From: Methanogenium organophilum
Lineage (GTDB): Archaea; Halobacteriota; Methanomicrobia; Methanomicrobiales; Methanomicrobiaceae
Assembly: GCF_026684035.1 (NCBI RefSeq)
Contig: NZ_CP113361.1
Coordinates: forward strand, 1,364,001-1,428,000
Direction: 5' to 3'
DNA: 64,000 nucleotides
The notes beneath the pieces are model-generated. The model saw only the letters and a list, made by a program, of their open reading frames with translations. It searched no databases and was not told the origin of the DNA. Below are positions 1-64,000 of this stretch, one piece after another (within the stretch, counting starts at the first letter, position 1; each line of letters opens with the position of its first letter). Made by a program: the position numbers and the translations under genes.

Positions 1-56
1 TGACGGTCCTGCCGGACACGGTGGTAGCGTATGAGTTTCGATTTGGAGAAGAATAG
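1..56 (+). CDS. 3' end of an upstream gene (partial)
   Basis: The first 56 bases stay open in one frame (codons from base 3) and end with TAG at 54-56, giving a C-terminus ending FRFGEE. The next gene follows 13 bases later on the same strand, so this may be the last gene of the same transcript. Too little is visible to name the product. Confidence 0.4.
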   Translation, partial: TVLPDTVVAYEFRFGEE

Positions 57-69
57 CTAAAGGATAAAA

Positions 70-969
70 TTGAGCATGAACCTGATTTCAATGACTACGG
101 AAATAAAGAGCCTTTACGGGCGTAACAACCTCTGCCGCATTGGTGTGGCAGTGCTGATAGCAGCACTTCTTCTCTGTGCAGGGGCAGCCGCAGGACCGAC
201 GACAAATATCACGGTAACAAAGATCTCTGCTACCGGCGACATCATCGCAGAAAAGACGGTGGATTATCTCTGGATGCAGGACAACCTGCCGGTACAGGGA
301 GATGGTGTGACGCATTACTACCATCAGGGCCCGGTCTTCTCTGATGATAAGGACGTGGCCTGGGATCGCAATGAGACAGCAAACTACAAAGATCATGGCG
401 CAGTGATGGGGACTGATATCGCTGATCTCTGTGGCCTTGTGGGCGGCGCCGCACCGGGAGATGAAATCATGGTGAGGTCTTCAGATGGCTACCACGTTGA
501 GTTCCCGTATGAGAACGTCTTCACGCCTGACCCGCGCCAGGGACCGATGGTTGTCACCTGGTACAACGGTGAGGACGCGGTGTCTGGAGAACGGAGCGGA
601 GTCGGGTACACGCCGGATGACTACTACAGCGGAATGCGCCTTATCTTTTTTGCGGACAACTCCACCAATGCAGACGGGAACCATATCTATGGTAACTGGG
701 ACATGCACGAGACGATGCCCGGTAGCGCCCAGCACTTCTTTGACCTGATGCCATCAACCAATGGTTTCACGGCGAAGTGGGTGGATGAGGTCCGCATCTA
801 TGAAGGCGGTTTTTCAGGGGATACCTCGGCACCGGTTAAATCCCTGCAGTCTGATGATGCAGAAAGCACAACCGGTGCCGTGCCGGACACCACCCCCGCT
901 CCCGCTCCGGTTGCACTCATCGCTGCAGGTCTCGCCCTCGCCCTCGTGCCGCTGCGCCGGAGGCTCTGA
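70..969 (+). CDS. Surface-anchored protein with sulfite-oxidase-like or CobN-associated domain
   Basis: A 299-residue exported protein. Residues about 22-42 form a hydrophobic signal segment ending near AAAG. A folded domain of about 220 residues follows, with the sequence HYYHQGPVF, a TDIADLCGLVGG segment and GNWDMHE. A threonine/proline-rich linker (TTPAPAP) then leads to a C-terminal hydrophobic helix and an RRR cluster, the usual plan of an archaeal protein anchored at the cell surface. The TDL-L-G segment resembles one in the next gene, so both may share a sulfite-oxidase-type fold without a visible cofactor site. I believe related proteins occur beside cobaltochelatase-like surface proteins in methanogens. 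The TTG at 70 has an AAGGAT 5 bases upstream; ATG at 76 is the alternative start. Its stop overlaps the next start (TGATG). Confidence 0.6.
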   Translation: MSMNLISMTTEIKSLYGRNNLCRIGVAVLIAALLLCAGAAAGPTTNITVTKISATGDIIAEKTVDYLWMQDNLPVQGDGVTHYYHQGPVFSDDKDVAWDRNETANYKDHGAVMGTDIADLCGLVGGAAPGDEIMVRSSDGYHVEFPYENVFTPDPRQGPMVVTWYNGEDAVSGERSGVGYTPDDYYSGMRLIFFADNSTNADGNHIYGNWDMHETMPGSAQHFFDLMPSTNGFTAKWVDEVRIYEGGFSGDTSAPVKSLQSDDAESTTGAVPDTTPAPAPVALIAAGLALALVPLRRRL

Positions 970-1547
970 TGAAGCGGCTGATTCCCATTTTATGTCTCTG
1001 TCTCTGCATTCTGACGGGGGCCTGTGTCTGCGGCTGCACCGGGAACGCTGACCCGGCACCGACCACGCCGGTCATCCCGGAGCCCCTGCCGGGCAATCTT
1101 ACCATAATAAACGGGGACACTGAGGTTGTCCTGGACTGGGATGCCATAACCGCAATGCCTGCATTTGTCGGGTACGGGTATGCGGTCTCTACCGTGGGAA
1201 TCAAATACGGCCCCTATGACGTGAAAGGTGTGCGCCTCACCGACCTGATCGCGCTCGCCGGAGATTTTGGAGAGGAAAATCAGACCTGGGTCTCCGCACC
1301 GGACGGTTATCTCTGGGTCTTTGACTATGATCAGGTGCAGGGAGAGGGGTTCATCACCTTCGATGCTGACCTCAAAGAAGTGCCCGCCCCATCTCTCACT
1401 GTTATCATCATGTATGAGCAGGATGGCATGCCACTCACCTCCGGGGAAGGCGGTCCCTTCCGGATGGTGGTGGCAACCGACACTCCTGATGTGATCACCG
1501 AAGGCAGTTCCTGGGTGAAGTGGGTTGATACCATTGAAGTCAGGTAG
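969..1547 (+). CDS. Lipoprotein with molybdopterin-oxidoreductase-like (SUOX) domain
   Basis: A 192-residue lipoprotein. An N-terminal hydrophobic segment ends in a CGCTG lipobox at about residues 17-21. The rest matches the small oxidoreductase molybdopterin-binding (sulfite-oxidase-like) domain. Typical features are an early pair of beta strands (LTIINGD), a GVRLTDLIALAG segment, an APDGY strand and the C-terminal motif GEGGPFRMVV followed by SSWVKWVDTIEV. The single cysteine that binds molybdenum in true sulfite oxidases is not evident, so it is probably a binding or structural version. The start ATG overlaps the stop of the preceding surface protein, and the gene runs 23 bases into a WtpA-like oxyanion-binding lipoprotein. 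The three genes therefore look like one operon concerned with extracellular binding, perhaps of molybdate or tungstate; that link is inference. Confidence 0.65.
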   Translation: MKRLIPILCLCLCILTGACVCGCTGNADPAPTTPVIPEPLPGNLTIINGDTEVVLDWDAITAMPAFVGYGYAVSTVGIKYGPYDVKGVRLTDLIALAGDFGEENQTWVSAPDGYLWVFDYDQVQGEGFITFDADLKEVPAPSLTVIIMYEQDGMPLTSGEGGPFRMVVATDTPDVITEGSSWVKWVDTIEVR

Positions 1548-2574
1548 CTCAAAAATATCTCCCCTCCCTTTTTTGCTTCTTGGTATTGGAATGGTTACCC
1601 TGGTCCTCGCTGCCGGGTGCAGTGACACCGGGGAGAAGACTGTTGTCAATGTGCTCCCGGCAGGTAGTCTCCTGGGGCCAATGGAGACGATGGAAGCCGA
1701 ATATGAAGCACTGCACCCGGATATCGACATCCGGAGCGAAGGGCACGGCAGTATCCAGTGCATCCGGCAGGTAACTGACCTCCATCGGGACTTTGATGTC
1801 ATTATCGTTGCCGATGAATCCCTCATCCCGGATATGATGTATATTCCCCGTGAGGACGGAAACGGCACCTATGCCACGTCATACATTCCTGTGGCCCGCA
1901 ATGAGATGGTCATCGCCTATACCAGCCAGAGCCGGTACGCAGATGAGTGTACAGAGGAGAACTGGGTGGAGATTCTCCGCCGTCCGGACGTCAGGACTGG
2001 TATCTCAAATCCGATGCTTGATGCGGCCGGATACCGTGGGCTAATGGTGCTTCTTCTGGCAGAAGAGTACTATGGGACAGATGGCATCTTTGACACAATT
2101 GTTACCCGCAATCTTGCTGATGAACCCGTTGTGGTGCGCAACGGCACCACCACAGAGGTGGTCCTCCCGGAGATGATGAAGACGTCAGGCCCCGGCCTTG
2201 TGATCCGGGACGGCAGTGTTTATCTGCTCTCCCTTCTGGAGGCGGGCGGTATTGATTATGCCTTTGAATACCGGAGCGTGGCAGAGGAGCACGGGCTGAA
2301 ATATATCTCCCTTCCTGCTGAAATCGATCTCAGTTCTCCGGCATATGCCGACAAGTATGATGACGTCACCGTGAATCTCGGCTACCAGCGTTTCACGTCC
2401 ATCGGGAGTGAACGAACAGGACGGCCCATTGTCTACGGCATCACGGTTCCGACAACAGCCAGCCATCCGGAAGCAGGAGAGGACTTTGCAGCGTTTGTCA
2501 TTGATTCGATGGCAGCAGGATATGATACCTGGCCACGTCCATACACACCGCCGTCAGTCTCACTCTCCCAGTAA
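1525..2574 (+). CDS. WtpA-like tungstate/molybdate-binding lipoprotein, lacking its own permease
   Basis: A 349-residue periplasmic-type binding protein. A hydrophobic segment ends in a lipobox (LAAGC, about residue 32). The mature part follows the WtpA pattern: a VLPAGSLLGPMETMEAEYE strand-helix, a DVIIVADESLIPDMM segment, an arginine-flanked ISNPMLDAAGYRGLM segment, IDYAFEYRSVAEEHGLKYISLP and RPIVYGITVP. It lacks the family's usual final GQQ..GQPP segment and ends with a proline-rich tail. No wtpB or wtpC follows; the complete system is at 55.5-58.6 kb with its own WtpA. This copy may feed that transporter, or act as a sensor or scavenger with the SUOX-like lipoprotein it overlaps. The reading start overlaps the previous gene by 23 bases; a later start is possible but would remove part of the signal peptide. 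Confidence 0.7.
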   Translation: MIPLKSGSSKISPLPFLLLGIGMVTLVLAAGCSDTGEKTVVNVLPAGSLLGPMETMEAEYEALHPDIDIRSEGHGSIQCIRQVTDLHRDFDVIIVADESLIPDMMYIPREDGNGTYATSYIPVARNEMVIAYTSQSRYADECTEENWVEILRRPDVRTGISNPMLDAAGYRGLMVLLLAEEYYGTDGIFDTIVTRNLADEPVVVRNGTTTEVVLPEMMKTSGPGLVIRDGSVYLLSLLEAGGIDYAFEYRSVAEEHGLKYISLPAEIDLSSPAYADKYDDVTVNLGYQRFTSIGSERTGRPIVYGITVPTTASHPEAGEDFAAFVIDSMAAGYDTWPRPYTPPSVSLSQ

Positions 2575-2862
2575 TATTTTTCCCGTGACTGCGCTGAACC
2601 ATACCGGGACACCGAACATATCCTGCGGTTGGGTATCCAATACCAGCAGGTAATGCTTTAGTATTTCATGATTTTGCAGCATTTACCGGATATATTTTGG
2701 GACGGATTTGTTTCCTGAGAGAAATGGGCTGATCGTTATGCCCATGATGCCAAAAGCATCATATGGTTTACGGAAGGCGGTGTATCGGAGTACTTTCACA
2801 GTAGAAGCATCCTCTCCTGGAGTGAAAACCAGATTCGGGGAGGGCGTCCGGCCGGAAAAAAA

Positions 2863-3489
2863 TCAGAGTGTGTTTAAGTCCATCACGGGTTTGATGGTTC
2901 CTGGCACCTTCCGGGTGATGGTAAAGGGCTCACCTTTGCCGGCCTGCACCTGAATTGAGAAAGCCGTTTCAGGGGTGAGTCCAGCAGAAGGATACACGAG
3001 AATGGTGAATATCTCTCCCGGCTCAATGATGAAGTCGTTATCGGCCTGCTCCCCTGCCTGTACGTGGGTTCTGGATGCAACCGTCCAGTTTGGACGCTGA
3101 AGCGGCATATTTCCGGAATACCGGAGCCCCTCGATGTGCTCGTTCCAGGAGATCCGCACGTCTGCTGACTCCATATCAACCCCGCCCATCTCTCCCTCCA
3201 TAAGGCGCAGGGAGAGTGAGACCGCGCCCATGGTATCCGGGTTCGTCAGGCCTTCTGCCACGGTGACTCCTTCATATGGTCCGCCGGTGTCGGCAAAGCC
3301 GTAGACGTCACCGTCTGTGATGAGTGCATCTGCAGAAGCTTCGATGTTCTGAGGAATGGCTCCCTCATCATGGTCTGCGGTAAAGGGGGAGCCCAGCAGG
3401 ATGTGGATGACAAACAGGACGCCAAGTACCACAATGAAGGCGATCACCAGATCCGCACCGGTGACGGCATCCTCCCGCCTGTTGTTCAT
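2863..3489 (-). CDS. Archaellin-like / type IV pilin-like secreted protein
   Basis: A 208-residue protein with a class III (prepilin) signal. The short charged start MNNRREDAVTG is followed directly by a long hydrophobic helix (ADLVIAFIVVLGVLFVIHILL), as in archaellins cut by the FlaK/PibD peptidase. The remainder is beta-rich and ends VPGTIKPVMDLNTL, which resembles the C-terminus of FlaB archaellins in Methanomicrobiales. The ATG at 3489 was chosen because the prepilin motif begins there and GGAGAG lies upstream; the reading frame stays open further upstream but would bury the signal. It begins 37 bases after the stop of the phospholipase-D-like gene and is probably co-transcribed with it. 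No other archaellum genes are in the window, so it could be an adhesive pilin or minor subunit rather than the main filament. Confidence 0.6.
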   Translation of the reverse strand: MNNRREDAVTGADLVIAFIVVLGVLFVIHILLGSPFTADHDEGAIPQNIEASADALITDGDVYGFADTGGPYEGVTVAEGLTNPDTMGAVSLSLRLMEGEMGGVDMESADVRISWNEHIEGLRYSGNMPLQRPNWTVASRTHVQAGEQADNDFIIEPGEIFTILVYPSAGLTPETAFSIQVQAGKGEPFTITRKVPGTIKPVMDLNTL

Positions 3490-3526
3490 ACTATCTCTTC
3501 TCTCCTCTTCTGTTAAATAATCGCCT

Positions 3527-5233
3527 TTAGCGTCGCCAGCGTCGGATGATATACCCAATGCAAAAGAGCCCGACAACCCCTGCCGCGATCTCTTGGCGGA
3601 GACGGGTGTCGTCAACAGGATTTCCTTCGTCATCCGAAATTGGACCTGCGTCCACCCAGTCTGCAGTGAAGACCTCGCTGAAGTATGTCCCTACTTCGTC
3701 GTCTTCGATGATGACGCCCGCCTCCCGGTTGAATGAGGGTGAATTTTCGTTCCAGTTGATGGATGAGATGAGCACCGCATCGCCATCTACGATGACACCC
3801 TTGTTGTGGACCTTCTCCGGGTATCCCGGCCCGAGACAGGCAAGTCGTGCCTCCAGCGGCAGATTCTCTGCGGCAGCAACAGCATTAATGCGAGCAGCCA
3901 TCTCATCATTGTCGTTCTCCCCTTCGGTATTGAACCAGTAACTGTCAAGGATGATTCGGACCGTAACCCCCCGGCGGGCTGCGTCCACAGCCGCTTCGAG
4001 GTATGGGTTGGGAGCGTTCTTTGTCCAGTTGCTGATGTACGCCTGCTGGATGTCAACGCTCTGCTCTGCTCCTTTGATGAGTGCCGGAATGAGGGATGCA
4101 GTGTCCGGTGCAAAAACAGGAGTCACGGTCGCTCCGCTAAAGGATTGTGTGCCAAAATCCGGCTGATAGGGTACTCCTGATTTGTCATCCGAATCCGAAA
4201 GGGTACCGACTGGCGTAAATGGCACAATATCTTCTCCTCCGACGTCTGCCGTGAAGACATCTGCAAAGTAGTCTGCTACCCGTGGGTCAGTAATCAGGAC
4301 ACCCCACCCCCGGTTTCCGGTATCCCCTCTCTCAGGAAATCCGCTCGCCTTGAAATTTTCAGAGACCACGAGCACCGCCTCGCGGTCGGCGATGAGATAC
4401 TTGGCATGGTCATACCGGTAGCGGGCATGGGCGGCATCGGTCGTCTCCATGGTATATACTGCAGCGCCGGTGTTTCGGAGATATGCAGCGACCTCCGTTT
4501 CTTCTGCACTGATGCCCCCGACCGGCCCTCCTTCCAGAAGCAGGGTGACAGTAACACCGTCATCCCGTGCGGCGGCCACGTCAGCGGCGATGCCGGGGTC
4601 TGCAAATTCATAGACATTGATGAGCAGTTCATCCTCTGCGAGACGGATGGTGTGTAACAGCATCTCCCGGGATGCATCCGGCGCTGCAAACGCCGTCCCG
4701 GAAACGCCGGTGAAGGTGACGGGGGCAAATCGCGACTGACCAATCATCAGGGGGCGGGGGTCCCAGACTCCATCTTCAAAGTAATGCACCTGCCCTTCCC
4801 GGCAGACGACATCTCCCGGCCAGGTGACCCGGCAGGTCTCCGTTCTCCCTTTCCGCAGGATCACTTCATCACCGCTGTTGCCCAGTTTCAGGGTGCCGGT
4901 GCGGATAAGATCCGGCACGGCGGGTGTGGAGTCATACCATTCATAATCCGGATATACCCCGTGGACGGTGCGGTAAGCCTCTGCCTGCTGTGCCACGACA
5001 ATGTTCCCGTCTGCCCGTTCACCGTCCGGAAATCGTGCGCTTCCCTCTCCGTCTGATACTGATACCCCGGTGAGACTTCCGGTACCCGTGATGATGATAT
5101 ATTCATCCCCCTCTCCCTTGTACCAGGTGTCCGGGCAGACCCCGGTTATCGTGAATGCTGCGGTGGCCGTGCTGCAGCAGAGAAGTAACAGTATAATGAG
5201 AAGAGGGAGGGTGCGCATATCTGAGAGATGCAC
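3527..5233 (-). CDS. Secreted phospholipase-D-family protein with N-terminal lamin-tail-like domain
   Basis: A 568-residue exported, membrane-anchored protein. A signal peptide (RTLPLLIILLLLCC) is followed by a beta-rich domain (about 25-110) of lamin-tail type, with the segment YIIITGTGSLTGVSVSD. Two phospholipase-D domains come next: the first has HAKYLIAD near residue 275, the second HNKGVIVD near residue 475. The two HxK motifs form one active site in this superfamily. A C-terminal helix plus RRWRR anchors it to the membrane. The likely substrate is a phosphodiester such as DNA or phospholipid outside the cell; secreted archaeal members often resemble nucleases. The start is GTG at 5233 or ATG at 5218, and neither has a clear ribosome-binding site. 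The archaellin-like gene follows on the same strand. Confidence 0.75.
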   Translation of the reverse strand: MHLSDMRTLPLLIILLLLCCSTATAAFTITGVCPDTWYKGEGDEYIIITGTGSLTGVSVSDGEGSARFPDGERADGNIVVAQQAEAYRTVHGVYPDYEWYDSTPAVPDLIRTGTLKLGNSGDEVILRKGRTETCRVTWPGDVVCREGQVHYFEDGVWDPRPLMIGQSRFAPVTFTGVSGTAFAAPDASREMLLHTIRLAEDELLINVYEFADPGIAADVAAARDDGVTVTLLLEGGPVGGISAEETEVAAYLRNTGAAVYTMETTDAAHARYRYDHAKYLIADREAVLVVSENFKASGFPERGDTGNRGWGVLITDPRVADYFADVFTADVGGEDIVPFTPVGTLSDSDDKSGVPYQPDFGTQSFSGATVTPVFAPDTASLIPALIKGAEQSVDIQQAYISNWTKNAPNPYLEAAVDAARRGVTVRIILDSYWFNTEGENDNDEMAARINAVAAAENLPLEARLACLGPGYPEKVHNKGVIVDGDAVLISSINWNENSPSFNREAGVIIEDDEVGTYFSEVFTADWVDAGPISDDEGNPVDDTRLRQEIAAGVVGLFCIGYIIRRWRR

Positions 5234-5327
5234 GGGCCGGGAGATACCCTTTCCGCATTGTATTTGTCAGTGTATCCTACGACGAACGCCTTATACCTCC
5301 GGATGATGATGGTATATCTGATTACTG

Positions 5328-5957
5328 ATGGATGTGGCAGAAGAAAAGAGAACAGAGATTCTGGTTGTCAAGGCAGGGGGGAGCCTTATCACAGAGATTC
5401 CTGCACTGTATGCCCTGCTGGAATCATCCGGGCGTGACCTCCTGGTCGTCCCGGGCGGGGGGCTCTTCGCCGATGCCGTGCGGCAGAGTGGTGCTGAAGG
5501 GTCACCTGCGCACTGGATGGCCGTCTGTGCGATGGAAGAGACAGCCTGGCTATGGGTGGCGGCAGGAGCAACGCCAGTGGAAGAATGGTATTCTCCGGTG
5601 GAAGGTGTTTCTGTCCTGCTGCCGTACCGGGTGATGCGCGAGGCTGATCCCCTGCCGCATTCGTGGGATGTGACGTCTGATACCATCGCTGCCTGGGTTG
5701 CATCATCGCGAAATGCCCCGCTTCTGCTTCTGAAGTCAGTGGATGGCATTCTCTGCGGGGGGGAGGTCTGTGAAGCGATCCCCCAGGTTCTAGAGACAGG
5801 AACGGCGGTAACAGACGTGGTGGATTCTGCATTCCTCCCCTTTGCCCGTGTTTCCGGTATCCGCTGGGCGATTGTGAACGGCCGCAAACCGGAACGTATC
5901 CGTATGTTCCTTGCGGGGGGGAGACCCCTTGGCACCTATTCCAATCCACATCTTTAA
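5328..5957 (+). CDS. mfnE: Amino-acid-kinase family protein, probable methanofuran-pathway kinase MfnE
   Basis: A 209-residue soluble kinase of the aspartokinase/uridylate kinase fold. The N-terminal VVKAGGSLI motif and VVPGGGLFADAVR loop bind the phosphates. The segment PHSWDVTSDTIAAW and the C-terminal WAIVNGRKPERI match archaeal COG2054 proteins, of which the characterised member MfnE phosphorylates 5-(aminomethyl)-3-furanmethanol phosphate on the way to methanofuran, the C1 carrier of the first step of methanogenesis. The length is typical of the group. A TATA-like stretch lies in the 94-base gap to the divergent phospholipase-D gene. The assignment to MfnE rather than another archaeal small kinase rests on the serine/threonine-rich TSD motif and length, not on an alignment. 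Confidence 0.65.
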   Translation: MDVAEEKRTEILVVKAGGSLITEIPALYALLESSGRDLLVVPGGGLFADAVRQSGAEGSPAHWMAVCAMEETAWLWVAAGATPVEEWYSPVEGVSVLLPYRVMREADPLPHSWDVTSDTIAAWVASSRNAPLLLLKSVDGILCGGEVCEAIPQVLETGTAVTDVVDSAFLPFARVSGIRWAIVNGRKPERIRMFLAGGRPLGTYSNPHL

Positions 5958-5987
5958 TAGTTTTGATGCCGAATTAATGAGTTAATT

Positions 5988-6149
5988 ATGGCAACAGAGA
6001 AGTGTACCTCCTGTAATGTCCCGCTCGCAAATGAGGGCTGGACAAAGTTCCCCTGCCCAAAGTGTGGGGAAATCATATACCGGTGCCACGACTGCCGGCA
6101 CCAGAGTATTCCATACGAATGCAAGAAATGCGGATTCATGGGGCCCTGA
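5988..6149 (+). CDS. Small zinc-ribbon protein (HVO_2753-like)
   Basis: A 53-residue protein made almost entirely of two zinc ribbons: CTSC with CPKC, then CHDC with CKKC. This is the pattern of the HVO_2753/DUF1610 family of archaeal small zinc-finger proteins, in which the haloarchaeal member affects swarming and biofilm formation. The ATG at 5988 follows an A/T-rich leader. Its stop is 3 bases before the start of aEF1B, an arrangement I know from other euryarchaea, so the two are almost surely co-transcribed and may share a translation-related role. It is easy to miss because it is short. Confidence 0.8.
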   Translation: MATEKCTSCNVPLANEGWTKFPCPKCGEIIYRCHDCRHQSIPYECKKCGFMGP

Positions 6150-6152
6150 AGT

Positions 6153-6410
6153 ATGGGTGACGTAGCGGTAATTATCAAGATTATGCCCACTTCACCTGAG
6201 GTTGACCTCGATGCTCTGCAGGCATTAATCAAGGAAAAGCTTCCCGGAACACAGGACCTGGTTGTCGAGCCTATCGGCTTTGGCCTCTCCAGCCTGAAAG
6301 CTGCAATCGTTGTCCCGGACGCTGAAGGGAGCACCGAAGAAGCTGAGGCAACACTCCGCGGCCTTGAGGGTGTTGAGTCTGCCGAGATTGTCTCTGTAAC
6401 TCTTACCTGA
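6153..6410 (+). CDS. ef1b: Translation elongation factor 1-beta (aEF1B)
   Basis: An 85-residue protein that fits the archaeal aEF1B family in full. It opens with VAVIIKIMPTSPEVDLDAL, has the conserved EPIGFGLSSLKAAIVVPD segment, and ends LEGVESAEIVSVT. The protein is the guanine-nucleotide exchange factor that recharges EF-1 alpha with GTP in the cytoplasm. It is a ferredoxin-like alpha/beta fold of about 90 residues in archaea, so the length is normal. It lies 3 bases downstream of the zinc-ribbon gene and probably shares its transcript. Confidence 0.93.
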   Translation: MGDVAVIIKIMPTSPEVDLDALQALIKEKLPGTQDLVVEPIGFGLSSLKAAIVVPDAEGSTEEAEATLRGLEGVESAEIVSVTLT

Positions 6411-6633
6411 GAACAGAGTATCTGTTCTTATCATTTTTTCCTGCAGGGCGCAGGTTTTGTCTATTCTGCATTTTCCGAGATATGCTGTACACGAAACTGA
6501 GTAATTATCAAATCAGTATTCAGCCATATGTCTGAACTACTTGTAACGGGTATTGACACCCATTTTCGGAGAGCGGATCTCTCTTGTTTCCACCGGGAAA
6601 GGGTTATCAGGAAAGTTGTCACACCTCATATGT

Positions 6634-7617
6634 ATGTCGGATGATTACTATGCGTTCAGCGAGATATCCGGTGCGGTCGACCGGACCAAAAATCTCCTCT
6701 GGCCGTTTCAGTGGGGAGTCTGGTTCCGTATTGCCCTCATTGCCCTTTTCATCGGCGGGGGCGGGTTCAATTTCCCTGGCAGCTCCTATGGTGACGTCTC
6801 CGACACCGGCCTTGCCCCCGGCAGTCTCCCGGACCTCGGGATGGATAATATCGGCATCATCCTGATCATCGTGGGTGTGGTCCTGCTGCTGGCGCTCATC
6901 TGGATGTTCATCGGATCGGTCCTCCAGTTCGTCTTTGTTGACTGCCTCACGAGTGGCCGGATCCTGCTTACCCGGACATTTAAAGAACGCAGCGGCAAGG
7001 GTGTTCGCCTGCTGCTCTTCAACATCGGCATCGGCCTAATTTTCCTCCTTATCATCGCCGTTTTGGCTCTCATATTCTTCCTGCCGGTTATGGACGGGAC
7101 GCCGCCGGGGGACGCTCTGGTGATCGGCACGGTGCTGATGTTTGTCCTTCTTATACTGGTGCTACTCATCCCGCTGGCCCTCATTGCGATTTTCACCACC
7201 GACTTTGTTGTTCCCGTCATGATCCGGGATGACTGCGGTGTGATCGCGGCATGGCGGCAGGTCATCGCCATCTTCGCACCCGAGTGGAAGCAGGCGGTCG
7301 TCTACGTACTTGTGAAATTTGTGCTTGGGATTGCCGCAGCTATTCTCCTGTTCATCGCCGTCCTGATCGCCGTAATCATCATCGGTATACCTTTCGTGAT
7401 CATCGGGGTTGTACTCGCGACGGTCTTCAAGCTGATGAATATCATGCTCCTCCTCCTCCTGCTCATCCCCTTCGTTGTGATTGTGATCCCGGTAACGCTG
7501 CTGATCGAAGTGCCCTTCGTCACCTTCTTCCGCTACTACTCCCTCCAGGTACTGGGGAGAATAAGCGAGAAGTACGCCCTTCTCCCAAACGAATCCATGG
7601 ATGAGCCCGCCGTGTGA
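6634..7617 (+). CDS. Multi-pass membrane protein (DUF7544-like)
   Basis: A 327-residue membrane protein. The N-terminus carries an amphipathic segment (SGAVDRTKNLLWPFQWGVWFR) before the first membrane helix and GGGGFNFPG. This matches a family also found in haloarchaea, whose members begin with an AxDATxxFLFPF-like motif. About six membrane segments follow, two of them very long and rich in isoleucine and valine. No catalytic motif is visible and the function is unknown. The ATG at 6634 was preferred because the family-like sequence starts there; an in-frame upstream extension to 6553 has no resemblance to it. No strong ribosome-binding site is seen. Confidence 0.65.
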   Translation: MSDDYYAFSEISGAVDRTKNLLWPFQWGVWFRIALIALFIGGGGFNFPGSSYGDVSDTGLAPGSLPDLGMDNIGIILIIVGVVLLLALIWMFIGSVLQFVFVDCLTSGRILLTRTFKERSGKGVRLLLFNIGIGLIFLLIIAVLALIFFLPVMDGTPPGDALVIGTVLMFVLLILVLLIPLALIAIFTTDFVVPVMIRDDCGVIAAWRQVIAIFAPEWKQAVVYVLVKFVLGIAAAILLFIAVLIAVIIIGIPFVIIGVVLATVFKLMNIMLLLLLLIPFVVIVIPVTLLIEVPFVTFFRYYSLQVLGRISEKYALLPNESMDEPAV

Positions 7618-7643
7618 TCAGGGGCCGGTTGGCACAGTGATAT

Positions 7644-7859
7644 GTGGAGATTTTCCAGACACAGAAAAAAGGCGGTGGTCAACGTGGTGGAAGGAGCGTT
7701 TTCCTAATCCCCTGCTCTGATACTCAGGACTTCTCTTTCCCACCCCCGGCAGTCAACACTGGAAACGGTACTGACTATGGGAGAGGAGATACACCTGGCT
7801 TTGGAATTGCAATCCTCATCGCCGTACTGTTGATCAATGCATTTGCGGTGGGAAAATGA
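7644..7859 (+). pseudogene. Possible 3' remnant of a PGF-type surface protein gene
   Basis: A 71-codon open frame starting at GTG. Its second half reads like the end of an archaeosortase substrate: a glycine/asparagine/threonine-rich linker, then DTPGFG, then a hydrophobic helix (IAILIAVLLINAFAVG) and a final lysine. The first half has low-complexity lysine and glycine codons and no family resemblance. A sorting signal without a preceding exported domain suggests the 3' remains of a deleted gene. It could instead be a tiny membrane protein. Confidence 0.3.
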
Positions 7860-8037
7860 TAAACATACATCCAACAGGAGACTGTGATGAGACTGGCAAC
7901 AGGGATAACGAGGGGCAGGTTCCTGAGATTTATGAACATTATTTCCCGTGTGCCATTGGCTAATCTTTCCTGATTTGCACTGATGGGAGCACAAATTTGT
8001 CCCGGGTAACAAAAATGGTGTGATATCTACCGTGATG

Positions 8038-9240
8038 TTAGACGATATCTGCCTCATATATTCTGGTGAGAATTCGTTCATTGCCAATGTCTACGGTTGT
8101 TATATGTTCTCCGTGTCTCACTCTGGCATCGTTTGGCAGTTCAGTAATATGCATTGCATGTGAGTCATAGAAGGCATCAATCTGGATGCCATCACTGTCA
8201 AAAATCCGAAATACCCCGTCCGTGGAAAGGAGCATGACTGCCCCATATGGGATCTCATACCTCTGTGTTCGTTCGTCTGCCGGGACCACCATGACAGCAT
8301 GCGTCAAAAGGACCGGTTCCATCGATTGGTTCACGGTAAGTGGCGGCAGCTGAAGATGTTCCCAGTCAATGATATTTACAGGCCGGGGAGTTGGCGACGG
8401 TTCCGGCATGAGATTGAACACCTGTATTGTCTTGATGTTGTATCGTTCATTGGAGGGCCACACCTCTATGAAATATTCTCCGGGACTGAGCAGTGATGCA
8501 TTGATACTGCAGAAATACCTGCCTATCGTGAGGTCTGTCCATTGAACGATAGTATTTGTTTCTGCTATCTCGTGAGAATGATCAGAGTATTTTCCGGAAG
8601 GATGGTTCATGGTGGTCATCGCGGCCACACCAATTATCTCTCCATCGGGAAGGTTGGTAGTTCCTGACACCTGGATGGTATTTTTGTGTGCCGTTCCTAT
8701 TGGGTCGATTTCAATCCAGGGGTCCTGCGCAATTTCACTGCTGCTATTTCCGCTGTTATGGGGGGCCGTGTCTGTGATATCCCGGTTTTCGGTAGTGGTG
8801 ACCGTGGTGGGACGGGTATTCTGCATCGAGGATGCATTGCCACTCGAAAGCGAAGGTGAATTGGCTGGCCGGAAGACTGCTGTGCGGTGATATGTGATGC
8901 CGGGTTCATCAGGCATTGTATTTGAGATGAAGGTGAACCGCTCTTCAGTTCCTGACTTATGCACCATGACAGGGTATATTATGCCGGCAAATATCCGTGT
9001 AATTTCCGCAGTGCAATGTTCTCCGTAAGAATTATCGGGATATATTTGCTGTTCATTTGTGGGTGGTGCATTAAGCCCGGGCAGCCATATCCCGGCGGTG
9101 GAGTTGTCATTTAACAGAGCAGTGGATGATAAGGGGCACACAGCTGCCGCAACACCTCCGCACACCACGGCAAAGAGTGCGATTGTCGAGAGCAGAAGAA
9201 CAGACGTATGGTATATGGAGTGTTGTACCGGAACCTGCAT
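8038..9240 (-). CDS. Secreted hypothetical protein with Ig-like segment
   Basis: A 400-residue exported protein of unknown function. A signal peptide (LLLSTIALFAVVCGGVAAAV) is followed by a cysteine-containing domain, a serine/threonine/asparagine-rich region (about 125-170) likely to be glycosylated, and an immunoglobulin-like segment (about 170-270) with IQVSGTTNLPDGEIIGV and SPGEYFIEVWP. A proline-rich linker (MPEPSPTPRP) leads to a final beta-rich domain. There is no C-terminal anchor, so it is either released or held by other surface proteins. The Ig-like part resembles repeats common in Methanomicrobiales surface proteins. The ATG at 9240 begins the signal peptide. It stands alone, with convergent or unrelated neighbours. 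Confidence 0.6.
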   Translation of the reverse strand: MQVPVQHSIYHTSVLLLSTIALFAVVCGGVAAAVCPLSSTALLNDNSTAGIWLPGLNAPPTNEQQIYPDNSYGEHCTAEITRIFAGIIYPVMVHKSGTEERFTFISNTMPDEPGITYHRTAVFRPANSPSLSSGNASSMQNTRPTTVTTTENRDITDTAPHNSGNSSSEIAQDPWIEIDPIGTAHKNTIQVSGTTNLPDGEIIGVAAMTTMNHPSGKYSDHSHEIAETNTIVQWTDLTIGRYFCSINASLLSPGEYFIEVWPSNERYNIKTIQVFNLMPEPSPTPRPVNIIDWEHLQLPPLTVNQSMEPVLLTHAVMVVPADERTQRYEIPYGAVMLLSTDGVFRIFDSDGIQIDAFYDSHAMHITELPNDARVRHGEHITTVDIGNERILTRIYEADIV

Positions 9241-9372
9241 GGCTGATTCTATATTGATACCTGACCATGAATGTATTTGATATATTTTTCAACAGGAGAT
9301 TTTGCCAGACCCTCATTCAAAGATCTTCTCATATGAGACAAATATGTCGGTGGCACTACCTCTCTCAAAGGA

Positions 9373-10005
9373 TTATTGAATCTTTTTCTCACCAAATTTC
9401 CCCGCCCATGCCGGCATCCCCGCAAGATACGTTTCTGCTTTTAACTCCGCAGCATCCTGGGCCATATTCTGTGATTCCATAAGAAAATTAACCATCCCCT
9501 TCTGCACTTCATCAAAGCTCTTCAGGCTGCTGTCGTTATTTGTGCAGTGCACACAATAGGGACTTGCCGGATTTCCGCCGCCGAAATCCTCCGGTTTATT
9601 CATCGGCATGCCGCAGCTCTGGCATTGTCTGGCAGTGACTTTGGTGAATGCAAGATGGTATCCGTCAGTATCCTCGATGGTAAAATCACGGACACCATAG
9701 GGTTCGTCTTTAATATCTTCCGTGATATTGACATTGTTCTCCTTTAGTTCCTGATAATATTCGTCGATATCCCCGTCAATGTTCATATAGAGGATTACAC
9801 CGGTGCCGAACTTTTCCGTAGCGTTGATTCCGTGTTCCTCAGCCGGGATAAACATCAGCACCATTCCATCCTTTGAGAGGTCAGCATACTCGGGTTGATC
9901 AACGTTGGGAAAGAGCATGCCCATCTCAAACCCGAGGGATTTGGTGTAGAATTCAATCGTTTTCTTCATATTTCGTGCGGCAAGCAGGGGCGACAGAATA
10001 CCCAT
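9373..10005 (-). CDS. Glyoxalase-fold (VOC) protein fused to a zinc ribbon
   Basis: A 210-residue two-domain protein. Residues 1-125 form a vicinal oxygen chelate domain with paired beta-alpha-beta halves (LLAARNMKKTIEFYTKSLGF, and DFTIEDTDGYHLAF at the end). The C-terminal part (about 128-200) has two CxxC pairs, CQSCGMPM and CVHC, the pattern of a putative zinc-ribbon domain usually found alone or with helix-turn-helix domains. VOC proteins act as metal-dependent lyases or dioxygenases or as antibiotic-binding proteins; the substrate here is not clear. AAAGGAG sits 9 bases before the ATG, so the start is sound. The fusion suggests the ribbon regulates or presents the VOC domain. Confidence 0.75.
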   Translation of the reverse strand: MGILSPLLAARNMKKTIEFYTKSLGFEMGMLFPNVDQPEYADLSKDGMVLMFIPAEEHGINATEKFGTGVILYMNIDGDIDEYYQELKENNVNITEDIKDEPYGVRDFTIEDTDGYHLAFTKVTARQCQSCGMPMNKPEDFGGGNPASPYCVHCTNNDSSLKSFDEVQKGMVNFLMESQNMAQDAAELKAETYLAGMPAWAGKFGEKKIQ

Positions 10006-10325
10006 TTATCATCATCTCCTTTGTAGGTCAGCGAAAGAATAGCGCATCTGTTCTTTATACTGTTTTCCCTCACCGGGCATGCAGAAAATATGTGGACAAG
10101 GGAATGCCAAAAATTTCGGGAATGCATGCGGCTGGAACAATTCTGAGCAGGATGATTGGAAAGGGGGCTGTAAATAGAGTATAATATATTTCAGAGGGTT
10201 TGTGTCAACCTCATGAACACACATAATAATACGCCAAAAAATATTACATATATTCTGGATTTATGGGATAGAGTGGTTCTGATGGATGTGCCGAACACTC
10301 CCCCATAGGACATTACATGCCACAG
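10006..10325. other. Intergenic stretch without a recognised gene
   Basis: This 320-base gap holds the 5' leader of the glyoxalase/zinc-ribbon gene, whose AAAGGAG lies within its first bases (minus strand), and an A/T-rich stretch around 10190-10260 that could terminate or start transcripts. Short open frames here show no family resemblance. I see no RNA gene. Confidence 0.4.
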
Positions 10326-10883
10326 TTATCGAATCTGCCGCAGTCTGTCACTCAGATAATCAATGGACAATTTCACATCATCCAGATTCTTTGCCCCCGT
10401 TAGGATGAATTTACCGGACGAGAACAGTAATGCCACCACTTTTGGATCATCTATCCGGTATACAAGTCCTGGGAACTGTTCCGGCTCATATTCAACGCTT
10501 TCATGGCTGAGTGTGAGCACCACTTTATTGAGATTGATAAAATCCCCGCTGTCATAGGAGCATACCATATTTGATATGACTACATCCGGCGATGCAAGAG
10601 TCTCAATGCCATGGTGCTGCAACTGGCTGATAATGGCGGAAAGTCCTTCCTGAAATTCATCCTTATTTGATATGCCGGTCATAACGATCTTCCCCGATGA
10701 GAAGAGCAGGAGTGCAATTTCAGGGGTTTTCATGTGATACACAGCCCCGGGGAATTTTTTCTTATTGAGGACGCACCCATCCAGTACACCGGAAAGATAT
10801 TCAATATCCAACGCTTCTGCGATGCGCCCGGAAGCGACGATATTTTCAATTTTCAGTGAATCATATAGACCTTCAACATCCAT
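10326..10883 (-). CDS. tbp: TATA-box-binding protein paralogue
   Basis: A 185-residue TATA-binding protein made of two direct repeats of about 90 residues. Each repeat has the expected FPGAVYHMKTPEIALLLFSSGKIVMTG or FPGLVYRIDDPKVVALLFSSGKFILTG core that forms half of the DNA-binding saddle. The N-terminus (LKIENIVASG) also fits archaeal TBP. The ATG at 10883 follows AAAGAGGG at very short spacing; an upstream TTG at 10925 would add 14 residues that do not look like TBP. Methanomicrobiales often carry more than one TBP; the first repeat here (GRIAEALDIEYLSGVLDG) deviates from the usual DIxLxxIxxxLPxxxYxPExFPG pattern, so this may be a specialised copy that directs selected promoters. That role is inference. 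Confidence 0.88.
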   Translation of the reverse strand: MDVEGLYDSLKIENIVASGRIAEALDIEYLSGVLDGCVLNKKKFPGAVYHMKTPEIALLLFSSGKIVMTGISNKDEFQEGLSAIISQLQHHGIETLASPDVVISNMVCSYDSGDFINLNKVVLTLSHESVEYEPEQFPGLVYRIDDPKVVALLFSSGKFILTGAKNLDDVKLSIDYLSDRLRQIR

Positions 10884-11269
10884 TGCCCTCTTTGTATTGA
10901 TTCTAATACGATAACAATTGGCCAATCATTTTATCCTTGGGTTGAGCATGAATGGTTTCAGATGGAGATCTGTGGGTATTTACTCAACGAATCGGGTGGA
11001 CAAATCTCCGGACTGCTATCCTGATCTTTGGTGAGGCGTGCATACACGGGAAGTACGGGGAGAAAAGATATTTGAGGTGCTTCATCCGTCTCCGTGGATA
11101 TAATTTTGTCACGGGTGTCTGAATTGGTGTTCTTTTCCGGCATTGTTTTCTATAAGTATTTACGATAGAGATTTTCTGTGATCTCAGGGTATGGAGGAGG
11201 TTGCCTTGCATATGTCCTCTGGGTGATGTTTCAGGATCAATTTATATTATTTATCTGACATCTTAGGTC
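10884..11269. other. Divergent promoter region between tbp and a small gene
   Basis: A gap of 386 bases between two divergent genes. On the tbp side the palindrome AATTGGCCAAT lies at about 10916-10926. On the other side an ATTTATATTATT stretch at about 11240 lies roughly 25 bases before the ATG at 11270, which would give a leaderless transcript. Two short minus-strand open frames (about 60-75 codons) have no ribosome-binding site or family resemblance. Confidence 0.4.
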
Positions 11270-11671
11270 ATGGAAGAGAGCGGGCATAGAAAAGATATCC
11301 TGTTTTTTGTCTATAATGTGGACAGCGATATTTTCAGCGAATTAAAGGATTATTTCCATAAAGCTGTTTCTCCGTCTCCGTATGATTGCCCTCTGCGTGC
11401 ACTTACCTACGGAAGTACGGGGATGAAACGGGAATGGAAGAAATTTTTAATGGGGCTTGACTTCAGGGTTGAATTCCTGCACCGGGATGAAATGTCAAAG
11501 AAATACCCTGCGGTGGCAGTCCCCCTTCCGGCTGTTTTTAAGAGTTCGAATCATTCTTTGAATCTGGTATTGAATGCGGGAGAGATCGGGTCATGCCGGG
11601 ATCTTGAGGATCTGATGGATCTGTTGACATATAAACTGAAACATGTTGGTGTTATGCTGAATGTTCATTAA
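11270..11671 (+). CDS. Conserved small cytosolic protein of unknown function
   Basis: A 133-residue soluble protein. Its start (KDILFFVYNVDSDIFSELKDYFHK), the ALTYGSTGMKREWKKFL segment and FRVEFLHRDEM belong to a family I recognise from bacteria and archaea whose members are annotated only as hypothetical or, without basis, as GTPases. The fold looks alpha/beta and thioredoxin-like, with strand-helix units, but no CxxC is present. A TATA-like element about 25 bases upstream of the ATG suggests a leaderless message. It is not linked to an operon. Confidence 0.6.
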   Translation: MEESGHRKDILFFVYNVDSDIFSELKDYFHKAVSPSPYDCPLRALTYGSTGMKREWKKFLMGLDFRVEFLHRDEMSKKYPAVAVPLPAVFKSSNHSLNLVLNAGEIGSCRDLEDLMDLLTYKLKHVGVMLNVH

Positions 11672-11802
11672 TATTGGTGTCTTCCAGTCCTGAATGATAT
11701 GAAACCCATTTTTTAAAACTGAATGATGTTGAAATTTTTTGTGGCTGGGGAGTATTTTGGGTTTTGGAAATTTCCATCACCTGCCCGTCTTCATGAACAA
11801 TT

Positions 11803-12930
11803 TTAAATCACATTGACCGAATCCATAAATCTCTCCTTAATCTCAATCGGAGAGAGCGGGATGTTCTTTGCGTCAGAATTTCCCGGTTTCAGGAGAATAT
11901 GAATGAAGCATGGTCCGTCCCCTCTGTTTTGCCATACCTGTTTCAGTTCATCTGCGGTGTGAACTTTTTGGGTATTTGTGATCCCTGCGGTAATGGCATA
12001 CAGTTCCATATCAACGCCACCCCAGGCATGTGTCATCTGGTTGCCGGTACTCCCGAATGCGCCGTTATCAAGACAGACGATGGTCAGATTTGTAGGGTTT
12101 TCTGCAGCGACAACCGGCAGAATTGCTGTTCCCAGAAGACTTCCGTCTCCGTCAAGAACCACGACACCGCGTTTTGTTCCGAGGCTGATTCCAAACCCCA
12201 GCGGCGATGCCTGCGTATAGCTCCCAAGCATGTAGAAGTTTTTATTCCTGTCTGTTGCGGCGTAGAGTTCCTTTCCCGGCACACCGATGTTTGAAACAAC
12301 GCACTCATCATCCAGCAGTTCTGCGATGATGTTGATGGCGTCCGCCCGCCTCATGACAGGATTCCGGAATCTTCGTTTGTATGTGAGTTCAACATCACGC
12401 TGCCGGGAGGGGAATTCGGCTTTTTCAACAGAACACCGGCTGAATTCCCAGACTTTTGGGACAATAAGCGCCACATGCGGACGTGAATTGGTATAGGAAT
12501 CCCTGATTACATCCCTGACGCTGTCGAGTTCAGAAACATCAGAGATGACGGTGTATGGAATTTCCAGTTCATCCAGGAGACCTGGAATATGTATGTTGAA
12601 GGACACCTGGGCAGGGATCTTCTCCTCGTAGACCCCTCTCCAGCTTGCAAGGATGGGAAGCGGCAAATTGTAAAGAACAGTCAGAGACATGATAGCGTTG
12701 AGCATATTTCCGAGGCCGGAACTCTGGATGTGCATCACCGGTTTTTTTCCGGCAAGACAGAGGCCTGCACAGAGTCCGACTCCGTCTTCCTCCCGCATAA
12801 TGGTAATGGTCTCAGAATATGCCTCCAGAAGGGAACAGAAGTCTTTTGTCCTGTCGCACGGAAGAATTACGGTAATATCCACTCCCTCTTCCTTGAGGAT
12901 GGAGAGCACCTGTTCTTCAGGCATGGCCAT
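11803..12930 (-). CDS. comDE: Sulfopyruvate decarboxylase, fused alpha and beta subunits (ComDE)
   Basis: A 375-residue thiamine-diphosphate enzyme that converts sulfopyruvate to sulfoacetaldehyde in coenzyme M synthesis. The N-terminal half (about 1-165) is the ComD-type domain with MREEDGVGLCAGLCLAGKKP and MHIQSSGLGNMLNA. The C-terminal half (about 180-370) is the ComE-type, with the diphosphate-binding LDGDGSLLGTAILPVVAAENPTN motif (GDG...N). In some methanogens these are separate proteins; the fusion is normal in Methanosarcina and Methanomicrobiales. Its start overlaps the end of cysteate synthase by 14 bases, so the two consecutive pathway enzymes are translationally coupled. Confidence 0.92.
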   Translation of the reverse strand: MAMPEEQVLSILKEEGVDITVILPCDRTKDFCSLLEAYSETITIMREEDGVGLCAGLCLAGKKPVMHIQSSGLGNMLNAIMSLTVLYNLPLPILASWRGVYEEKIPAQVSFNIHIPGLLDELEIPYTVISDVSELDSVRDVIRDSYTNSRPHVALIVPKVWEFSRCSVEKAEFPSRQRDVELTYKRRFRNPVMRRADAINIIAELLDDECVVSNIGVPGKELYAATDRNKNFYMLGSYTQASPLGFGISLGTKRGVVVLDGDGSLLGTAILPVVAAENPTNLTIVCLDNGAFGSTGNQMTHAWGGVDMELYAITAGITNTQKVHTADELKQVWQNRGDGPCFIHILLKPGNSDAKNIPLSPIEIKERFMDSVNVI

Positions 12931-14200
12931 TCACCCATGTGTCGATTTCACTCCTGATTTCCTCAACCGGGCTGCCTCCCTTCACGCTGAACATGGGTTC
13001 CACAGGGAAACGGTTCTTATCTTCGGCTACGCGTTTGTATCCACCGCCTGCGATGTTGAGAAGGATGTAATCATCCTTCCCGACAGTACCCGTTTCAACG
13101 GCCTTTATCAACGATGCCACACAGACAGATGCCGCCGGGTCGGGATCGATCTCTTCTGCATCAATAAATATTTTCTCGGCTTCCTTTGCCTGAACATTTG
13201 TTATCCCGTCCATCGTGCCTCCCGTTGCGGACAGTGCATCATACACACCTCCCTTCACTGAGTAGGGGGGATGGCGGTTGGTAAGGACATCGGCATAGAC
13301 CTGACTGATTGCCCGACGGGCATCCGCCATGTCGGTTTCAGGAAGTATTTCCCTTCTGCCTTCCTGCCAGGCTTTCATCATAGGAACAAATGGTTCGTTT
13401 TGTGTAAGATACAGGTGTGGCAGGATTGTTCCAAACCTCCCGTCACCGACAAGACGCATCGAGGCCTCCCATGCGGCAATGCCCCCTGTTCCGCTTCCTA
13501 CAGCCTGGAAATAGTAGTCCGGCAGCCTTCCTGCTGTAACCGCACCGTCCAGCATCACTGTTCCCATGCCGTCCCTGCGGGCGACATTGCGTGCGCCGCC
13601 TTCAGCGACAATTCCCGGTATGGAGCAGATTGCGTTCCCGAATTCAATCGAATCGGTATAATCCCCCTCCACGGTGATCAGGCAGACATTTTCTGCAGGT
13701 GTGGTCGTCCAGAGCCGTTCTTTCGATGATTCGGGCACCACAACCACCACCGGAGCGCCGGTAAGCGCTGAAACCTGACAGAATGCCCGTCCGGTATTTC
13801 CGGCCGAAGATATCTGAAGAATGCCGTGCCCTTTTTCTTTCATCCGGACGGTAGTCGGCAGGGCTTCCAGTTCCTTGAACGAGCATGACTCAATTGCTGC
13901 ACCACGCTCCGGCCAGTAACCCGAAAAACCAATGTAGAGGTTTGAGAGTCCCAGTTCCTGTGCCAGTGCTTCGCTTTTGTAGGTGATTGGCCCGGCATCG
14001 GACGGTAGGTGACCTTCTACCGGAAGCCAGTCGGAGAACCTGAAGATTCCCGGAAGCGGCTGGATGTCCAGTTGTTTTTTCCAGTAGTACGCCCTGATAA
14101 GGCCGGTGCACCCCGTGGGGCATACATTTGTGTACCTGTCAGGGATTTCTTCACTGCAGTCCGGGCATTTGAGTGTATATTTTTCCGTCATATTCATCAC
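12917..14200 (-). CDS. Cysteate synthase
   Basis: A 427-residue PLP enzyme of the threonine-synthase fold that makes L-cysteate from O-phosphoserine and sulfite, the first committed step of the coenzyme M route used by Methanosarcinales and Methanomicrobiales. The N-terminal part has a zinc-ribbon-like set of cysteines (CPDC and CPTGC). The PLP lysine probably lies in FSGYWPERG...SFKELEA, and the SSAGNTGRAF and GSGTGG loops bind substrate and phosphate. True threonine synthase is unlikely because the gene directly precedes comDE, which uses the transaminated product. The frame begins at GTG 14200 with ATGs at 14197 and 14191; none has a strong ribosome-binding site. The three-gene ABC/GTPase/Fe-S module lies 118 bases upstream on the same strand. 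Confidence 0.88.
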   Translation of the reverse strand: MMNMTEKYTLKCPDCSEEIPDRYTNVCPTGCTGLIRAYYWKKQLDIQPLPGIFRFSDWLPVEGHLPSDAGPITYKSEALAQELGLSNLYIGFSGYWPERGAAIESCSFKELEALPTTVRMKEKGHGILQISSAGNTGRAFCQVSALTGAPVVVVVPESSKERLWTTTPAENVCLITVEGDYTDSIEFGNAICSIPGIVAEGGARNVARRDGMGTVMLDGAVTAGRLPDYYFQAVGSGTGGIAAWEASMRLVGDGRFGTILPHLYLTQNEPFVPMMKAWQEGRREILPETDMADARRAISQVYADVLTNRHPPYSVKGGVYDALSATGGTMDGITNVQAKEAEKIFIDAEEIDPDPAASVCVASLIKAVETGTVGKDDYILLNIAGGGYKRVAEDKNRFPVEPMFSVKGGSPVEEIRSEIDTWVNGHA

Positions 14201-14318
14201 ATCTGAAGATTTTCGTTACATATCCTGTTTTTTTGTTCAGAGCGGTGCTCTTCTGCTCTCATCCACCCGGACTGCCTGTGTATTGCGGGAACCGCTAAAT
14301 CCTTTGCTCTGATTGATT

Positions 14319-14936
14319 TCAAAGGCGTATATCCTCCACCCGGATGTGCATCCCTGACGACTTGTTCAGGATCATATTTACAACACCTGTGTGAGCGAGA
14401 TACATCATACAGAATCCCGGCAGGAATGTCTGTCTTTTGCCAAACACAGGTTCATGGTTTACTGTTTTTGCAATGCCTTCAAACCCGCTTATGTGGTATG
14501 CTTCGAGATCTTTGTATTCCCGTCCCCGTGAGAATTGCGGACCAACCACGTGGGTGGTTATTACCCCGGTGACGGGGGACGCGTCAATCACTTTCAGGAC
14601 ATGCTGAACCGGACATCCGGCACCCATCGGCCTGCCAACCACGATGTCCCCTTCTTTAATATCCCACTTTTCAACAAGATCCGGCCGGAACGGAACAATT
14701 ATTTTCCTGGCTGAAACTTCGCCCGGAAGAGGTTCAAGGATGAAATCATATGGCGTCCCATGGATGTCAGAACCGGAATATATTGCATCATGGGTGTTTT
14801 TGTTTCCAGATTCGCATGGAGTGTAGAATGGGCAGTCCCCGTATGATTTTTTCCCCTCTTCGATATACGCAAGAAAATCTGCACATGACTTCGCACCGCA
14901 TGCACCACAGTCTTTTCCCGGGGGTGTCCAGTCCAT
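14319..14936 (-). CDS. Fe-S protein with RnfB/CFeSP-type 4Fe-4S domain
   Basis: A 205-residue soluble protein. Residues about 5-40 carry CGACGAKSC and a further cysteine in YGDCPFY (C-x2-C-x4-C-x16-C). This is the 4Fe-4S domain found at the start of RnfB and of the large corrinoid Fe-S protein subunit. The rest (about 60-205) contains FRPDLVEKWDIKEGDIVVGRPMGAGCPVQH and FLPGFCMMYLAHTGVVNMI, with two more cysteines, and is not a domain I recognise. The gene begins 3 bases after the HypB-like GTPase and is the third gene of a compact module. A role in metal or cofactor insertion or electron delivery is likely; the target is unknown. Confidence 0.7.
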   Translation of the reverse strand: MDWTPPGKDCGACGAKSCADFLAYIEEGKKSYGDCPFYTPCESGNKNTHDAIYSGSDIHGTPYDFILEPLPGEVSARKIIVPFRPDLVEKWDIKEGDIVVGRPMGAGCPVQHVLKVIDASPVTGVITTHVVGPQFSRGREYKDLEAYHISGFEGIAKTVNHEPVFGKRQTFLPGFCMMYLAHTGVVNMILNKSSGMHIRVEDIRL

Positions 14937-14939
14937 ACT

Positions 14940-15647
14940 TTAATCCCCCCGATAGAGGTAATCCGCCCCGTCAAGTTTTCTGATCACGCCGAAATGGTTT
15001 TGCCATCCGATATCGGTCTTGCCAATGCAGATCGTGCACACCCCAAGTGGCGGGGCGCCCCTGAGCGTAATCGTGTCGGGGTTGTTGATTTCCGGGTACT
15101 CTTCAATTGCACGCAGGAGATACCGCATTCCTGTTCCCTGCACGGCGTTGGCTTCGATGATGTCGAGATCCCCGTTCACTTCCCTGATACGCTCACGGAA
15201 TACCTCTTTTTCGGCCTGTGACACCAGATCAATCCGTGTAACGACCGCCATATCGGCAAGGGCTATCATCGGCGCCATCTTCAGGGGTGTGTTTATGCCG
15301 TTAACCGCGCTGGTCACGACAATGCCCAGTGATTGTGTGGTATAGGGAGAACACCTCAGGCAGAGTCCGGCGCTCTCGACAATAAGGATGTCCGCCTGTT
15401 CTTCCTTTGCCCATCCGATTGCATCTTTCATAACCATGACACTTGCATGATCGGGACAGAGATCCCCCGAGTAGACTTTCTTTGTCGGGATGCCGAATTC
15501 CTGTTTCAGTTCCTCATCTTCAAATGCCCGTGTGACATCAATTTTAAGGTATGCGATTTTTTGGGAATCACCAAGATTAGTGATTATCTGTTTTACAACG
15601 GCGGTCTTCCCGCATGAGGGCGGCCCGGCAATGACGATCAGTTTCAT
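14940..15647 (-). CDS. HypB/UreG-like metallochaperone GTPase
   Basis: A 235-residue P-loop protein of the SIMIBI class. The P-loop is AGPPSCGKTAVV near the N-terminus. A DILIVESAGLCLRCSPYTTQ segment stands where HypB and CobW have their switch and metal-site residues, and TRIDLVSQ provides the guanine-specificity region (usually NKxD, here TRID). Cysteines CLRC and CTIC, each C-x2-C, could bind metal or bridge a dimer. HypB and UreG use GTP to load nickel into enzymes. The gene's ATG overlaps the stop of the ABC ATPase gene (ATGA), and it is followed after 3 bases by the Fe-S protein, so the three products probably work as one machine. Confidence 0.72.
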   Translation of the reverse strand: MKLIVIAGPPSCGKTAVVKQIITNLGDSQKIAYLKIDVTRAFEDEELKQEFGIPTKKVYSGDLCPDHASVMVMKDAIGWAKEEQADILIVESAGLCLRCSPYTTQSLGIVVTSAVNGINTPLKMAPMIALADMAVVTRIDLVSQAEKEVFRERIREVNGDLDIIEANAVQGTGMRYLLRAIEEYPEINNPDTITLRGAPPLGVCTICIGKTDIGWQNHFGVIRKLDGADYLYRGD

Positions 15648-16423
15648 GTAAATGCCCGGTCACACATCATTTCCCCTGCACGGATCTGTTCACGCATCCG
15701 GTACATGATTCTGTCAAGCTCGATCACTTTTTCAAGCGCCTTTTTTTCACTTCCGTTTGGTTCGAGGACTTTATGTACCGCGCCATCTTTCATGACAATT
15801 CGCCTGTCGGACATGAGGGATACCATTGGATCGTGGGTGACAAAAATCAGGGCTTTTTTATACTTTTTCAGGGTCTCTATTACTCTGTCTTTGAAGATTC
15901 CCGCATTTTCAACCTCATCAAGAAGAATGAGGGGAGTGTTGCTGATCATTATTGCATCGGCAACCATGAGCGATCTGGTCTGGCCTCCAGAAAGTGCAGT
16001 CATCTTCACATCCGGACGGATTTTTTCGCCTGTGAACTCATTTGCAAGGTCAATTGTCTTTCCTGCTATTTCTGCCTCAATAATTCCACGTGACTTTATG
16101 TGCATCTCAAGAAATTCGCGTACCTTCAGGTCCGCAAGGCATTTTGTATTCTGGGTTATGAGTGCCACCGGCTTTTTTGCAGGGTCGCGGATATATTCTT
16201 CCGGCGGTTGCTCCCCGTTTATCAGTATGGTTCTTCGGGTAACAGTGTCATTGGCGGCAAAAATTTCAATGTCATTTATGAACGCACTCTTTCCTGAACC
16301 GGTTGGTCCGACTATTGATATTGTGTCACCGGGCCGTATGACAATTTCATCAAAGTTCTCCGTTTCTCCCGAACGGTTCCTTCCGGGCAGAATTGTGATC
16401 TCCCTGATTGTCTCAGAGTTCAT
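15644..16423 (-). CDS. Soluble ABC-type ATPase
   Basis: A 259-residue ATPase with Walker A GPTGSGKSA, a signature LSGGQTRSLM, Walker B LILLDEVENAG and a switch histidine in LIFVTHDP. There is no membrane segment and no permease gene nearby, so it is likely a cytoplasmic mechanochemical ATPase, as SufC and the methyl-coenzyme M reductase activator AtwA are, rather than a transporter. The replacement of the common DEPTxxLD by DEVENAG is unusual. ATG at 16423 is preferred, with AGGTG 12 bases upstream; GTG at 16438 is possible. It is the first gene of the module and has its own promoter region upstream. Confidence 0.72.
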   Translation of the reverse strand: MNSETIREITILPGRNRSGETENFDEIVIRPGDTISIVGPTGSGKSAFINDIEIFAANDTVTRRTILINGEQPPEEYIRDPAKKPVALITQNTKCLADLKVREFLEMHIKSRGIIEAEIAGKTIDLANEFTGEKIRPDVKMTALSGGQTRSLMVADAIMISNTPLILLDEVENAGIFKDRVIETLKKYKKALIFVTHDPMVSLMSDRRIVMKDGAVHKVLEPNGSEKKALEKVIELDRIMYRMREQIRAGEMMCDRAFT

Positions 16424-16439
16424 ATCTATAGTAAACACC

Positions 16440-16464
16440 TATTGGATATTATGATTGTCCAATA
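16440..16464. promoter_or_regulatory. Inverted repeat upstream of the ABC/GTPase/Fe-S module
   Basis: TATTGGA and TCCAATA form a perfect 7-base inverted repeat with an 11-base spacer. It lies 16-40 bases upstream of the ABC ATPase start, and a TATA-like TTTATACATATATGG lies about 25 bases further upstream on the minus strand. This is a plausible operator for a repressor of the module. Confidence 0.4.
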
Positions 16465-16744
16465 TGGTGCAATTAATTGGCCATATATGTATAAATTTTG
16501 AAAAAATCTGACATATTGGGGAATGCTTGCCCTAAATTCTAAAAGAGTTCGTTTGTCACTTCCTGCAAAATATCTTCATGGAGACGCAGGGACCCCGATG
16601 ATATGCATTGCAGACGATTCCTTCGCATGTGTGAATCCCGTATTAACGGTATAAAATCATCCCGGAAAACCTGAAGATGGCCATCCTGCATCAGAAAAGA
16701 GATCTAAAGTTCCGTGAAAAAATAATGAAAGGGTTTTGTTTCTT
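16465..16744. other. Intergenic stretch between the module promoter and mdh
   Basis: About 280 bases that separate the end of mdh from the promoter of the ABC ATPase gene on the same strand. Apart from the TATA-like element near 16490 I see no gene, repeat or RNA. Confidence 0.4.
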
Positions 16745-17698
16745 TCAGCAGCCTTCATCCAGCCGTTCAATTACTTCCTGGGTGATGCCACGGACCTTCT
16801 CAACAGATTTCCGGAATTCATCGACCTCGTGTTCACTGATGTTGATGGCAAGAGGTTTGGCGCCGTTTTTGTCCAGGAGGGCGGGGGTGCCGATGCAGAC
16901 ATCCCCGATGTTGTGAATCTCACTGCTGATGAAGGTGGACACGGTAAGGACCCGTTTCTCATTCCCAAGGATGGTACGCACAATGGTTGCGATTGCATCT
17001 CCCGGACCGTATACAGTCGCACCGATCCGGCTTATTATGGCAGACCCGGCGTTCATGACATTGTCCATGATACGGTCCTCGGGAAGGTTTTCGAACTCAG
17101 GGAGGTTCTGGATGGAGATGCCTCCGATAGTGGTTGCCGACCATAACGGAACCATTGAGTCCCCATGTTCCCCGATGATGCGTGTATGGACTTCACTCAC
17201 GTGGACATCAAAGAACCGGGAGAGATTCCATTTCAGGCGCATCGAGTCCAGATGCGTTCCGAGTCCGATGACCTGGCCGGGTTTCATTCCGGAATATTTC
17301 AGCGCTACCGCGGTCATCACATCGACCGGGTTTGAGACGATGAATAAAATGGCATCTGGTGCATACCATCCGACCATAGCGGCAAACTCAGAGATCATCC
17401 GTGCATTCTCGTGGGCAAGATCAATTCTGTCCTGACCTTCCTTTCGCGGAACACCGGATGTTACGATGATGATGTCAGAGCCTTCAAGGTCCTTTGGGGT
17501 ACTGGAAAATTTCACATCTGTCTGGCTGCCGCGTGCGGCAAACGAGTCCTGGAGGTCATATGCGAGACCGTGGAGTACCTCTTCTCTCCCGGGGCGTCCA
17601 AACAGCAGCAGTTCACTGACGTATGGAATGTATGAAACTGCAAGAGCAGTGTACCGGCCGACATTGCCGGTTGCTCCTATGATTGCTACTTTTGCCAT
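16745..17698 (-). CDS. mdh: Malate dehydrogenase (LDH/MDH family)
   Basis: A 317-residue NAD(P)-dependent dehydrogenase for malate and oxaloacetate in the reductive partial citrate cycle used by methanogens. The nucleotide-binding motif is GATGNVGRYTA; the NADP-type or NAD-type preference cannot be read safely. Substrate and catalytic residues are seen in VTSGVPRKEGQDRIDLA, VSNPVDVMT, the LDSMRLKWNLSR arginine and the catalytic histidine of RIIGEHGDSMVPLWS. The GVPRKEGQ loop carries an arginine as expected for malate rather than lactate. ATG at 17698 has GGTG 5 bases upstream; the frame extends to 17764 but into the SRP RNA gene. Its start is only 15 bases from the 3' end of the SRP RNA. Confidence 0.92.
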   Translation of the reverse strand: MAKVAIIGATGNVGRYTALAVSYIPYVSELLLFGRPGREEVLHGLAYDLQDSFAARGSQTDVKFSSTPKDLEGSDIIIVTSGVPRKEGQDRIDLAHENARMISEFAAMVGWYAPDAILFIVSNPVDVMTAVALKYSGMKPGQVIGLGTHLDSMRLKWNLSRFFDVHVSEVHTRIIGEHGDSMVPLWSATTIGGISIQNLPEFENLPEDRIMDNVMNAGSAIISRIGATVYGPGDAIATIVRTILGNEKRVLTVSTFISSEIHNIGDVCIGTPALLDKNGAKPLAINISEHEVDEFRKSVEKVRGITQEVIERLDEGC

Positions 17699-17712
17699 AA
17701 AAACACCAGAAT

Positions 17713-18026
17713 AGGGACATATCCGGAGTAGACAATACGTGCCTGACGTATTCTGCCACTCCATCCTCCACCCCGCACCCCCATGGGCGCCGAATGTTCA
17801 CGGTAAGCCTGCTCCCTTCCGGGCCTCGGCCGGTCTCCGCGACAAGGGGCAGGATATTCCCTACGGAATAGCCAGATTCCCCGCCATTGACCTCATGGGA
17901 CAAGGCTTCGCAGTCAGGATATGGCAGCTTCAGAAAGGTCGCCAAAGCCGTCTCCGGACTATCACCCCCCGCGTATCGGCGGTTTCGGGCAACAGGTGAC
18001 GCCTAACCACCCGGGCTAGTCCCCGT
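17713..18026 (-). ncRNA. Signal recognition particle RNA (archaeal 7S)
   Basis: About 314 bases on the minus strand with the landmarks of archaeal SRP RNA. Read 5' to 3' these are a 5' domain with GGTTAGGCGTC and CCCGAAACCGCCGAT, a helix 6 hairpin with a GUAG tetraloop (TATTCC/GGAATA, near 17860), and the helix 8 core CCGGAAGGGAGCAG (near 17810) that binds SRP54. The ends can pair: GGGAC near 18023 with GTCCC near 17716, and CCGG with CCGG, forming helix 1. The ends are set by this pairing and are good to a few bases. A TTTTTATT box near 18045 inside the end of the preceding gene could be its promoter. mdh begins 15 bases downstream, so read-through transcription is likely. Confidence 0.9.
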
Positions 18027-18038
18027 ATAGTGTTGTTC

Positions 18039-19073
18039 TTATGGAATAAAAACCTCGCCGCCTGTCTGTTTCTTCCACTGGCGAATTGCGGCTGCCATCC
18101 TGACCCGGTTATCCTTGCCAAAGAGGTCGATGACGGTGAGATCCACTCGTTTTGGGAGAACGTCTGTGAGGCGGTTCATATCACCCCACCATACTTCGTA
18201 GTGTTTCCCATCCCCGAATGCATCGGCCGCCTTCAGGGGCTCTTTTCTCACGGGAGCTCCTTGTACGTCCTCGTAGGTGATATGTATCTCTACGCTCTCC
18301 AGTCCCAGTGCGTCGCGGTTGATATCCAGATTAACGGCCGCCCAGTATGCCGCATATCCCCAGGCGTCGTTCATGATGATTTGTGGGATGTCATATTGTC
18401 CTGCGGTAATGCCGAGTGTCCCGGCCCCGCACGCCGCATCGACAAAGACCTCAGGTTGATGCCGTATCACTTCGGTTGCAGTGGTGACCAGTTTTGGGTC
18501 AAACCCCCGGGGATACTCGATGTGCGCACAGGACTGCTGCATAAATACGGTGATCGGTGCCTCACCTGTTTCAAAGATATTGGCCCTGACGTCGCACCCG
18601 GCAAGGGGTTTGTGGGTATGGTATTCAGGAAGGATAGCTTCCATTTCTGCAATGCCGGGGACCGTCCCCGTATCGTGCACTACTCCTTTGATCTCCGGGA
18701 TCTCTGCCATGATGCGTTCGGCAGCTGGCAGGGTGACTGAACGAGAGAGAAAGACCATGGAAGCGTTTCCCAGGTGGGGTGGTTCAGTGAGTGCCACCCC
18801 CGGGTGGATGAGAGGGATACCTGCTGCCATGACGGGGGCCGTTGCGGGGAGATCGCCTGCTTCTGCCATAATGGTCCAGCAGTCTGCCACGACCTCGTCC
18901 AGAGGACGTTTTCCACAGGCGGGGCATGGCGCTTTTCTGCGAAATGACGGAGGTGAACGTTTATCGAGAATGGTGGTCCTGCATGAAGGACAGGGGAGAT
19001 GGCCTGTTTCCCGCTGCAGAATTATTTCTGTTGCGTTTTCGAGGCAGGAGCCGCCACAAACCGGGCATTTCAT
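18039..19073 (-). CDS. Zinc-ribbon protein with methyltransferase-like domain
   Basis: A 344-residue protein with CPVC, CPSC and CPAC zinc-ribbon pairs in the first 55 residues. The rest includes FVDAACGAGTLGITAG, which matches motif I of class I SAM-dependent methyltransferases, preceded by a DVRANIFETGEAPITVFMQQS segment and followed by TVIDLFGKDN in the position of motif IV. The usual DPPY or NPPY substrate motif is missing, so it may act on a small molecule or only bind SAM. I do not recognise a characterised homologue. The stop lies 13 bases from the 5' end of the SRP RNA, so the SRP promoter must overlap the gene's 3' end. It is divergent from the metallophosphoesterase gene. Confidence 0.65.
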   Translation of the reverse strand: MKCPVCGGSCLENATEIILQRETGHLPCPSCRTTILDKRSPPSFRRKAPCPACGKRPLDEVVADCWTIMAEAGDLPATAPVMAAGIPLIHPGVALTEPPHLGNASMVFLSRSVTLPAAERIMAEIPEIKGVVHDTGTVPGIAEMEAILPEYHTHKPLAGCDVRANIFETGEAPITVFMQQSCAHIEYPRGFDPKLVTTATEVIRHQPEVFVDAACGAGTLGITAGQYDIPQIIMNDAWGYAAYWAAVNLDINRDALGLESVEIHITYEDVQGAPVRKEPLKAADAFGDGKHYEVWWGDMNRLTDVLPKRVDLTVIDLFGKDNRVRMAAAIRQWKKQTGGEVFIP

Positions 19074-19168
19074 TATTCAGGTATTTGTATGCCGTTCCTG
19101 ATAATAGTTCGCGGCCGGGTTGTCTGGTACGAAACCGAATGCTTTATATTCCGTTTTCAAACAACTGT

Positions 19169-20107
19169 ATGGATTTAATGAAAGACAGGCTCAGAACTTA
19201 CACACCGCATCTCTTTGCCTCGGTCTTTGGCCTTTCCCTCCTCATGGGAATGGGAGGATATATGATATATGAGGGCCAGTCTGCCGAAATTACGGTTATT
19301 GAGATGGAAGGAGCACCCAACGATATCGTCTTTATTGCAGACCCGCACCTCAAGAGCGGGAATCTGGCATTTATGCATTCAGTGGCAGAGGAGATCAATG
19401 CGCTGAATGCCTCTGTGGTTCTTATAGGGGGGGATTTTATCACCGGGGATGATGACGATCTCGCCTACCAGCAGGTCTGGGCTGAGATCGACGCACCGGT
19501 CTATGCGGTTCTTGGCAATCATGACTATAATGCAGGTGTTCACGGTCTGAACGGTCCTGCGAAGATGCTTGCGATGCAGGAGGCCGATCTCTCGGTGGAG
19601 GGCTATGATGTCTCGATGCTGCAGGATGATCCGCTGATTGACTGGGGACTGGCAGAGGATGTCACCGCAGCCCTTGAAGGCGCCGGTGTGCATGTGATGA
19701 AGAATGAGTATGAACTGTTGAACCTCGGGGGAACAGAACTCATGCTTGTCGGTGTGGATGACGCATGGGCAGGCAAGTCCGATCCCCCGGAGGTGCCGGA
19801 GACGGATGCCTTTACCATCTATATGATCCACGAGCCGGGCGCCCGTGCCGACTGGGATGCGGACATCATCCTCTCCGGCCACCTGCACGGCGGGCAGTTC
19901 AGTGCACCGGGCCTCGACCTGATCAAGGAGCTGGGCATCGTTGATCTGCAGGGGTTCTGTTCCGGTGGGGAGACGCCGTGCTTCATCACCCGCGGCATCG
20001 GGTCTTCGAGCATGATCGAGCAGGATCTGCGGTTCGATGTCCCGCCCGAGATTGTGGTGATTAACCCGTCTGTTCCGATTGATGGGGCCGATGTTGTGCA
20101 GCCGTGA
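19169..20107 (+). CDS. Membrane-anchored calcineurin-like metallophosphoesterase
   Basis: A 312-residue protein with one N-terminal membrane helix (about 15-32) and an extracytoplasmic or membrane-facing phosphoesterase domain. The metal-binding motifs are FIADPHL (D-x-H), GGDFITG, GNHDYN and late SGHLHGGQ, in the right order and spacing. Such YkuE/YaeI-type enzymes hydrolyse phosphodiesters, including lipid-linked ones; a PE lipid substrate is one possibility. ATG at 19169 is chosen because a TATA element TTTATATT at 19143-19150 lies about 23 bases upstream, implying a leaderless message, and because the open frame before it overlaps the divergent gene. Confidence 0.82.
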   Translation: MDLMKDRLRTYTPHLFASVFGLSLLMGMGGYMIYEGQSAEITVIEMEGAPNDIVFIADPHLKSGNLAFMHSVAEEINALNASVVLIGGDFITGDDDDLAYQQVWAEIDAPVYAVLGNHDYNAGVHGLNGPAKMLAMQEADLSVEGYDVSMLQDDPLIDWGLAEDVTAALEGAGVHVMKNEYELLNLGGTELMLVGVDDAWAGKSDPPEVPETDAFTIYMIHEPGARADWDADIILSGHLHGGQFSAPGLDLIKELGIVDLQGFCSGGETPCFITRGIGSSSMIEQDLRFDVPPEIVVINPSVPIDGADVVQP

Positions 20108-20520
20108 TGGGAACCAAACCCGCCGGTTGCTCTTTCCCTCCTTTAACTGTGGGATATCATTTTCTTTCTTTTCAGGCAGAATATCTGGTTCTGCAGCAAA
20201 GCATTCTTAAATATATATAATATCTCTCAAATCGCATTTTCTGTGGGCAGGAGACGCAGTTAACCAAAAACGAACGGCTGCTCCTGCTTCTATCGCAGGG
20301 ATGAATCTGGAGGTTTTCACTGTCCGACTTTTCCAGGACGCCCCTGGTCTCTTGTATAAACAGATCTATTAGCTGTTCCACGGATACACCAGCAGCAGGG
20401 CAACCTACACTGGTATCCTCGACAATGTATCCCCGAAAAATGTTCCACAGCAAATCTCCCGCAATGGTAGCAGAACAATGCAGATGACAACAGGCATACG
20501 GGAGGTGGGAGCGATGCGTC
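20108..20520. other. Gene-poor stretch after the metallophosphoesterase
   Basis: About 410 bases with no supportable gene. A minus-strand frame here has a helix-like segment (SVEQLIDLFIQETRGVLE) but is interrupted and has no start signal; it may be a fragment of an old gene. The stretch leads into the GTGGAA motif cluster. Confidence 0.35.
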
Positions 20521-20828
20521 AGGTTCCACTCTTCCACCTCGTTTCCACCTATATTTGGCAAAAAGTGGAAACAAAAAAATTGGCATATTGGGGTTTATTC
20601 TTGTAAAGAGGATAGTAGTATAGATCTATGTACATATAGTACAGGAGTTTTCCACCCAAATCAGATATCATTCAGCGATTTGTTTTCCGGTGCGGATGGT
20701 AGCGGGTGTGTGTGTATGTGTGATCCGGGGGAAAGTGGAACTAAATTGGATTAAACGCCTCTCCACAATCAGATATTTGTTTCATTAGCGTAAATTGCTC
20801 TAAACGAGTGGAAAACAAAGTGGAACAT
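20521..20828. other. Cluster of GTGGAA(A)C motifs, possible replication-origin boxes
   Basis: Eight copies of GTGGAA or its complement lie in about 300 bases. On the left they point inward as TTCCACT (20524), TTCCACC (20532) and TTTCCACC (20542), with one GTGGAAAC (20565). An A/T-rich core of about 75 bases follows (20574-20648), then TTTTCCACCC (20648). On the right are GTGGAAC (20735), GTGGAAAAC (20808) and GTGGAAC (20820). Several are followed by an A-rich run and TTGG. Archaeal origin recognition boxes share the core TGGAAAC followed by A and G runs, and origins place them in inverted groups around an A/T-rich unwinding element. No orc1/cdc6 gene is present in the window, so the assignment is tentative. 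Confidence 0.4.
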
Positions 20829-20830
20829 AG

Positions 20831-21046
20831 TTGGGAATGGGTGGTACTGTAGGAATAAAGAAGGCAGGACACACACTCCCGCTCCGGGGCATCCCCGACT
20901 ATTGGGACTTTGAGCGCTCATCTGCCTCTCTGGGGAACTGCATGCTCTGCGGCGACGGGACGGCGGTGTACCATTCCAAAGAGCAACGGGGGAGCGTTAG
21001 TGAAACGTATTATGTCCGGCTCGTCCGGGAGTGGAACCGGGGATAA
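20831..21046 (+). CDS. Small protein with half zinc ribbon, possibly degraded
   Basis: A 71-codon frame starting at TTG (ATG at 20837 is also in frame). It reads as coding from codon 12 on, with a G/C-rich third position unlike the flanking DNA. It has a single CMLC pair followed about 25 residues later by VSETYYVRLVREW, where a second CxxC would be expected in a zinc ribbon (SxxT here). It may be a zinc-ribbon protein that has lost two metal ligands, or a fragment. It directly follows the GTGGAA cluster. Confidence 0.35.
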   Translation: MGMGGTVGIKKAGHTLPLRGIPDYWDFERSSASLGNCMLCGDGTAVYHSKEQRGSVSETYYVRLVREWNRG

Positions 21047-21533
21047 GGGGTGCGGTGAGTATCGTATAGTTTCCGCAGGTGATTGACTTCAAACTGGCAA
21101 AATTGGGTGATGTAATACTTTGACATATACTGCATCCTCTAATATCCCGCTATACAGTCTGTTCTCTTCGTGTATATGACCCGATTCTGCTGAGTTCATT
21201 TATATTGTATTCTGTTTGGAGAGGGATGAAATTGGAATTGAGGGTTGCACCTATCCCTCCTTGCGCAGGTGTGATGCACGATTCGTATAATTTTTAACGA
21301 AATCATGTAATTCCGGCCAAATGTATTTTAATTGGACATTCTGTGGGCCTATGCCTTGGAAAACATGTTCACACAGAAGCCCGGAGAGGGCAGTTCTCAG
21401 TGAAGATGGTCTATACATCATCCAAAAATTCCCTTCCAATAGCGGCCGCTCAGTAGTCCACAATTAACCGTATTTTAAGCAAATAACCTGCTTTCATGCC
21501 GTATTTTTCCGATATGAAAAAGAAGCAAAAAAG
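21047..21533. other. Gene-poor stretch
   Basis: About 490 bases with several A/T-rich runs and no supported gene. A 70-codon minus-strand frame (21251-21463) has no ribosome-binding site or family resemblance. It may hold remains of a mobile element, but I see no terminal repeats. Confidence 0.3.
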
Positions 21534-21659
21534 ATGGACGTGTTGGCTTCCGATTCTCAAATAAAAGGGGTCAAAAAGAGTGAGTCAGAGAGAGTGGAAA
21601 ATGAGGTGACAAATGGCATGGTAAATATCAGACAATTGAAGGGTATAGCCGACAGATGA
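21534..21659 (+). CDS. Possible 41-residue protein upstream of GNAT gene
   Basis: ATG at 21534 opens a 41-codon frame rich in lysine, glutamate and serine (for example KKSESERVENEV) with no membrane or metal motif. It lies 43 bases before the GNAT frame on the same strand. The composition looks protein-like, but there is no strong ribosome-binding site and no family resemblance. It could be a short partner protein or the remains of one. Confidence 0.2.
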   Translation: MDVLASDSQIKGVKKSESERVENEVTNGMVNIRQLKGIADR

Positions 21660-21702
21660 ATCATCTGGATATAGCCGGCGGCACGTGCAGGTTTTGATTT
21701 AA

Positions 21703-22038
21703 GGTGATACTATCACAGATACTGTCAGCATAGAGTTTGTTCCGCGTCATAAGCAGCGTTCGAAGTATGACTGGGTTAACATCTCTTTTCAGAACACCAG
21801 AGTCGGAAAGGCGCGATGCCTGATTGATGGGGACACCATCACCATATACTCGATAAATATATTTCCTGAGTTTCAGGGACGGGGTTACGGAAGTTTTGTG
21901 GTTGGAAAGCTAAAAGAAGTCTATTCAGGTCTTACGGCAGACCGGGTGCGGCCGACTGCACGAAGTTTCTGGTTAAAACAGGGGTTTGTGGATGCCGGTG
22001 ACGGAAATTATGTGTATGTGAATAAACAGATCAAATAG
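21703..22038 (+). pseudogene. GNAT acetyltransferase gene without a usual start codon
   Basis: This frame is open for 111 codons and encodes the acetyl-CoA-binding core of a GNAT enzyme: INIFPEFQGRGYGSFVV (motif A, Q-x-x-G-x-G), then TADRVRPTARSFWLKQGF (motif B) and a closing GDGNYVYVN. It has no ATG, GTG or TTG between the stop at 21700-21702 and the GNAT core. AAGGTGAT lies at about 21701-21708 just before an ATC codon, as if an ATG had mutated or as if a rare start were used. The length is also short for GNAT. I call it a pseudogene with a recently lost start, but a non-standard start cannot be ruled out. Confidence 0.55.
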
Positions 22039-22085
22039 TTCATTTTGTACTGGTAATTCCCGAATTCCATCCTTTACTCCATCAT

Positions 22086-23003
22086 TTAGGTAAAATCCAT
22101 ATAATTCTCAACCCCCACTTCCCCTCTCGCATACGCGTCATGCCACCGTTCCGGGACAGGATAGTCCCGGTAGAGTTCCTCACGCCGGGCCTCGAGGAGC
22201 AGTGGCTCACGTCCCATGAATTCTGCAGCGGAGACGACATTCCCTCCTGCCGCATCAGAGAGTTCCTCCGTCCACCGGCATCCCCCGTGTGAACGGCGTA
22301 CATGGTGGTCGAGGATGAGGGTGCCACAGCCAATGGCCACCGAGAGGGCGTTTTTCCAGGCTTCGGTGCGGTCCTTTTCCGTCAGGCGCAGGAGATAGAG
22401 GGGTGGCCCGGATGCGAGCACTACATCGGGTTCCCATGCCCGGATGGCCGCGACTCCCTCCCGGTTGAGCATCTGGATGTCGGAGGCATGGACGAACGTC
22501 TGGTCACCGTCCCGGATACAGGTCATCATCACTTTTCCCAGATGAGAGCGCGGTGATCCGTGGGGGACAGGGGCGGAAAATGAGAAAATTCCCTCGCTGA
22601 TGCCATCCGCCACCGGGAGCGGACGCCCGAGATGTGCAGCGATTTCCTCCCGGCGTTGGCGGGAACGGAAAGAGAGAAATTCGGTTCCCCGGCACCAGAA
22701 CCGGGTGCCTTCAAGGGGAGGGATGCGGTTCAGGGAAAGCTGATAGGGGTTTGCGTCCGCAAGCGGGACATGATCTCCATGATAGTGGCTGATCACAATA
22801 TCCGTTGCCTCCCCCATGGCGGCGATGATCTGCTCCCGCACGACTGCCCCTACCGCCACCTGACAGGGATGAGGGAGGTGGCCGTGTCTGAGATATCCCA
22901 GCGCCACCCCCGGATCGATGAGAACCCGCCTCTCGCCCGCCCGCACCGTACACGAGAGACCCCGCACCCCGAGGGATTCGGTACCGATGACCGTGATCTC
23001 CAT
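22086..23003 (-). CDS. Metallo-beta-lactamase-fold hydrolase (UPF0282)
   Basis: A 305-residue protein of the archaeal UPF0282/COG2248 group. It starts MEITVIGTESLGVRGLSC, contains the family's HYHGDHVPL metal motif near residue 90, and has further ligands in FVHASDIQ and LDHHVRR. Metallo-beta-lactamase-fold enzymes hydrolyse esters or phosphodiesters using two zinc or iron ions; the substrate for this group is unknown. The final quarter (REELYRDYPVPERWHDAY) also fits the family. ATG at 23003 is clear. The gene is divergent from the methyltransferase at 23104. Confidence 0.82.
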   Translation of the reverse strand: MEITVIGTESLGVRGLSCTVRAGERRVLIDPGVALGYLRHGHLPHPCQVAVGAVVREQIIAAMGEATDIVISHYHGDHVPLADANPYQLSLNRIPPLEGTRFWCRGTEFLSFRSRQRREEIAAHLGRPLPVADGISEGIFSFSAPVPHGSPRSHLGKVMMTCIRDGDQTFVHASDIQMLNREGVAAIRAWEPDVVLASGPPLYLLRLTEKDRTEAWKNALSVAIGCGTLILDHHVRRSHGGCRWTEELSDAAGGNVVSAAEFMGREPLLLEARREELYRDYPVPERWHDAYARGEVGVENYMDFT

Positions 23004-23103
23004 TGATTTTAGTCTGGCAGGGGAGGATGCATAAGGCTTATGCCGGCGGGCAATAATTCAACACATCTGAAAGGAAAACAGAGTGTCAGGAGTTGATCGG
23101 GGT

Positions 23104-23910
23104 ATGACAGAACAGAAGTATGTTCATGGATACGGGAAAGAAGACTCGGAACGGCTCGTGAAACAATCGGAGGCTCTGGAAGGGATACTCCATGCAGAGG
23201 AGGATTTCCCAGCAGGTACACAGATCCTTGAGGCGGGATGCGGTGTCGGCGCCCAGACCGTGATCCTTGCCCACCGGTTTCCGGAGGCAGAGATTCTTTC
23301 GGTGGATATCTCAGAGACCTATCTCGCTCAGGCCGAAGAGCGGGTGCGGTCCTTTGGGTATACAAATGTCACCTTTCGTCATGCCGATCTCGCATCGACC
23401 GATCTCCCTCCCGAGAGTGCGGACCATATTTTCGTTTGTTTTGTCCTTGAGCATATACCGGAACCGGAGGCGGCGCTTGCGAATCTCTACCGGGCCCTCC
23501 GTCCGGGTGGATCGGTGACGGTCATCGAGGGAGATCACGGGTCTGCCATCTTCCACCCTGAGAGCCCGGCGGCCCGGCATGTGGTGGACTGTCTCATCGA
23601 ACTCCAGTACCGGAGCGGTGGCGACGGGAATATCGGGAGAAGACTATATCCCCTGCTCACGGATGTGGGGTTTGCAGAGGTCATCGTAACACCTGCCCCT
23701 GTTTACGTGGATGCGAGCCACCCGGATCTGGTGGAAGGGTTTACCGAGAAGATCTTCATCGCGATGGTTGAGGCATCCCGTGAGGCGGCATTTCGTGCGG
23801 GTCTCTCCGACCCCGCCCGTTGGGGCGAGGGGATCGCCGCACTCCGCAGGACAATGGAGCCGGACGGAACGCTGTATTATTCGTTTTTTAAGGCAAATGC
23901 GGTTAAATGA
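23104..23910 (+). CDS. Class I SAM-dependent methyltransferase
   Basis: A 268-residue soluble methyltransferase. Motif I is ILEAGCGVGAQTVILA, the acidic SAM-ribose residue sits in ILSVDISETYL, and motif IV is ADHIFVCFVLEHIPEPE with LRPGGSVTVIEGDHG after it. This is the UbiE/COQ5-like layout for small-molecule or lipid substrates; the substrate is not evident. The C-terminal 80 residues with an SHPDLVEGFTEKIFIAMVEASREAA helix match a subgroup I know from methanogens and anaerobic bacteria. ATG at 23104 starts the family-like MTEQKYVHGYG; GTG at 23083, with AAGGAA 7 bases before it, is an alternative. Confidence 0.78.
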   Translation: MTEQKYVHGYGKEDSERLVKQSEALEGILHAEEDFPAGTQILEAGCGVGAQTVILAHRFPEAEILSVDISETYLAQAEERVRSFGYTNVTFRHADLASTDLPPESADHIFVCFVLEHIPEPEAALANLYRALRPGGSVTVIEGDHGSAIFHPESPAARHVVDCLIELQYRSGGDGNIGRRLYPLLTDVGFAEVIVTPAPVYVDASHPDLVEGFTEKIFIAMVEASREAAFRAGLSDPARWGEGIAALRRTMEPDGTLYYSFFKANAVK

Positions 23911-23992
23911 GTGGATAAAATGAGTTTTGTCCCAAAACGTGGAAATATTGGAGGGGCCACCTGAGATTCCAGCCCCATTCCTGAGTGTGGTT

Positions 23993-24598
23993 CTAATAAT
24001 ATGTGGTGGCCGGGGTTACAGCCACAAGTGCTGCAAGGATAAAAAAGGCAATGACTGCGAGGAGGATTGCCGGCAGAAACACGGCGATAAAAGCCCGTGT
24101 GGTTGATATTTCGTGTAGTTCTTTTATTGCAAGAATTTCCAGGGCAAGGGTCCAGAACCCTGCGACGAAACCGATGAGGGGAATCCAGCCGAATATAAGG
24201 TTCGGCGTGAGAGAGTAGATGACGGCCCGTACGGTAGTGGTAAGACCCTTCCTTCCCCCTGCGATATAGACGAATATGTGGAGAAGGACGCCACCAATGA
24301 AGAGGGCGATGACACCGAAGATGATGATGAATATGATAGACGCAATGACCATACCTAACACTCCTAACGCAGCCAGCCCGCCTGCACCGAGTGCCCCCAT
24401 TCCGGCCTGAGCACCGGCCATTCCTCCAAGCATACCCATCAACAGTCCGAGCACAACACCGGTCAGTACCCCGTAGATCACGAGGAAGAGAATAAAATAC
24501 CGCATTGCGTCCCCGAAGCTTTCGTCTCTGTGTGCAACAAGTGTCTGTGTAGGATCGAGAAGAAATCCTTTGACTTTATCGAGAAATCCGGTTGACAT
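23993..24598 (-). CDS. Yip1-family membrane protein, copy 1
   Basis: A 201-residue membrane protein with about five helices. It begins MSTGFLDKVKGFLLDPTQTL, followed by a charged linker and hydrophobic helices rich in glycine. The core LLHIFVYIAGGRKGLTTTVRAVIYSLTPNLIFGWIP is the conserved part of archaeal Yip1-domain proteins. These have no known biochemical role in prokaryotes. It is closely similar in sequence and length to the next gene on the same strand (24934-25509), and the leaders of both genes are also alike, so one arose by tandem duplication. GGTGA lies 9 bases before the ATG. An A/T-rich gap of 82 bases separates it from the preceding methyltransferase, which points towards it. 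Confidence 0.75.
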   Translation of the reverse strand: MSTGFLDKVKGFLLDPTQTLVAHRDESFGDAMRYFILFLVIYGVLTGVVLGLLMGMLGGMAGAQAGMGALGAGGLAALGVLGMVIASIIFIIIFGVIALFIGGVLLHIFVYIAGGRKGLTTTVRAVIYSLTPNLIFGWIPLIGFVAGFWTLALEILAIKELHEISTTRAFIAVFLPAILLAVIAFFILAALVAVTPATTYY

Positions 24599-24933
24599 GA
24601 TATTATTTCACCTGCTGATGTGTTTTGGTTTATGGGCGATAAAGATATTTACCGGTTCATCCCGCCTTTTGATTTCCTATCTTCACATCCTCTGGAATGG
24701 GAATGGGTTGGGCATCCTGCCTGCCGATTCTTCAGGAATATGAAAATTTCGTCAGGATGACGGCAGGCTAACATTTGTAGAGACATCCGTGGCCTTTTGT
24801 ATAATCCGGTCGGTTTAAGAGCACTGCTACAGCAATGATCGCTGGTGCATGGGAAAGAAATTCAGAATGGATGCAGAGCCTAAAAATGAGTGTATAGGAT
24901 TTGCTTTGGGCCGTCCCCAACACCATTCTAATA
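24599..24933. other. Intergenic region between Yip1 copies; conserved leader
   Basis: This gap holds the promoter and leader of copy 1. About 24605-24657 match 25516-25566 before copy 2: GGTAAATA-x-CTTTATC, AAACCAAAACACA and GGTGAAATA occur in the same order. The rest of the gap shows no gene. Confidence 0.5.
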
Positions 24934-25509
24934 CTATGTAATGGTTGGGGCTGAGATCAGGAAGAATGCCAATGCAAGTGCTATTAGAACAAACATGAGG
25001 ATAAACGGCAAAATGACCGCGATGACTGCTCTTGCGGTTGATATCTCATGGAGCTCCCGTATTGCCAGAACCTCCAGGACAAGTGACCAGACCCCTGCGA
25101 GGAAACCGATGAAGGGTATCCATCCGAAAAGCAGGTTTGGTGTAGCTGAGTATATGACGGCCCGCAGGGTGGTGCTGATGTCCTTTCTTCCGCCCGCAAT
25201 ATAAACAAATATGTGGAGTATGCACCCTCCGATGAAAAGTGCGATGAGACCCGCGATGATCATCACAACAATTGCCACAATGATCGTTCCAATGGCCCCG
25301 AATGCTGTCAGGGCCGCAGATAGTCCTGAAAAGCTTCCTGCTATTCCATAGCCCAGTCCGATAAAAATCCCGTTTAGTAGGCCATAAATCGCCAGAAGTA
25401 TCAGATAATATGGCAATGCGTCCCCGAGGCTCTCGTCTTTGTGTGCAGTCAGCGTCCCTGTGGGATCAAGAAGGAATCCTTTTACGTTATCGAGAAATCC
25501 GGTTGACAT
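24934..25509 (-). CDS. Yip1-family membrane protein, copy 2
   Basis: A 191-residue paralogue of the gene at 23993-24598. The two share MSTGFLD-x-VKGFLLDPT, the charged HKDES(L/F)GDA motif, the HIFVYIAGGRK core and the ELHEIST segment. Copy 2 lacks the glycine-rich insertion of copy 1 (the MGMLGGMAGAQAG stretch) and instead has GYGIAGSFSG. It has about five membrane helices. Conservation of the leader as well as the coding part indicates a duplication that included the promoter, so the two may be co-regulated. Confidence 0.75.
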   Translation of the reverse strand: MSTGFLDNVKGFLLDPTGTLTAHKDESLGDALPYYLILLAIYGLLNGIFIGLGYGIAGSFSGLSAALTAFGAIGTIIVAIVVMIIAGLIALFIGGCILHIFVYIAGGRKDISTTLRAVIYSATPNLLFGWIPFIGFLAGVWSLVLEVLAIRELHEISTARAVIAVILPFILMFVLIALALAFFLISAPTIT

Positions 25510-25816
25510 AGTGATATTTCACCCGATTGTGTGTTTTGGTTTGCGAATGATAAAGGTATTTACCATCACCATTTCCTCACTCCTTTCCTCATCCGGCAGT
25601 TTCTCAAGAGTATATCTGAATACATTTCTGCGGCATCTGGTCCGTATGGGCTTTGAGGCATGCAGAGACCATGCCTGGAGTTGTCTGGGTGTTCTGCGAA
25701 ATATCAGATGAATCGTTTTCTATTATGAAATGCCGAAATCTTTTGCTTCGCTTGTTATTGTCAAATCAAATCCGAGGCATTATTGCTGAACATGAAACAA
25801 CATTCAGGTAGCTGTT
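25510..25816. other. Divergent promoter region between Yip1 copy 2 and recQ
   Basis: About 307 bases. The first 60 carry the leader shared with Yip1 copy 1. Before recQ an A/T-rich stretch near 25745-25800 lies upstream of the ATG at 25817, but no strong ribosome-binding site is seen there. No further gene is evident. Confidence 0.4.
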
Positions 25817-27652
25817 ATGTCATTGTATGATACCCTCAGGGATTACTGGGGATACACCTCGTTTCTTCCTCAGCAGACTGAGGCGATATCGTCTTTGCAC
25901 CTCAACCGTGATGTACTCCTGCTCAAAGCGACCGGCGGGGGGAAGTCCCTGTGCTACCAGATTCTCCCGGTGCATACCAATACTCTGGGCATTGTTGTCT
26001 CTCCCTTAATCTCCCTGATGAAGGATCAGGTGGATGATCTCCGGCAGAAAGGTATCCGTGCGGCGACACTAAACAGTGAACAGGGAGCTAATGAGAACAG
26101 GGCAACCGAACGGGCTCTCGGGGAAGGCAAAATAAATCTTTTGTACGTCTCTCCGGAACGGTTTGTCAGTAGCCGTTTCATCCGCCTGCTCAAAGGTCTT
26201 CCCCTCTCCATCGTTGCGGTTGATGAGGCCCATTGCATCTCCCGGTGGGGCCATGACTTTCGTCCGGAATACCGGAAGCTCCGGATGGTAAAAGAGACCT
26301 GGCCGGATGTCCCGGTCATCGCGGTGACGGCGACTGCCACCCGTGCGGTGAAGGATGATATTGTCCGTCAGCTGAACCTGAAGAATCCCCGTGTACTCGT
26401 GGGTTCGTTCAACCGGGAAAACCTGTATTATGAGATTCGTGCATCGGCAAATCCGAAACGGGAGATCCTTGGGTATCTGGACTCCCATCGCGACGTATCA
26501 GGCATCATCTACTGTTTTTCCCGGAAGAATACCGAGGAGCTATCCTCGTATCTGCAGGGACAGGGATACTCTTCTCTCCCGTATCATGCGGGCCTCAAGG
26601 ACAATATCCGCAGGAAGACGCAGGAATCATTTGTCCGGGATGAAATACGGGTGATCTGTGCGACCGTTGCCTTTGGAATGGGTATCGATAAACCGGATAT
26701 CCGGTTTGTCCTGCACTATGACCTGCCCAAGGATATCGAATCATATTATCAGGAGACGGGGCGGGCGGGACGGGATGGCATGCCCGGCGAATGTATTCTG
26801 TTCTATGACAGGGATGATCTGGCAAAACACCTCTGGCTCATTAATCGTTCTGATATGGACCGGGATTACAAAGAGGTGCAGAAGAAGAAACTCTATGCCC
26901 TGACACGGTTTTGTGAATCCCCGGTATGCAGAAGGCATACGCTTCTGAAATATTTTGGTGAGAAATTCCCCGAAACAAACTGTGGAATGTGCGACAACTG
27001 TCAGAAAGAGACCGGGAGAGTTGATGCAGGAGTTTACGCACGAAAGATTCTTCTCTGCGTCAGGGAACTGAACGGCCAGATCGGACGGGGAAAAATTGCC
27101 GGAATTCTCTGTGGTTTGGAAAGTAATGAGGTTAAAAGCCTGCATTCGCAAAAGCCAAAATCATTTGGCTCCCTTGTGGATATTCCCGAAACACAGGTGA
27201 AAGAGTGGGTTGACGACCTGATCTTTCAGGGCTACATCATGCGGTCCGGCAGGAAGTATCCTGTTCTTTCCCTGACGGAAGAAGGGTGGACGTATCTCAA
27301 AGGTCACAAAAATATCCCGATATTCCTCAGTAAACCAAAGATGAGTGGAAAATCATCTCCTGCCATGCAGAAAATGGATCTATCCTGTGTCAGGTACAAC
27401 CCCGCCCTCTTCTCTCTCCTTAGGATACAGAGGGATGACGTTGCAAGGCGTGCCGGGCTTCCGAAATATATGATCTTCACCGACCCGTCACTAATCGGGA
27501 TGGCAGCATACTATCCGCGGACAAAGGCTGATTTCCTGAAGATAAAAGGAGTCGGAGTTGCCAAATGGGATGCATATGGCGAACTGTTTGCCGCCGTGAT
27601 CGTACACTTTTGTGAGGAGAACGGCATTTCCGTGGCGGATGGTGAGCGGTAG
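25817..27652 (+). CDS. recQ: RecQ-family DNA helicase
   Basis: A 611-residue 3'-5' DNA helicase used in recombination and repair. Helicase domain 1 has ATGGGKSLCYQ (Walker A) and VDEAHCISRWGHDFRPEY (DEAH box plus the RecQ aromatic-rich loop). Domain 2 has YYQETGRAGRDGMPGECILFY (motif VI). A zinc-binding set CESPVCRRHTLLKYFGE and CGMCDNC follows, then a winged-helix RQC domain and a C-terminal HRDC domain (about 515-600). The architecture and length are those of bacterial RecQ, so the gene was probably acquired from bacteria; RecQ is sporadic in archaea. It is flanked by membrane protein genes and stands alone. Confidence 0.94.
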   Translation: MSLYDTLRDYWGYTSFLPQQTEAISSLHLNRDVLLLKATGGGKSLCYQILPVHTNTLGIVVSPLISLMKDQVDDLRQKGIRAATLNSEQGANENRATERALGEGKINLLYVSPERFVSSRFIRLLKGLPLSIVAVDEAHCISRWGHDFRPEYRKLRMVKETWPDVPVIAVTATATRAVKDDIVRQLNLKNPRVLVGSFNRENLYYEIRASANPKREILGYLDSHRDVSGIIYCFSRKNTEELSSYLQGQGYSSLPYHAGLKDNIRRKTQESFVRDEIRVICATVAFGMGIDKPDIRFVLHYDLPKDIESYYQETGRAGRDGMPGECILFYDRDDLAKHLWLINRSDMDRDYKEVQKKKLYALTRFCESPVCRRHTLLKYFGEKFPETNCGMCDNCQKETGRVDAGVYARKILLCVRELNGQIGRGKIAGILCGLESNEVKSLHSQKPKSFGSLVDIPETQVKEWVDDLIFQGYIMRSGRKYPVLSLTEEGWTYLKGHKNIPIFLSKPKMSGKSSPAMQKMDLSCVRYNPALFSLLRIQRDDVARRAGLPKYMIFTDPSLIGMAAYYPRTKADFLKIKGVGVAKWDAYGELFAAVIVHFCEENGISVADGER

Positions 27653-27733
27653 AGAGGACCGTGCCGGCCTTCCCCTTTGCGGTCAGGACAGATTATGAGT
27701 TCCGGCGGTATGAAACAAAAAACGGGAATGAGA

Positions 27734-28303
27734 TTATGCCGGGAGAAATATCATTGAGCTGAACACCATTGCAATGATGAACAGATAGTAGCACACCACA
27801 AAGATTGCAACCGGAATAAAAACCGCGAGAACAGCCTGCAGCTTTGAGATGCCATGGAATTCATGGAGGGCAAAGACCTGAATCGCCATCCCCCAGTAGG
27901 GGGTGATGAACGCTCCGATAAGCGTCCATCCGATGAGGAGTGTTGGGATCATCGAGTAGCATGCCGCCCGGACGGTCTCGGTATATCCTCCGGTTCCGTT
28001 AAAAAAGAGGATGAATATATGGGTGATGGCTGCCCCGATAAAAAGAGATACGACACCTCCCACGAGAGAAAAGACGAATATGCCGGGGATGATGAAGAGA
28101 AGGGTTGCGTTGGGGATGTCCAGTGCCGGTCCGAAAACGATGGCGCCTGCAGCAATCACGATGGTTAGTAGAACGGAGAATACAAAGAGGAGAATCAGGT
28201 AGAAAACAAAGGCATCTTTGAATGATTCGTTCCGGTATTCGCCAAAACCCTGGTCGAAGGAGAAGAGGCAGGTGCGGATACGGTTACAATACGAGGGAGT
28301 CAT
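27734..28303 (-). CDS. Yip1-family membrane protein, distant copy
   Basis: A 189-residue membrane protein of the same Yip1 type as the two copies at 24-25.5 kb, but more diverged. It keeps the ITHIFILFFNGTGGYTETVRAACYSMIPTLLIGW core and the EFHGISK segment, and has about five membrane helices. It lacks the MSTGFLD start. Its 3' end is 82 bases from the stop of recQ, towards which it points. Function unknown. Confidence 0.65.
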   Translation of the reverse strand: MTPSYCNRIRTCLFSFDQGFGEYRNESFKDAFVFYLILLFVFSVLLTIVIAAGAIVFGPALDIPNATLLFIIPGIFVFSLVGGVVSLFIGAAITHIFILFFNGTGGYTETVRAACYSMIPTLLIGWTLIGAFITPYWGMAIQVFALHEFHGISKLQAVLAVFIPVAIFVVCYYLFIIAMVFSSMIFLPA

Positions 28304-28424
28304 ATTCTATCTCTGGGCTGAATACTGCAATAATTCTTTGGAGGGAACGGGAGTGTTTTCCCGTCCGAAACCTTCATCATCTCAGGTTTCGTTAATGGCA
28401 CGTACCGAATATGGTGGTGGTGTC

Positions 28425-29066
28425 ATGAATGTTCTCATAATATATGCTCATCCCTATCCCGCATCGTTTAATGCCGCAATGAAGGATAAGGCAGTCTCTG
28501 TTCTGCAGGATATGGGCCACACAGTAAAGGTCTCGGATCTCTATGCAATGAAGTTCAAGGCGGTTCTCGACCAGGATGATTTCCCGCAGCCCTGCAACAG
28601 GGAGTATTTCTCTATTCCGGGAGAGCAGGTGGCAGGTGTCAGAAACGGCACCCTCGCCCCGGATATCCAGGCAGAGATGAAGAAGGTGGAGTGGGCGGAT
28701 TTCTTACTCTTCCAGTTCCCCATCTGGTGGAGTTCAACGCCTGCCATCCTGAAGGGATGGGTTGACCGTGTCTTTGCACAGGGATTTGTTGTGAATCTGC
28801 TGGAGGGCAAGGTATATACCGAAGGCCTTCTCTCAGGGAAAAAGGCACTGATATCAACAACAGCGGGTTCTCCACCGGAATTTTACACAGAAGGAGGACC
28901 ACATGGGGATATCAATCATCACCTGATGAGCCTCTGGCACAATACCTTTGAGTTTTGTGGTATGGAGGTTGTGCCAACCTTTTATGTTTTTAATGCTGCT
29001 GTGATGGATGATCTCCAGGTCAGATTCGAACTGGAGCGGTGGGAAGAGTACCTGCGGTTACTCTGA
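28425..29066 (+). CDS. NAD(P)H quinone oxidoreductase-like flavoprotein
   Basis: A 213-residue flavodoxin-fold protein like NQO1 and MdaB. The N-terminus VLIIYAHPYPASFNAAM binds FMN or FAD phosphate. ADFLLFQFPIWWSSTPAILKGWVDRVFAQGF is the conserved core that holds the isoalloxazine ring, followed by KKALISTTAGSPPEFY. Such enzymes transfer two electrons from NAD(P)H to quinones or other acceptors, avoiding radical intermediates. ATG at 28425 is chosen: a GGTGGTGG lies just upstream and the domain begins there. Confidence 0.85.
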   Translation: MNVLIIYAHPYPASFNAAMKDKAVSVLQDMGHTVKVSDLYAMKFKAVLDQDDFPQPCNREYFSIPGEQVAGVRNGTLAPDIQAEMKKVEWADFLLFQFPIWWSSTPAILKGWVDRVFAQGFVVNLLEGKVYTEGLLSGKKALISTTAGSPPEFYTEGGPHGDINHHLMSLWHNTFEFCGMEVVPTFYVFNAAVMDDLQVRFELERWEEYLRLL

Positions 29067-29170
29067 CGGCTGAAGAGGTCTCGTTCGAGCCTGTTCTGTC
29101 CGAACATTCTTATTTTCCACTTCTTCCCTGCATGGCAAAAATGACGTGTGGTTCCTGCAGCACCGGATTT

Positions 29171-30742
29171 TCAGGCGTCTTCGTCCGGTTCGGACCGGAC
29201 TGCCTGCCGGGGTAGGAAGAGAGCGGCGATAAGTGCAATGCCCAGAAATATCGTGATGGCATCAAAGCAGCGAAGCATCGCTGAGCTGATCGCGGAGTCG
29301 ATGATATTCACCAGTTGCACGAGAACCGTGTCCGGGACGAAGAGATCCGGTCTGCCGGTCTGCATCGCATCCACCCAATTACGGAGTCCGGTTGCCAGCT
29401 CTTCTGCAGGGACGCCCGTTATCGCCGCCTGATGTTCCACCTCGTCTGCGATGCCGATGTAGCTGAAGATGAGCAGAATAACCCCGACAGTGGCGGTTCC
29501 AAGCGAAGTGCCCAACTGGCGAAGGGTATTCAGTACTCCCGCGGCGTCGGTGGCGTGTTCGTCTGGCACTGTTGAGAGGGTGAGGTTTGTAACCTGTGAG
29601 AGGATAATCCCAAAGCCCACTCCCAGGACGATGGAGCCGGGGATGAATTCGGCGGTACCGGTCCCGAGTCCGAAGATATCCCTGAGCATGAATGAACCCG
29701 CCATTCCCAGAATGAGGCCTGTGATGAGGAGGTGTTTCGGACGAATGAAGGTGGAGATGCGGGCGCCGCCAATGGAAAAAATGAAGACTGCAATCGACAT
29801 CGGGAGGAGAACTATCCCTGTCTCAAAGGCGCTGATACCGGTTACCTGCTGGTAGAATACCGGGATGACGAAGAGAAATCCTGCGAAAGCGATGTTCTGG
29901 ACGGTGCCGATGGTGTTGCCGAGGACAAAGCTCCGGTTACGGAAGACGCTGATGTCAACGAGAGGGACCCTACCCTTGGTTTTCCGTCGTTTCTCCCAGA
30001 GGAAGAAGATTCCCATGATGACGAGGCCTGCCCCGATGAGGGTCGAGATGTACTGCCAGAACGCGTAGTTACGCATGAGAAGGATACCCATCACAATGGC
30101 AAAGAGCCCGACAAAGGAGAGAAGTGTGCCGATGACGTCGAGGTCGCGCCATTTGAGGGTGGGACGTGACTCAGTGAGCAGGTATGATAAGACAAGGATG
30201 AGAAAGACGATGACAAGTTCAATTCGAAAGGCCCAGCGCCAGCTGTAGAAGGTGGTGAGATATCCGCCAATAATCGGCCCGAACGCGGCGCCTGCAGCGG
30301 CGATGCCGCCCCACATCCCGAAGGCGAAGGCAAGATCCCTTCCGCTGTAAGTGCTGGTCAGAAACGTGGTTGTCGCAGGCATCATCAGAATGGCACCCAG
30401 CCCTTCGAAGATGGCCCAGCCAATGAGTAAAATGGTTGCATTCCAGCTCATTGAGGCGGTGAACGTGCCGATACCATAGATGGCAACACCGAGGAGAAAT
30501 GCCTTCCTGCGCCCGAGAACGTCCTGCAGTTTGCCGCCGATGAGCATGAAGGATGCCATCACGAGGGCATAAATTGCGATGATCGCCTGAATGGTCGGTA
30601 CGGTCGTCTTCAAATCCTGAACAAGGGCTGTGATTGAGACATTCATGATGGTCGTATCGATGACCATGATGAATACTGCGAGACAGATGATAGTGAGTAC
30701 ACCCCATTTGAACCCCTCATGCGGATCGCCCCTGTGCTTCAT
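29171..30742 (-). CDS. MFS multidrug exporter, 14-helix DHA2 type
   Basis: A 523-residue transporter of the EmrB/QacA (DHA2) group. Fourteen hydrophobic segments can be counted. Motif A is KLQDVLGRRKAF after helix 2, the first helix carries DTTIMNVSITALVQDL (motif D1) and helix 5 has the motif C glycines of antiporters (GAAFGPIIGGYL). It probably exports drugs or toxic lipids against protons or sodium. ATG at 30742 has GGAG 7 bases upstream. The frame is open to 30778 without a ribosome-binding site. It lies alone, with no adjacent regulator. Confidence 0.88.
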   Translation of the reverse strand: MKHRGDPHEGFKWGVLTIICLAVFIMVIDTTIMNVSITALVQDLKTTVPTIQAIIAIYALVMASFMLIGGKLQDVLGRRKAFLLGVAIYGIGTFTASMSWNATILLIGWAIFEGLGAILMMPATTTFLTSTYSGRDLAFAFGMWGGIAAAGAAFGPIIGGYLTTFYSWRWAFRIELVIVFLILVLSYLLTESRPTLKWRDLDVIGTLLSFVGLFAIVMGILLMRNYAFWQYISTLIGAGLVIMGIFFLWEKRRKTKGRVPLVDISVFRNRSFVLGNTIGTVQNIAFAGFLFVIPVFYQQVTGISAFETGIVLLPMSIAVFIFSIGGARISTFIRPKHLLITGLILGMAGSFMLRDIFGLGTGTAEFIPGSIVLGVGFGIILSQVTNLTLSTVPDEHATDAAGVLNTLRQLGTSLGTATVGVILLIFSYIGIADEVEHQAAITGVPAEELATGLRNWVDAMQTGRPDLFVPDTVLVQLVNIIDSAISSAMLRCFDAITIFLGIALIAALFLPRQAVRSEPDEDA

Positions 30743-30912
30743 CGGTTTGCTCCTGCGGAGTAATGCCGGTCGTGGCATTTATAGATGTTGTGCAGGACAG
30801 GAGAGTGTAGGGATATGGCCTGGAAGTGTTCAGTGGAGGTTCTGCACGATGACACGTATGAATTGCAGAAATCCGGACTGTTTTGATGGGAATAAGTATG
30901 TCCGTTCGTAAT

Positions 30913-31503
30913 TCAGGTAAATAACCGGTCGAGAGTGGCAAGCAGTTCATCTTCGACTTCTTCAGCAAGAAGGCCGAAGAGAAGGCGATCCTGATATTCC
31001 CCCCCTATATGCCAGTATTTTCGCTGGCGTCCTTCAGGGATGAACCCTCCCTTTTCCAGCACCCGCACCGAACCCCGGTTCCCTGCGGTGGTGTCGGCAT
31101 TCAGGCGGTAGGCACCGGCGATGCGGAAGGCAAACCAGACGAGAAAGGTGGCAGCCTCTGATCCGATACCCCTGTTCCAGTACGGTTCATCGATCTGGTA
31201 GCCGACAATGTATGCGCCGGGAGAGAAATCCTCTGCGACAAGGGCACACTGGCCGATGAACGCCCCCGTCGCTTTATCCCGGATGGTAAAGACAAAGTGG
31301 GCAGGCATTCTCTCTTCTGTCAGCGCGAGAGCGTTTTCTTCTATAAAAGGGAGGAAATAGGTGTGGGTTACCTCCGGTGTGTTCGGCCCGAAAAAGAGCC
31401 AGTGGCAGACACTCTCCTTTGCAAGCATCTCTGATATGGGAGCAAGGTCTTCGAGTATGATGTATGAGAAGGTGAGGGTGGGGGATGTCCATGTTGTCCG
31501 CAT
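30913..31503 (-). CDS. GNAT N-acetyltransferase (RimJ/RimL-like)
   Basis: A 196-residue acetyltransferase of the RimJ/RimL type. The central VGYQIDEPYWNRGIGSEAATFLVWFAF is motif A, in which N-R-G-I-G binds acetyl-CoA pyrophosphate, and TTAGNRGSVRVLEKGGF is motif B. Such enzymes acetylate the N-terminus of ribosomal proteins or small amines. The C-terminus after WHIGGEYQDRLLFGLL fits the family. ATG at 31503 is clear. Confidence 0.84.
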   Translation of the reverse strand: MRTTWTSPTLTFSYIILEDLAPISEMLAKESVCHWLFFGPNTPEVTHTYFLPFIEENALALTEERMPAHFVFTIRDKATGAFIGQCALVAEDFSPGAYIVGYQIDEPYWNRGIGSEAATFLVWFAFRIAGAYRLNADTTAGNRGSVRVLEKGGFIPEGRQRKYWHIGGEYQDRLLFGLLAEEVEDELLATLDRLFT

Positions 31504-31921
31504 TGATAATTTTCTATGCAGGGATTGAGATAAAGAGTTTTGTGGTAATTATTTATCAGAGTCAGAGGGGATTTCATCCCCCCGACAGCCCCCCTCATAT
31601 ATGATGCGTCCTGTATGATTAGGTGGAATCGGAATATTATGGCGGTTGTATTTTCTCATTTTTGAATTTCAGTTCGAGATTGGCAATAGTGTATTCCAGT
31701 TATTCCGTCTATCTCATGGACTGCCTCTCCCCTTGGGGAGAGGAGGAGCCCGGCGTATGTCGGGCGGGTAAGAGGGGGATTTCTGGAATGATTCTGTTTC
31801 TGATTATGCCCTCTGGTGTATGCGAGATTTTTTATGTAATATCACGGGATTGTCCACATGAATAACACTGAAAAACGATCTTTATTTTTATATCGATCTG
31901 GCAAAATATGAATGATAAAAT
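31504..31921. other. Intergenic region with dispersed repeat and AT-rich promoter
   Basis: About 418 bases. It contains the palindromic repeat at 31723-31791 and an A/T-rich run from 31860 that leads into the caspase-like gene. No further gene is seen. Confidence 0.5.
31723..31791. repeat. Dispersed palindromic repeat, copy 1
   Basis: CCTCTCCCCTTGGGGAGAGG is an inverted repeat, followed by AGGAGCCCGGCGTATGTCGGGCGGG, which also folds. A second copy lies at 58703-58760 with the same order of elements: CCTCCC...GGGGAGG, CCGGCG...CGGGCGGG, then AAGAG-GGGGATTTC. Both lie between genes. It is probably a small non-autonomous repeat. Confidence 0.6.
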
Positions 31922-32593
31922 ATGTTGACTGATCTGCTCAAATCTAATGCGAGATATTTATTATTAATTTTTGTTTTTATTTCAATAGCAATTGCAATTT
32001 GGTCATATTATTTTTCTGAATATTGTCTATTTCTTGAAACACTCGTATTAATACCGATTATTACTATCGGATTTATTCCATATCATCAGACTCAACGTTT
32101 TATCAAAATAAAAACAAATATTCCTGAAAACCAATCAAAATCTCATCATGCGATTATTATCTCACCATTGGATCCGATTCGTAATTTATCTACTATGATG
32201 TCTGGAGCAGAACTGATTGCCAAATGGTGTGAGAAGAATAATCAATACTATTGTTTTTATTGTTGCTTTAACCCCGAAGAATTTGAAAAGATATTGAATA
32301 ATCCATTTACGGAGAATATTTGGGTTTTTGGACATGGAAGAAGTATTCATGAATATTGCCTCAAGAATGGGATATTTGATTATGATAATTTGGAGATGTT
32401 TCCACAGGATTTGAAGAAAAGATTTGTAGGACAATTACATTGCAGTCCCGGTTCCGGTCATCCCCTTTCATATAGAATCTGTGTTAATCCTTCCCATTCA
32501 ATAGTAAGTAACAATTCTCGATGGTGCTATGAAAATAGAATTGATATTAGATATATTCTTGGAGAATCTGGCTTTTTTGTAGACAATTGTTAG
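31922..32593 (+). CDS. Membrane-anchored protein with caspase/CHAT-like fold
   Basis: A 223-residue protein of very A/T-rich composition compared with both neighbours. Two N-terminal helices (about 12-55) anchor it in the membrane. A soluble domain follows with the order of a caspase-hemoglobinase fold: a first strand HHAIIISPL, a strand YYCFYCC, a hydrophobic strand ending in IWVFGHG (a candidate catalytic histidine) and a strand ending FVGQLHC (a candidate catalytic cysteine). I know similar H-G and C patterns in CHAT and peptidase C14 proteins, several of which act in defence or programmed death. The composition suggests horizontal transfer. The assignment rests on pattern only; it could be a non-catalytic relative. 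Confidence 0.4.
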   Translation: MLTDLLKSNARYLLLIFVFISIAIAIWSYYFSEYCLFLETLVLIPIITIGFIPYHQTQRFIKIKTNIPENQSKSHHAIIISPLDPIRNLSTMMSGAELIAKWCEKNNQYYCFYCCFNPEEFEKILNNPFTENIWVFGHGRSIHEYCLKNGIFDYDNLEMFPQDLKKRFVGQLHCSPGSGHPLSYRICVNPSHSIVSNNSRWCYENRIDIRYILGESGFFVDNC

Positions 32594-32605
32594 TAAATCT
32601 GAATG

Positions 32606-33520
32606 TCATTCCTTGGTCATTTCTTTCCTCTCCCTTTTTTCTTTCCGCCTCACTTTTTGTCCCCATTTCACGGCAATTAAACCAGATATCAGTGTCTGGA
32701 CAATTGCATAGACAATGATGATGAGGAATGCTTCCCCATGGGATGCGAGAGCACTTGCTCCCACAAGCAGAGAGACACCGAGATTTCGGTTGGTTGTGCT
32801 GGTGGCAATTACCTGCCGGTTATGTTTTTCAGGGCCTCCCAGGAGATAGCCGATGCACATCGAAAATGCCACCAGAATAAAGACGGCCGCTGTCGCGGTG
32901 ATGCCGACTGCGAAGAATGAGTCAATGAACCGGACCTCGCCTGTCACCTGCACCCAGATGAAGATAATGCCAAAGATGACGATCGTGAGATTGGAGAGGA
33001 GAAATGCCCGGTCCCGTATCCGGTCTGCAAATGAACGCCAGCGGGAGTTGATGGCAAGACCTGCAACCATGGGGAGGAATATGAGGATGACAAGGGTCGT
33101 CATCACCGAGAAAAAATCAATCTGTTCGGTAATGGCACCCGGAAGGATGAGGGTGAGCGTAATCGGGGTGGTGAATATCGCGAGCACACTCAAAAAGAAC
33201 ATGATGCTTATCGCAAGGGAGACATCCCCCCTGGAGAACTCCGCAAGTTTCGGGCCGATGGTCGAACCGGGGGCGCATGCGACGATGAGTAGCCCTGCCG
33301 CAACCCCCATTTCCATTGGGAGCAGACTGACCACTGCGATACCAGCAAGGGGGATGACGATGAGATTGATGAAAAAGGCAATTCCTATCAACCGGCGGCG
33401 ATGAAGTGGTGCGGCAATCTCCCGCATCGTAAGGCCAAGGCCCATGGAGAACATCGTTGCCACTAAAAAGAGGTAGATGGAGAGTTCAAGGGGCAGCGTC
33501 AGGCCGATGGTTGAAATCAT
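32606..33520 (-). CDS. Bile-acid:sodium-symporter-family (BASS) transporter
   Basis: A 304-residue membrane protein with about nine or ten helices. The motifs ACAPGSTIGPKLAEFSRGDVSLAIS and the repeated ATSTTNRNLGVSLLVGASAL fit the sodium-coupled BASS family (NTCP/ASBT, PanS, AceR), in which two discontinuous helices bear the sodium sites. Substrates are organic anions; the archaeal substrate is unknown. A lysine/arginine-rich C-terminus (KRERKEMTKE) points to the cytoplasm. It converges with the caspase-like gene. Confidence 0.8.
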   Translation of the reverse strand: MISTIGLTLPLELSIYLFLVATMFSMGLGLTMREIAAPLHRRRLIGIAFFINLIVIPLAGIAVVSLLPMEMGVAAGLLIVACAPGSTIGPKLAEFSRGDVSLAISIMFFLSVLAIFTTPITLTLILPGAITEQIDFFSVMTTLVILIFLPMVAGLAINSRWRSFADRIRDRAFLLSNLTIVIFGIIFIWVQVTGEVRFIDSFFAVGITATAAVFILVAFSMCIGYLLGGPEKHNRQVIATSTTNRNLGVSLLVGASALASHGEAFLIIIVYAIVQTLISGLIAVKWGQKVRRKEKRERKEMTKE

Positions 33521-33657
33521 CTGCTGAAAAATTGTCTGGTATCCCTATAATGGATGCTGTTATTCTGATCCGTGCATAATCCTGCGGATTGTTATGCAAT
33601 TCTGGAATTGGGGGTCTAATACTCTGCAAATATGTATTTATAACACTGTGTGCCAAT

Positions 33658-34314
33658 ATGGGACACATGGAAAAACAGTATGGCATGTATCTCGCATACT
33701 TCTTTCAGACTCTTATCGGTCTGAACTGCATCTATGCCTTTGTCACCGGAAATCTTGTGGGGTTCTTCTCGGCCCTTATCATGTTTGTGGCAACACTCAT
33801 CCCCTTCATCATCGCCCACCGGATGAACATCCATTTTCCCTGGTTTGTCTTCTTTCTGATTGCCCTTGCCCTCTGGTTTCACACAGCAGGCTACATCCAG
33901 GGCTATTATGAGATGTTCTACCCATATTATGACAAGATTGCCCACCTCGTCTCCGGGACGACCGTTGCCCTTCTCGGATTTTTGGGTGTCATCTTCCTCG
34001 ACCGTTACTGGAATATGAAGCTCAACGCCCTCTTTATCATCGGGTTTACCATCATATTCGGGATGGCCCTCGGTGGATTCTGGGAGATATATGAGTTTTT
34101 GGTGGACACCTTCCTCGGCGGGTCTATGGCAGGCAAGATGCAGAATGGCCTGAACGATACCATGCTCGACATGATGTTTGTCCTCGCAGGCTCTATCATT
34201 GTCGCCATTATGGGTGTTTTTTATTTCCGCCATCACCGGAAAGAAGATATCGTTGGATCTATGAACGGGGATGAATTCCTGAACTCCCTCAACACGGATG
34301 CCGAAGATGAGTGA
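33658..34314 (+). CDS. DUF2238/YjdF-like membrane protein
   Basis: A 218-residue membrane protein with about six helices. It has the landmark residues of the DUF2238 group: YYDKIAHLVSG, GGFWEIYEFLVD and NDTMLDMMFVLAG. The conserved histidine, glutamate and aspartate could form a metal or substrate site within the membrane. Function unknown. ATG at 33658 is preferred, with ATG at 33667 as alternative; a TATTTATAA element at about 33635 lies some 24 bases upstream, suggesting a leaderless message. Confidence 0.7.
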   Translation: MGHMEKQYGMYLAYFFQTLIGLNCIYAFVTGNLVGFFSALIMFVATLIPFIIAHRMNIHFPWFVFFLIALALWFHTAGYIQGYYEMFYPYYDKIAHLVSGTTVALLGFLGVIFLDRYWNMKLNALFIIGFTIIFGMALGGFWEIYEFLVDTFLGGSMAGKMQNGLNDTMLDMMFVLAGSIIVAIMGVFYFRHHRKEDIVGSMNGDEFLNSLNTDAEDE

Positions 34315-34541
34315 TCCGGCTTCACTGAGATGCCATAATATATCCCCTCTTTTTGGCTGAATTCAACGACTGCGCTCTCAAAACATTTCACGATAGTACC
34401 GGTATATGCCTGCCTGTATGCTGCTGGCGATGTGGTTCGGTGAATTGATGTATGCGGGATAGGTTTTACGTCCGTTACCCGGAAATTTTGATGACGGAAA
34501 TATGAATGGGCACCCTCCCGGATATTCATAGAAAAAGGAAA

Positions 34542-34613
34542 TGGGCCTGATGCGATTCGAACGCATGACCGTCCGGTTATGAGCCGGACGCTCCACCACT
34601 AAGCTACAGGCCC
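34542..34613 (-). tRNA. tRNA with anticodon CAU (Met elongator, or Ile2)
   Basis: The minus strand folds as a full cloverleaf. The acceptor is GGGCCTG with CAGGCCC plus a discriminator A, the D arm GCTT...GAGC, the anticodon stem-loop TCCGG-CTCATAA-CCGGA, the variable loop CGGTC and the T arm ATGCG-TTCGAAT-CGCAT. There is no intron and no encoded CCA. The first pair is G-C, so it is not an initiator of the usual archaeal A-U type. Elongator Met is most likely, but an Ile2 tRNA (with modified C34) has the same anticodon. Confidence 0.92.
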
Positions 34614-34812
34614 GGTGAAATGTGCATATTCTCTATGTCATGAATGGCTAAAAATGTATTGAGAATATATTTGGTTTTTGGGCATTTTGTGGGATGGCAG
34701 ATACGATAATTTCTCTCTCTGGCACCGGAGGGGGACGTAACTCTGCATACTGGTATGAAAATTGGTAGCGGAGGAGGGCGAAGAACCGGTCAGGGTCTAT
34801 ATGCCGCAGGTC

Positions 34813-35829
34813 TCAGGCGTTTATTCCAACAATGTGGTTGATCGTATGTTCACAGATATCGGTGGAGTAGTCCCCGATTCTCCGGAGGGAATCTGCAATA
34901 TATACGAAATGAATCGCGTTTGCCGCATCAAACGAGAGTGCCATGCGGCTGACTTCCCGGCAACGCTTTTCAAGCGGTGTCGTCTGGCCGATAGTTGCAT
35001 TTGCCTTTTCCAGATCACCTGAATGGAACGCCTCCATTGCAGCCCGGAATATCGCCATCGCATCACGTTCTGCACGCTGGATGCCTTCGTAGATACCATT
35101 TTCAATTGCAATATCCGTGAGTTCAACCGCGTTTTTGGCAATCTTTGTGGCATGGTCTGCAATGCGTTCAATAATTTTTGCAATCTGGATATATCCGGAG
35201 GCAGTTGCAACAGGAATATCCATCCGGCGCGAAAGGTTCACATCGGAGAAGATGAGGTTCACCTGCCGGGCGATTAGCCACTGGAGGCGGTCCACATCAT
35301 TGTCCCGTTCTATGACTGAGATTGCAAGGGAACGGTTCTGGTCCCGCAGGGCGGTGATCGCATCCTCGCTCATCTTGTTCACGATGATAGCCATACGGCG
35401 CAGGGTGTTTTCAATTGGCATCTCAGCAGGATTGAGAAGATCTTTGACCCGGATCTCTGTATCTGTTTCCTCAACAATTTCCTGCCCGATGGACATCGCC
35501 GTGAAATTTCTCACCTGCTCAATAATATCTGCGGGGAGGCGGTGTTTGGATCGTATGACAATTTCCGTGTACCCGGTGATATATGCCCCCACGAGTTCCC
35601 GCAGCAGGAGGGTATGATCGGTCCCCGCGTCCGCCATGAACACCTTTTTCCGCTGCAGCTGTACCCCGGTGGTATTCGGGGTGACGAGCAGGGTGCCGTC
35701 GCTCTGAATGATCAGCCCCACGGGGTCATTTTTCTGGATATTTGTTGCATCCACCCATTTCTTAGGGAGAGAGACAATAAATGAGGAACCGCCGCTACGC
35801 TGGACCTTACGGATCTCCATCTCAGCCAT
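34813..35829 (-). CDS. AbrB-PhoU phosphate uptake regulator
   Basis: A 338-residue protein in two parts. The first 45 residues are an AbrB/SpoVT DNA-binding domain (IRKVQRSGGSSFIVSLPKKWVD, then VGLIIQSDGTLLVTP). The rest holds a linker and two PhoU-type three-helix repeats with the metal-binding patterns ERDNDVDRL and IERIADHA, and RRIGDYSTDI at the end. PhoU normally couples transporter state to gene control; here the fusion puts it on DNA, so it is a likely phosphate-responsive regulator of the divergent pst operon. ATG at 35829 is chosen because AbrB begins just after it. A TATA-like AATATATGC lies about 27 bases upstream. Confidence 0.86.
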   Translation of the reverse strand: MAEMEIRKVQRSGGSSFIVSLPKKWVDATNIQKNDPVGLIIQSDGTLLVTPNTTGVQLQRKKVFMADAGTDHTLLLRELVGAYITGYTEIVIRSKHRLPADIIEQVRNFTAMSIGQEIVEETDTEIRVKDLLNPAEMPIENTLRRMAIIVNKMSEDAITALRDQNRSLAISVIERDNDVDRLQWLIARQVNLIFSDVNLSRRMDIPVATASGYIQIAKIIERIADHATKIAKNAVELTDIAIENGIYEGIQRAERDAMAIFRAAMEAFHSGDLEKANATIGQTTPLEKRCREVSRMALSFDAANAIHFVYIADSLRRIGDYSTDICEHTINHIVGINA

Positions 35830-35896
35830 TGTATCAGTATTTATGTGGTCTGCATATATTGTTGTTTCGTCTGTAAGTATATGCAGTATATTTTGT

Positions 35897-35910
35897 ATAT
35901 TCATGAATAT
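35897..35910. promoter_or_regulatory. Palindrome in the pst / AbrB-PhoU divergent promoter
   Basis: ATATTCATGAATAT is a perfect 14-base palindrome between the divergent AbrB-PhoU and pstS genes, about 37 bases before the pstS TATA element (ACTATATAT at 35947-35955). AATATTCG and TATATTCG recur beside it. AbrB domains bind A/T-rich dyads, so it is a candidate operator. Confidence 0.45.
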
Positions 35911-35990
35911 TCGTGTAAGGCTTGTCAGTACAGAATGTCGGTCAATACTATATATTCGTCTCTGCCCCTTTGCTATGGTGAAAACTCATC

Positions 35991-36842
35991 ATGAATATGC
36001 GCTCAAAACCATTCATTGCATTCACACTCGCTGTTGTTCTTCTGGGAACGGCGTTTGTATGCGGATGTACAGACTCCGGCACCGGTCCGGCAGAGACAGA
36101 GACCATCTCCGTGACCGGTTCGACCACCGTCCTTCCGCTTGCACAGCTTACTGCTGAAGCATACATGGACACCCACCCTGAAGCTGACATCCAGATATCC
36201 GGCGGCGGTTCATCCGTTGGTGTAACGGCAGTCGGTGAAGGCACCGCAGACATTGGTATGGCATCACGCGACCTGAAGTCAGAAGAGGTGACGAACTACC
36301 CGGACCTCGTGCAGCATGTCGTGGCAAAGGACGCCATCGCGATCATTGTCCACCCGTCAAACACGGTCTCTGACCTCACAGTCGACCAGATCAAGTCCAT
36401 CTATCTCGGTGATATTACGAACTGGCAGGATGTCGGCGGTCCGGACGAAACGATCGTCGTCGTCGGCCGTGACAGCGCCTCCGGTACCCGCGAGTACTTC
36501 CATGAGTCTGTGATGGACAAGGAAGACTTCACAACAAGTCAGCTTGAGAAGAACTCGAACGGTGCGGTCCGGCAGACCGTCGCACAGACCCCCGGCGCCA
36601 TCGGCTATGTCGGCCTTGGCTACATTGATGCAACCGTGAAGGCTGTGCCTGTCAAAACCGGCAGCGGTATCGTTGATGCCAGCGTTGCGACCGTCATCTC
36701 CGGCGAGTATCCGATTGCACGGGGCCTGAACATGTTCACCGACGGAGAGGCGACCGGCCTTGCTGCCGACTACCTGGCGTTCATCATGAGCCCTGACGGG
36801 CAGGCACTCGTCGCAGAAGAAGGCTTTGTCCCGGTAGCCTGA
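35991..36842 (+). CDS. pstS: Phosphate-binding lipoprotein PstS
   Basis: A 283-residue binding lipoprotein for high-affinity phosphate uptake. The signal peptide ends in a lipobox (VCGC, about residue 26). The phosphate site is seen in VTGSTTVLPLAQ, SGGGSSVG, GMASRDLKSEE and GRDSASGTREYF. It captures phosphate outside the cell and passes it to the PstCA permease, whose gene follows after 39 bases. A TATA element lies about 40 bases before the ATG. It begins MNMRS; the first ATG is used. Confidence 0.93.
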   Translation: MNMRSKPFIAFTLAVVLLGTAFVCGCTDSGTGPAETETISVTGSTTVLPLAQLTAEAYMDTHPEADIQISGGGSSVGVTAVGEGTADIGMASRDLKSEEVTNYPDLVQHVVAKDAIAIIVHPSNTVSDLTVDQIKSIYLGDITNWQDVGGPDETIVVVGRDSASGTREYFHESVMDKEDFTTSQLEKNSNGAVRQTVAQTPGAIGYVGLGYIDATVKAVPVKTGSGIVDASVATVISGEYPIARGLNMFTDGEATGLAADYLAFIMSPDGQALVAEEGFVPVA

Positions 36843-36881
36843 AAGGCGGGGCACCCGTTCCCAATCCTTTTTTGATGCATC

Positions 36882-38840
36882 ATGGAATACGAACAGACTG
36901 TCACCGGTGCTCCCGCGGTATCTGCTGAGCTCGCAGCAGATCGCAGGACATACCTGAAAGAACGCTCAATTCGGTATGTATGGTTCCTGACCGCGGTGTT
37001 TGGTGTCCTCACCGTCTTCTTCATTCTCGCATTCCTCGTGAAAGACGGCATTTTGATCTTTGCAGAAACCACTCCGGCAGAGTTTCTCTTTGGCGCGACC
37101 TGGAACCCGACCGGCGCGATACCGGCGTATGGAACTCTTCCGCTCTGGGTGGGCACCATTCTCGTCACTATCGGTGCAATGGTCATCGCAGCTCCCCTCG
37201 GGATTGCGTGCGCCATCGTCATCGCAGAACTGGCCTCACCCCGTGTGAAGGCTGTCATCAAACCGGCCGTTGAACTCCTCGCGGGTATCCCGTCCGTCGT
37301 GTATGGATTCTTCGGACTCATCGTCCTCACGGACTTCATCCGGGTGAATTTCTCCATCCCTTCGGGCGAGACCTGGCTCGCAGGTTCCATCCTTCTGGGC
37401 ATCATGGCACTCCCTACCATCATCAGTGTCTCGGAGGACGCCATCTCGGCCGTGCCGAAAGAGTACCGGGAAGGGTCCCTTGGGCTTGGGACCACTCGCT
37501 GGCAGACCATCTCTCAGGTCGTCGTCCCTTCCGCCCTCTCCGGCATCACCGCCGCCCTCATCCTTGGCGTCGGGCGGGCGGTCGGCGAGACGATGGCGGT
37601 GCTGATGGTAACAGGCAACGCCCCCATCATCCCCGACCCCATCTATAATATCCTCTCACCCATCCGGACCCTCACGGGCACGCTGGGTATCGAGATGGGA
37701 GAGACTGCCATCGGCAGCGCCCACTACCACGCCCTCTTTGGCGTTGCACTGCTGCTGCTCTTCATCACGCTTGCCGTCAACCTTTCGGCGACGATGTTCC
37801 TCGGGCATATCCACCGGAAACAGACCGGCACCGGCAAGGGTCCCGGCAGACTCTCTCTGGTGCTCGAAGCGCACCGGCGCACCATCCGGTGGGGTGTTGC
37901 AGCCGCTGCATTCCTGCTGGTGGCGCTTATCGTCTCCCCCCTTGTCGCGGTTGTCTTCGCGCTCATCGGCGTGGCATGGCGGTACATCCCGTCCCGCATC
38001 GAGCCGCATCACCAGCAGACCGTGGCATTTGTCCTCCTCTATGGAGCAATTGCCGTTGTGCTCGCAGCGCTTGCAGTAATTCTCGGGTATATCGTCGTAA
38101 ACGGTTTGCCTGCCATCAGCTGGGAGTTTCTGACGACCGCACCCCGGGCGCTCGGTCGCGAAGGGGGCATCCTGCCCGCCATCGTCGGGACGCTCTGCCT
38201 CGTTGCAGGTGCTATTGCAATCGCCCTTCCCATCGGCGTCGGTGCGGCCATCTACCTCATCGAGTACACCCGTGAGAACGTTCTCACCAGGATCATCCGG
38301 ACCGGCGTCGACCTCCTGAACGGCACGCCTTCCATTGTATTCGGGCTGTTTGGTTTCTCCTTCCTCGTTCTCTACCTGAACTTCGGGGTCAGTCTCATTG
38401 CAGGGCAGGTCACCCTCGCCCTGATGGTGCTGCCGACGGTTATCCGGACGACAGAGGAGGCGCTTCGGAGTGTCCCGGATTCCCTGAGACAGGGCAGTCT
38501 CGCCCTCGGTGCTACGCAGTGGCAGACTATCTCGCGTGTGGTTCTCCCGTCTGCGATGCCCGGGATCATCACCGGAGCCATTCTCTCCATCGGGCGTGCC
38601 GCGGGGGAGACGGCGCCCATCATGTTCACCGCGGTCGTCTTCTCAAGCCGGTTCCTGCCCTCGTCCCTCTCTGATCCGGTGATGGCTCTCCCCTATCATC
38701 TCTACATCCTTGCAACCAATGTCCCGGGTGCAGATACGAACCAGTACGGGACCGCACTGGTGCTCATTGCACTGGTAACAGGTATCTATCTCGTTGCAAT
38801 CGCCCTCAGAACGCACTATCAGAAAAGTATCCGGTGGTAA
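36882..38840 (+). CDS. Fused phosphate ABC permease PstC-PstA
   Basis: A 652-residue protein that joins both membrane subunits of the phosphate transporter. The first half (about 25-310) is PstC-like, with [25 protein letters not shown], the EAA loop that contacts PstB. A link of about 60 residues with a hydrophobic segment follows. The second half (about 380-645) is PstA-like, with a second EAA loop [24 protein letters not shown]. Each half has about six helices. In most organisms PstC and PstA are separate proteins. The frame is continuous with no break, and pstB begins 2 bases after its stop. The fusion fixes the subunits one to one. Confidence 0.92.
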
Positions 38841-38842
38841 TA

Positions 38843-39604
38843 ATGGACACGTCAACAGTAATTGAAACACAGGGGGTAAACCTGTGGTACGGGAACACCC
38901 AGGCATTGAAAGATGTCACGATTCGTTTTCCGGAACAGACAATAACCGCCCTCATCGGGCCATCGGGATGTGGAAAATCCACACTTCTGCGATGTTTTAA
39001 CCGTATGAATGACCTGATCCCATCCTGCAGAATCGAAGGTGGGATCTCGTATCATGGAACTGACATGTATGCACCGTCCGTTGATCCGGTGCATCTCAGA
39101 AAACGGGTTGGCATGGTATTCCAGCGCCCAAACCCGTTTCCCAAGTCAATTTATGATAACATCACCTACGGCCCGCGGATGCATGGCGTCCGTGACCGGA
39201 AAACACTTGAAAGCATTGTCGAAGAGAGCCTGAAAAAGGCTGCTCTCTGGGATGAGGTAAAAGACCGGCTCACTGCGTCTGCGATGGGTCTCTCCGGTGG
39301 CCAGCAGCAGCGCCTCTGCATCGCCCGCACGCTTGCCGTCAACCCGGATGTCATCTTAATGGACGAGCCCTGTTCGGCACTTGACCCGATTGCAACAGCA
39401 AAGATTGAGTCGCTGATGCAGGAACTCAGGAGCCAGTATACGGTGATCATTGTGACGCATTCCATGCAGCAGGCGGCACGGGTGAGTGACTACACCGGGT
39501 TCATGTACATGGGGGAACTCATCGAGACGGGTGAAACTACAAAGATCTTTGAAAACCCGGAACGCGAACTGACAAACAATTACATTACCGGGAGGTTTGG
39601 ATAA
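38843..39604 (+). CDS. pstB: Phosphate ABC transporter ATPase PstB
   Basis: A 253-residue ATPase that drives phosphate import. Walker A is GPSGCGKST, the Q-loop is [17 protein letters not shown] (the PFPxSIYDN signature is typical of PstB), the ABC signature is LSGGQQQRL and Walker B is [13 protein letters not shown], with [13 protein letters not shown] as H-loop. ATG at 38843 lies 2 bases after the permease stop, with GGTGG upstream; an in-frame GTG at 38834 would overlap the permease. phoU follows immediately. Confidence 0.95.
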
Positions 39605-39605
39605 T

Positions 39606-40259
39606 ATGACACTGGAATCATTTCATGATGAACTGGACGGGATTCATGCCCGTGTGCTGACAATGGCAGAGCATGCCATGGGCATGCTCACGGACGGCAT
39701 GGTGTGCCTCACCTCGCATGATGAGGAACTGGCGAATGATATTATGGACCGAAAAATATGGCTGTCTGAACTGCATGAGGAGATAGAAGAACGGATCGTC
39801 CGTCTCTTTGCGCTGTATCATCCGGTGGCAGAGGATCTCCGGCGGATCATCTGTTACAATGTGATGAACTATTCTCTCTATCGGGTCGGACGGGCGGGAA
39901 AAGGTATTGCAAAGAATGTTCTGACTGCCGAACATGAGAACCCGGGTGTGCCGATGGATAGTCTCAATGTCATGGCCGATATGGTTGTTGAAATGCTTGA
40001 AGATGTCATCACCGCCTTTGGAACATCAACCGTAGTCGATCCTCTGTCATTTGGGAAGCGTGACAGTAAGGTGGATGCAATGCAGGACAGTATCTTCCGG
40101 GAGTGCCTCACCTATATGATGCAGGACCCGCACATGATCCCGGGTGGCATTGAGTGCATCACGGTCGCACGCCATCTTGAACGCTGCGGGGACCATGCCT
40201 GCATCATGGCAGAGAAGTGCTACTTCATGGTGGAAGGCACCCGTGTAGAAATACGATAA
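39606..40259 (+). CDS. phoU: PhoU phosphate-signalling protein
   Basis: A 217-residue all-helical protein made of two PhoU repeats with metal-binding E-x3-D type clusters (NDIMDRKIWLSELHEEIEERI; ARHLERCGDHACIMAEK). It normally binds PstB and restrains phosphate uptake. The start is ATG 39606, 1 base after the pstB stop, with GGAGGT 9 bases upstream inside the pstB end. The window therefore has two PhoU proteins: this plain one and the DNA-binding AbrB-PhoU fusion at 34.8 kb. Confidence 0.92.
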   Translation: MTLESFHDELDGIHARVLTMAEHAMGMLTDGMVCLTSHDEELANDIMDRKIWLSELHEEIEERIVRLFALYHPVAEDLRRIICYNVMNYSLYRVGRAGKGIAKNVLTAEHENPGVPMDSLNVMADMVVEMLEDVITAFGTSTVVDPLSFGKRDSKVDAMQDSIFRECLTYMMQDPHMIPGGIECITVARHLERCGDHACIMAEKCYFMVEGTRVEIR

Positions 40260-40610
40260 CGAAGAAACGAGGTCTCTTTCGAAGAGGATTTTATGTATGG
40301 TATAGGCCGGAAAAAATCGTTCACATTTTGTTCTGACCAAAATTCCGCGTGATGATATCATCACGCGGGAGGCATAACATGGGGTTTTAAAATCTGTCTG
40401 CGTTTACTGGATTTCTGGCCGTAAAATGCAATTCATACTGCGCATAGAACTGAAAATTTCTGTATTGACATTATATGAAAACGAATGTTAGTATATTATT
40501 TTAATACAATTAATTTCAGGAATTATTTATTAGTACAGGTTTCCCTGGAAACAGAATATTTATGGTATCATGAATACCGATATAATTAGACCATGTGGGG
40601 GTAATCAGTA
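40260..40610. other. Intergenic region between phoU and a PAS kinase
   Basis: About 350 bases with A/T-rich runs around 40440-40600. TACCGATATAATTAG near 40575 could serve as promoter for the kinase gene, whose ATG follows GTGGGGG. The first half may hold the pst terminator. No gene or RNA is recognised. Confidence 0.4.
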
Positions 40611-43502
40611 ATGGAGTCCGAATATTCTGGCCATACTATGGGGGAGGGGGCAATCCCTGTAGCAGGTTTTTCTTCCAACGGACAGTTGCTCTTTTCAAAT
40701 GCTGCGTTTCATAGAATTGCAGAGCCAAAAACCGGGGGGGATTTCGGTATGGCCGCAGGAGACGGCAAATCATTTCTTGCTGCAGTTCGTAAGGCGTGCA
40801 ACGGAACCACCTGTTCGCTGCAGGCAGAGCTGGAACCATCTGGTATTATGGCCAGTTTCTCTCTGTTTCCGTCATCAAATGAATCCGGGCCATTTGCACT
40901 GGCAGTAGTGATCCCGGACGAGGGTGGAGGGAGCGTTGGTGCCCGGCATGAGATTGCCGAGGATACGTTCTCCGGAAACGGCGATGAAAGCGTCTTTATC
41001 GCAGACGCAGAGCGGAGAATCCTGGAAGTGAATGAATCCGCCTGCCAGAGATTTGGGTATAGCCGCGAGGAAATGCTCAGTCTCAGGATTGATGACATCA
41101 TCGCACCACGATGTCGTGACGCCACTCCTGCCCGGCACGCTTCTCTCCTGAGAAATGGTGGTGGTTCGTTTGAAAATTTGCATATCACACATGATGGCAG
41201 GGTGTTTCCGGTAGAAGTGTATTCCACGGTAATCCGGTACGAAGGAAAACCAGCCATTCTCTCCATTTCAAAGGCCATTACTGAGGCCAGGATGGGAAAT
41301 CCGGACAATGAAGCACTCCGTGAAATGGAGAAGAAATATCGATCTTTCTTTGACGCGGCACAGGAGGGTTTCATCGTTGCAGATTCTGACGGCGTTGTAT
41401 TGGACATCAATGAACGGTTTGCCACTTTGCTCCGCCAGCCGAAACGTGCGGTAATTGGACATAGTTTCTTTTCTTTTTTTGCACGCACCGGATCATATGA
41501 TCCGGAGTCCCTCATTCGGTCAGTTATTGAAAACGGGTGTGTGCGATTTGAGGGAGAGGTAATATCACCTGTTGGCGGAAACCCGGTGATTGCGATGGAA
41601 TGCTGTCCGATTCTTTTGCAGGGTGAACAGTGTATCCGTATCATTGCCCGGGATACGTCCCGCCCCTCTGATGAAGAGGAACCGATGTGTCCCTCAGGTA
41701 TTTACCTGTCTGCCTTTGATATATCGGGCACCGGCCTTGTGATAGTCGACCGGAATAACCGGATTATCCGTGCAAACCATGAATTTGAACGGATAATAGG
41801 TGCATCTGCTGATGAAATGATGGCCCGGCAATGGATGGACTTTGTTGAAGATCCAACGCTTCTCACGGTTGCAAAGGAGGCAGATATCTCCAGGAAGCAT
41901 GAAGAATTTTGTCTGGAAAACCATGAAATTACCCTCAGAACAAAAAACGGCAACATAGTCCCGTCAGTGCTATCGGTACGCTCAATTCCAGGCACAACCA
42001 TGAACATTGCATCGGTACAGGATATTTCACACCAGTGTGAGACGATCGGGAGACTCTCTGAACACCGGGAGATGTTTGCGCTCCTCTTTTCATCGATGTG
42101 TGAGGCGTTTGTTTTACTGGACGAGGCCTATGAGATCCGGATGTGGAATACTGCAGCCGAAGAGATGTTTGGGTACGCTGAAGACGATGTCACAGGAAAG
42201 AATATCTTTCCTCTCCTCTTTTCCCTTGGACCGGAGGATGGTAAGCGTATCTTCCAGCGGTTCCTTAAACCTGATGCTACTTCTTCCGGCCGCACTCCGG
42301 CAGAACTCTTTCTCAGCACCAAAGAGGGCGGCGCTGTTCATACGGAAGCATCGGTATCCCGGTTTACCCATAAGGGAAATTCCTACCTTCTTCTTATTAT
42401 ACGGGACAATACCGAACGCTATCGGTTTGTCGAATCGCTTACTGAGCGTGAGGAGTTTCTCCGGTTTGCAATCGACGCCGCCCGTGTCGGCATCTGGGAT
42501 TATGATCTGGAAGAAGATGTCTACAGCCTGAGTGAGGATGTATATGCACTGCTCTCACTTGCCGGGCCGCAAATATCCCCGTCCCATGTGTCTTCGGATG
42601 CGTGGCGTGCGATTATGCATCCCGATGATGTTCTCACGGCTGAGAGTGTTAATCTGGCTATAATGAGTGGAACGGTCGCTGATTTGGATTTGGAACTCAG
42701 GCTGAAAACCGCAGGGGGGACGTGGAACTGGTTTGCGCTTGAGGGAAAGGTGATTGAGTATGACAGCACCGGCTGTCCACAGCGGGTGGTGGGCATCATC
42801 CGTGATGTGCAGGATAAAAAACAGGCAGAGTCTGCTATCCGCGAGGCAAACCGGAAACTGAGTCTTTTGGCAGGTGTTACCCGGCATGACATTCTCAATC
42901 AGATTCAGGGTCTGCTCTTCTATTCTGAGGAGATGAAAAGCGGGGAATACACGGTTGATGAGATGGTGGTGATGGCCGGAAAAATAAATGAGATGACAGA
43001 GACCATCAACCGGCAGATCACCCGGACCCGCAATTATGACACCCTTGGTACAGAACCGCCGGAGTGGCAGAATGTTCATTACCTGGCCGATGAAATTGTC
43101 GCTGGCATGGATGATCTCGGTCTTTTGTACCTGAATGAATGTCCAATGGTGGAGATATACGCTGACTTTCTCTTTGCAGAGGTTCTCAGGACCATTGTTG
43201 AGAATTGCACCCAACATGCCGTGGGTGCGACAACATTGACCATACGGTTTGAAGAGACAGATGATGCCGGGCTTATCACCATTGAAGATGATGGGTGTGG
43301 GATCCCCCTAAAAAACAAAGAAATGATATTTTCTCACGGATTCTCAAAGGGGGCAGGTGGAGGGCTCTTTATTGCCCGTGAGATTGCCGGGGTGACCGGC
43401 ATCGAACTCTACGAGACTGGTGAAGTTGGCTCTGGGGCCCGGTTTGCACTTCGCATTCCCAAATCCGGATACCGGTTCACAGACGTGGAAGATGCAGAAT
43501 AG
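40611..43502 (+). CDS. Cytoplasmic multi-PAS sensor histidine kinase
   Basis: A 963-residue sensor without membrane helices. About six PAS-type domains can be traced. The first (about 1-120) is diverged; clear ones begin near residues 130 (ESVFIADAERRILEVNESA), 250, 375, 490 and 625. A phospho-acceptor region of methanogen type (about 745-810) contains GVTRHDILNQIQGLLFYSEEM, where H is the likely phosphorylation site. The ATPase domain has IVENCTQHAVG (N box), IEDDGCGIP (G1) and GAGGGLFIAREI (G2). It is an intracellular sensor of redox, small molecules or light; no response regulator gene is nearby. Confidence 0.88.
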   Translation: MESEYSGHTMGEGAIPVAGFSSNGQLLFSNAAFHRIAEPKTGGDFGMAAGDGKSFLAAVRKACNGTTCSLQAELEPSGIMASFSLFPSSNESGPFALAVVIPDEGGGSVGARHEIAEDTFSGNGDESVFIADAERRILEVNESACQRFGYSREEMLSLRIDDIIAPRCRDATPARHASLLRNGGGSFENLHITHDGRVFPVEVYSTVIRYEGKPAILSISKAITEARMGNPDNEALREMEKKYRSFFDAAQEGFIVADSDGVVLDINERFATLLRQPKRAVIGHSFFSFFARTGSYDPESLIRSVIENGCVRFEGEVISPVGGNPVIAMECCPILLQGEQCIRIIARDTSRPSDEEEPMCPSGIYLSAFDISGTGLVIVDRNNRIIRANHEFERIIGASADEMMARQWMDFVEDPTLLTVAKEADISRKHEEFCLENHEITLRTKNGNIVPSVLSVRSIPGTTMNIASVQDISHQCETIGRLSEHREMFALLFSSMCEAFVLLDEAYEIRMWNTAAEEMFGYAEDDVTGKNIFPLLFSLGPEDGKRIFQRFLKPDATSSGRTPAELFLSTKEGGAVHTEASVSRFTHKGNSYLLLIIRDNTERYRFVESLTEREEFLRFAIDAARVGIWDYDLEEDVYSLSEDVYALLSLAGPQISPSHVSSDAWRAIMHPDDVLTAESVNLAIMSGTVADLDLELRLKTAGGTWNWFALEGKVIEYDSTGCPQRVVGIIRDVQDKKQAESAIREANRKLSLLAGVTRHDILNQIQGLLFYSEEMKSGEYTVDEMVVMAGKINEMTETINRQITRTRNYDTLGTEPPEWQNVHYLADEIVAGMDDLGLLYLNECPMVEIYADFLFAEVLRTIVENCTQHAVGATTLTIRFEETDDAGLITIEDDGCGIPLKNKEMIFSHGFSKGAGGGLFIAREIAGVTGIELYETGEVGSGARFALRIPKSGYRFTDVEDAE

Positions 43503-43626
43503 GACACCGTTATTTACCGGGACTCCTGCATGGATGTACTTCTCCTCTTTTTTGGGGTTGTTTTATTGGTATGCTGGATAAGAGTAGGAAGTGCCGGAAA
43601 ATATCCGGAATCCAGGGGTTTTTTGT

Positions 43627-44367
43627 ATGAATGACAGGAAATGGTTAATCGGTCTGGCTGCTACACTCGTAATTTGCTCGACACTGCTATATTTTATACA
43701 TTATCTGGTGTTTCATGATCTGCACCACATAGGTGTCTTTGCCCTCCATGAACTTGCATTTCTTCCGGTTGAAGTGTTGATTGTCACGCTTGTGATTCAT
43801 CGCCTTCTTGATGAACGGGAAAAAATGCAGAAACTGGAGAAGATGAATATGGTGATCGGGACTTTCTTTTCACGGGTAGGAACGACACTGATCTCCTGTT
43901 TTGCGGCCCATGATCCGAATCTCGAATCTGTCCGTTCAGAACTGATGGTGACAGATGCATGGTCTGAAGAGAATTTTAGTGCGGTTTTGGCCCGGATGAA
44001 GGCGTATGAATATGATATTGATACCTGCACTCTGGACCTTGAACGCCTCCGTGTATTTCTTCTTGACCGTGAGGATTTCCTTGTCCGGATGCTCGAAAAT
44101 CCGGTGCTTCTTGAACATGAGGATTTCACTGAACTCCTTCGGGCCACGTTTCATCTCACCGAAGAGCTGAGCCGTCGGGGGGCGATTGCCGAGTGTCCCC
44201 TCTCTGATATCGCCCATTTGGGAGGAGACGTAAAACGGGTTTATGGCCTCCTGATTCATGAATGGATTGCATACATGCACTACCTGATGAAAAACTATCC
44301 GTATCTCTTCTCGCTTGCCCTGCGTACAAATCCCTTTGATCCAGAGTCGTCTGTCATGGTTACCTGA
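43627..44367 (+). CDS. Small membrane protein with coiled cytoplasmic part
   Basis: A 246-residue protein with two N-terminal membrane helices (about 7-25 and 35-55) and a soluble helical part. The latter opens with HRLLDEREKMQKLEKMNMVIGTFFSRVGTTLI, a segment also seen in Methanomicrobiales proteins next to sensor kinases. No catalytic motif is visible. It may transmit a signal or scaffold the neighbouring sensors. ATG at 43627 is preferred; GTG at 43591 preceded by AGGA is also in frame. Confidence 0.55.
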   Translation: MNDRKWLIGLAATLVICSTLLYFIHYLVFHDLHHIGVFALHELAFLPVEVLIVTLVIHRLLDEREKMQKLEKMNMVIGTFFSRVGTTLISCFAAHDPNLESVRSELMVTDAWSEENFSAVLARMKAYEYDIDTCTLDLERLRVFLLDREDFLVRMLENPVLLEHEDFTELLRATFHLTEELSRRGAIAECPLSDIAHLGGDVKRVYGLLIHEWIAYMHYLMKNYPYLFSLALRTNPFDPESSVMVT

Positions 44368-44377
44368 CCATCTCCCC

Positions 44378-46498
44378 TTATTTTTCGGCTGTTTCGCTGT
44401 CGTTCTCCTCTTTTATAACGTCCTCTTTAAAATCATAATGCTTAACGAGGAAATCACGAATTTTTGCCGATTCGAGCCATCTCTGATCCAGTTTTTTGAC
44501 AATTTCATCAATCAGGTCTACCTGGGAGAGGATTTTCTCCCGTGCTTCCCCTTCCTGAAGATCAGCGGTTGCGGCGATGACGGTCAGAGGGTTCCGGATA
44601 TGGTCATTGAGAATGGCAAGCGAGAGCAGATTTTCTTCGATCTGGTGGAGCGTCTCTGTTTCCCGTTTTCGCATAGTTATGGTTTCTGTGATGTCGCGCA
44701 CAAAGAAGCAAATGAACTCCTCACCCTGCGTGGAGAGATAACTACTCGTCTGGGCGACGGGGAAGGTGGTATTGTCAGAGCGCAGCAGAAACGATTCTTC
44801 ATGCACCAGGCTGCCACCTGCGATTCTGTCCCACACCGACGGCCAGATCTCCGGAGTAAGGGTCGGGTTGAGGTCCCATGTCTTCAGGCTGGTGAGTTCT
44901 TCGGGGGTGTACCCAAGGGATCTGGAGGCGGATGTGTTTCCGTACATGACTGTTCCGTCTCTCTTCACCCAGTAGATGGCATCATCAGCGTTATCGACAG
45001 AAAACTGGGTGATCCGGAGGTGTTCTTTATTCTTCACAAAGGCCGTGATGTCCCGCACAATCGCAAGCAGGTAAACGGTTTCTGTGCCGGTAAACCGGGA
45101 GAGGGACACGCTGAAATGTCTGGATTGATCGTTACCAAAGTGGCGCTCACAGGAGAAATGGTGGGGTTCGCCGGAATATGCAGCTTCTGTATGGTCTAAG
45201 AGGGCCGTCCCGTCAGGATCTGTTCTACATGTGCCAAGGATCACATGCATCTGATTTCCGATGAGATCTTCTCTGCTGAATCCGGTCATCTCTTCTGCTT
45301 GCCGGTTGCATTCAAGAATGCCTGTTTTGTCAAGGATAAATATCGCTTCACCCGCTGCTTCAAAGAGATGGCGGTATTTCCTTTCAGAACTCTCAAGAGC
45401 TTTTCTGGCTCCTTCAATCTCTGAGAGACTGCTCTCGATGGTATCCAGAAGACTGTTGACCGACCGGACAATGGTAGTGAGTTCATCGTCACCGTCATCA
45501 ATGAGTCGGGTATGAAAGAGGGAAGAATCTGAAATTCTGCGGACTCCCTGTGAGATGTTCTCTATTCTTCTGGTGAGATGTTGTCCCAGATACCGGTAGG
45601 CGAGTCCTCCGCTGATGATAAGGGTAACAATAAACAGGATTACTGTATTGCGGACTGCCTTTTTGCCAAAAATGTATGTGTCCCGGGGATTATTGACACT
45701 CAGTACAAAGGCCGGTGTTCCTGCCACATCATACATCAGGGCACGTGCGGTGATTTCCTCTTCAAAAGTTACTACCTGTGGTTGGATATTGGATGTGCCA
45801 TTCTGTCCTGTCACAAAGGCATCCCAGGTGGTTCCTGCCCCCAGTGGCTCTGCCCTGATACCGAGGTTTGTGTCTGCGGCAATTTGTTCTGTGATATCGG
45901 ATGTGAACCGGGATGCCATCACCAGGTGGCCCCGTGATGGCCCTTCGTAGTATGATGTGAGAATGGGTTCGGCCGCAATTATCCAGATGCCATCTGGTGT
46001 GTTGAGTATTCCGGAAAGATCTTCACAGGCATATTCTGGTGAAGAGATGAGAGGAAGGGATTGAAGGCTCTCTTTCAGTTGAACTGAAATCGGCAAAATT
46101 TCTTCTGTTTCAGGATCATAAGAAACTCCATAAAGCAGACTTCCTACAGTATCAAAGTACAGGATTGCTTCAATTTCAACATTCTGGAAGGTGGAGGGAA
46201 CCAGATTACTTTTAATATATGCCTTATTCAAGTCATATGCAAAGGCGTAGGTATCGTCCCATCCGGCATAGTCTTCTACGGTGACTGCGAGATTCTCTCC
46301 CTGTGTTTCAACAGCTCTCTGGGCTGTGTTGAGGTCTTTGATAATCTCTTCTGTCTCTATTTCCTGTATTCCGCCAATGAGATAATACTGAGCGCTGATG
46401 ATGAACCCCAAACTGATTGCCAATATTATTGCAATGATGACGATGACATTTCTGGTATTTACCCGCACTGAGTCACCACGGTGGGCGTATGTCGGCAT
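44378..46498 (-). CDS. CHASE4-HAMP-PAS sensor without ATPase domain
   Basis: A 706-residue membrane sensor. One helix (about 16-40) is followed by an extracytoplasmic CHASE4-like domain (about 45-275) with the typical VEDYAGWDDTYAF segment, a second helix (about 282-305), a HAMP linker and two PAS domains (about 370-490 and 495-615). The end (about 620-690) has a partial phospho-acceptor region (LNDHIRNPLTVIAATADL) and a helix, then a charged tail and stop. The ATP-binding domain that should follow is absent, and I find no remnant of it downstream. It either acts through a partner kinase or is truncated. It converges on the small membrane protein gene. Confidence 0.82.
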   Translation of the reverse strand: MPTYAHRGDSVRVNTRNVIVIIAIILAISLGFIISAQYYLIGGIQEIETEEIIKDLNTAQRAVETQGENLAVTVEDYAGWDDTYAFAYDLNKAYIKSNLVPSTFQNVEIEAILYFDTVGSLLYGVSYDPETEEILPISVQLKESLQSLPLISSPEYACEDLSGILNTPDGIWIIAAEPILTSYYEGPSRGHLVMASRFTSDITEQIAADTNLGIRAEPLGAGTTWDAFVTGQNGTSNIQPQVVTFEEEITARALMYDVAGTPAFVLSVNNPRDTYIFGKKAVRNTVILFIVTLIISGGLAYRYLGQHLTRRIENISQGVRRISDSSLFHTRLIDDGDDELTTIVRSVNSLLDTIESSLSEIEGARKALESSERKYRHLFEAAGEAIFILDKTGILECNRQAEEMTGFSREDLIGNQMHVILGTCRTDPDGTALLDHTEAAYSGEPHHFSCERHFGNDQSRHFSVSLSRFTGTETVYLLAIVRDITAFVKNKEHLRITQFSVDNADDAIYWVKRDGTVMYGNTSASRSLGYTPEELTSLKTWDLNPTLTPEIWPSVWDRIAGGSLVHEESFLLRSDNTTFPVAQTSSYLSTQGEEFICFFVRDITETITMRKRETETLHQIEENLLSLAILNDHIRNPLTVIAATADLQEGEAREKILSQVDLIDEIVKKLDQRWLESAKIRDFLVKHYDFKEDVIKEENDSETAEK

Positions 46499-46965
46499 CC
46501 GAGAATACTGCCCTATCTAGTGAATAGTCACTGTAATCGGTTAAATCTCTTTATATTTGCATATTGTTCACTTCAGAATACCTGTCTGTTTTTTTCGGTG
46601 GCGCCATACTGTCCGGGCGACTGCATATTCCGCCATTCCCGGATGGGGAGGCCGCGCTGGCATTCTGAACCACAATCGCAGCCCTTTACATCCCATTCCG
46701 GTAGATATTGTCAGGGGATAGCACTGTCTGTGTCCGTGCGGTATGGGTACTGAATTTCAGACGATATTTGTGCTCCAACCGAAAAAATTGATTTTTCCCT
46801 TTTGATTGATGAATTCTCTGCAATACGCGGAATCTGTTCAATCCAAAGAAATAACATATTCCTGATATAAATTACCAATTATTCGCTGTTTGCACCTGTA
46901 CTCCGGGCCCTGTGCATACGAGGTGCCTGCTGTATGGCTGGTGAAACAGCCAGAGGAATTTCAAT
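46499..46965. other. Promoter region between divergent sensors
   Basis: About 467 bases between the CHASE4 sensor (minus) and the giant PAS kinase (plus). It is unusually long but shows no gene, repeat or RNA I recognise. A GAGGA lies before the ATG at 46966. Confidence 0.4.
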
Positions 46966-49900
46966 ATGTTCGCCCGAGTACAGATTGCTGAAGATTCTCC
47001 TGTCTGGGATGTCCTCATTATTGTCAGTTCACTGGTAATTGGATTCATTATCCTGATGGCACTTTCTGCTGGGTATGAGTTCGTATTCCCTCATCTGCTG
47101 GATATTCCCATCATTCTCTATGCGTATCGCTATCCCCGTTATGGTGTATGGTTTGCGGGGCTTGTCTCCGCTCTGTATCTGATATCGTATGGGATTATTT
47201 TGTCCTCTTCTCTGGAAGTTATGTACCCTGCATTGGGACGGGTACTGATATTCCTCGTGATCGGGGCAACGGTCTCTTCTCTCTCCTACCGTCTGAGAAA
47301 AAGTGAAAATACGTACCGTAATCTCTTTGATAATCTCTCGTATGCTGCATATTCTTTAAATATTAACAAGGACGGTACTCCCGGGCGATTTATTGATGTC
47401 AATGAGATGATGTGTACAGCAGTCGGGTACACACGTGATGAATTGCTTGCAAAGAAGCCGGCAGATCTTGTCCCTGATGCCTATTTAAAGGAGTTTCGGG
47501 CATGGATTGAAGGGAGGGGCCTGTATGCGTATGGAGAATTTGAATCGTTTCATATTGCAAAAGACGGCAGGGAAATTCCGGTAGAGGTGAAACTTCATTT
47601 ATTTGAACTGGAGGCAGGCCCGATTATTCTTGCAACGGCGAAAGATGTGACCGAACGATATCACCGTGACCGTATTTTGAAGGCACAGCGTGATGTGGCA
47701 GTTTCCCTCTCTCATGCAGGAAGTAGTGAAGAGGCGGTACGACTTGTCATTTCCTTTGCCCTTGAGATAAGCACCCTTGATGCAGGGGCATATTATTATG
47801 CGGAGGATGACGAATCCACCTTCAGCTCTCTTTACAGTACTGGATTTTCTGACAGGTTTAGACGTATTAATGGAAATATCCGGGCGCCATCGGAAGAAAT
47901 TATGCCGCATGACGGGTGGAGGCCGGTGTATGGGTCTGCTGATGACCTTGTTCATGCAGGGATTATCAGCGGATCGGGAGAACATCAGAAGATGATCGGG
48001 GTTCTCCCCGTCCATGGCAGCAAAGGGACCCTGGGCCTCTTCCTTCTGTCATCATATGGAACCGGTGAGATTCCTGGTACCGAACGTCGCCTCATCGAAG
48101 GGCTGGTTGCACAGGTGGGTGCTGCCCTCGAACGGCTGAAGGTGGTTGATGCACTACGCAGGAACAGACAGAATCTCCGTTCTCTTGTGGATTCCCTTGA
48201 TGCGTATCAGGCGCTGGCCGGCCCGGATGGGGCAATCATTACAGCAAACCGTTCATTTGCCGCCGCATCCGGGGTGGAACCTGAAACCCTTACCGGACAG
48301 AATATTATTGAGGCGACCGGAAGATCGGATGAATTTCAAACATATCTACGGAATACATTTGCTGATGTGTTAGAGAGCGGGCAGGCAGTGCGGTTTGAGG
48401 ATGATAGTAAAGAACATGTTTATGACACCATCCTATATCCGGTGCTGGGTTCTGACGGCAGTGTCCGGGCGGTGGGGATGCTTTCCACTGATATCTCGCC
48501 CCTGAAAGAGGCAGAATGTGCGCTCTTAGAGGCAGAACGCCGTTACCGTCTGGTTATTGAAGCTCTAAACCTTGGTGTGTTTGAATTTATTTTCCCAGAT
48601 TCTATCATGAAGGTCTCACCGGAATGGTATACAATGCTGGGGTATGATGCCAATACGACGGAAAATTCCTATGACTTCTGGATTTCGCACATTCACCCTG
48701 ATGAGAAGGAATCAGTAGAGGAGGTACTTCAGGAGAGTATCAACTCTGAAGGTAATTACTACAATGAATACCGGATGCTGGCAGCTGATGGGACCTGGCG
48801 GTGGATCAAGAGCCATGGAAAGGTAATTAGCTGGCTGCCTGATGGACGGGCAGAACGGTTAATTGGTACGCATTCAGACATAACCCGTCGGAGACGTGCT
48901 GAAATAGCATTCGAGAGGACAAACCACCTCCTTCGGGATGCCCAGACGATCGCCCGTCTTGGGTATTTCGAATATGATGTAGAGAATGATCTCTTTTTAC
49001 CGGATACTGGTCTCTACGAGATCCTGAATATTTTTGATGAGGAGCCGGTCTACACATTTCATGAATTCTGTAGTTTTATTCATCCGGATGAACGGGACCG
49101 GATTAAACTGTCGATGGCAAATGCTCTGTCCCAAAAAAGTAACTTCAGTGATATTTTTCGGATTATTTGTCGTGGAGGATTTGAAATCTGGGTTCGGGTA
49201 TGGATTCAGCTTGATGTTGAGAGAGATGGAGATGGTTTTCCGATATTTGGAACGATGCAGGATATTACTGATGTACGGCAGACTGAGGAGGAGCTGATCC
49301 GCACACAGATTGCGGTGGAGACATCCCCGGATGAAGTGCTGTACATTGGCCCGGATGGCGAGGTGCTGTATGGTAACCAGCAGGCAGTGAATACCTATGG
49401 GAGAGAAGGTGTTATTACAGGGTTCATGATCGATGCTATCGATCCAGCGTATACAACTGGGGAGTGGCAGCGACACTGGGCGGATCTCAGGGAGAACCGA
49501 TTCCTCGTCCATGAATCCCGCCACCGGAAGGCGGATGGTTCTTTTTTCTCTGTTGAAGTTGTGGAAAGCTATGTGAAGGTGGGAACTCGGGAATTTTCCT
49601 GTGTCTATTGCCGTGACATCAGCGAACGCCAGAGAGTGGAGAGTGCCATGCGTGAAAGTGAGCAGCGTTTCTCTCTTGCGGTTGCCGGTGCGGACCTTGG
49701 GATCTATGACTGGGATATTGCTTCGGATCGTATGGTCTTTGACGCCCGTTTCGGAAATATTCTGGGTTTTTCCCCGACCGAGATGGAGATCGATAAATTC
49801 AGTGATCTGATATCACTTGTTCATCCGTGTGACCGTGAAACATTCAGGAAGGTTCTTCAGGACTATTTTACCAATAAGGGTGCTCCCTTCTTCTCGGAAC

Positions 49901-52152
49901 TCAGGATACTGCACACAAATGGTACCTGGAGATGGGTAAGAGCGCGGGGACTTATTGTCTCCGAGTATCCCGAAGGAAAACCCAGGCGTCTGGTTGGCAC
50001 CATCATGGATATCACTGAACAGCATGAGGCAATGGATTCACTGGCGGAGCGGGAGGAACAACTGCGGGAGACCCAGGACATGGCACGTGTGGGTGGGTGG
50101 GTGTATAATATCATTGAAGACCGCTTAGAATCTGACCATAGCCTCCTACCACGCATTGGGTTTGATGCGGTGAGAATACCCCTGTCAATGGAAGAATATT
50201 TGCAGAATTTTGTGTACCAGGAAGACCGTGCGGAGGTGGAGGAGGCATATGAGCGACATCTGAAGGAGTATCTGCCGTTTGACTTGGTCTATCGGATCCT
50301 TCTCCCGGACAGGCAGGTGCGCTACGTTCACAGCCGGTGCCAGACGTTCTTTGACAACACAGGTGAGCCAATAAAAAGTGTGGGAGTAATACAGGATATC
50401 ACCGAGATCAAGGAAGCGGAGAATGAACTGCTTGAACGTGAATGGAAAGTGAAAGAGGCACAACGTGTTACCCAGATTCGGTTTTGGGAATGTGATGGTT
50501 CAACGGTTTCATTTCCACGGATGGGCGAGAAAACCCCACCCGGAATGCTTTCGTTTCTGGAACGTGAGGGGCTCCGGATACACCCCGATGAATATGAATT
50601 TCTCGGAGTGAAATTCCATGAATCAGTAGAGAATCAAAGTGAGTTTTCAGAAGAGTTCCGGGCGGTTCTGGAAGAAAACGGAGAAATACTCACTCTCTAT
50701 TGCCGGGGCAGCCATTACTACCACACTGACGGTACCTACATCCGGTCTCTTGGGACTATTATGGACATTACTGAGCGTATACACACCATAAATGCCCTTC
50801 GGGAGAGTGAGAAGAAGTTTCGGCTGGTTGCGGAGAATCCCACCATTGGTACCTATATTATTCAGGACCACAAATTTGTGTACGTCAATGATACGTGTGT
50901 CCGTCTCTTCGGTTACCCGCTTGAAATGATAATTGGGATGTATGGGGGAACGATAATTGCACCTGAAATGCGTAGTACTATGCATGATCTGTACGAGCAG
51001 TGCATTGCGGGGGAGATACATGAGGTACATCTTGAAACGCAGGGATTGACACAGACAGGGGTTCAGTTTCCTTTTGAGGTATTTGGTTCCGTCGGTGAAT
51101 ATGGTGGTCGTCCTGCACTCATCGGCAACATTATCGACATCACTGAGCGGAAGGCATATGAGGAGATGCTCACCATCACCCGGCTTACTGTAGAGCAGGC
51201 AACCATTGGTATCGCCTGGATCAATCGTACCGGAGAATTCATATATATTAATAAACGGGGGGTTGAGCTCCTACGTCTGCCGGCGGAAACAATCCTCGGT
51301 ATGAATGTCTGGGAAATTCATCCGTATCTCAACGCCTTACGGTGGAGGAAATTCTGGGATGGCCTCCGCTCCGGTGGGAATCGGCGGTTTGAAACAATTC
51401 AGGGACGGGGAGATGGGACGTCCTTCCCTGCCAATATTATGGTTGATTATGTAAATCTCAGCGAGATGGAGTTTGCCTGTATCTTTATGACTGATATATC
51501 CCGGCGAAGGGAGGCAGAGAATGCGCTTCACCAGTCACTTGCGGAGAAGACAACCCTCCTGCAGGAGGTGCATCATCGGGTCAAAAACAATCTGGCGCTC
51601 ATCTCATCGATGATCCAGATGCAGATGCGGACTCTGGATGATGAACATGCAGTCGCTTCACTGACTGAGACGGCAAATCGCATCATCTCTATGGCGATGG
51701 TTCATGAGAGTATCTATCGGTCACGAAATATTACCACCATCGATGCCCATGAGCACCTGACAGCGCTGGTGAACGAGATCGTCCCGAACTTCTCTGTGGG
51801 AAAGGAAATTGAGGTGGAGGTTTTCGCCCACGGTTGTGCTCTTGACCTGAATTCAGGGATTCTTTTTTCCCTTATTGTCAACGAACTCATCACAAATTCC
51901 ATTAAATATGCATTTGAAGGGCGTGATGAAGGAAAGATTGTCATTGTAATGGAGTGCAGTGACGACAGGAAGGTGCTCCGTTTCAGCGATGATGGTGTGG
52001 GAATACCTGAAGATGTTGATCCCTTCCGGCAGCCGTCTTTGGGAATGAATATCGTCCACAGTGTGGTTACTGACCAGCTGGGCGGGACGATTGAGCTTGT
52101 ACGTGGCGAGGGTACCACCTGGGTGCTGACATTTCCGGTTAAAAAAAGATGA
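46966..52152 (+). CDS. Giant membrane sensor kinase with ten PAS domains
   Basis: A 1728-residue sensor. The first 110 residues hold about three or four membrane helices. A PAS domain (about 115-235), a GAF domain (about 240-395) and nine more PAS domains (with PAC parts ending in xDITxR or similar) follow until about residue 1515. The kinase core is the HisKA_2/HWE-like type: ALHQSLAEKTTLLQEVHHRVKNNLALISSMIQMQ, with H in EVHHRVKNN, then an ATPase domain with ELITNSIKYAF (N box), FSDDGVGIPEDVD (G1) and SLGMNIVHSVV. Such length is exceptional even among methanogen sensors. GAGGA precedes the ATG. No response regulator is nearby. Confidence 0.9.
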   Translation: MFARVQIAEDSPVWDVLIIVSSLVIGFIILMALSAGYEFVFPHLLDIPIILYAYRYPRYGVWFAGLVSALYLISYGIILSSSLEVMYPALGRVLIFLVIGATVSSLSYRLRKSENTYRNLFDNLSYAAYSLNINKDGTPGRFIDVNEMMCTAVGYTRDELLAKKPADLVPDAYLKEFRAWIEGRGLYAYGEFESFHIAKDGREIPVEVKLHLFELEAGPIILATAKDVTERYHRDRILKAQRDVAVSLSHAGSSEEAVRLVISFALEISTLDAGAYYYAEDDESTFSSLYSTGFSDRFRRINGNIRAPSEEIMPHDGWRPVYGSADDLVHAGIISGSGEHQKMIGVLPVHGSKGTLGLFLLSSYGTGEIPGTERRLIEGLVAQVGAALERLKVVDALRRNRQNLRSLVDSLDAYQALAGPDGAIITANRSFAAASGVEPETLTGQNIIEATGRSDEFQTYLRNTFADVLESGQAVRFEDDSKEHVYDTILYPVLGSDGSVRAVGMLSTDISPLKEAECALLEAERRYRLVIEALNLGVFEFIFPDSIMKVSPEWYTMLGYDANTTENSYDFWISHIHPDEKESVEEVLQESINSEGNYYNEYRMLAADGTWRWIKSHGKVISWLPDGRAERLIGTHSDITRRRRAEIAFERTNHLLRDAQTIARLGYFEYDVENDLFLPDTGLYEILNIFDEEPVYTFHEFCSFIHPDERDRIKLSMANALSQKSNFSDIFRIICRGGFEIWVRVWIQLDVERDGDGFPIFGTMQDITDVRQTEEELIRTQIAVETSPDEVLYIGPDGEVLYGNQQAVNTYGREGVITGFMIDAIDPAYTTGEWQRHWADLRENRFLVHESRHRKADGSFFSVEVVESYVKVGTREFSCVYCRDISERQRVESAMRESEQRFSLAVAGADLGIYDWDIASDRMVFDARFGNILGFSPTEMEIDKFSDLISLVHPCDRETFRKVLQDYFTNKGAPFFSELRILHTNGTWRWVRARGLIVSEYPEGKPRRLVGTIMDITEQHEAMDSLAEREEQLRETQDMARVGGWVYNIIEDRLESDHSLLPRIGFDAVRIPLSMEEYLQNFVYQEDRAEVEEAYERHLKEYLPFDLVYRILLPDRQVRYVHSRCQTFFDNTGEPIKSVGVIQDITEIKEAENELLEREWKVKEAQRVTQIRFWECDGSTVSFPRMGEKTPPGMLSFLEREGLRIHPDEYEFLGVKFHESVENQSEFSEEFRAVLEENGEILTLYCRGSHYYHTDGTYIRSLGTIMDITERIHTINALRESEKKFRLVAENPTIGTYIIQDHKFVYVNDTCVRLFGYPLEMIIGMYGGTIIAPEMRSTMHDLYEQCIAGEIHEVHLETQGLTQTGVQFPFEVFGSVGEYGGRPALIGNIIDITERKAYEEMLTITRLTVEQATIGIAWINRTGEFIYINKRGVELLRLPAETILGMNVWEIHPYLNALRWRKFWDGLRSGGNRRFETIQGRGDGTSFPANIMVDYVNLSEMEFACIFMTDISRRREAENALHQSLAEKTTLLQEVHHRVKNNLALISSMIQMQMRTLDDEHAVASLTETANRIISMAMVHESIYRSRNITTIDAHEHLTALVNEIVPNFSVGKEIEVEVFAHGCALDLNSGILFSLIVNELITNSIKYAFEGRDEGKIVIVMECSDDRKVLRFSDDGVGIPEDVDPFRQPSLGMNIVHSVVTDQLGGTIELVRGEGTTWVLTFPVKKR

Positions 52153-52212
52153 AAGGAATGGTCCCGCATATTTTTTCTTTCTCAGCCGCAAATACTCAGT
52201 TGGAGTAATATA

Positions 52213-52617
52213 ATGGTACAACTGACTGAAGACCTGATTGAAGCGTTCAATGCACTGAGAATTATCCCCCTTGCAACCGCAGATAAAAACGGTGTCCCGA
52301 ATGTCGCACCGATGGGCGCAAAGACACTTGCAGACCCGGAGACGATTCTTGTGATGGACAACTTCATGCAGAAGACGGTCGCAAACATCCGGGAGAATCC
52401 AAAGGCCGCCATCTATGTCTGGGGAGAGGGTGTGAAAGGCTGTTTCCAGGTTCACGGCGATGTTACGTATGTGAATGAGGGAGAACAATTTGAGACCTTC
52501 CGAAAAGAAACTCTTGAACGAATGCCGAATGTTCCTGCAAAGGGGATGCTCGTCATCAAAATAACCGATGTATATACCTGCACTGCAGGGCCCGGCGCTG
52601 GCGATAAGCTCATCTGA
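52213..52617 (+). CDS. Pyridoxamine-5'-phosphate-oxidase-like flavin-binding protein
   Basis: A 134-residue split-barrel protein. PLATADKNGVPNVAPMG and ILVMDNFMQKTVANIRENPKAAIYVWG match small FMN- or F420-binding PNPOx-like proteins, and the last 40 residues (GMLVIKITDVYTCTAGPGAG) fit a subgroup common in anaerobes. The reaction is unknown; reduction of small molecules or flavin storage is plausible. The start lies 60 bases after the giant kinase on the same strand. Confidence 0.82.
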   Translation: MVQLTEDLIEAFNALRIIPLATADKNGVPNVAPMGAKTLADPETILVMDNFMQKTVANIRENPKAAIYVWGEGVKGCFQVHGDVTYVNEGEQFETFRKETLERMPNVPAKGMLVIKITDVYTCTAGPGAGDKLI

Positions 52618-52782
52618 GACTGGCACCTGAACAAACATTCAACCTTTTTTTCCCAGCTATCCGTATCCCGTGCGAACGTGTGTGACCCCCACCTGATTCC
52701 ATCCGAAGGTCTATCTGAATTGTGCCCGGTATTTTTTTCCGGACACAGGGTTGTGTGTATGGGAAAAGAGGAGATGCGCGGT

Positions 52783-53088
52783 TCAGATCTCCGCATGAAT
52801 CCGGTGCAGTATTTCAACGAGCAGCTTCACGTCATGGGGTGGTTCATACCCGGCTTCATCCCAGAGTGGAGCGGTTTCGAGGATCTGGCCGTATGTATTC
52901 ATCAGGCGCTCTGCTGTATCACCTGCATACTCACGGATGATCTCTGTTGTCAGACGGACCGCAGCCAGCTCATCGGGTTCATCACAGGGAACGCTTTCAG
53001 ACGTATAGGCCGCTCTGCGAAATCGTTCCGGGTTGGTGATATGGTATCCGGATTTCTGTGCATCATCAGAAAATGACATTTGTGTCAT
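52783..53088 (-). CDS. Small acidic hypothetical protein, divergent from tetR
   Basis: A 101-residue soluble acidic protein without recognised family. It has helical segments (ELAAVRLTTEIIREYAGDTAERLM) but no metal or catalytic motif. The ATG at 53088 is formed by the first operator palindrome itself, and a TATA element (53111-53119) lies about 24-31 bases upstream on this strand, suggesting a leaderless transcript that the TetR-type protein could block. The close association with tetR suggests it is a regulated partner. Confidence 0.55.
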   Translation of the reverse strand: MTQMSFSDDAQKSGYHITNPERFRRAAYTSESVPCDEPDELAAVRLTTEIIREYAGDTAERLMNTYGQILETAPLWDEAGYEPPHDVKLLVEILHRIHAEI

Positions 53089-53140
53089 TATATTGACATT
53101 GGCGTCAACACTATATATTTATTGCTGACGTGCGTGTCAT
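53073..53140. promoter_or_regulatory. Bidirectional promoter with three TetR-type operators
   Basis: Three 16-base palindromes follow the pattern TGACR-N4-YGTCA: ATGACATTTGTGTCAT (53073), TTGACATTGGCGTCAA (53093) and CTGACGTGCGTGTCAT (53125). Their starts are 20 and 32 bases apart. A TATA element (CTATATATTT) lies between the second and third and can serve both tetR (plus) and the acidic protein (minus). The same layout recurs at 54325-54392. Confidence 0.72.
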
Positions 53141-53174
53141 TTATTTGTGTGGAGAGCATATGTGTTCATATACT

Positions 53175-53762
53175 ATGCCACGTGTTGTTCCGGGATACAA
53201 AGAGGATGTGCGCCGCCGCATTGTGAAAGCCGCACTTGAAGAGGTCAATGAGTGTGGCCTGCATGCGCTCCGGATGGAGGATGTGGCAGCCCGTGTTGGT
53301 ATCTCCCGTGCCACACTTTATAATTATTTCAGTGACAAAGAAGCCCTTCTCAATGCAATTCTGGAAGAGATGAAAGAGGAAGGAAAGGCAATTTTTGAAG
53401 ATACCTTTCAGGATAAATCTTTCCGGGATATTCTCTCTTTGATGTTTGAACTGATGGTAATCTCGGCAATGAATCTGCCTTCGGTTGAAGCCGAGCTCTT
53501 CAGCATCGCATCCCGCACACCGGACATCCAGCAGTCAATGCAGATGATCTTTGAGGAGGGAGTGAGGAAGCTTTCCGAACGCATTCAAGAAGGGCAGCAG
53601 AACGGAGAAATTTCATCCGGCGATGACCCCCGCTGTCTCGCTGAGATTGTGATGTACACCCTTGGTGGGCTGAAGAATGCAGTATTCTTTGGTACGGATT
53701 GTGCTGTCCTGAAGAAGCGGTGGAGTGCTATGACAGACATGCTCTTTTTTGTGAAGAAGTAA
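53175..53762 (+). CDS. TetR-family transcriptional regulator
   Basis: A 195-residue repressor-type regulator. Residues about 10-55 form the TetR helix-turn-helix: IVKAALEEVNECGLHALRMEDVAARVGISRATLYNYFSDKEALL, where the recognition helix is ISRATLYNYF. The rest is the helical ligand-binding and dimer domain. It probably represses its own bidirectional promoter, given three operators 35-100 bases upstream. ATG at 53175 is preferred since the TetR domain begins there; an upstream in-frame start at 53130 would lie in the third operator. Confidence 0.86.
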   Translation: MPRVVPGYKEDVRRRIVKAALEEVNECGLHALRMEDVAARVGISRATLYNYFSDKEALLNAILEEMKEEGKAIFEDTFQDKSFRDILSLMFELMVISAMNLPSVEAELFSIASRTPDIQQSMQMIFEEGVRKLSERIQEGQQNGEISSGDDPRCLAEIVMYTLGGLKNAVFFGTDCAVLKKRWSAMTDMLFFVKK

Positions 53763-54324
53763 CAGGCGACTGAAACTGGTGTGGGGAGCGGTGTTCCCCC
53801 GGTTACTTCCCCTGATGAATGCTTCTTTTCTTTATTTATCTGAAATCAGATCGTGAACTCATATTGATGGTGGGCCTGACAGATACTTCTTTTTCATCTT
53901 TGATACCCCTCCGTTCATAATGTGCGGGATTGCCTGCCTGAATGCGACTGATAATATGCAGATTTGGAAGAACCGGAATGAATTGTAAAAAATAGTGGAT
54001 GGACGCCCCGAACATATTTAAGGGGGGGGTGGAACTGAATGGAAAATCGTGTGATTCATCATGTGTGATTGCAAAACAGCGATGTTCTGTTCCATCGCAT
54101 GCCGTGTGGAGTTTCATACATGACCTTTTAGGCAGGGGTACGTTCTGTATGGTGTGTGGTTTTGAGGTACAGAACGTATCCCGGTCATTATCCTCAGGCA
54201 GGATAATGCTGCTTTGGTTATGTGTGCCATTCTCTGTTGTCTGTATGTCGGGGGATTGGTGGCCAGTAAAGTTTCCCCGAAATGATTTGGATTGGTGTTC
54301 ATGGGTCCGGGATGCCACCCGATG
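53763..54324. other. Region without a clear gene between tetR and the orphan promoter
   Basis: About 560 bases. Two long frames on opposite strands (53836-54318 and 53999-54325) have compositions unlike real proteins and lack ribosome-binding sites, and two strong hairpins (54135-54208) lie inside them. The tract may have lost a gene. Confidence 0.45.
54135..54208. other. Two adjacent strong hairpins
   Basis: The first has an 11-base perfect stem TACGTTCTGTA / TACAGAACGTA (54139-54149 and 54168-54178), extended to 15 pairs with one G-T, around an 18-base loop. The second follows after 3 bases: CATTATCCT / AGGATAATG around CAGGC (54186-54208). They could be part of a structured RNA or a transcription end on either strand. 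Confidence 0.45.
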
Positions 54325-54392
54325 ATGACGTTATTGTCATCAATATGACATTTGTGTCATCTGCATATATTGTTTATTGACTTTCGTGTCAA
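54325..54392. promoter_or_regulatory. Second TetR-type operator promoter, without attached gene
   Basis: Three palindromes of the same pattern, ATGACGTTATTGTCAT (54325), ATGACATTTGTGTCAT (54345) and TTGACTTTCGTGTCAA (54377), stand again 20 and 32 bases apart with a TATA element (GCATATATT, 54363-54371) between the second and third. The middle one equals the first operator at 53073 exactly. To the right only short frames occur (ATG at 54405, 10 codons; AGGAGAAATG at 54441-54450, 3 codons), and to the left ATG at 54340 opens 13 codons. It looks like a promoter that lost its genes. Confidence 0.68.
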
Positions 54393-54478
54393 CTATGGGT
54401 GTTCCTATTAGCTGTCAGATGTTGTGATAAACAGGTTCCAGGAGAAATGCCTGAATAATCTACAATATGAAGCCAGTT

Positions 54479-55273
54479 TCAGTCCATGCTACCGCTTTTA
54501 AATCCGTCCATATCCAGTGCCACGTGTCGGAATCCCAGCGTATGAAATGCCTTCGCGATGATTTCGTGAAGTACAAAAATGCGTTCCATGGATTCGGGGT
54601 CGGTTTCGATGCGTGCCACATCCCCGTGGACGCGGACCCGCACCTGTTGTGCCCCGGCGGCACGGATAACCTCTTCTGCCCGTGCGATACGGGCGAGAAG
54701 CTGCGGGTCCAGACATTCATTATAGGGAATTCGTGTTGCAAGGCAGGACGCAGATGGTTTCGCATACTCCGGAATCGAGTGCATCTTTGCGATGATTCGG
54801 ATATCATCCTTGGTAATGCCCGCTTCAACAAAGGGGTGGGTGATGCCTGCGGCAAGGCCTGTCTGGTAACCGGGGCGGTATCCGGTGATGTCATCGGCGT
54901 TTGTCCCGTCCGCGATTGCCGCAAACCCATGTTCATCCGCCACCTCGTGAAGAATTCGGGCACTTTCCTGTTTGCATATGGCACATCGATTCTTTGAGTT
55001 CATCCTGAATTCGGGATTCTTCAGGATATCTGACTCCCTGACAAAGAGTCGCAGCTCTTCTCGGGCGGCGATGGCACGAGCTGCCTCTTCCTCACGTGGG
55101 GGGAGAAGCGGACTTGTTATCAGACAGCAGGCGGAGTCATTTCCCAGTACATCGCGTGCGACAATGGCAAGCACCAGGCTGTCAATGCCGCCTGAGTAGG
55201 ATACCAGCAGCGATCTTTTGTCCCTGATCACCGCCCTCAGGTGTGTGTAGCGTTCCCGTCTTCGTTCTGTCAT
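54479..55273 (-). CDS. larE: LarE-like sulfur transferase (PP-loop)
   Basis: A 264-residue PP-loop ATPase of the LarE group, which adds sulfur to the nickel-pincer precursor. The pyrophosphatase motif is SYSGGIDSLVL. The conserved cysteine that donates or holds sulfur lies in KPSASCLATRIPY, and NRCAICK gives two more cysteines; together these three could hold the 4Fe-4S cluster described for LarE of some archaea and Thermotoga. ATG at 55273 has GGAGGAGG 7 bases upstream. LarB and LarC are not in the window. A related role in tRNA or cofactor thiolation cannot be excluded. Confidence 0.85.
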   Translation of the reverse strand: MTERRRERYTHLRAVIRDKRSLLVSYSGGIDSLVLAIVARDVLGNDSACCLITSPLLPPREEEAARAIAAREELRLFVRESDILKNPEFRMNSKNRCAICKQESARILHEVADEHGFAAIADGTNADDITGYRPGYQTGLAAGITHPFVEAGITKDDIRIIAKMHSIPEYAKPSASCLATRIPYNECLDPQLLARIARAEEVIRAAGAQQVRVRVHGDVARIETDPESMERIFVLHEIIAKAFHTLGFRHVALDMDGFKSGSMD

Positions 55274-55472
55274 AATTGCCTCCTCCTCTTGGGGGTCTCC
55301 GGATAATATGATACTCTTTGGTCCGGCCTCCGGTAAAACCTGTTGCAGGTACCTCAGTTTAAGAAGGGCATTCAAATAGTAAGATTGGCTATCTCTCGTA
55401 AAAAATATTCGAAATTTTTCATTTGAATTGATGTTTTAGCGATATTATGTTAATGTTCCTTGGTTATGTGGA

Positions 55473-55499
55473 TTAAGTTTATTAAACTGATTAAGTTTA
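55473..55499. promoter_or_regulatory. Palindromes upstream of wtpA
   Basis: AGTTTATTAAACT (55476-55488) is a near-perfect palindrome, and TTAAGTTTA occurs at 55473 and again at 55491, 18 bases apart. They lie about 65-90 bases before the wtpA ATG and upstream of TATA-like GTATAAAG (55526). They are candidate operators for a tungstate-responsive regulator. Confidence 0.4.
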
Positions 55500-55564
55500 C
55501 ATTTTTGGGTTTTTTTTTGAAATAAGTATAAAGGTTTAAAAATTCAGAAAATAACCTATCTCTG

Positions 55565-56644
55565 ATGAAAAAGAATCTGGTAATTCTCATGGCAGTTGCA
55601 GTGGTGTGTGCGACTGTGTTCATCTGTGGCTGTACAGGAAGTAGCGATACGCCTACAGCCGAACAGACACCTGTTTCGACAGCTGAACCGACCGCAGCAG
55701 CGGAAGAGAAAATCACACTCGAGGTCTACCATGCGGGCAGCCTGACCGCCCCAATGGAGGACATGGAGAAGGCATTTGAGGCAGAACACTCTAATGTGGA
55801 TGTCCAGCTCCACCCGGCAGGTAGTACCAAACTCGCAAAGGAGATCACCGAGCTTGATGCAGTCGCTGATGTGTATGCATCTGCGGATTACTCACTGATC
55901 CCGAACATGATGATCCCTGATTATGCATCATGGTATGTGACCTTTGCAAAGAACCGCATGGTGCTCTGCTACACGGACAAGAGCAACTTTGCTGATGAAG
56001 TCACCGCAGACAACTGGTATGAGATCCTCGCACGTGAGGGTGTTACCTGGGGCTTTTCCGATCCGAACCTTGACCCGTGCGGATACCGGTCTCTCATGGT
56101 GATCACGCTCGCTGAGATGGAGTACAACGATGATATGATCTTTGACAACCTTGTCGGTGAGTATACCTCAATTTATCCGACCGTTGCAGATGGTGTTGTC
56201 ACCGTCCATGCAAATGAAACTGCACCGACCTACCCGGTCACGATTACGCCCAAGAGTGTGGAGTTAATCGCCGGCCTTGAGTCAGGAAACCTTGACTATG
56301 CATGGGAATACCGCAGTGTCGCTGAGCAGAACGCTGAGTCTGGTGTGAAATACATCGAACTCCCTGAGTCAATCGATCTTTCTGCAATTGCCTACAAGGA
56401 TACCTATGCAAAAGTCCTGATTGATACCGAGGGCGGTATGATGAAGGGCAAACCGATTGTCTACGGTGTCACGGTCCCGAAGACGGCAGACAATCCTGAA
56501 ACTGGTGTTGAGTTTGTCTCCATGCTCATCGGCCCAACCGGCCAGCAGATCATGGAAGATGCAGGACAGCCTCCCATCAACCCTCCGGTCGGGTTTGTTG
56601 ACATACCCGCAGCACTGGAGAGCCTCGTTGAGATGAGCGCCTGA
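55565..56644 (+). CDS. wtpA: Tungstate-binding lipoprotein WtpA
   Basis: A 359-residue binding lipoprotein for tungstate and molybdate. The signal peptide ends in a lipobox (CGCTG, about residue 20). The anion site is in VYHAGSLTAPMEDMEKAFE, HPAGSTKLAKEITEL, ADYSLIPNMM and SDPNLDPCGYRSLMV, with EYRSVAEQN and GQPPINPPVGF near the end, as expected. Tungstate is needed for formylmethanofuran and formate dehydrogenases. It begins the wtpABC operon. Compared with the WtpA-like gene at 1525-2574, this copy keeps the normal C-terminus. Confidence 0.92.
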   Translation: MKKNLVILMAVAVVCATVFICGCTGSSDTPTAEQTPVSTAEPTAAAEEKITLEVYHAGSLTAPMEDMEKAFEAEHSNVDVQLHPAGSTKLAKEITELDAVADVYASADYSLIPNMMIPDYASWYVTFAKNRMVLCYTDKSNFADEVTADNWYEILAREGVTWGFSDPNLDPCGYRSLMVITLAEMEYNDDMIFDNLVGEYTSIYPTVADGVVTVHANETAPTYPVTITPKSVELIAGLESGNLDYAWEYRSVAEQNAESGVKYIELPESIDLSAIAYKDTYAKVLIDTEGGMMKGKPIVYGVTVPKTADNPETGVEFVSMLIGPTGQQIMEDAGQPPINPPVGFVDIPAALESLVEMSA

Positions 56645-56683
56645 ATCTCTCAAAATTCTCTTTTTTTTATTCGGAGCAGATGA

Positions 56684-57496
56684 ATGCAGAGATCACGAAA
56701 GATTCCTGACTCCTGTATCCTGTCATTTGCCCTGATTGGCAGTTTGATTGTGATCCTGACGGTTCTGGGACTTCTCACAATAACCATCGGGCAGGTGACC
56801 GATCTGCCGTACTTCGTATCCGTTGCAACGGAATCAAAGGTCGTGGATGCTATCCTCCTGACGATGGTGGCAGGTCTGAACGCTGTTCTTTTACTCCTCA
56901 TCTTTGGCATCCCCCTCGCCTATATTCTGGCACGGACAGATTTCCGGGGAAAAGGGCTGGTGGAGAGCATCGTTGATATCCCGGTGATGCTGCCGCATAC
57001 CATCGCAGGTATCATGGTCTATATCCTCTTTATGCGCCGCGGTATCATTGGTGCGCCACTCTCACAGATTGGCATCATCTTTGAGGGAGCATATCCGGGA
57101 ATCGTTGCGGCGATGTTCTTTGTCTCATCCCCGTATTTTGTGAACGCAGTGCGTGACGGATTTGAAAAAGTCCCGTTGCATCTGGAAAACGCTGCCCGTA
57201 CCCTCGGGGCATCCCGTTTTCAGGCATTCCGTCTGGTTGTTCTGCCGCTTTCACTGCGTCATATCTTTAGTGGCAGCATTCTTGCATGGGGACGGGGTAT
57301 CGGTGAATTTGCGGCAATTATTATGATCGCCTACTACCCGATGGTCATATCAACGCTCATCTACTACAAGTTCACGACCGCAGGTCTCAGGGAAAGTACC
57401 GCAGTGGCATTTGCGATGATTCTGGTCTGTCTGGTGGTCTTTGCCATTCTGCGCATACTGATGAAGAAGGTGGGAATATACGATGATAGAGTTTGA
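56684..57496 (+). CDS. wtpB: Tungstate ABC permease WtpB
   Basis: A 270-residue permease with about six helices that forms the channel of the Wtp system. The EAA loop LHLENAARTLGASRFQAFRLVVLPLSLR contacts WtpC. The N-terminal helix and the VDIPVMLPHTIAGIM segment are typical of ModB/WtpB. GGAG lies before the ATG at 56684, which is 39 bases after wtpA; wtpC overlaps its end by 14 bases. An ATG at 56680 is out of frame. Confidence 0.92.
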   Translation: MQRSRKIPDSCILSFALIGSLIVILTVLGLLTITIGQVTDLPYFVSVATESKVVDAILLTMVAGLNAVLLLLIFGIPLAYILARTDFRGKGLVESIVDIPVMLPHTIAGIMVYILFMRRGIIGAPLSQIGIIFEGAYPGIVAAMFFVSSPYFVNAVRDGFEKVPLHLENAARTLGASRFQAFRLVVLPLSLRHIFSGSILAWGRGIGEFAAIIMIAYYPMVISTLIYYKFTTAGLRESTAVAFAMILVCLVVFAILRILMKKVGIYDDRV

Positions 57497-58571
57497 AAAT
57501 GTCTCGGTGGAGCTGGGGGATTTCCGGCTGAATGACCTGAGTCTCAGGGTTGAAAAAGGAGATTATTACTTTGTCATTGGCCCGTCTGGTGCGGGAAAGA
57601 CCATTATCCTTGAGGCGATAGCGGGTCTTCACCACCCGGATTCCGGGCGCGTGCTCATCGACGGCAAGGATGTGAGCGGGATTCCGCCGGAGAAGAGAAA
57701 TATTGCACTGGTCTATCAGGACTACTCGCTCTTTCCCCACATGTCAGTCTGTGACAATATCGCATTTGGGCTGAAGCTGCAGAAACTGTCAAAAGCAGAG
57801 ATTGAGACGCGCGTGAGTGCTGTTCTCAACCGGTTTGGGATTGGCCATCTCAAAGACCGTGCTCCCTATACCATGAGCGGGGGAGAACAGCAGCGGGTGG
57901 CGCTCGCACGGGCTCTTGTGACAGACCCTGATGTCCTGCTCCTTGATGAACCGCTCTCTGCGATGGATCAGGTGAACCGGGACAAGTTTGTTGCAGACCT
58001 ACGGGCCATCCATCGGGAAAGCGGGCTTACGATTGTGCATGTCACTCATTCCCGCGAGGAGGCACTTTCTCTTGCCACCCGTGTAGCAGTTATCATTGAC
58101 GGTACACTGGAGCAGGAGGGAGGTCGTGATGAGGTATTCAGAAAGCCCCCGAACCGGAAGGTCGGCAGGTTCGTGGGGATCGAGAATGTCTTTGGGGGTA
58201 CCGTGGCAGGCAGCGGTGCCGGAGGTTCGGTCATAACGGTTGAGGGGTGCAGTATCCGGACAGGTGATGTCGTGCCGGAAGATGCTTCTGTCTGTGTCTT
58301 TATCCGCGCAGCCGATGTCTCCGTGCGGCGTGCCGGGATGAAAGCAGATGACGAATACAACTGTTTTCCGGCAATAATTGAGGAGGTCACTCCACGGGAA
58401 TCGTTTTTCCTGTTGCGGGTTTCCTTCGGAATCACTCTCTTTGCGCTCGCAACCGAGCAGGAGATCAAAGAGAAGGGTATTGTGCCGGGCGGAGCGGTGT
58501 CTGTTTCGTTTCTTCCTGAAGCGGTGCATGTTACGCTGGAAGAGGGGTGCTCTTCTCTTTCTCCTGAATAG
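57483..58571 (+). CDS. wtpC: Tungstate ABC transporter ATPase WtpC
   Basis: A 362-residue ATPase with an extra regulatory domain. The ATPase part (1-235) has GPSGAGKTI (Walker A), VYQDYSLFPHMSV (Q-loop), MSGGEQQRVALARA (signature) and VLLLDEPLSAMD (Walker B). The C-terminal 120 residues form a Mop/TOBE-like domain that binds the oxyanion and can inhibit transport when it is abundant. It closes the wtp operon. ATG 57483 overlaps the wtpB stop. Confidence 0.93.
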   Translation: MIEFENVSVELGDFRLNDLSLRVEKGDYYFVIGPSGAGKTIILEAIAGLHHPDSGRVLIDGKDVSGIPPEKRNIALVYQDYSLFPHMSVCDNIAFGLKLQKLSKAEIETRVSAVLNRFGIGHLKDRAPYTMSGGEQQRVALARALVTDPDVLLLDEPLSAMDQVNRDKFVADLRAIHRESGLTIVHVTHSREEALSLATRVAVIIDGTLEQEGGRDEVFRKPPNRKVGRFVGIENVFGGTVAGSGAGGSVITVEGCSIRTGDVVPEDASVCVFIRAADVSVRRAGMKADDEYNCFPAIIEEVTPRESFFLLRVSFGITLFALATEQEIKEKGIVPGGAVSVSFLPEAVHVTLEEGCSSLSPE

Positions 58572-58702
58572 TCCCTCTGGCTGGTTTTATCGGGAAAGAA
58601 TCATTCCTCATCTTGTATGATTGGTTTCTCTTTTGACCCTCATTTTTTCAGAACTGGTTGATATCGGGCAAGATACATTAAGCCGCTCCATCTTTTAGAC
58701 GA

Positions 58703-58760
58703 CCTCCCTCTTTTGGGGAGGAGTGTCCGGCGCACTCGGGCGGGAAAGAGAGGGGATTTC
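58703..58760. repeat. Dispersed palindromic repeat, copy 2
   Basis: CCTCCCTCTTTTGGGGAGG is followed by GTCCGGCGCACTCGGGCGGGAAAG and AGGGGATTTC. The order and spacing match the copy at 31723-31791. It lies between wtpC and the convergent metal island, where it could end transcription. Confidence 0.55.
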
Positions 58761-58774
58761 AGTAAAATAAATGA

Positions 58775-59194
58775 TTATTCCTCGCGTCCCTCTCCTTCCC
58801 AGACGGCGGATACCACGGTTTCAATATCGTCGTCCGTGTATTCGCGTGACCCTTTCTTCTCAATACCCAGTTCCGTCACAACTATGCTCTGTTCCGCACA
58901 GATTCCCAATGAATCTGCAATTTTTCCTGCACACCGGGCCGCGCATCCGTCAAGGATGAGCACTTCATCTGCATCTTTTGCAGCCCTGACAATTCCTTCT
59001 GCACCTGTGGCAAGAAGAGCAATACATGCTGCTTTACCGTAACCCTCTTCTGTGAGCTGAATTGCGGCGCAGTTGGTGAGTTGTCCGGTGTTTGCCACAC
59101 CCGCACAGGGGAAGATCAGCCGCTGTACGATTCCTTCTGTGGGCCCTCCCTCACCGCATGAGCTCCCGCAGGAGCAGACCGGTTGTTCTGCCAT
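58775..59194 (-). CDS. DGC-domain zinc-binding protein, copy 1
   Basis: A 139-residue soluble protein of the DGC domain type. PVCSCGSSCG near the start, FPCAGVANTGQLTNCAA and the DGC motif in ILDGCAARCAGKI carry the conserved cysteines, likely to bind zinc or another soft metal. Such proteins occur with ArsR-regulated permeases. It is the last gene of the minus-strand half of the island and overlaps or closely follows the thioredoxin-like gene. ATG at 59194 is preferred, with GGAG just upstream; GTG at 59206 is possible. Confidence 0.8.
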   Translation of the reverse strand: MAEQPVCSCGSSCGEGGPTEGIVQRLIFPCAGVANTGQLTNCAAIQLTEEGYGKAACIALLATGAEGIVRAAKDADEVLILDGCAARCAGKIADSLGICAEQSIVVTELGIEKKGSREYTDDDIETVVSAVWEGEGREE

Positions 59195-59202
59195 ATCTCC
59201 GT

Positions 59203-59439
59203 TCACTCCAGAAGATAACCGGAAATTTCCTTCACGTCTGCCACACGGCCGGAAACAATGAGTTCACCATTGATTATCAGCCCTGGTGTGAGCATCACAC
59301 CACGGTCCATGATCTCGTTTATATCCTCTATTTTGATGATCTCTGCCTCAGTTTTTGTTTCTTCCACTGCTTTTTCAACATTTTTCAGGAGGCGTTTGCA
59401 TTTCATGCATCCGGTTCCCAACACTTCAATTGTTATCAT
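59203..59439 (-). CDS. Small thioredoxin-like redox protein
   Basis: A 78-residue protein of thioredoxin/glutaredoxin fold. The active site is GTGCMKCKRL (C-x2-C), with the cis-proline in VMLTPGLIING. This is the redox-active disulfide protein group known from Methanothermobacter (MTH895). It probably reduces the permease partner or metal sites, as related genes sit beside this permease type in many genomes. It lies 6 bases after the 86-residue gene in the same operon. Confidence 0.85.
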   Translation of the reverse strand: MITIEVLGTGCMKCKRLLKNVEKAVEETKTEAEIIKIEDINEIMDRGVMLTPGLIINGELIVSGRVADVKEISGYLLE

Positions 59440-59445
59440 TTTTCT

Positions 59446-59706
59446 TCATCTCCGTTTCAGTTCATTCTGATATTCTGCAAATACTGCATCCGCATAGGCC
59501 TCTTCGGCAGGTTTTGGCACATAGTTGTAGATTTTCACCTGCCGCAGAAGTTCGCTGCGGATGATTGTGTCCGGTGACAGATCTGCACCTGCCACATCTT
59601 CAAAGATCTGTTCCAGCATGGAGAGGCCGACAACAGTGTCCCCGACAGATATCTGTCGGATCCTTCGCATTGCTTCGGCCTCACAGCACGGTTTTCCTCT
59701 GTTCAT
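59446..59706 (-). CDS. Small conserved protein of the permease island
   Basis: An 86-residue helical protein with a CC pair near the start (RGKPCCEAEAM), then a helix-rich body (IRQISVGDTVVGLSMLEQIFEDV) and a final charged helix (EYQNELKRR). I recognise proteins of this type beside permease and thioredoxin-like genes in other anaerobes but not their function. A metal-sensing or adaptor role is possible. It lies 23 bases after the permease and 6 before the thioredoxin-like gene. Confidence 0.65.
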   Translation of the reverse strand: MNRGKPCCEAEAMRRIRQISVGDTVVGLSMLEQIFEDVAGADLSPDTIIRSELLRQVKIYNYVPKPAEEAYADAVFAEYQNELKRR

Positions 59707-59729
59707 TGTCTCTCCCCTCTCTCACTCCC

Positions 59730-60800
59730 TTATCCAAAGAATGTTCCGTAGACAAGTCCTGCCGCCGTTGAAAAGATAATGACCAGTGCAACATAAGCCG
59801 CCGTCTTCTTAGCACCCATAATCCGCGTGAGGACGAGAATGGATGGCAGACTGATCGTTGGGCCTGCAAGGAGCAGGGCAAGTGCCGGTCCCCCGGCCAT
59901 CAGCCCCTGGGTGTAGCCGAATGTTCCGCCGATGATGGGCACTTCGAGGAGAGTTGGCATGTAGAGTATGGCACCTATGACTGCGCCTAAAAAGACCGAA
60001 CCGATGGAATTTGTTCCAAAGAACGGCTGGAACGTCTCAGGAGGCAGGAAAAAGGCGATCACTCCGACAACGAATGTTCCTCCAATGAGGATGGGGAAGA
60101 TCTTCTTTACGAGATCCCAGACTTCATACCCCCATTCCGTTACTTCATCGCGTTCATAGAAGTAGATCAGGAGTATGGCAATCGCGAGTGTCAGGAGGTA
60201 GACAACTGCGAGGCGCAGCACGATGTCCAGCGGCGAGGCACCGATGACGAGGACGAGGACCATCATCACAAAGAATGCCGGGTTCACCCAGCGGGGGCGT
60301 TCTTCTCCTCCGGTCGTCATCCCCGCCACCTGTGCTGCGGCGCTCCGGGCTCCCTTGTCGTGCTCTTTGAAGAGGGTTGCCATAATAAGACCAATGGCGA
60401 TGGCCATCACAACGGCAAAGACTGCACGTGCGATGCCTATATCCACCCCCAGCACGGTTGCGGTGTAGATGATTGCAAGGATGTTGATCGCGGGGCCGGC
60501 ATAGAGGAAGGCGATTGCAGGCCCGATACCACTACCTTTCTTCATAATTCCTGCAAACATCGGGAGGATCGTACAGGAACAGACTGCAAGCACAATGCCT
60601 GATATCGATGCGATGCCGTATGACACCGATTTCTTTGCGTCAGGACTAAAATACTTCAGTATGGCATCTTTTTTAACAAATGCAGCAATTGCACCTGCAA
60701 TGAAAAATGCCGGTACCAGGCAGGTTACCGTGTGTGCGGCAAGATACTCGATGACGGCGTCCAGTCCGGAGATGAGTGCTCCGGTGATAATATCTGTCAT
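59730..60800 (-). CDS. COG0701-type permease
   Basis: A 356-residue membrane protein with about eight to ten helices and a hydrophilic middle segment (FKEHDKGARSAAAQ). The CSCTILPMFAGI motif near residue 85 and AGPAINILAIIYTATV are characteristic of this permease group (ArsP and related), which exports organoarsenicals or other soft-metal compounds. Inorganic arsenic, copper or zinc are possible here. Its ATG lies 16 bases from the operator palindrome 60816-60833, so it should be repressed by the divergent ArsR protein. Confidence 0.82.
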   Translation of the reverse strand: MTDIITGALISGLDAVIEYLAAHTVTCLVPAFFIAGAIAAFVKKDAILKYFSPDAKKSVSYGIASISGIVLAVCSCTILPMFAGIMKKGSGIGPAIAFLYAGPAINILAIIYTATVLGVDIGIARAVFAVVMAIAIGLIMATLFKEHDKGARSAAAQVAGMTTGGEERPRWVNPAFFVMMVLVLVIGASPLDIVLRLAVVYLLTLAIAILLIYFYERDEVTEWGYEVWDLVKKIFPILIGGTFVVGVIAFFLPPETFQPFFGTNSIGSVFLGAVIGAILYMPTLLEVPIIGGTFGYTQGLMAGGPALALLLAGPTISLPSILVLTRIMGAKKTAAYVALVIIFSTAAGLVYGTFFG

Positions 60801-60815
60801 GGTTTGTCACTACTT

Positions 60816-60880
60816 GTTCAACTTTTGTTGAACTAATCTGGGCGATGATAATATATAAAAGTAATTCAAAAATTCTTGAA
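60816..60880. promoter_or_regulatory. Paired ArsR-type operators flanking a shared TATA
   Basis: GTTCAACTTTTGTTGAAC (60816-60833) and TTCAAAAATTCTTGAA (60865-60880) both follow TTCAA-N6-TTGAA. The TATA element ATATATAAAA (60851-60860) lies between and can serve both directions. The left site covers the expected permease start point, and the right one lies downstream of TATA for arsR, so one repressor can control both. Confidence 0.75.
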
Positions 60881-60958
60881 CAATGAGGTCGCGGGTGAAT
60901 GAGCGGGATAACCACCAAGTTATCGGTCCGCCGACTGATGTATTCTGTTGGAAATACC

Positions 60959-61351
60959 ATGAAAAAATCATGCTGTAGTGAAATACCGGCTGAGGCACTT
61001 GAGACGATTGGCGGACAGGGGGGTCTCGAAGGTCTCATTGCAGCCCTTCCGGACGATGCGGCGATTGCACGGGTACGGGAACTTCATCATGCCTGTGCAG
61101 ATATCTACCGGATAAAAATCCTTGAAATGCTGCGGATTCAGCCGCTGTGTGCCTGCATTATCCGAGAAGCGCTGGGAATAAGCAAGTCAAAACTCTCGTA
61201 TCACCTGAAGATCCTCCAGGAAGCGGGGATGATCACCGGGACTGCGAAAGGGACATGGATCGTTTATGGACTGACGCAGTACGGTGAATTCTGCTCTTCC
61301 ATGAATGCGAAGGTTGTTGAAGGTCCGGTGATTGGTGGTCTGGATGACTGA
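60959..61351 (+). CDS. ArsR/SmtB-family metal-sensing repressor
   Basis: A 130-residue winged-helix regulator. The DNA-binding part is LCACIIREALGISKSKLSYHLKILQEAGMI with a C-x-C pair in the position of the arsenic site ELCVCDL of ArsR, and N-terminal KKSCCSE adds a second cysteine pair. Metal binding would release the operators upstream. ATG at 60959 is preferred; alternative starts at 60938 and 60899 are in frame. The next gene overlaps its stop. Confidence 0.87.
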   Translation: MKKSCCSEIPAEALETIGGQGGLEGLIAALPDDAAIARVRELHHACADIYRIKILEMLRIQPLCACIIREALGISKSKLSYHLKILQEAGMITGTAKGTWIVYGLTQYGEFCSSMNAKVVEGPVIGGLDD

Positions 61352-61712
61352 TGATGAGAGCCCGGTTGTGCTTGTCACCTGTTCAGGTATTTCAAATACC
61401 GGCAAGTGCACAACCCGTGCGGCGGTGCAGCTGCGCCAGCGCAATCCCGATCTAATTGATTATCACATTGCGGCATCAGGGGAAGGGTCGATGGCGGTGC
61501 TGGAAGGGCTGGACCCTGGTTCCCTGCGGGTAATTGTCATTGACGGATGTGAAGATTTCTGCGGAAGAAAAAAAGCAGAACAGTGCGGCCTTGTGCCTGC
61601 CGGTCATGTGGTGGCAACTGACTGTGGGGTAGTAAAATCCGGTATGGATGAACCGAAATTTGCCGATATAGAGGCGCTTTGCCGTGCCGTTAAAACAAAG
61701 ATGCACCGCTAA
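61344..61712 (+). CDS. DGC-domain zinc-binding protein, copy 2
   Basis: A 122-residue paralogue of the DGC protein at 58775-59194. It has VTCSGISNTGKCTTRAA, IVIDGCEDFCGRKKAEQC and a TDCGVVK segment near the end, where the cysteines bind metal. It overlaps arsR by 8 bases and must be translated with it; GGTGGT precedes the ATG at 61344. The two halves of the island each therefore carry one DGC protein. Confidence 0.8.
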   Translation: MTDDESPVVLVTCSGISNTGKCTTRAAVQLRQRNPDLIDYHIAASGEGSMAVLEGLDPGSLRVIVIDGCEDFCGRKKAEQCGLVPAGHVVATDCGVVKSGMDEPKFADIEALCRAVKTKMHR

Positions 61713-61900
61713 GATGTGCTCTCCGCGGTGTATTGGGTATATCGGGGTTTTGCCGGGTCAGATGGCGCAATCCGGTGACATTAGGATCGGGGAAGAGTGC
61801 AGTACAAATTGAATTCTGACGCAATGCCTCCTGTTTCCCAATGGCGGGAGGTGAGTGCAGCGGGCCGGGTGTGGTTTCCTCTCCCTTCTTTTTATTCCCT

Positions 61901-62539
61901 TTATTCTGCCCGTTTCCCGGGCCGCATCCGCAGCCACTTTGGAAACTGAAGTCCCCGTTCTATGGCAATGGCCCGGAATCCCACAATAAAGCAGATGGCC
62001 ACGATCGGCCATTGTGCAGCATAATTGGGGGCGATATCAAGCAGGAGTACGTAGATGATTCCTCCAATGAGGACGGGGGTAACAAAGAGCTCCTCTGAGG
62101 CAATAACCATCGGTGGCCGGCCGGTGAGAAGGTCCCGGAGAATACCACCCGTGCAGGCGGTGACAAATCCCATGATCACCGCAACTTCACCCGTGTGGCC
62201 GAGCGCCAGTGTCTTGTTGATGGCAGCGACCGAGAAGAAGGCGACACCGATGGCATCCGCATAGATAAGCACCTTCCAGAGTTTTTTCCGGAAGAGCGGT
62301 GCGAAGATGAATGCCACAAGGGATGCAAGAATGGCAAGCCAGACAACCGAGAAGTCTCCGACCCAGAAGACCGGGATATTGAGGATGATATCACGGACCG
62401 TCCCTCCGCCGATAGCGGTCACTACACCGAGTACGAGAACAGTGAGGATGTTTGCATCCTGCCGGGTGCCCGCGATGACACCGGAGATGGCAAAGGCGGC
62501 GACACCTACGACGATGATGATGACGGTTGGATCGATCAT
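61901..62539 (-). CDS. TRIC-type cation channel protein (UPF0126)
   Basis: A 212-residue membrane protein with about seven helices in two repeats. The motifs GGGTVRDIILN (first repeat) and CTGGILRDLLTGRPPMV (second repeat) are diagnostic for the UPF0126/TRIC family, which forms trimeric cation channels. In prokaryotes its role is unknown, perhaps potassium balance. The ATG at 62539 begins the first helix. Confidence 0.9.
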   Translation of the reverse strand: MIDPTVIIIVVGVAAFAISGVIAGTRQDANILTVLVLGVVTAIGGGTVRDIILNIPVFWVGDFSVVWLAILASLVAFIFAPLFRKKLWKVLIYADAIGVAFFSVAAINKTLALGHTGEVAVIMGFVTACTGGILRDLLTGRPPMVIASEELFVTPVLIGGIIYVLLLDIAPNYAAQWPIVAICFIVGFRAIAIERGLQFPKWLRMRPGKRAE

Positions 62540-62666
62540 TTGGATACGAGAGATGGGATGTATGAGATATTAAGACGTGTGCGGACCGGCTGTCCGGATA
62601 TTCCTCAAGGATGCCTGACCGGGTGGAAAAGAAACTTCAGGAGGTAAAGAAATCTCCTGTTATTCT

Positions 62667-63542
62667 TCAGAGATCATTATCGGGATAGAGTACCCAGACC
62701 CCTCTCCCTTCTGTCAGCTTCAGATGGACGATGGCGGCAATGCCCGCGACAAGCCATGGGACAACGAAGAGAGTGTATCGTGTCAGCGGAGCTGCCTCAA
62801 ATACCGGGAGGTAGATGAGAGGGCCTGCTATACTGTTGATAGACGCGTGGGCGAGCACTGCCGGCCAGAAGCTCCCGGCACGAAGTGTTAGCCATGCAAA
62901 CACGCCGGATGTGCCGAGGGTGAAGAGGGGCATAAATACCAGACTGCCGATGAGTGGATAGCCGGGAAAGTTATACCCGCCGTAGATGATGGGAGCATGC
63001 CATATGCCCCAGAACAGTCCAAGGATCACGAGGCCTGCCACAACACCGTAGTGTGCAATCAGCCGGTTCTGTATCACACCTCGCCACCCGAGCTCCTCGC
63101 CAAAGGTGGCAATCGAGGTGATGGCGATCCCAACAACCGATGTGATGATGATCTGGGCAAGGAAGGCGGTAACTGAGATCTGCTGCCCGTCCCCGTTAGG
63201 GAGGGTGACTAACCCCGTTGCGCTGTCATAAAGCGTCTGTGTCATAACGCCTGTCGCAACAGCAGACCCGATCACAAGAATGGTGATCATAATCGGGACA
63301 AGAACGGCCGCCAGCAGGTAGCGTTTTTTGCCCACCGCAGTGAGGATTGGTCTTGCGCTTTGTCCTGTTCGGCGGAGGTACACAAATCCTGCGATGGCGG
63401 GGAAGAACATCAGGAAGGCGGCCATCAAAGTGAAATACGGACCGGTGATCCCGCCCATGAGAATGATGATCCCTTCCCATACGAATGAGATCAGGAGAAG
63501 CCCTCCCATCAGTATGAGAAGATTTCGGAGTTTATCATCCAT
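62667..63542 (-). CDS. CPBP-family intramembrane metalloprotease
   Basis: A 291-residue membrane protein with about eight helices. The active-site motifs are FGEELGWRGVIQNRL (EE-x3-R), FWGIWHAP and LAHASINS (H and N), which together hold the metal in this Rce1/CAAX-protease-like family. It may cleave small membrane peptides or prenylated or signal peptides. ATG at 63542 overlaps the stop of the preceding regulator gene, so they are coupled; an upstream in-frame start at 63560 is possible. Confidence 0.87.
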   Translation of the reverse strand: MDDKLRNLLILMGGLLLISFVWEGIIILMGGITGPYFTLMAAFLMFFPAIAGFVYLRRTGQSARPILTAVGKKRYLLAAVLVPIMITILVIGSAVATGVMTQTLYDSATGLVTLPNGDGQQISVTAFLAQIIITSVVGIAITSIATFGEELGWRGVIQNRLIAHYGVVAGLVILGLFWGIWHAPIIYGGYNFPGYPLIGSLVFMPLFTLGTSGVFAWLTLRAGSFWPAVLAHASINSIAGPLIYLPVFEAAPLTRYTLFVVPWLVAGIAAIVHLKLTEGRGVWVLYPDNDL

Positions 63543-63999
63543 TCCGGGCACCCCCAACATCGGTGAGGCGCTCCAGCATATCGGTGATTATTCCATCGAT
63601 TTCCTTCATATCGTCATACATCCCCTGCAGGATGGCAATTCTCTCCTCCAGTTCCTCCGGCATATCTTCCGTCTGATAGCGTTCAATAATTGTTGGAATT
63701 TCCTTCATCACCACCCGTGTCTGTGTATGGCGAAGCTGTTCCAGCTGGCGCATGAAGGTTGCAACGAGATCCTTTTGTGCATAGAGATAGATCTTTCGCG
63801 TCCCGGGCCGTGTCCGTTTCACTATGCGCTGCGTCCGTTCGAGCATCTGGCATTTGTTGCTGACAGAGGCGAGCGAATACCCCGCCTCCTCCGCGAGATC
63901 AGCCATTGCCATCTCCCCCGGCTCGATGAACAGGCGTGCCATAAGCCATGAGGAAAGAGCGTCATGTTCAGTTGCCCCCGCAATCCCTGTCTGGAACAT
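63535..63999 (-). CDS. MarR/GbsR-like regulator, possibly incomplete
   Basis: At least 154 residues of a winged-helix regulator. The DNA-binding part is MAMADLAEEAGYSLASVSNKCQMLERTQRI with KRTRPGTRKIYLYAQ as wing, followed by a long helical dimer region (EELEERIAILQGMYDDMKEID). It resembles GbsR-type MarR relatives. The frame begins at the window edge and may extend beyond it. It overlaps the CPBP protease gene by 8 bases and probably controls it. Confidence 0.75.
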   Translation of the reverse strand: MFQTGIAGATEHDALSSWLMARLFIEPGEMAMADLAEEAGYSLASVSNKCQMLERTQRIVKRTRPGTRKIYLYAQKDLVATFMRQLEQLRHTQTRVVMKEIPTIIERYQTEDMPEELEERIAILQGMYDDMKEIDGIITDMLERLTDVGGARNG

Positions 64000-64000
64000 C

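Follow-up and report, generated by a model that had tools for sequence, protein, structure and literature searches.

Genes for an ATPase, a Ni2+-binding GTPase and a COG2000 Fe-S protein are often found beside coenzyme M (CoM) genes in methanogens, where their role is described as unknown (Chadwick et al. 2025, PMC12068725, Fig 2 legend). The same work showed that MMP16 acts as the primary CoM synthase in M. acetivorans (PMC12068725). Two unrelated enzymes that fix sulfite have been described: phosphosulfolactate synthase (ComA), which joins sulfite to phosphoenolpyruvate, and cysteate synthase (CS), which forms cysteate from sulfite and phosphoserine (PMC3087415, PMC12713407). The origin of the sulfite used for CoM is stated to be unsettled (PMC3448663, PMC6286981). 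In bacteria, a function in phosphosulfolactate synthesis has been inferred for the ComA operon yitCD of B. subtilis and for the yitBA-yisZ genes (PMC517825), and H. modesticaldum reportedly has neither cysN nor cysH and depends on reduced sulfur (PMC7143216).

We analyzed a window of 64,000 nucleotides from the genome of Methanogenium organophilum that contains the three genes (here the module, or trio) directly upstream of two genes of CoM synthesis. The features are, in the direction of transcription:

16439..16520 (-), AT-rich upstream region with a TATA-like TTTATACATA and short inverted repeats (from the sequence)
15644..16438 (-), soluble ABC ATPase (PF00005, 54 bits; 36-row alignment with invariant motifs)
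14940..15647 (-), HypB/UreG-type (SIMIBI) GTPase (PF02492, structure model and alignment)
14319..14936 (-), Fe-S protein (COG2000, a label borrowed from PMC12068725; PF04060, 46-row alignment, AlphaFold2 model and fold searches)
12917..14200 (-), cysteate synthase, CS (TIGR03844, 656 bits, cut-off 325)
11803..12930 (-), fused sulfopyruvate decarboxylase comDE (TIGR03846, 232 bits, and TIGR03845, 202 bits, both over cut-off)

The ABC ATPase and GTPase genes overlap by 4 bases, and the Fe-S gene starts 3 bases past the GTPase gene. A gap of 118 bases separates the Fe-S gene from CS, which overlaps comDE by 14 bases. An earlier note on this DNA had described a tight three-gene cassette upstream of CS and comDE on the same strand, and both the coordinates and the family searches bear this out. 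The AT-rich region is likely a promoter. The inverted repeat that had been seen before the first gene is present as short AT-rich repeats; however, these are not conserved in Methanogenium. Two adjoining ORFs, at 18039-19073 (344 aa) and 11270-11671 (133 aa), have no Pfam or NCBIfam match. The locus corresponds by description to that of Chadwick et al. in both its gene types and its context, and the module is therefore not newly seen (PMC12068725). However, that account is confined to methanogens; the bacterial carriers, the link to ComA and the connection with sulfite are added here.

The ABC ATPase contains the motifs of a nucleotide-binding domain: a Walker A motif (GPTGSGKS), an LSGGQ signature, the sequence DEVENAG past Walker B, and an H-loop (VTHDP). 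The unusual end of Walker B, already remarked upon in the earlier note, is near-invariant as DE[VI]ENAG across 36 orthologues. None of the loci read shows a conserved permease gene next to the module, although a permease partner may be encoded elsewhere. An apparent ComA-ABC fusion in one locus (L064) is not a fusion, as the join spans N bases.

The GTPase matches PF02492 (CobW/HypB/UreG) with 53 bits, over the cut-off, and its structure model, in which the C-terminal 35 residues are of low confidence, matches Ni-UreG (5xkt, Z 23.3) and HypB (2hf8, Z 21.6). It therefore shares the SIMIBI fold and P-loop of the HypB/UreG nickel metallochaperones, together with a Cys/His motif. Invariant among 36 sequences are C64-P-D-H67, C96xxC99, C204xxC207 and H218, so that the cysteine pairs noted previously hold in all of them. 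This set is a plausible metal motif, and we take CPDH to be comparable to the CPH motif of UreG. However, the protein differs from HypB and UreG in its extra invariant CxxC pairs, in its score of 66.7 bits against the HypB equivalog (TIGR00073, NCBIfam hypB), which is under the cut-off of 121.2, and in that none of the loci read links it to hydrogenase or urease genes.

The Fe-S protein begins with a [4Fe-4S] domain of the CFeSP type, for which PF04060 scores 34.7 bits against a cut-off of 23, confirming the RnfB/CFeSP-type domain assigned from the first reading. Its four cysteines (C10, C13, C18, C35) are invariant in the 46-row alignment. The AlphaFold2 model has a pLDDT of 91.5, and the N-terminal domain superimposes on the CFeSP cluster domain at 0.7 A over 33 residues. 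AcsC, the corrinoid/iron-sulfur protein, and the N-terminus of RnfB carry the same small four-cysteine domain. However, in contrast to AcsC, no corrinoid-binding domain is found in the 205 residues of the module protein, where PF04060 is the sole match and similarity extends only over about residues 1-46. The remainder is a beta-rich C-terminal domain in which C108, H112, C176 and H182 are invariant in the same alignment. Fold searches gave no confident match of this domain to a solved structure, and the best hit, to a small barrel at Z 5.8, was not usable.

The trio behaves as a unit. ABC ATPase and GTPase genes are present in 88 of 90 Fe-S gene loci, a co-occurrence far beyond chance, and the three proteins are inherited together, with distance matrices that correlate at r=0.79-0.89. 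A profile search with the Fe-S protein identified relatives 51-82% identical in Methanomicrobia, heliobacteria, Pelotomaculum, Desulfotomaculaceae and Thermincola. A new finding is that the trio is also conserved in Firmicutes without MMP16 or comDE over cut-off, among them heliobacteria, Pelotomaculum and Thermincola: MMP16 exceeds the cut-off in 0/28 module-bearing bacterial genomes and comDE in none of the bacteria checked. The earlier note would have taken a module found mainly outside CoM-producing organisms as refuting its proposal, and the wide occurrence that we find in organisms without a CoM pathway goes part of the way towards this. Methanogen-type clusters also appear in records named Nanohalarchaeota, Bacilli and Nitrospirae (L036, L102, L110), which are probably misbinned contigs.

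Several other genes are found near the trio. Cysteine desulfurase genes lie near or inside the module in 8/90 loci; in one (L120, genome G009) the gene is within the module, and in another (L065) NifS, NifU and ThiF genes are upstream. These genes are a hint that reduced sulfur is the input. In 18 Methanomicrobiales loci (including L035, L037, L040 and L099) a conserved gene for an HTH protein, likely a regulator, is divergent and just upstream of the ABC gene. A gene for an NMT1-like binding protein is near the module in L086, L090, L097, L099, L114 and L120.

Archaeal sampling covered Halobacteriota, with Methanobacteriota and Methanococci outside the sample. Among 197 Halobacteriota genomes the module is present in 48, CS in 84 and both in 45 (p=1.5e-17; this and the other p values given here are too small, since related genomes are not independent). 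CS lies within 2 kb of the module on the same strand in 41 of the 48. The tie to CoM genes proposed earlier is real and statistically strong. Where module, MMP16 and CS are parted, 11 genomes (about four lineages) have CS near and MMP16 away, and 2 have the reverse. One genome (G079, f22) has the order CS-ABC-GTPase-FeS separate from ComDE-MMP16 (L117, L118). In Halobacteriota the module tracks CS, even with MMP16 elsewhere or absent. The module is missing from 39/84 CS-positive archaea, including Methanosarcina-like genomes. Conversely, a genome from the order of M. organophilum (G183, L115) has kept the trio without CS, MMP16 or comDE over cut-off.

In bacteria the companion is ComA, present in 25/25 Firmicutes genomes with module loci. 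A Bacillota-type phylum sample (n=199) contains 17 genomes with the module, 76 with ComA and 16 with both (Fisher p=8e-7), so that ComA occurs in 16/17 module genomes vs 60/182 others. ComA is directly upstream of the module in four loci (L057, with the order ComA-ComB-ABC-GTPase-FeS, L063, L064 and L068) and within 7 kb in three more (L061, L062, L074). A PF03601 membrane protein gene adjoins ComA in one module-negative Firmicute (L156), and similar-looking genes occur in L158 and L163. Three loci (L071, L079, L088) place the trio and an NAD-dependent SDR in a pseudaminic-type nonulosonic-acid cluster (PseB, NeuB/PseI-like) with no ComA; the product is possibly a sulfur-bearing sugar. A reading of this SDR as a sulfoquinovose synthase found little support: of two copies scanned, one gave only 30 bits vs a cut-off of 575.

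ATP sulfurylase is the usual start of sulfite production. Within ComA genomes it is found in 1/16 with the module vs 28/60 without (p=0.003), and the module thus tends to replace it. The complementarity is weaker when CysH/CysD-type genes are added (4/16 vs 33/60, p=0.048), and the PAPS reductase family alone proved too broad a marker, with a weak signal. One module-negative genome (G348) has CysH and ATP sulfurylase genes close to ComA. Many ComA-positive Firmicutes have neither module nor ATP sulfurylase; together with the CS-positive archaea without the module, they mean that other routes to sulfite must exist. The yitBA-yisZ products of B. subtilis are enzymes of the sulfate-to-sulfite pathway. 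The bacterial loci resemble that system in pairing ComA-type genes with partner genes inferred for phosphosulfolactate synthesis (PMC517825). However, sulfite there comes from sulfate activation, whereas the anaerobes examined here mostly have the trio and no ATP sulfurylase.

These data show an association of the module with sulfite-fixing enzymes within the sampled groups. Since the enzymes that accompany it, CS and ComA, are unrelated and have sulfite as their common substrate, the job of the trio is probably sulfite supply in cells living without oxygen. We consider it an even proposition that the sulfite from which strict anaerobes build sulfonates is produced or brought in by the module, with a chemistry that we infer as follows. 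The Fe-S protein would be the catalytic or sulfur-carrying metalloprotein, in which C108/H112/C176/H182 may bind a second metal in addition to the [4Fe-4S] cluster. Loading of this second metal would fall to the HypB/UreG-like GTPase, and the ABC ATPase would give energy or conformational drive. Sulfide, or persulfide from cysteine desulfurase, would be turned into sulfite and passed to CS or ComA. The fuller proposal, an ATP-/GTP-dependent anaerobic sulfite-forming system of a new type that is common to methanogens and Firmicutes, has the Fe-S protein as catalyst and is a missing sulfite source for CoM and sulfolactate, is tentative and falls well short of an even chance. Against a sulfite-forming role, going from sulfide to sulfite takes the removal of six electrons, which is hard on energetic grounds for cells of this kind. 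The G183 genome, the Methanosarcina and nonulosonic-acid loci, and phylogenetic non-independence hold our confidence in sulfite supply at about even.

It is also conceivable, if on balance unlikely, that the module does no more than mature, or activate by reduction, another metalloenzyme encoded elsewhere, such as a siroheme protein working in reverse, and that this enzyme makes the sulfite. HypB/UreG-type GTPases are established maturation factors, and the fold match of the module GTPase is strong. Siroheme proteins have themselves been suggested as a possible sulfite source (PMC3448663, PMC6286981). However, NIR_SIR proteins occur in most genomes with and without the module alike, with no complementary pattern, and no fourth enzyme is conserved with the trio across contexts in the loci read.

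The earlier note had suggested that the module could supply or assemble the conversion of sulfoacetaldehyde to CoM, on the premise that this step lacks a proven enzyme. This specific proposal is not supported. The premise is out of date, as MMP16 (ComF) is the CoM synthase that fills the step (PMC12068725), and it is encoded in this genome, with about 192 kb between it and the module. Adjoining MMP16 there (L113, C1:1183811-1186291) is another comDE-like gene, which shares 53% identity with that of the window and brings the genome to two comDE copies. None of the module proteins matches TIGR03287 (MMP16/ComF coenzyme M synthase), and the module's bacterial carriers without MMP16 or comDE speak against such an activity. 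The note's other suggestion, metal loading into another enzyme, is plausible as metal handling in general, and brought up to date the note's idea would have the module load or energize MMP16 for the last CoM step. MMP16 is within 6 kb in 32/48 module genomes, many of which have it on the same strand after a downstream gap of about 55 bases, and some Methanosarcina (L101, L106) have the module beside a second MMP16 with no adjacent CS. However, MMP16 is over cut-off in none of the 28 bacterial carriers, Methanoregula has the module with CS and ComDE and no adjacent MMP16, MMP16 occurs in many genomes without the module, and the M. jannaschii MMP16 reportedly functions in E. coli (PMC12068725). 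COG1900 also fails as a shared partner, with no match at E 1e-20 in 10/28 bacterial carriers, including the three heliobacterial genomes. We therefore regard a role in the MMP16 step as improbable.

We give similarly little credence to a module that handles sulfite or sulfonates, by sensing, trafficking or detoxification, rather than making sulfite. The same co-occurrence data would fit, as would the divergent HTH regulator and the NMT1-like binding protein in several archaeal loci. However, the presence of two enzymes that hydrolyze nucleotides, together with two conserved sets of Cys and His residues, suggests metal chemistry driven by energy instead of sensing, and the ABC ATPase has no accompanying permease gene in the loci read. 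That the trio is a general metal-insertion cassette lying near these genes by lineage history only is very improbable: the tested clades are related, and the pattern has exceptions in G183 and the nonulosonic-acid loci, but the linkage is physical in independent contexts, in two domains and with two unrelated sulfite enzymes.

CoM and sulfolactate need sulfite, methanogens live on sulfide, and the source of the sulfite is stated to be unsettled. If the trio does supply sulfite, this question would become open to testing by genetics, and a recurring gene set would have its first role. Archaea and bacteria with unrelated sulfite-fixing enzymes would then share one solution.
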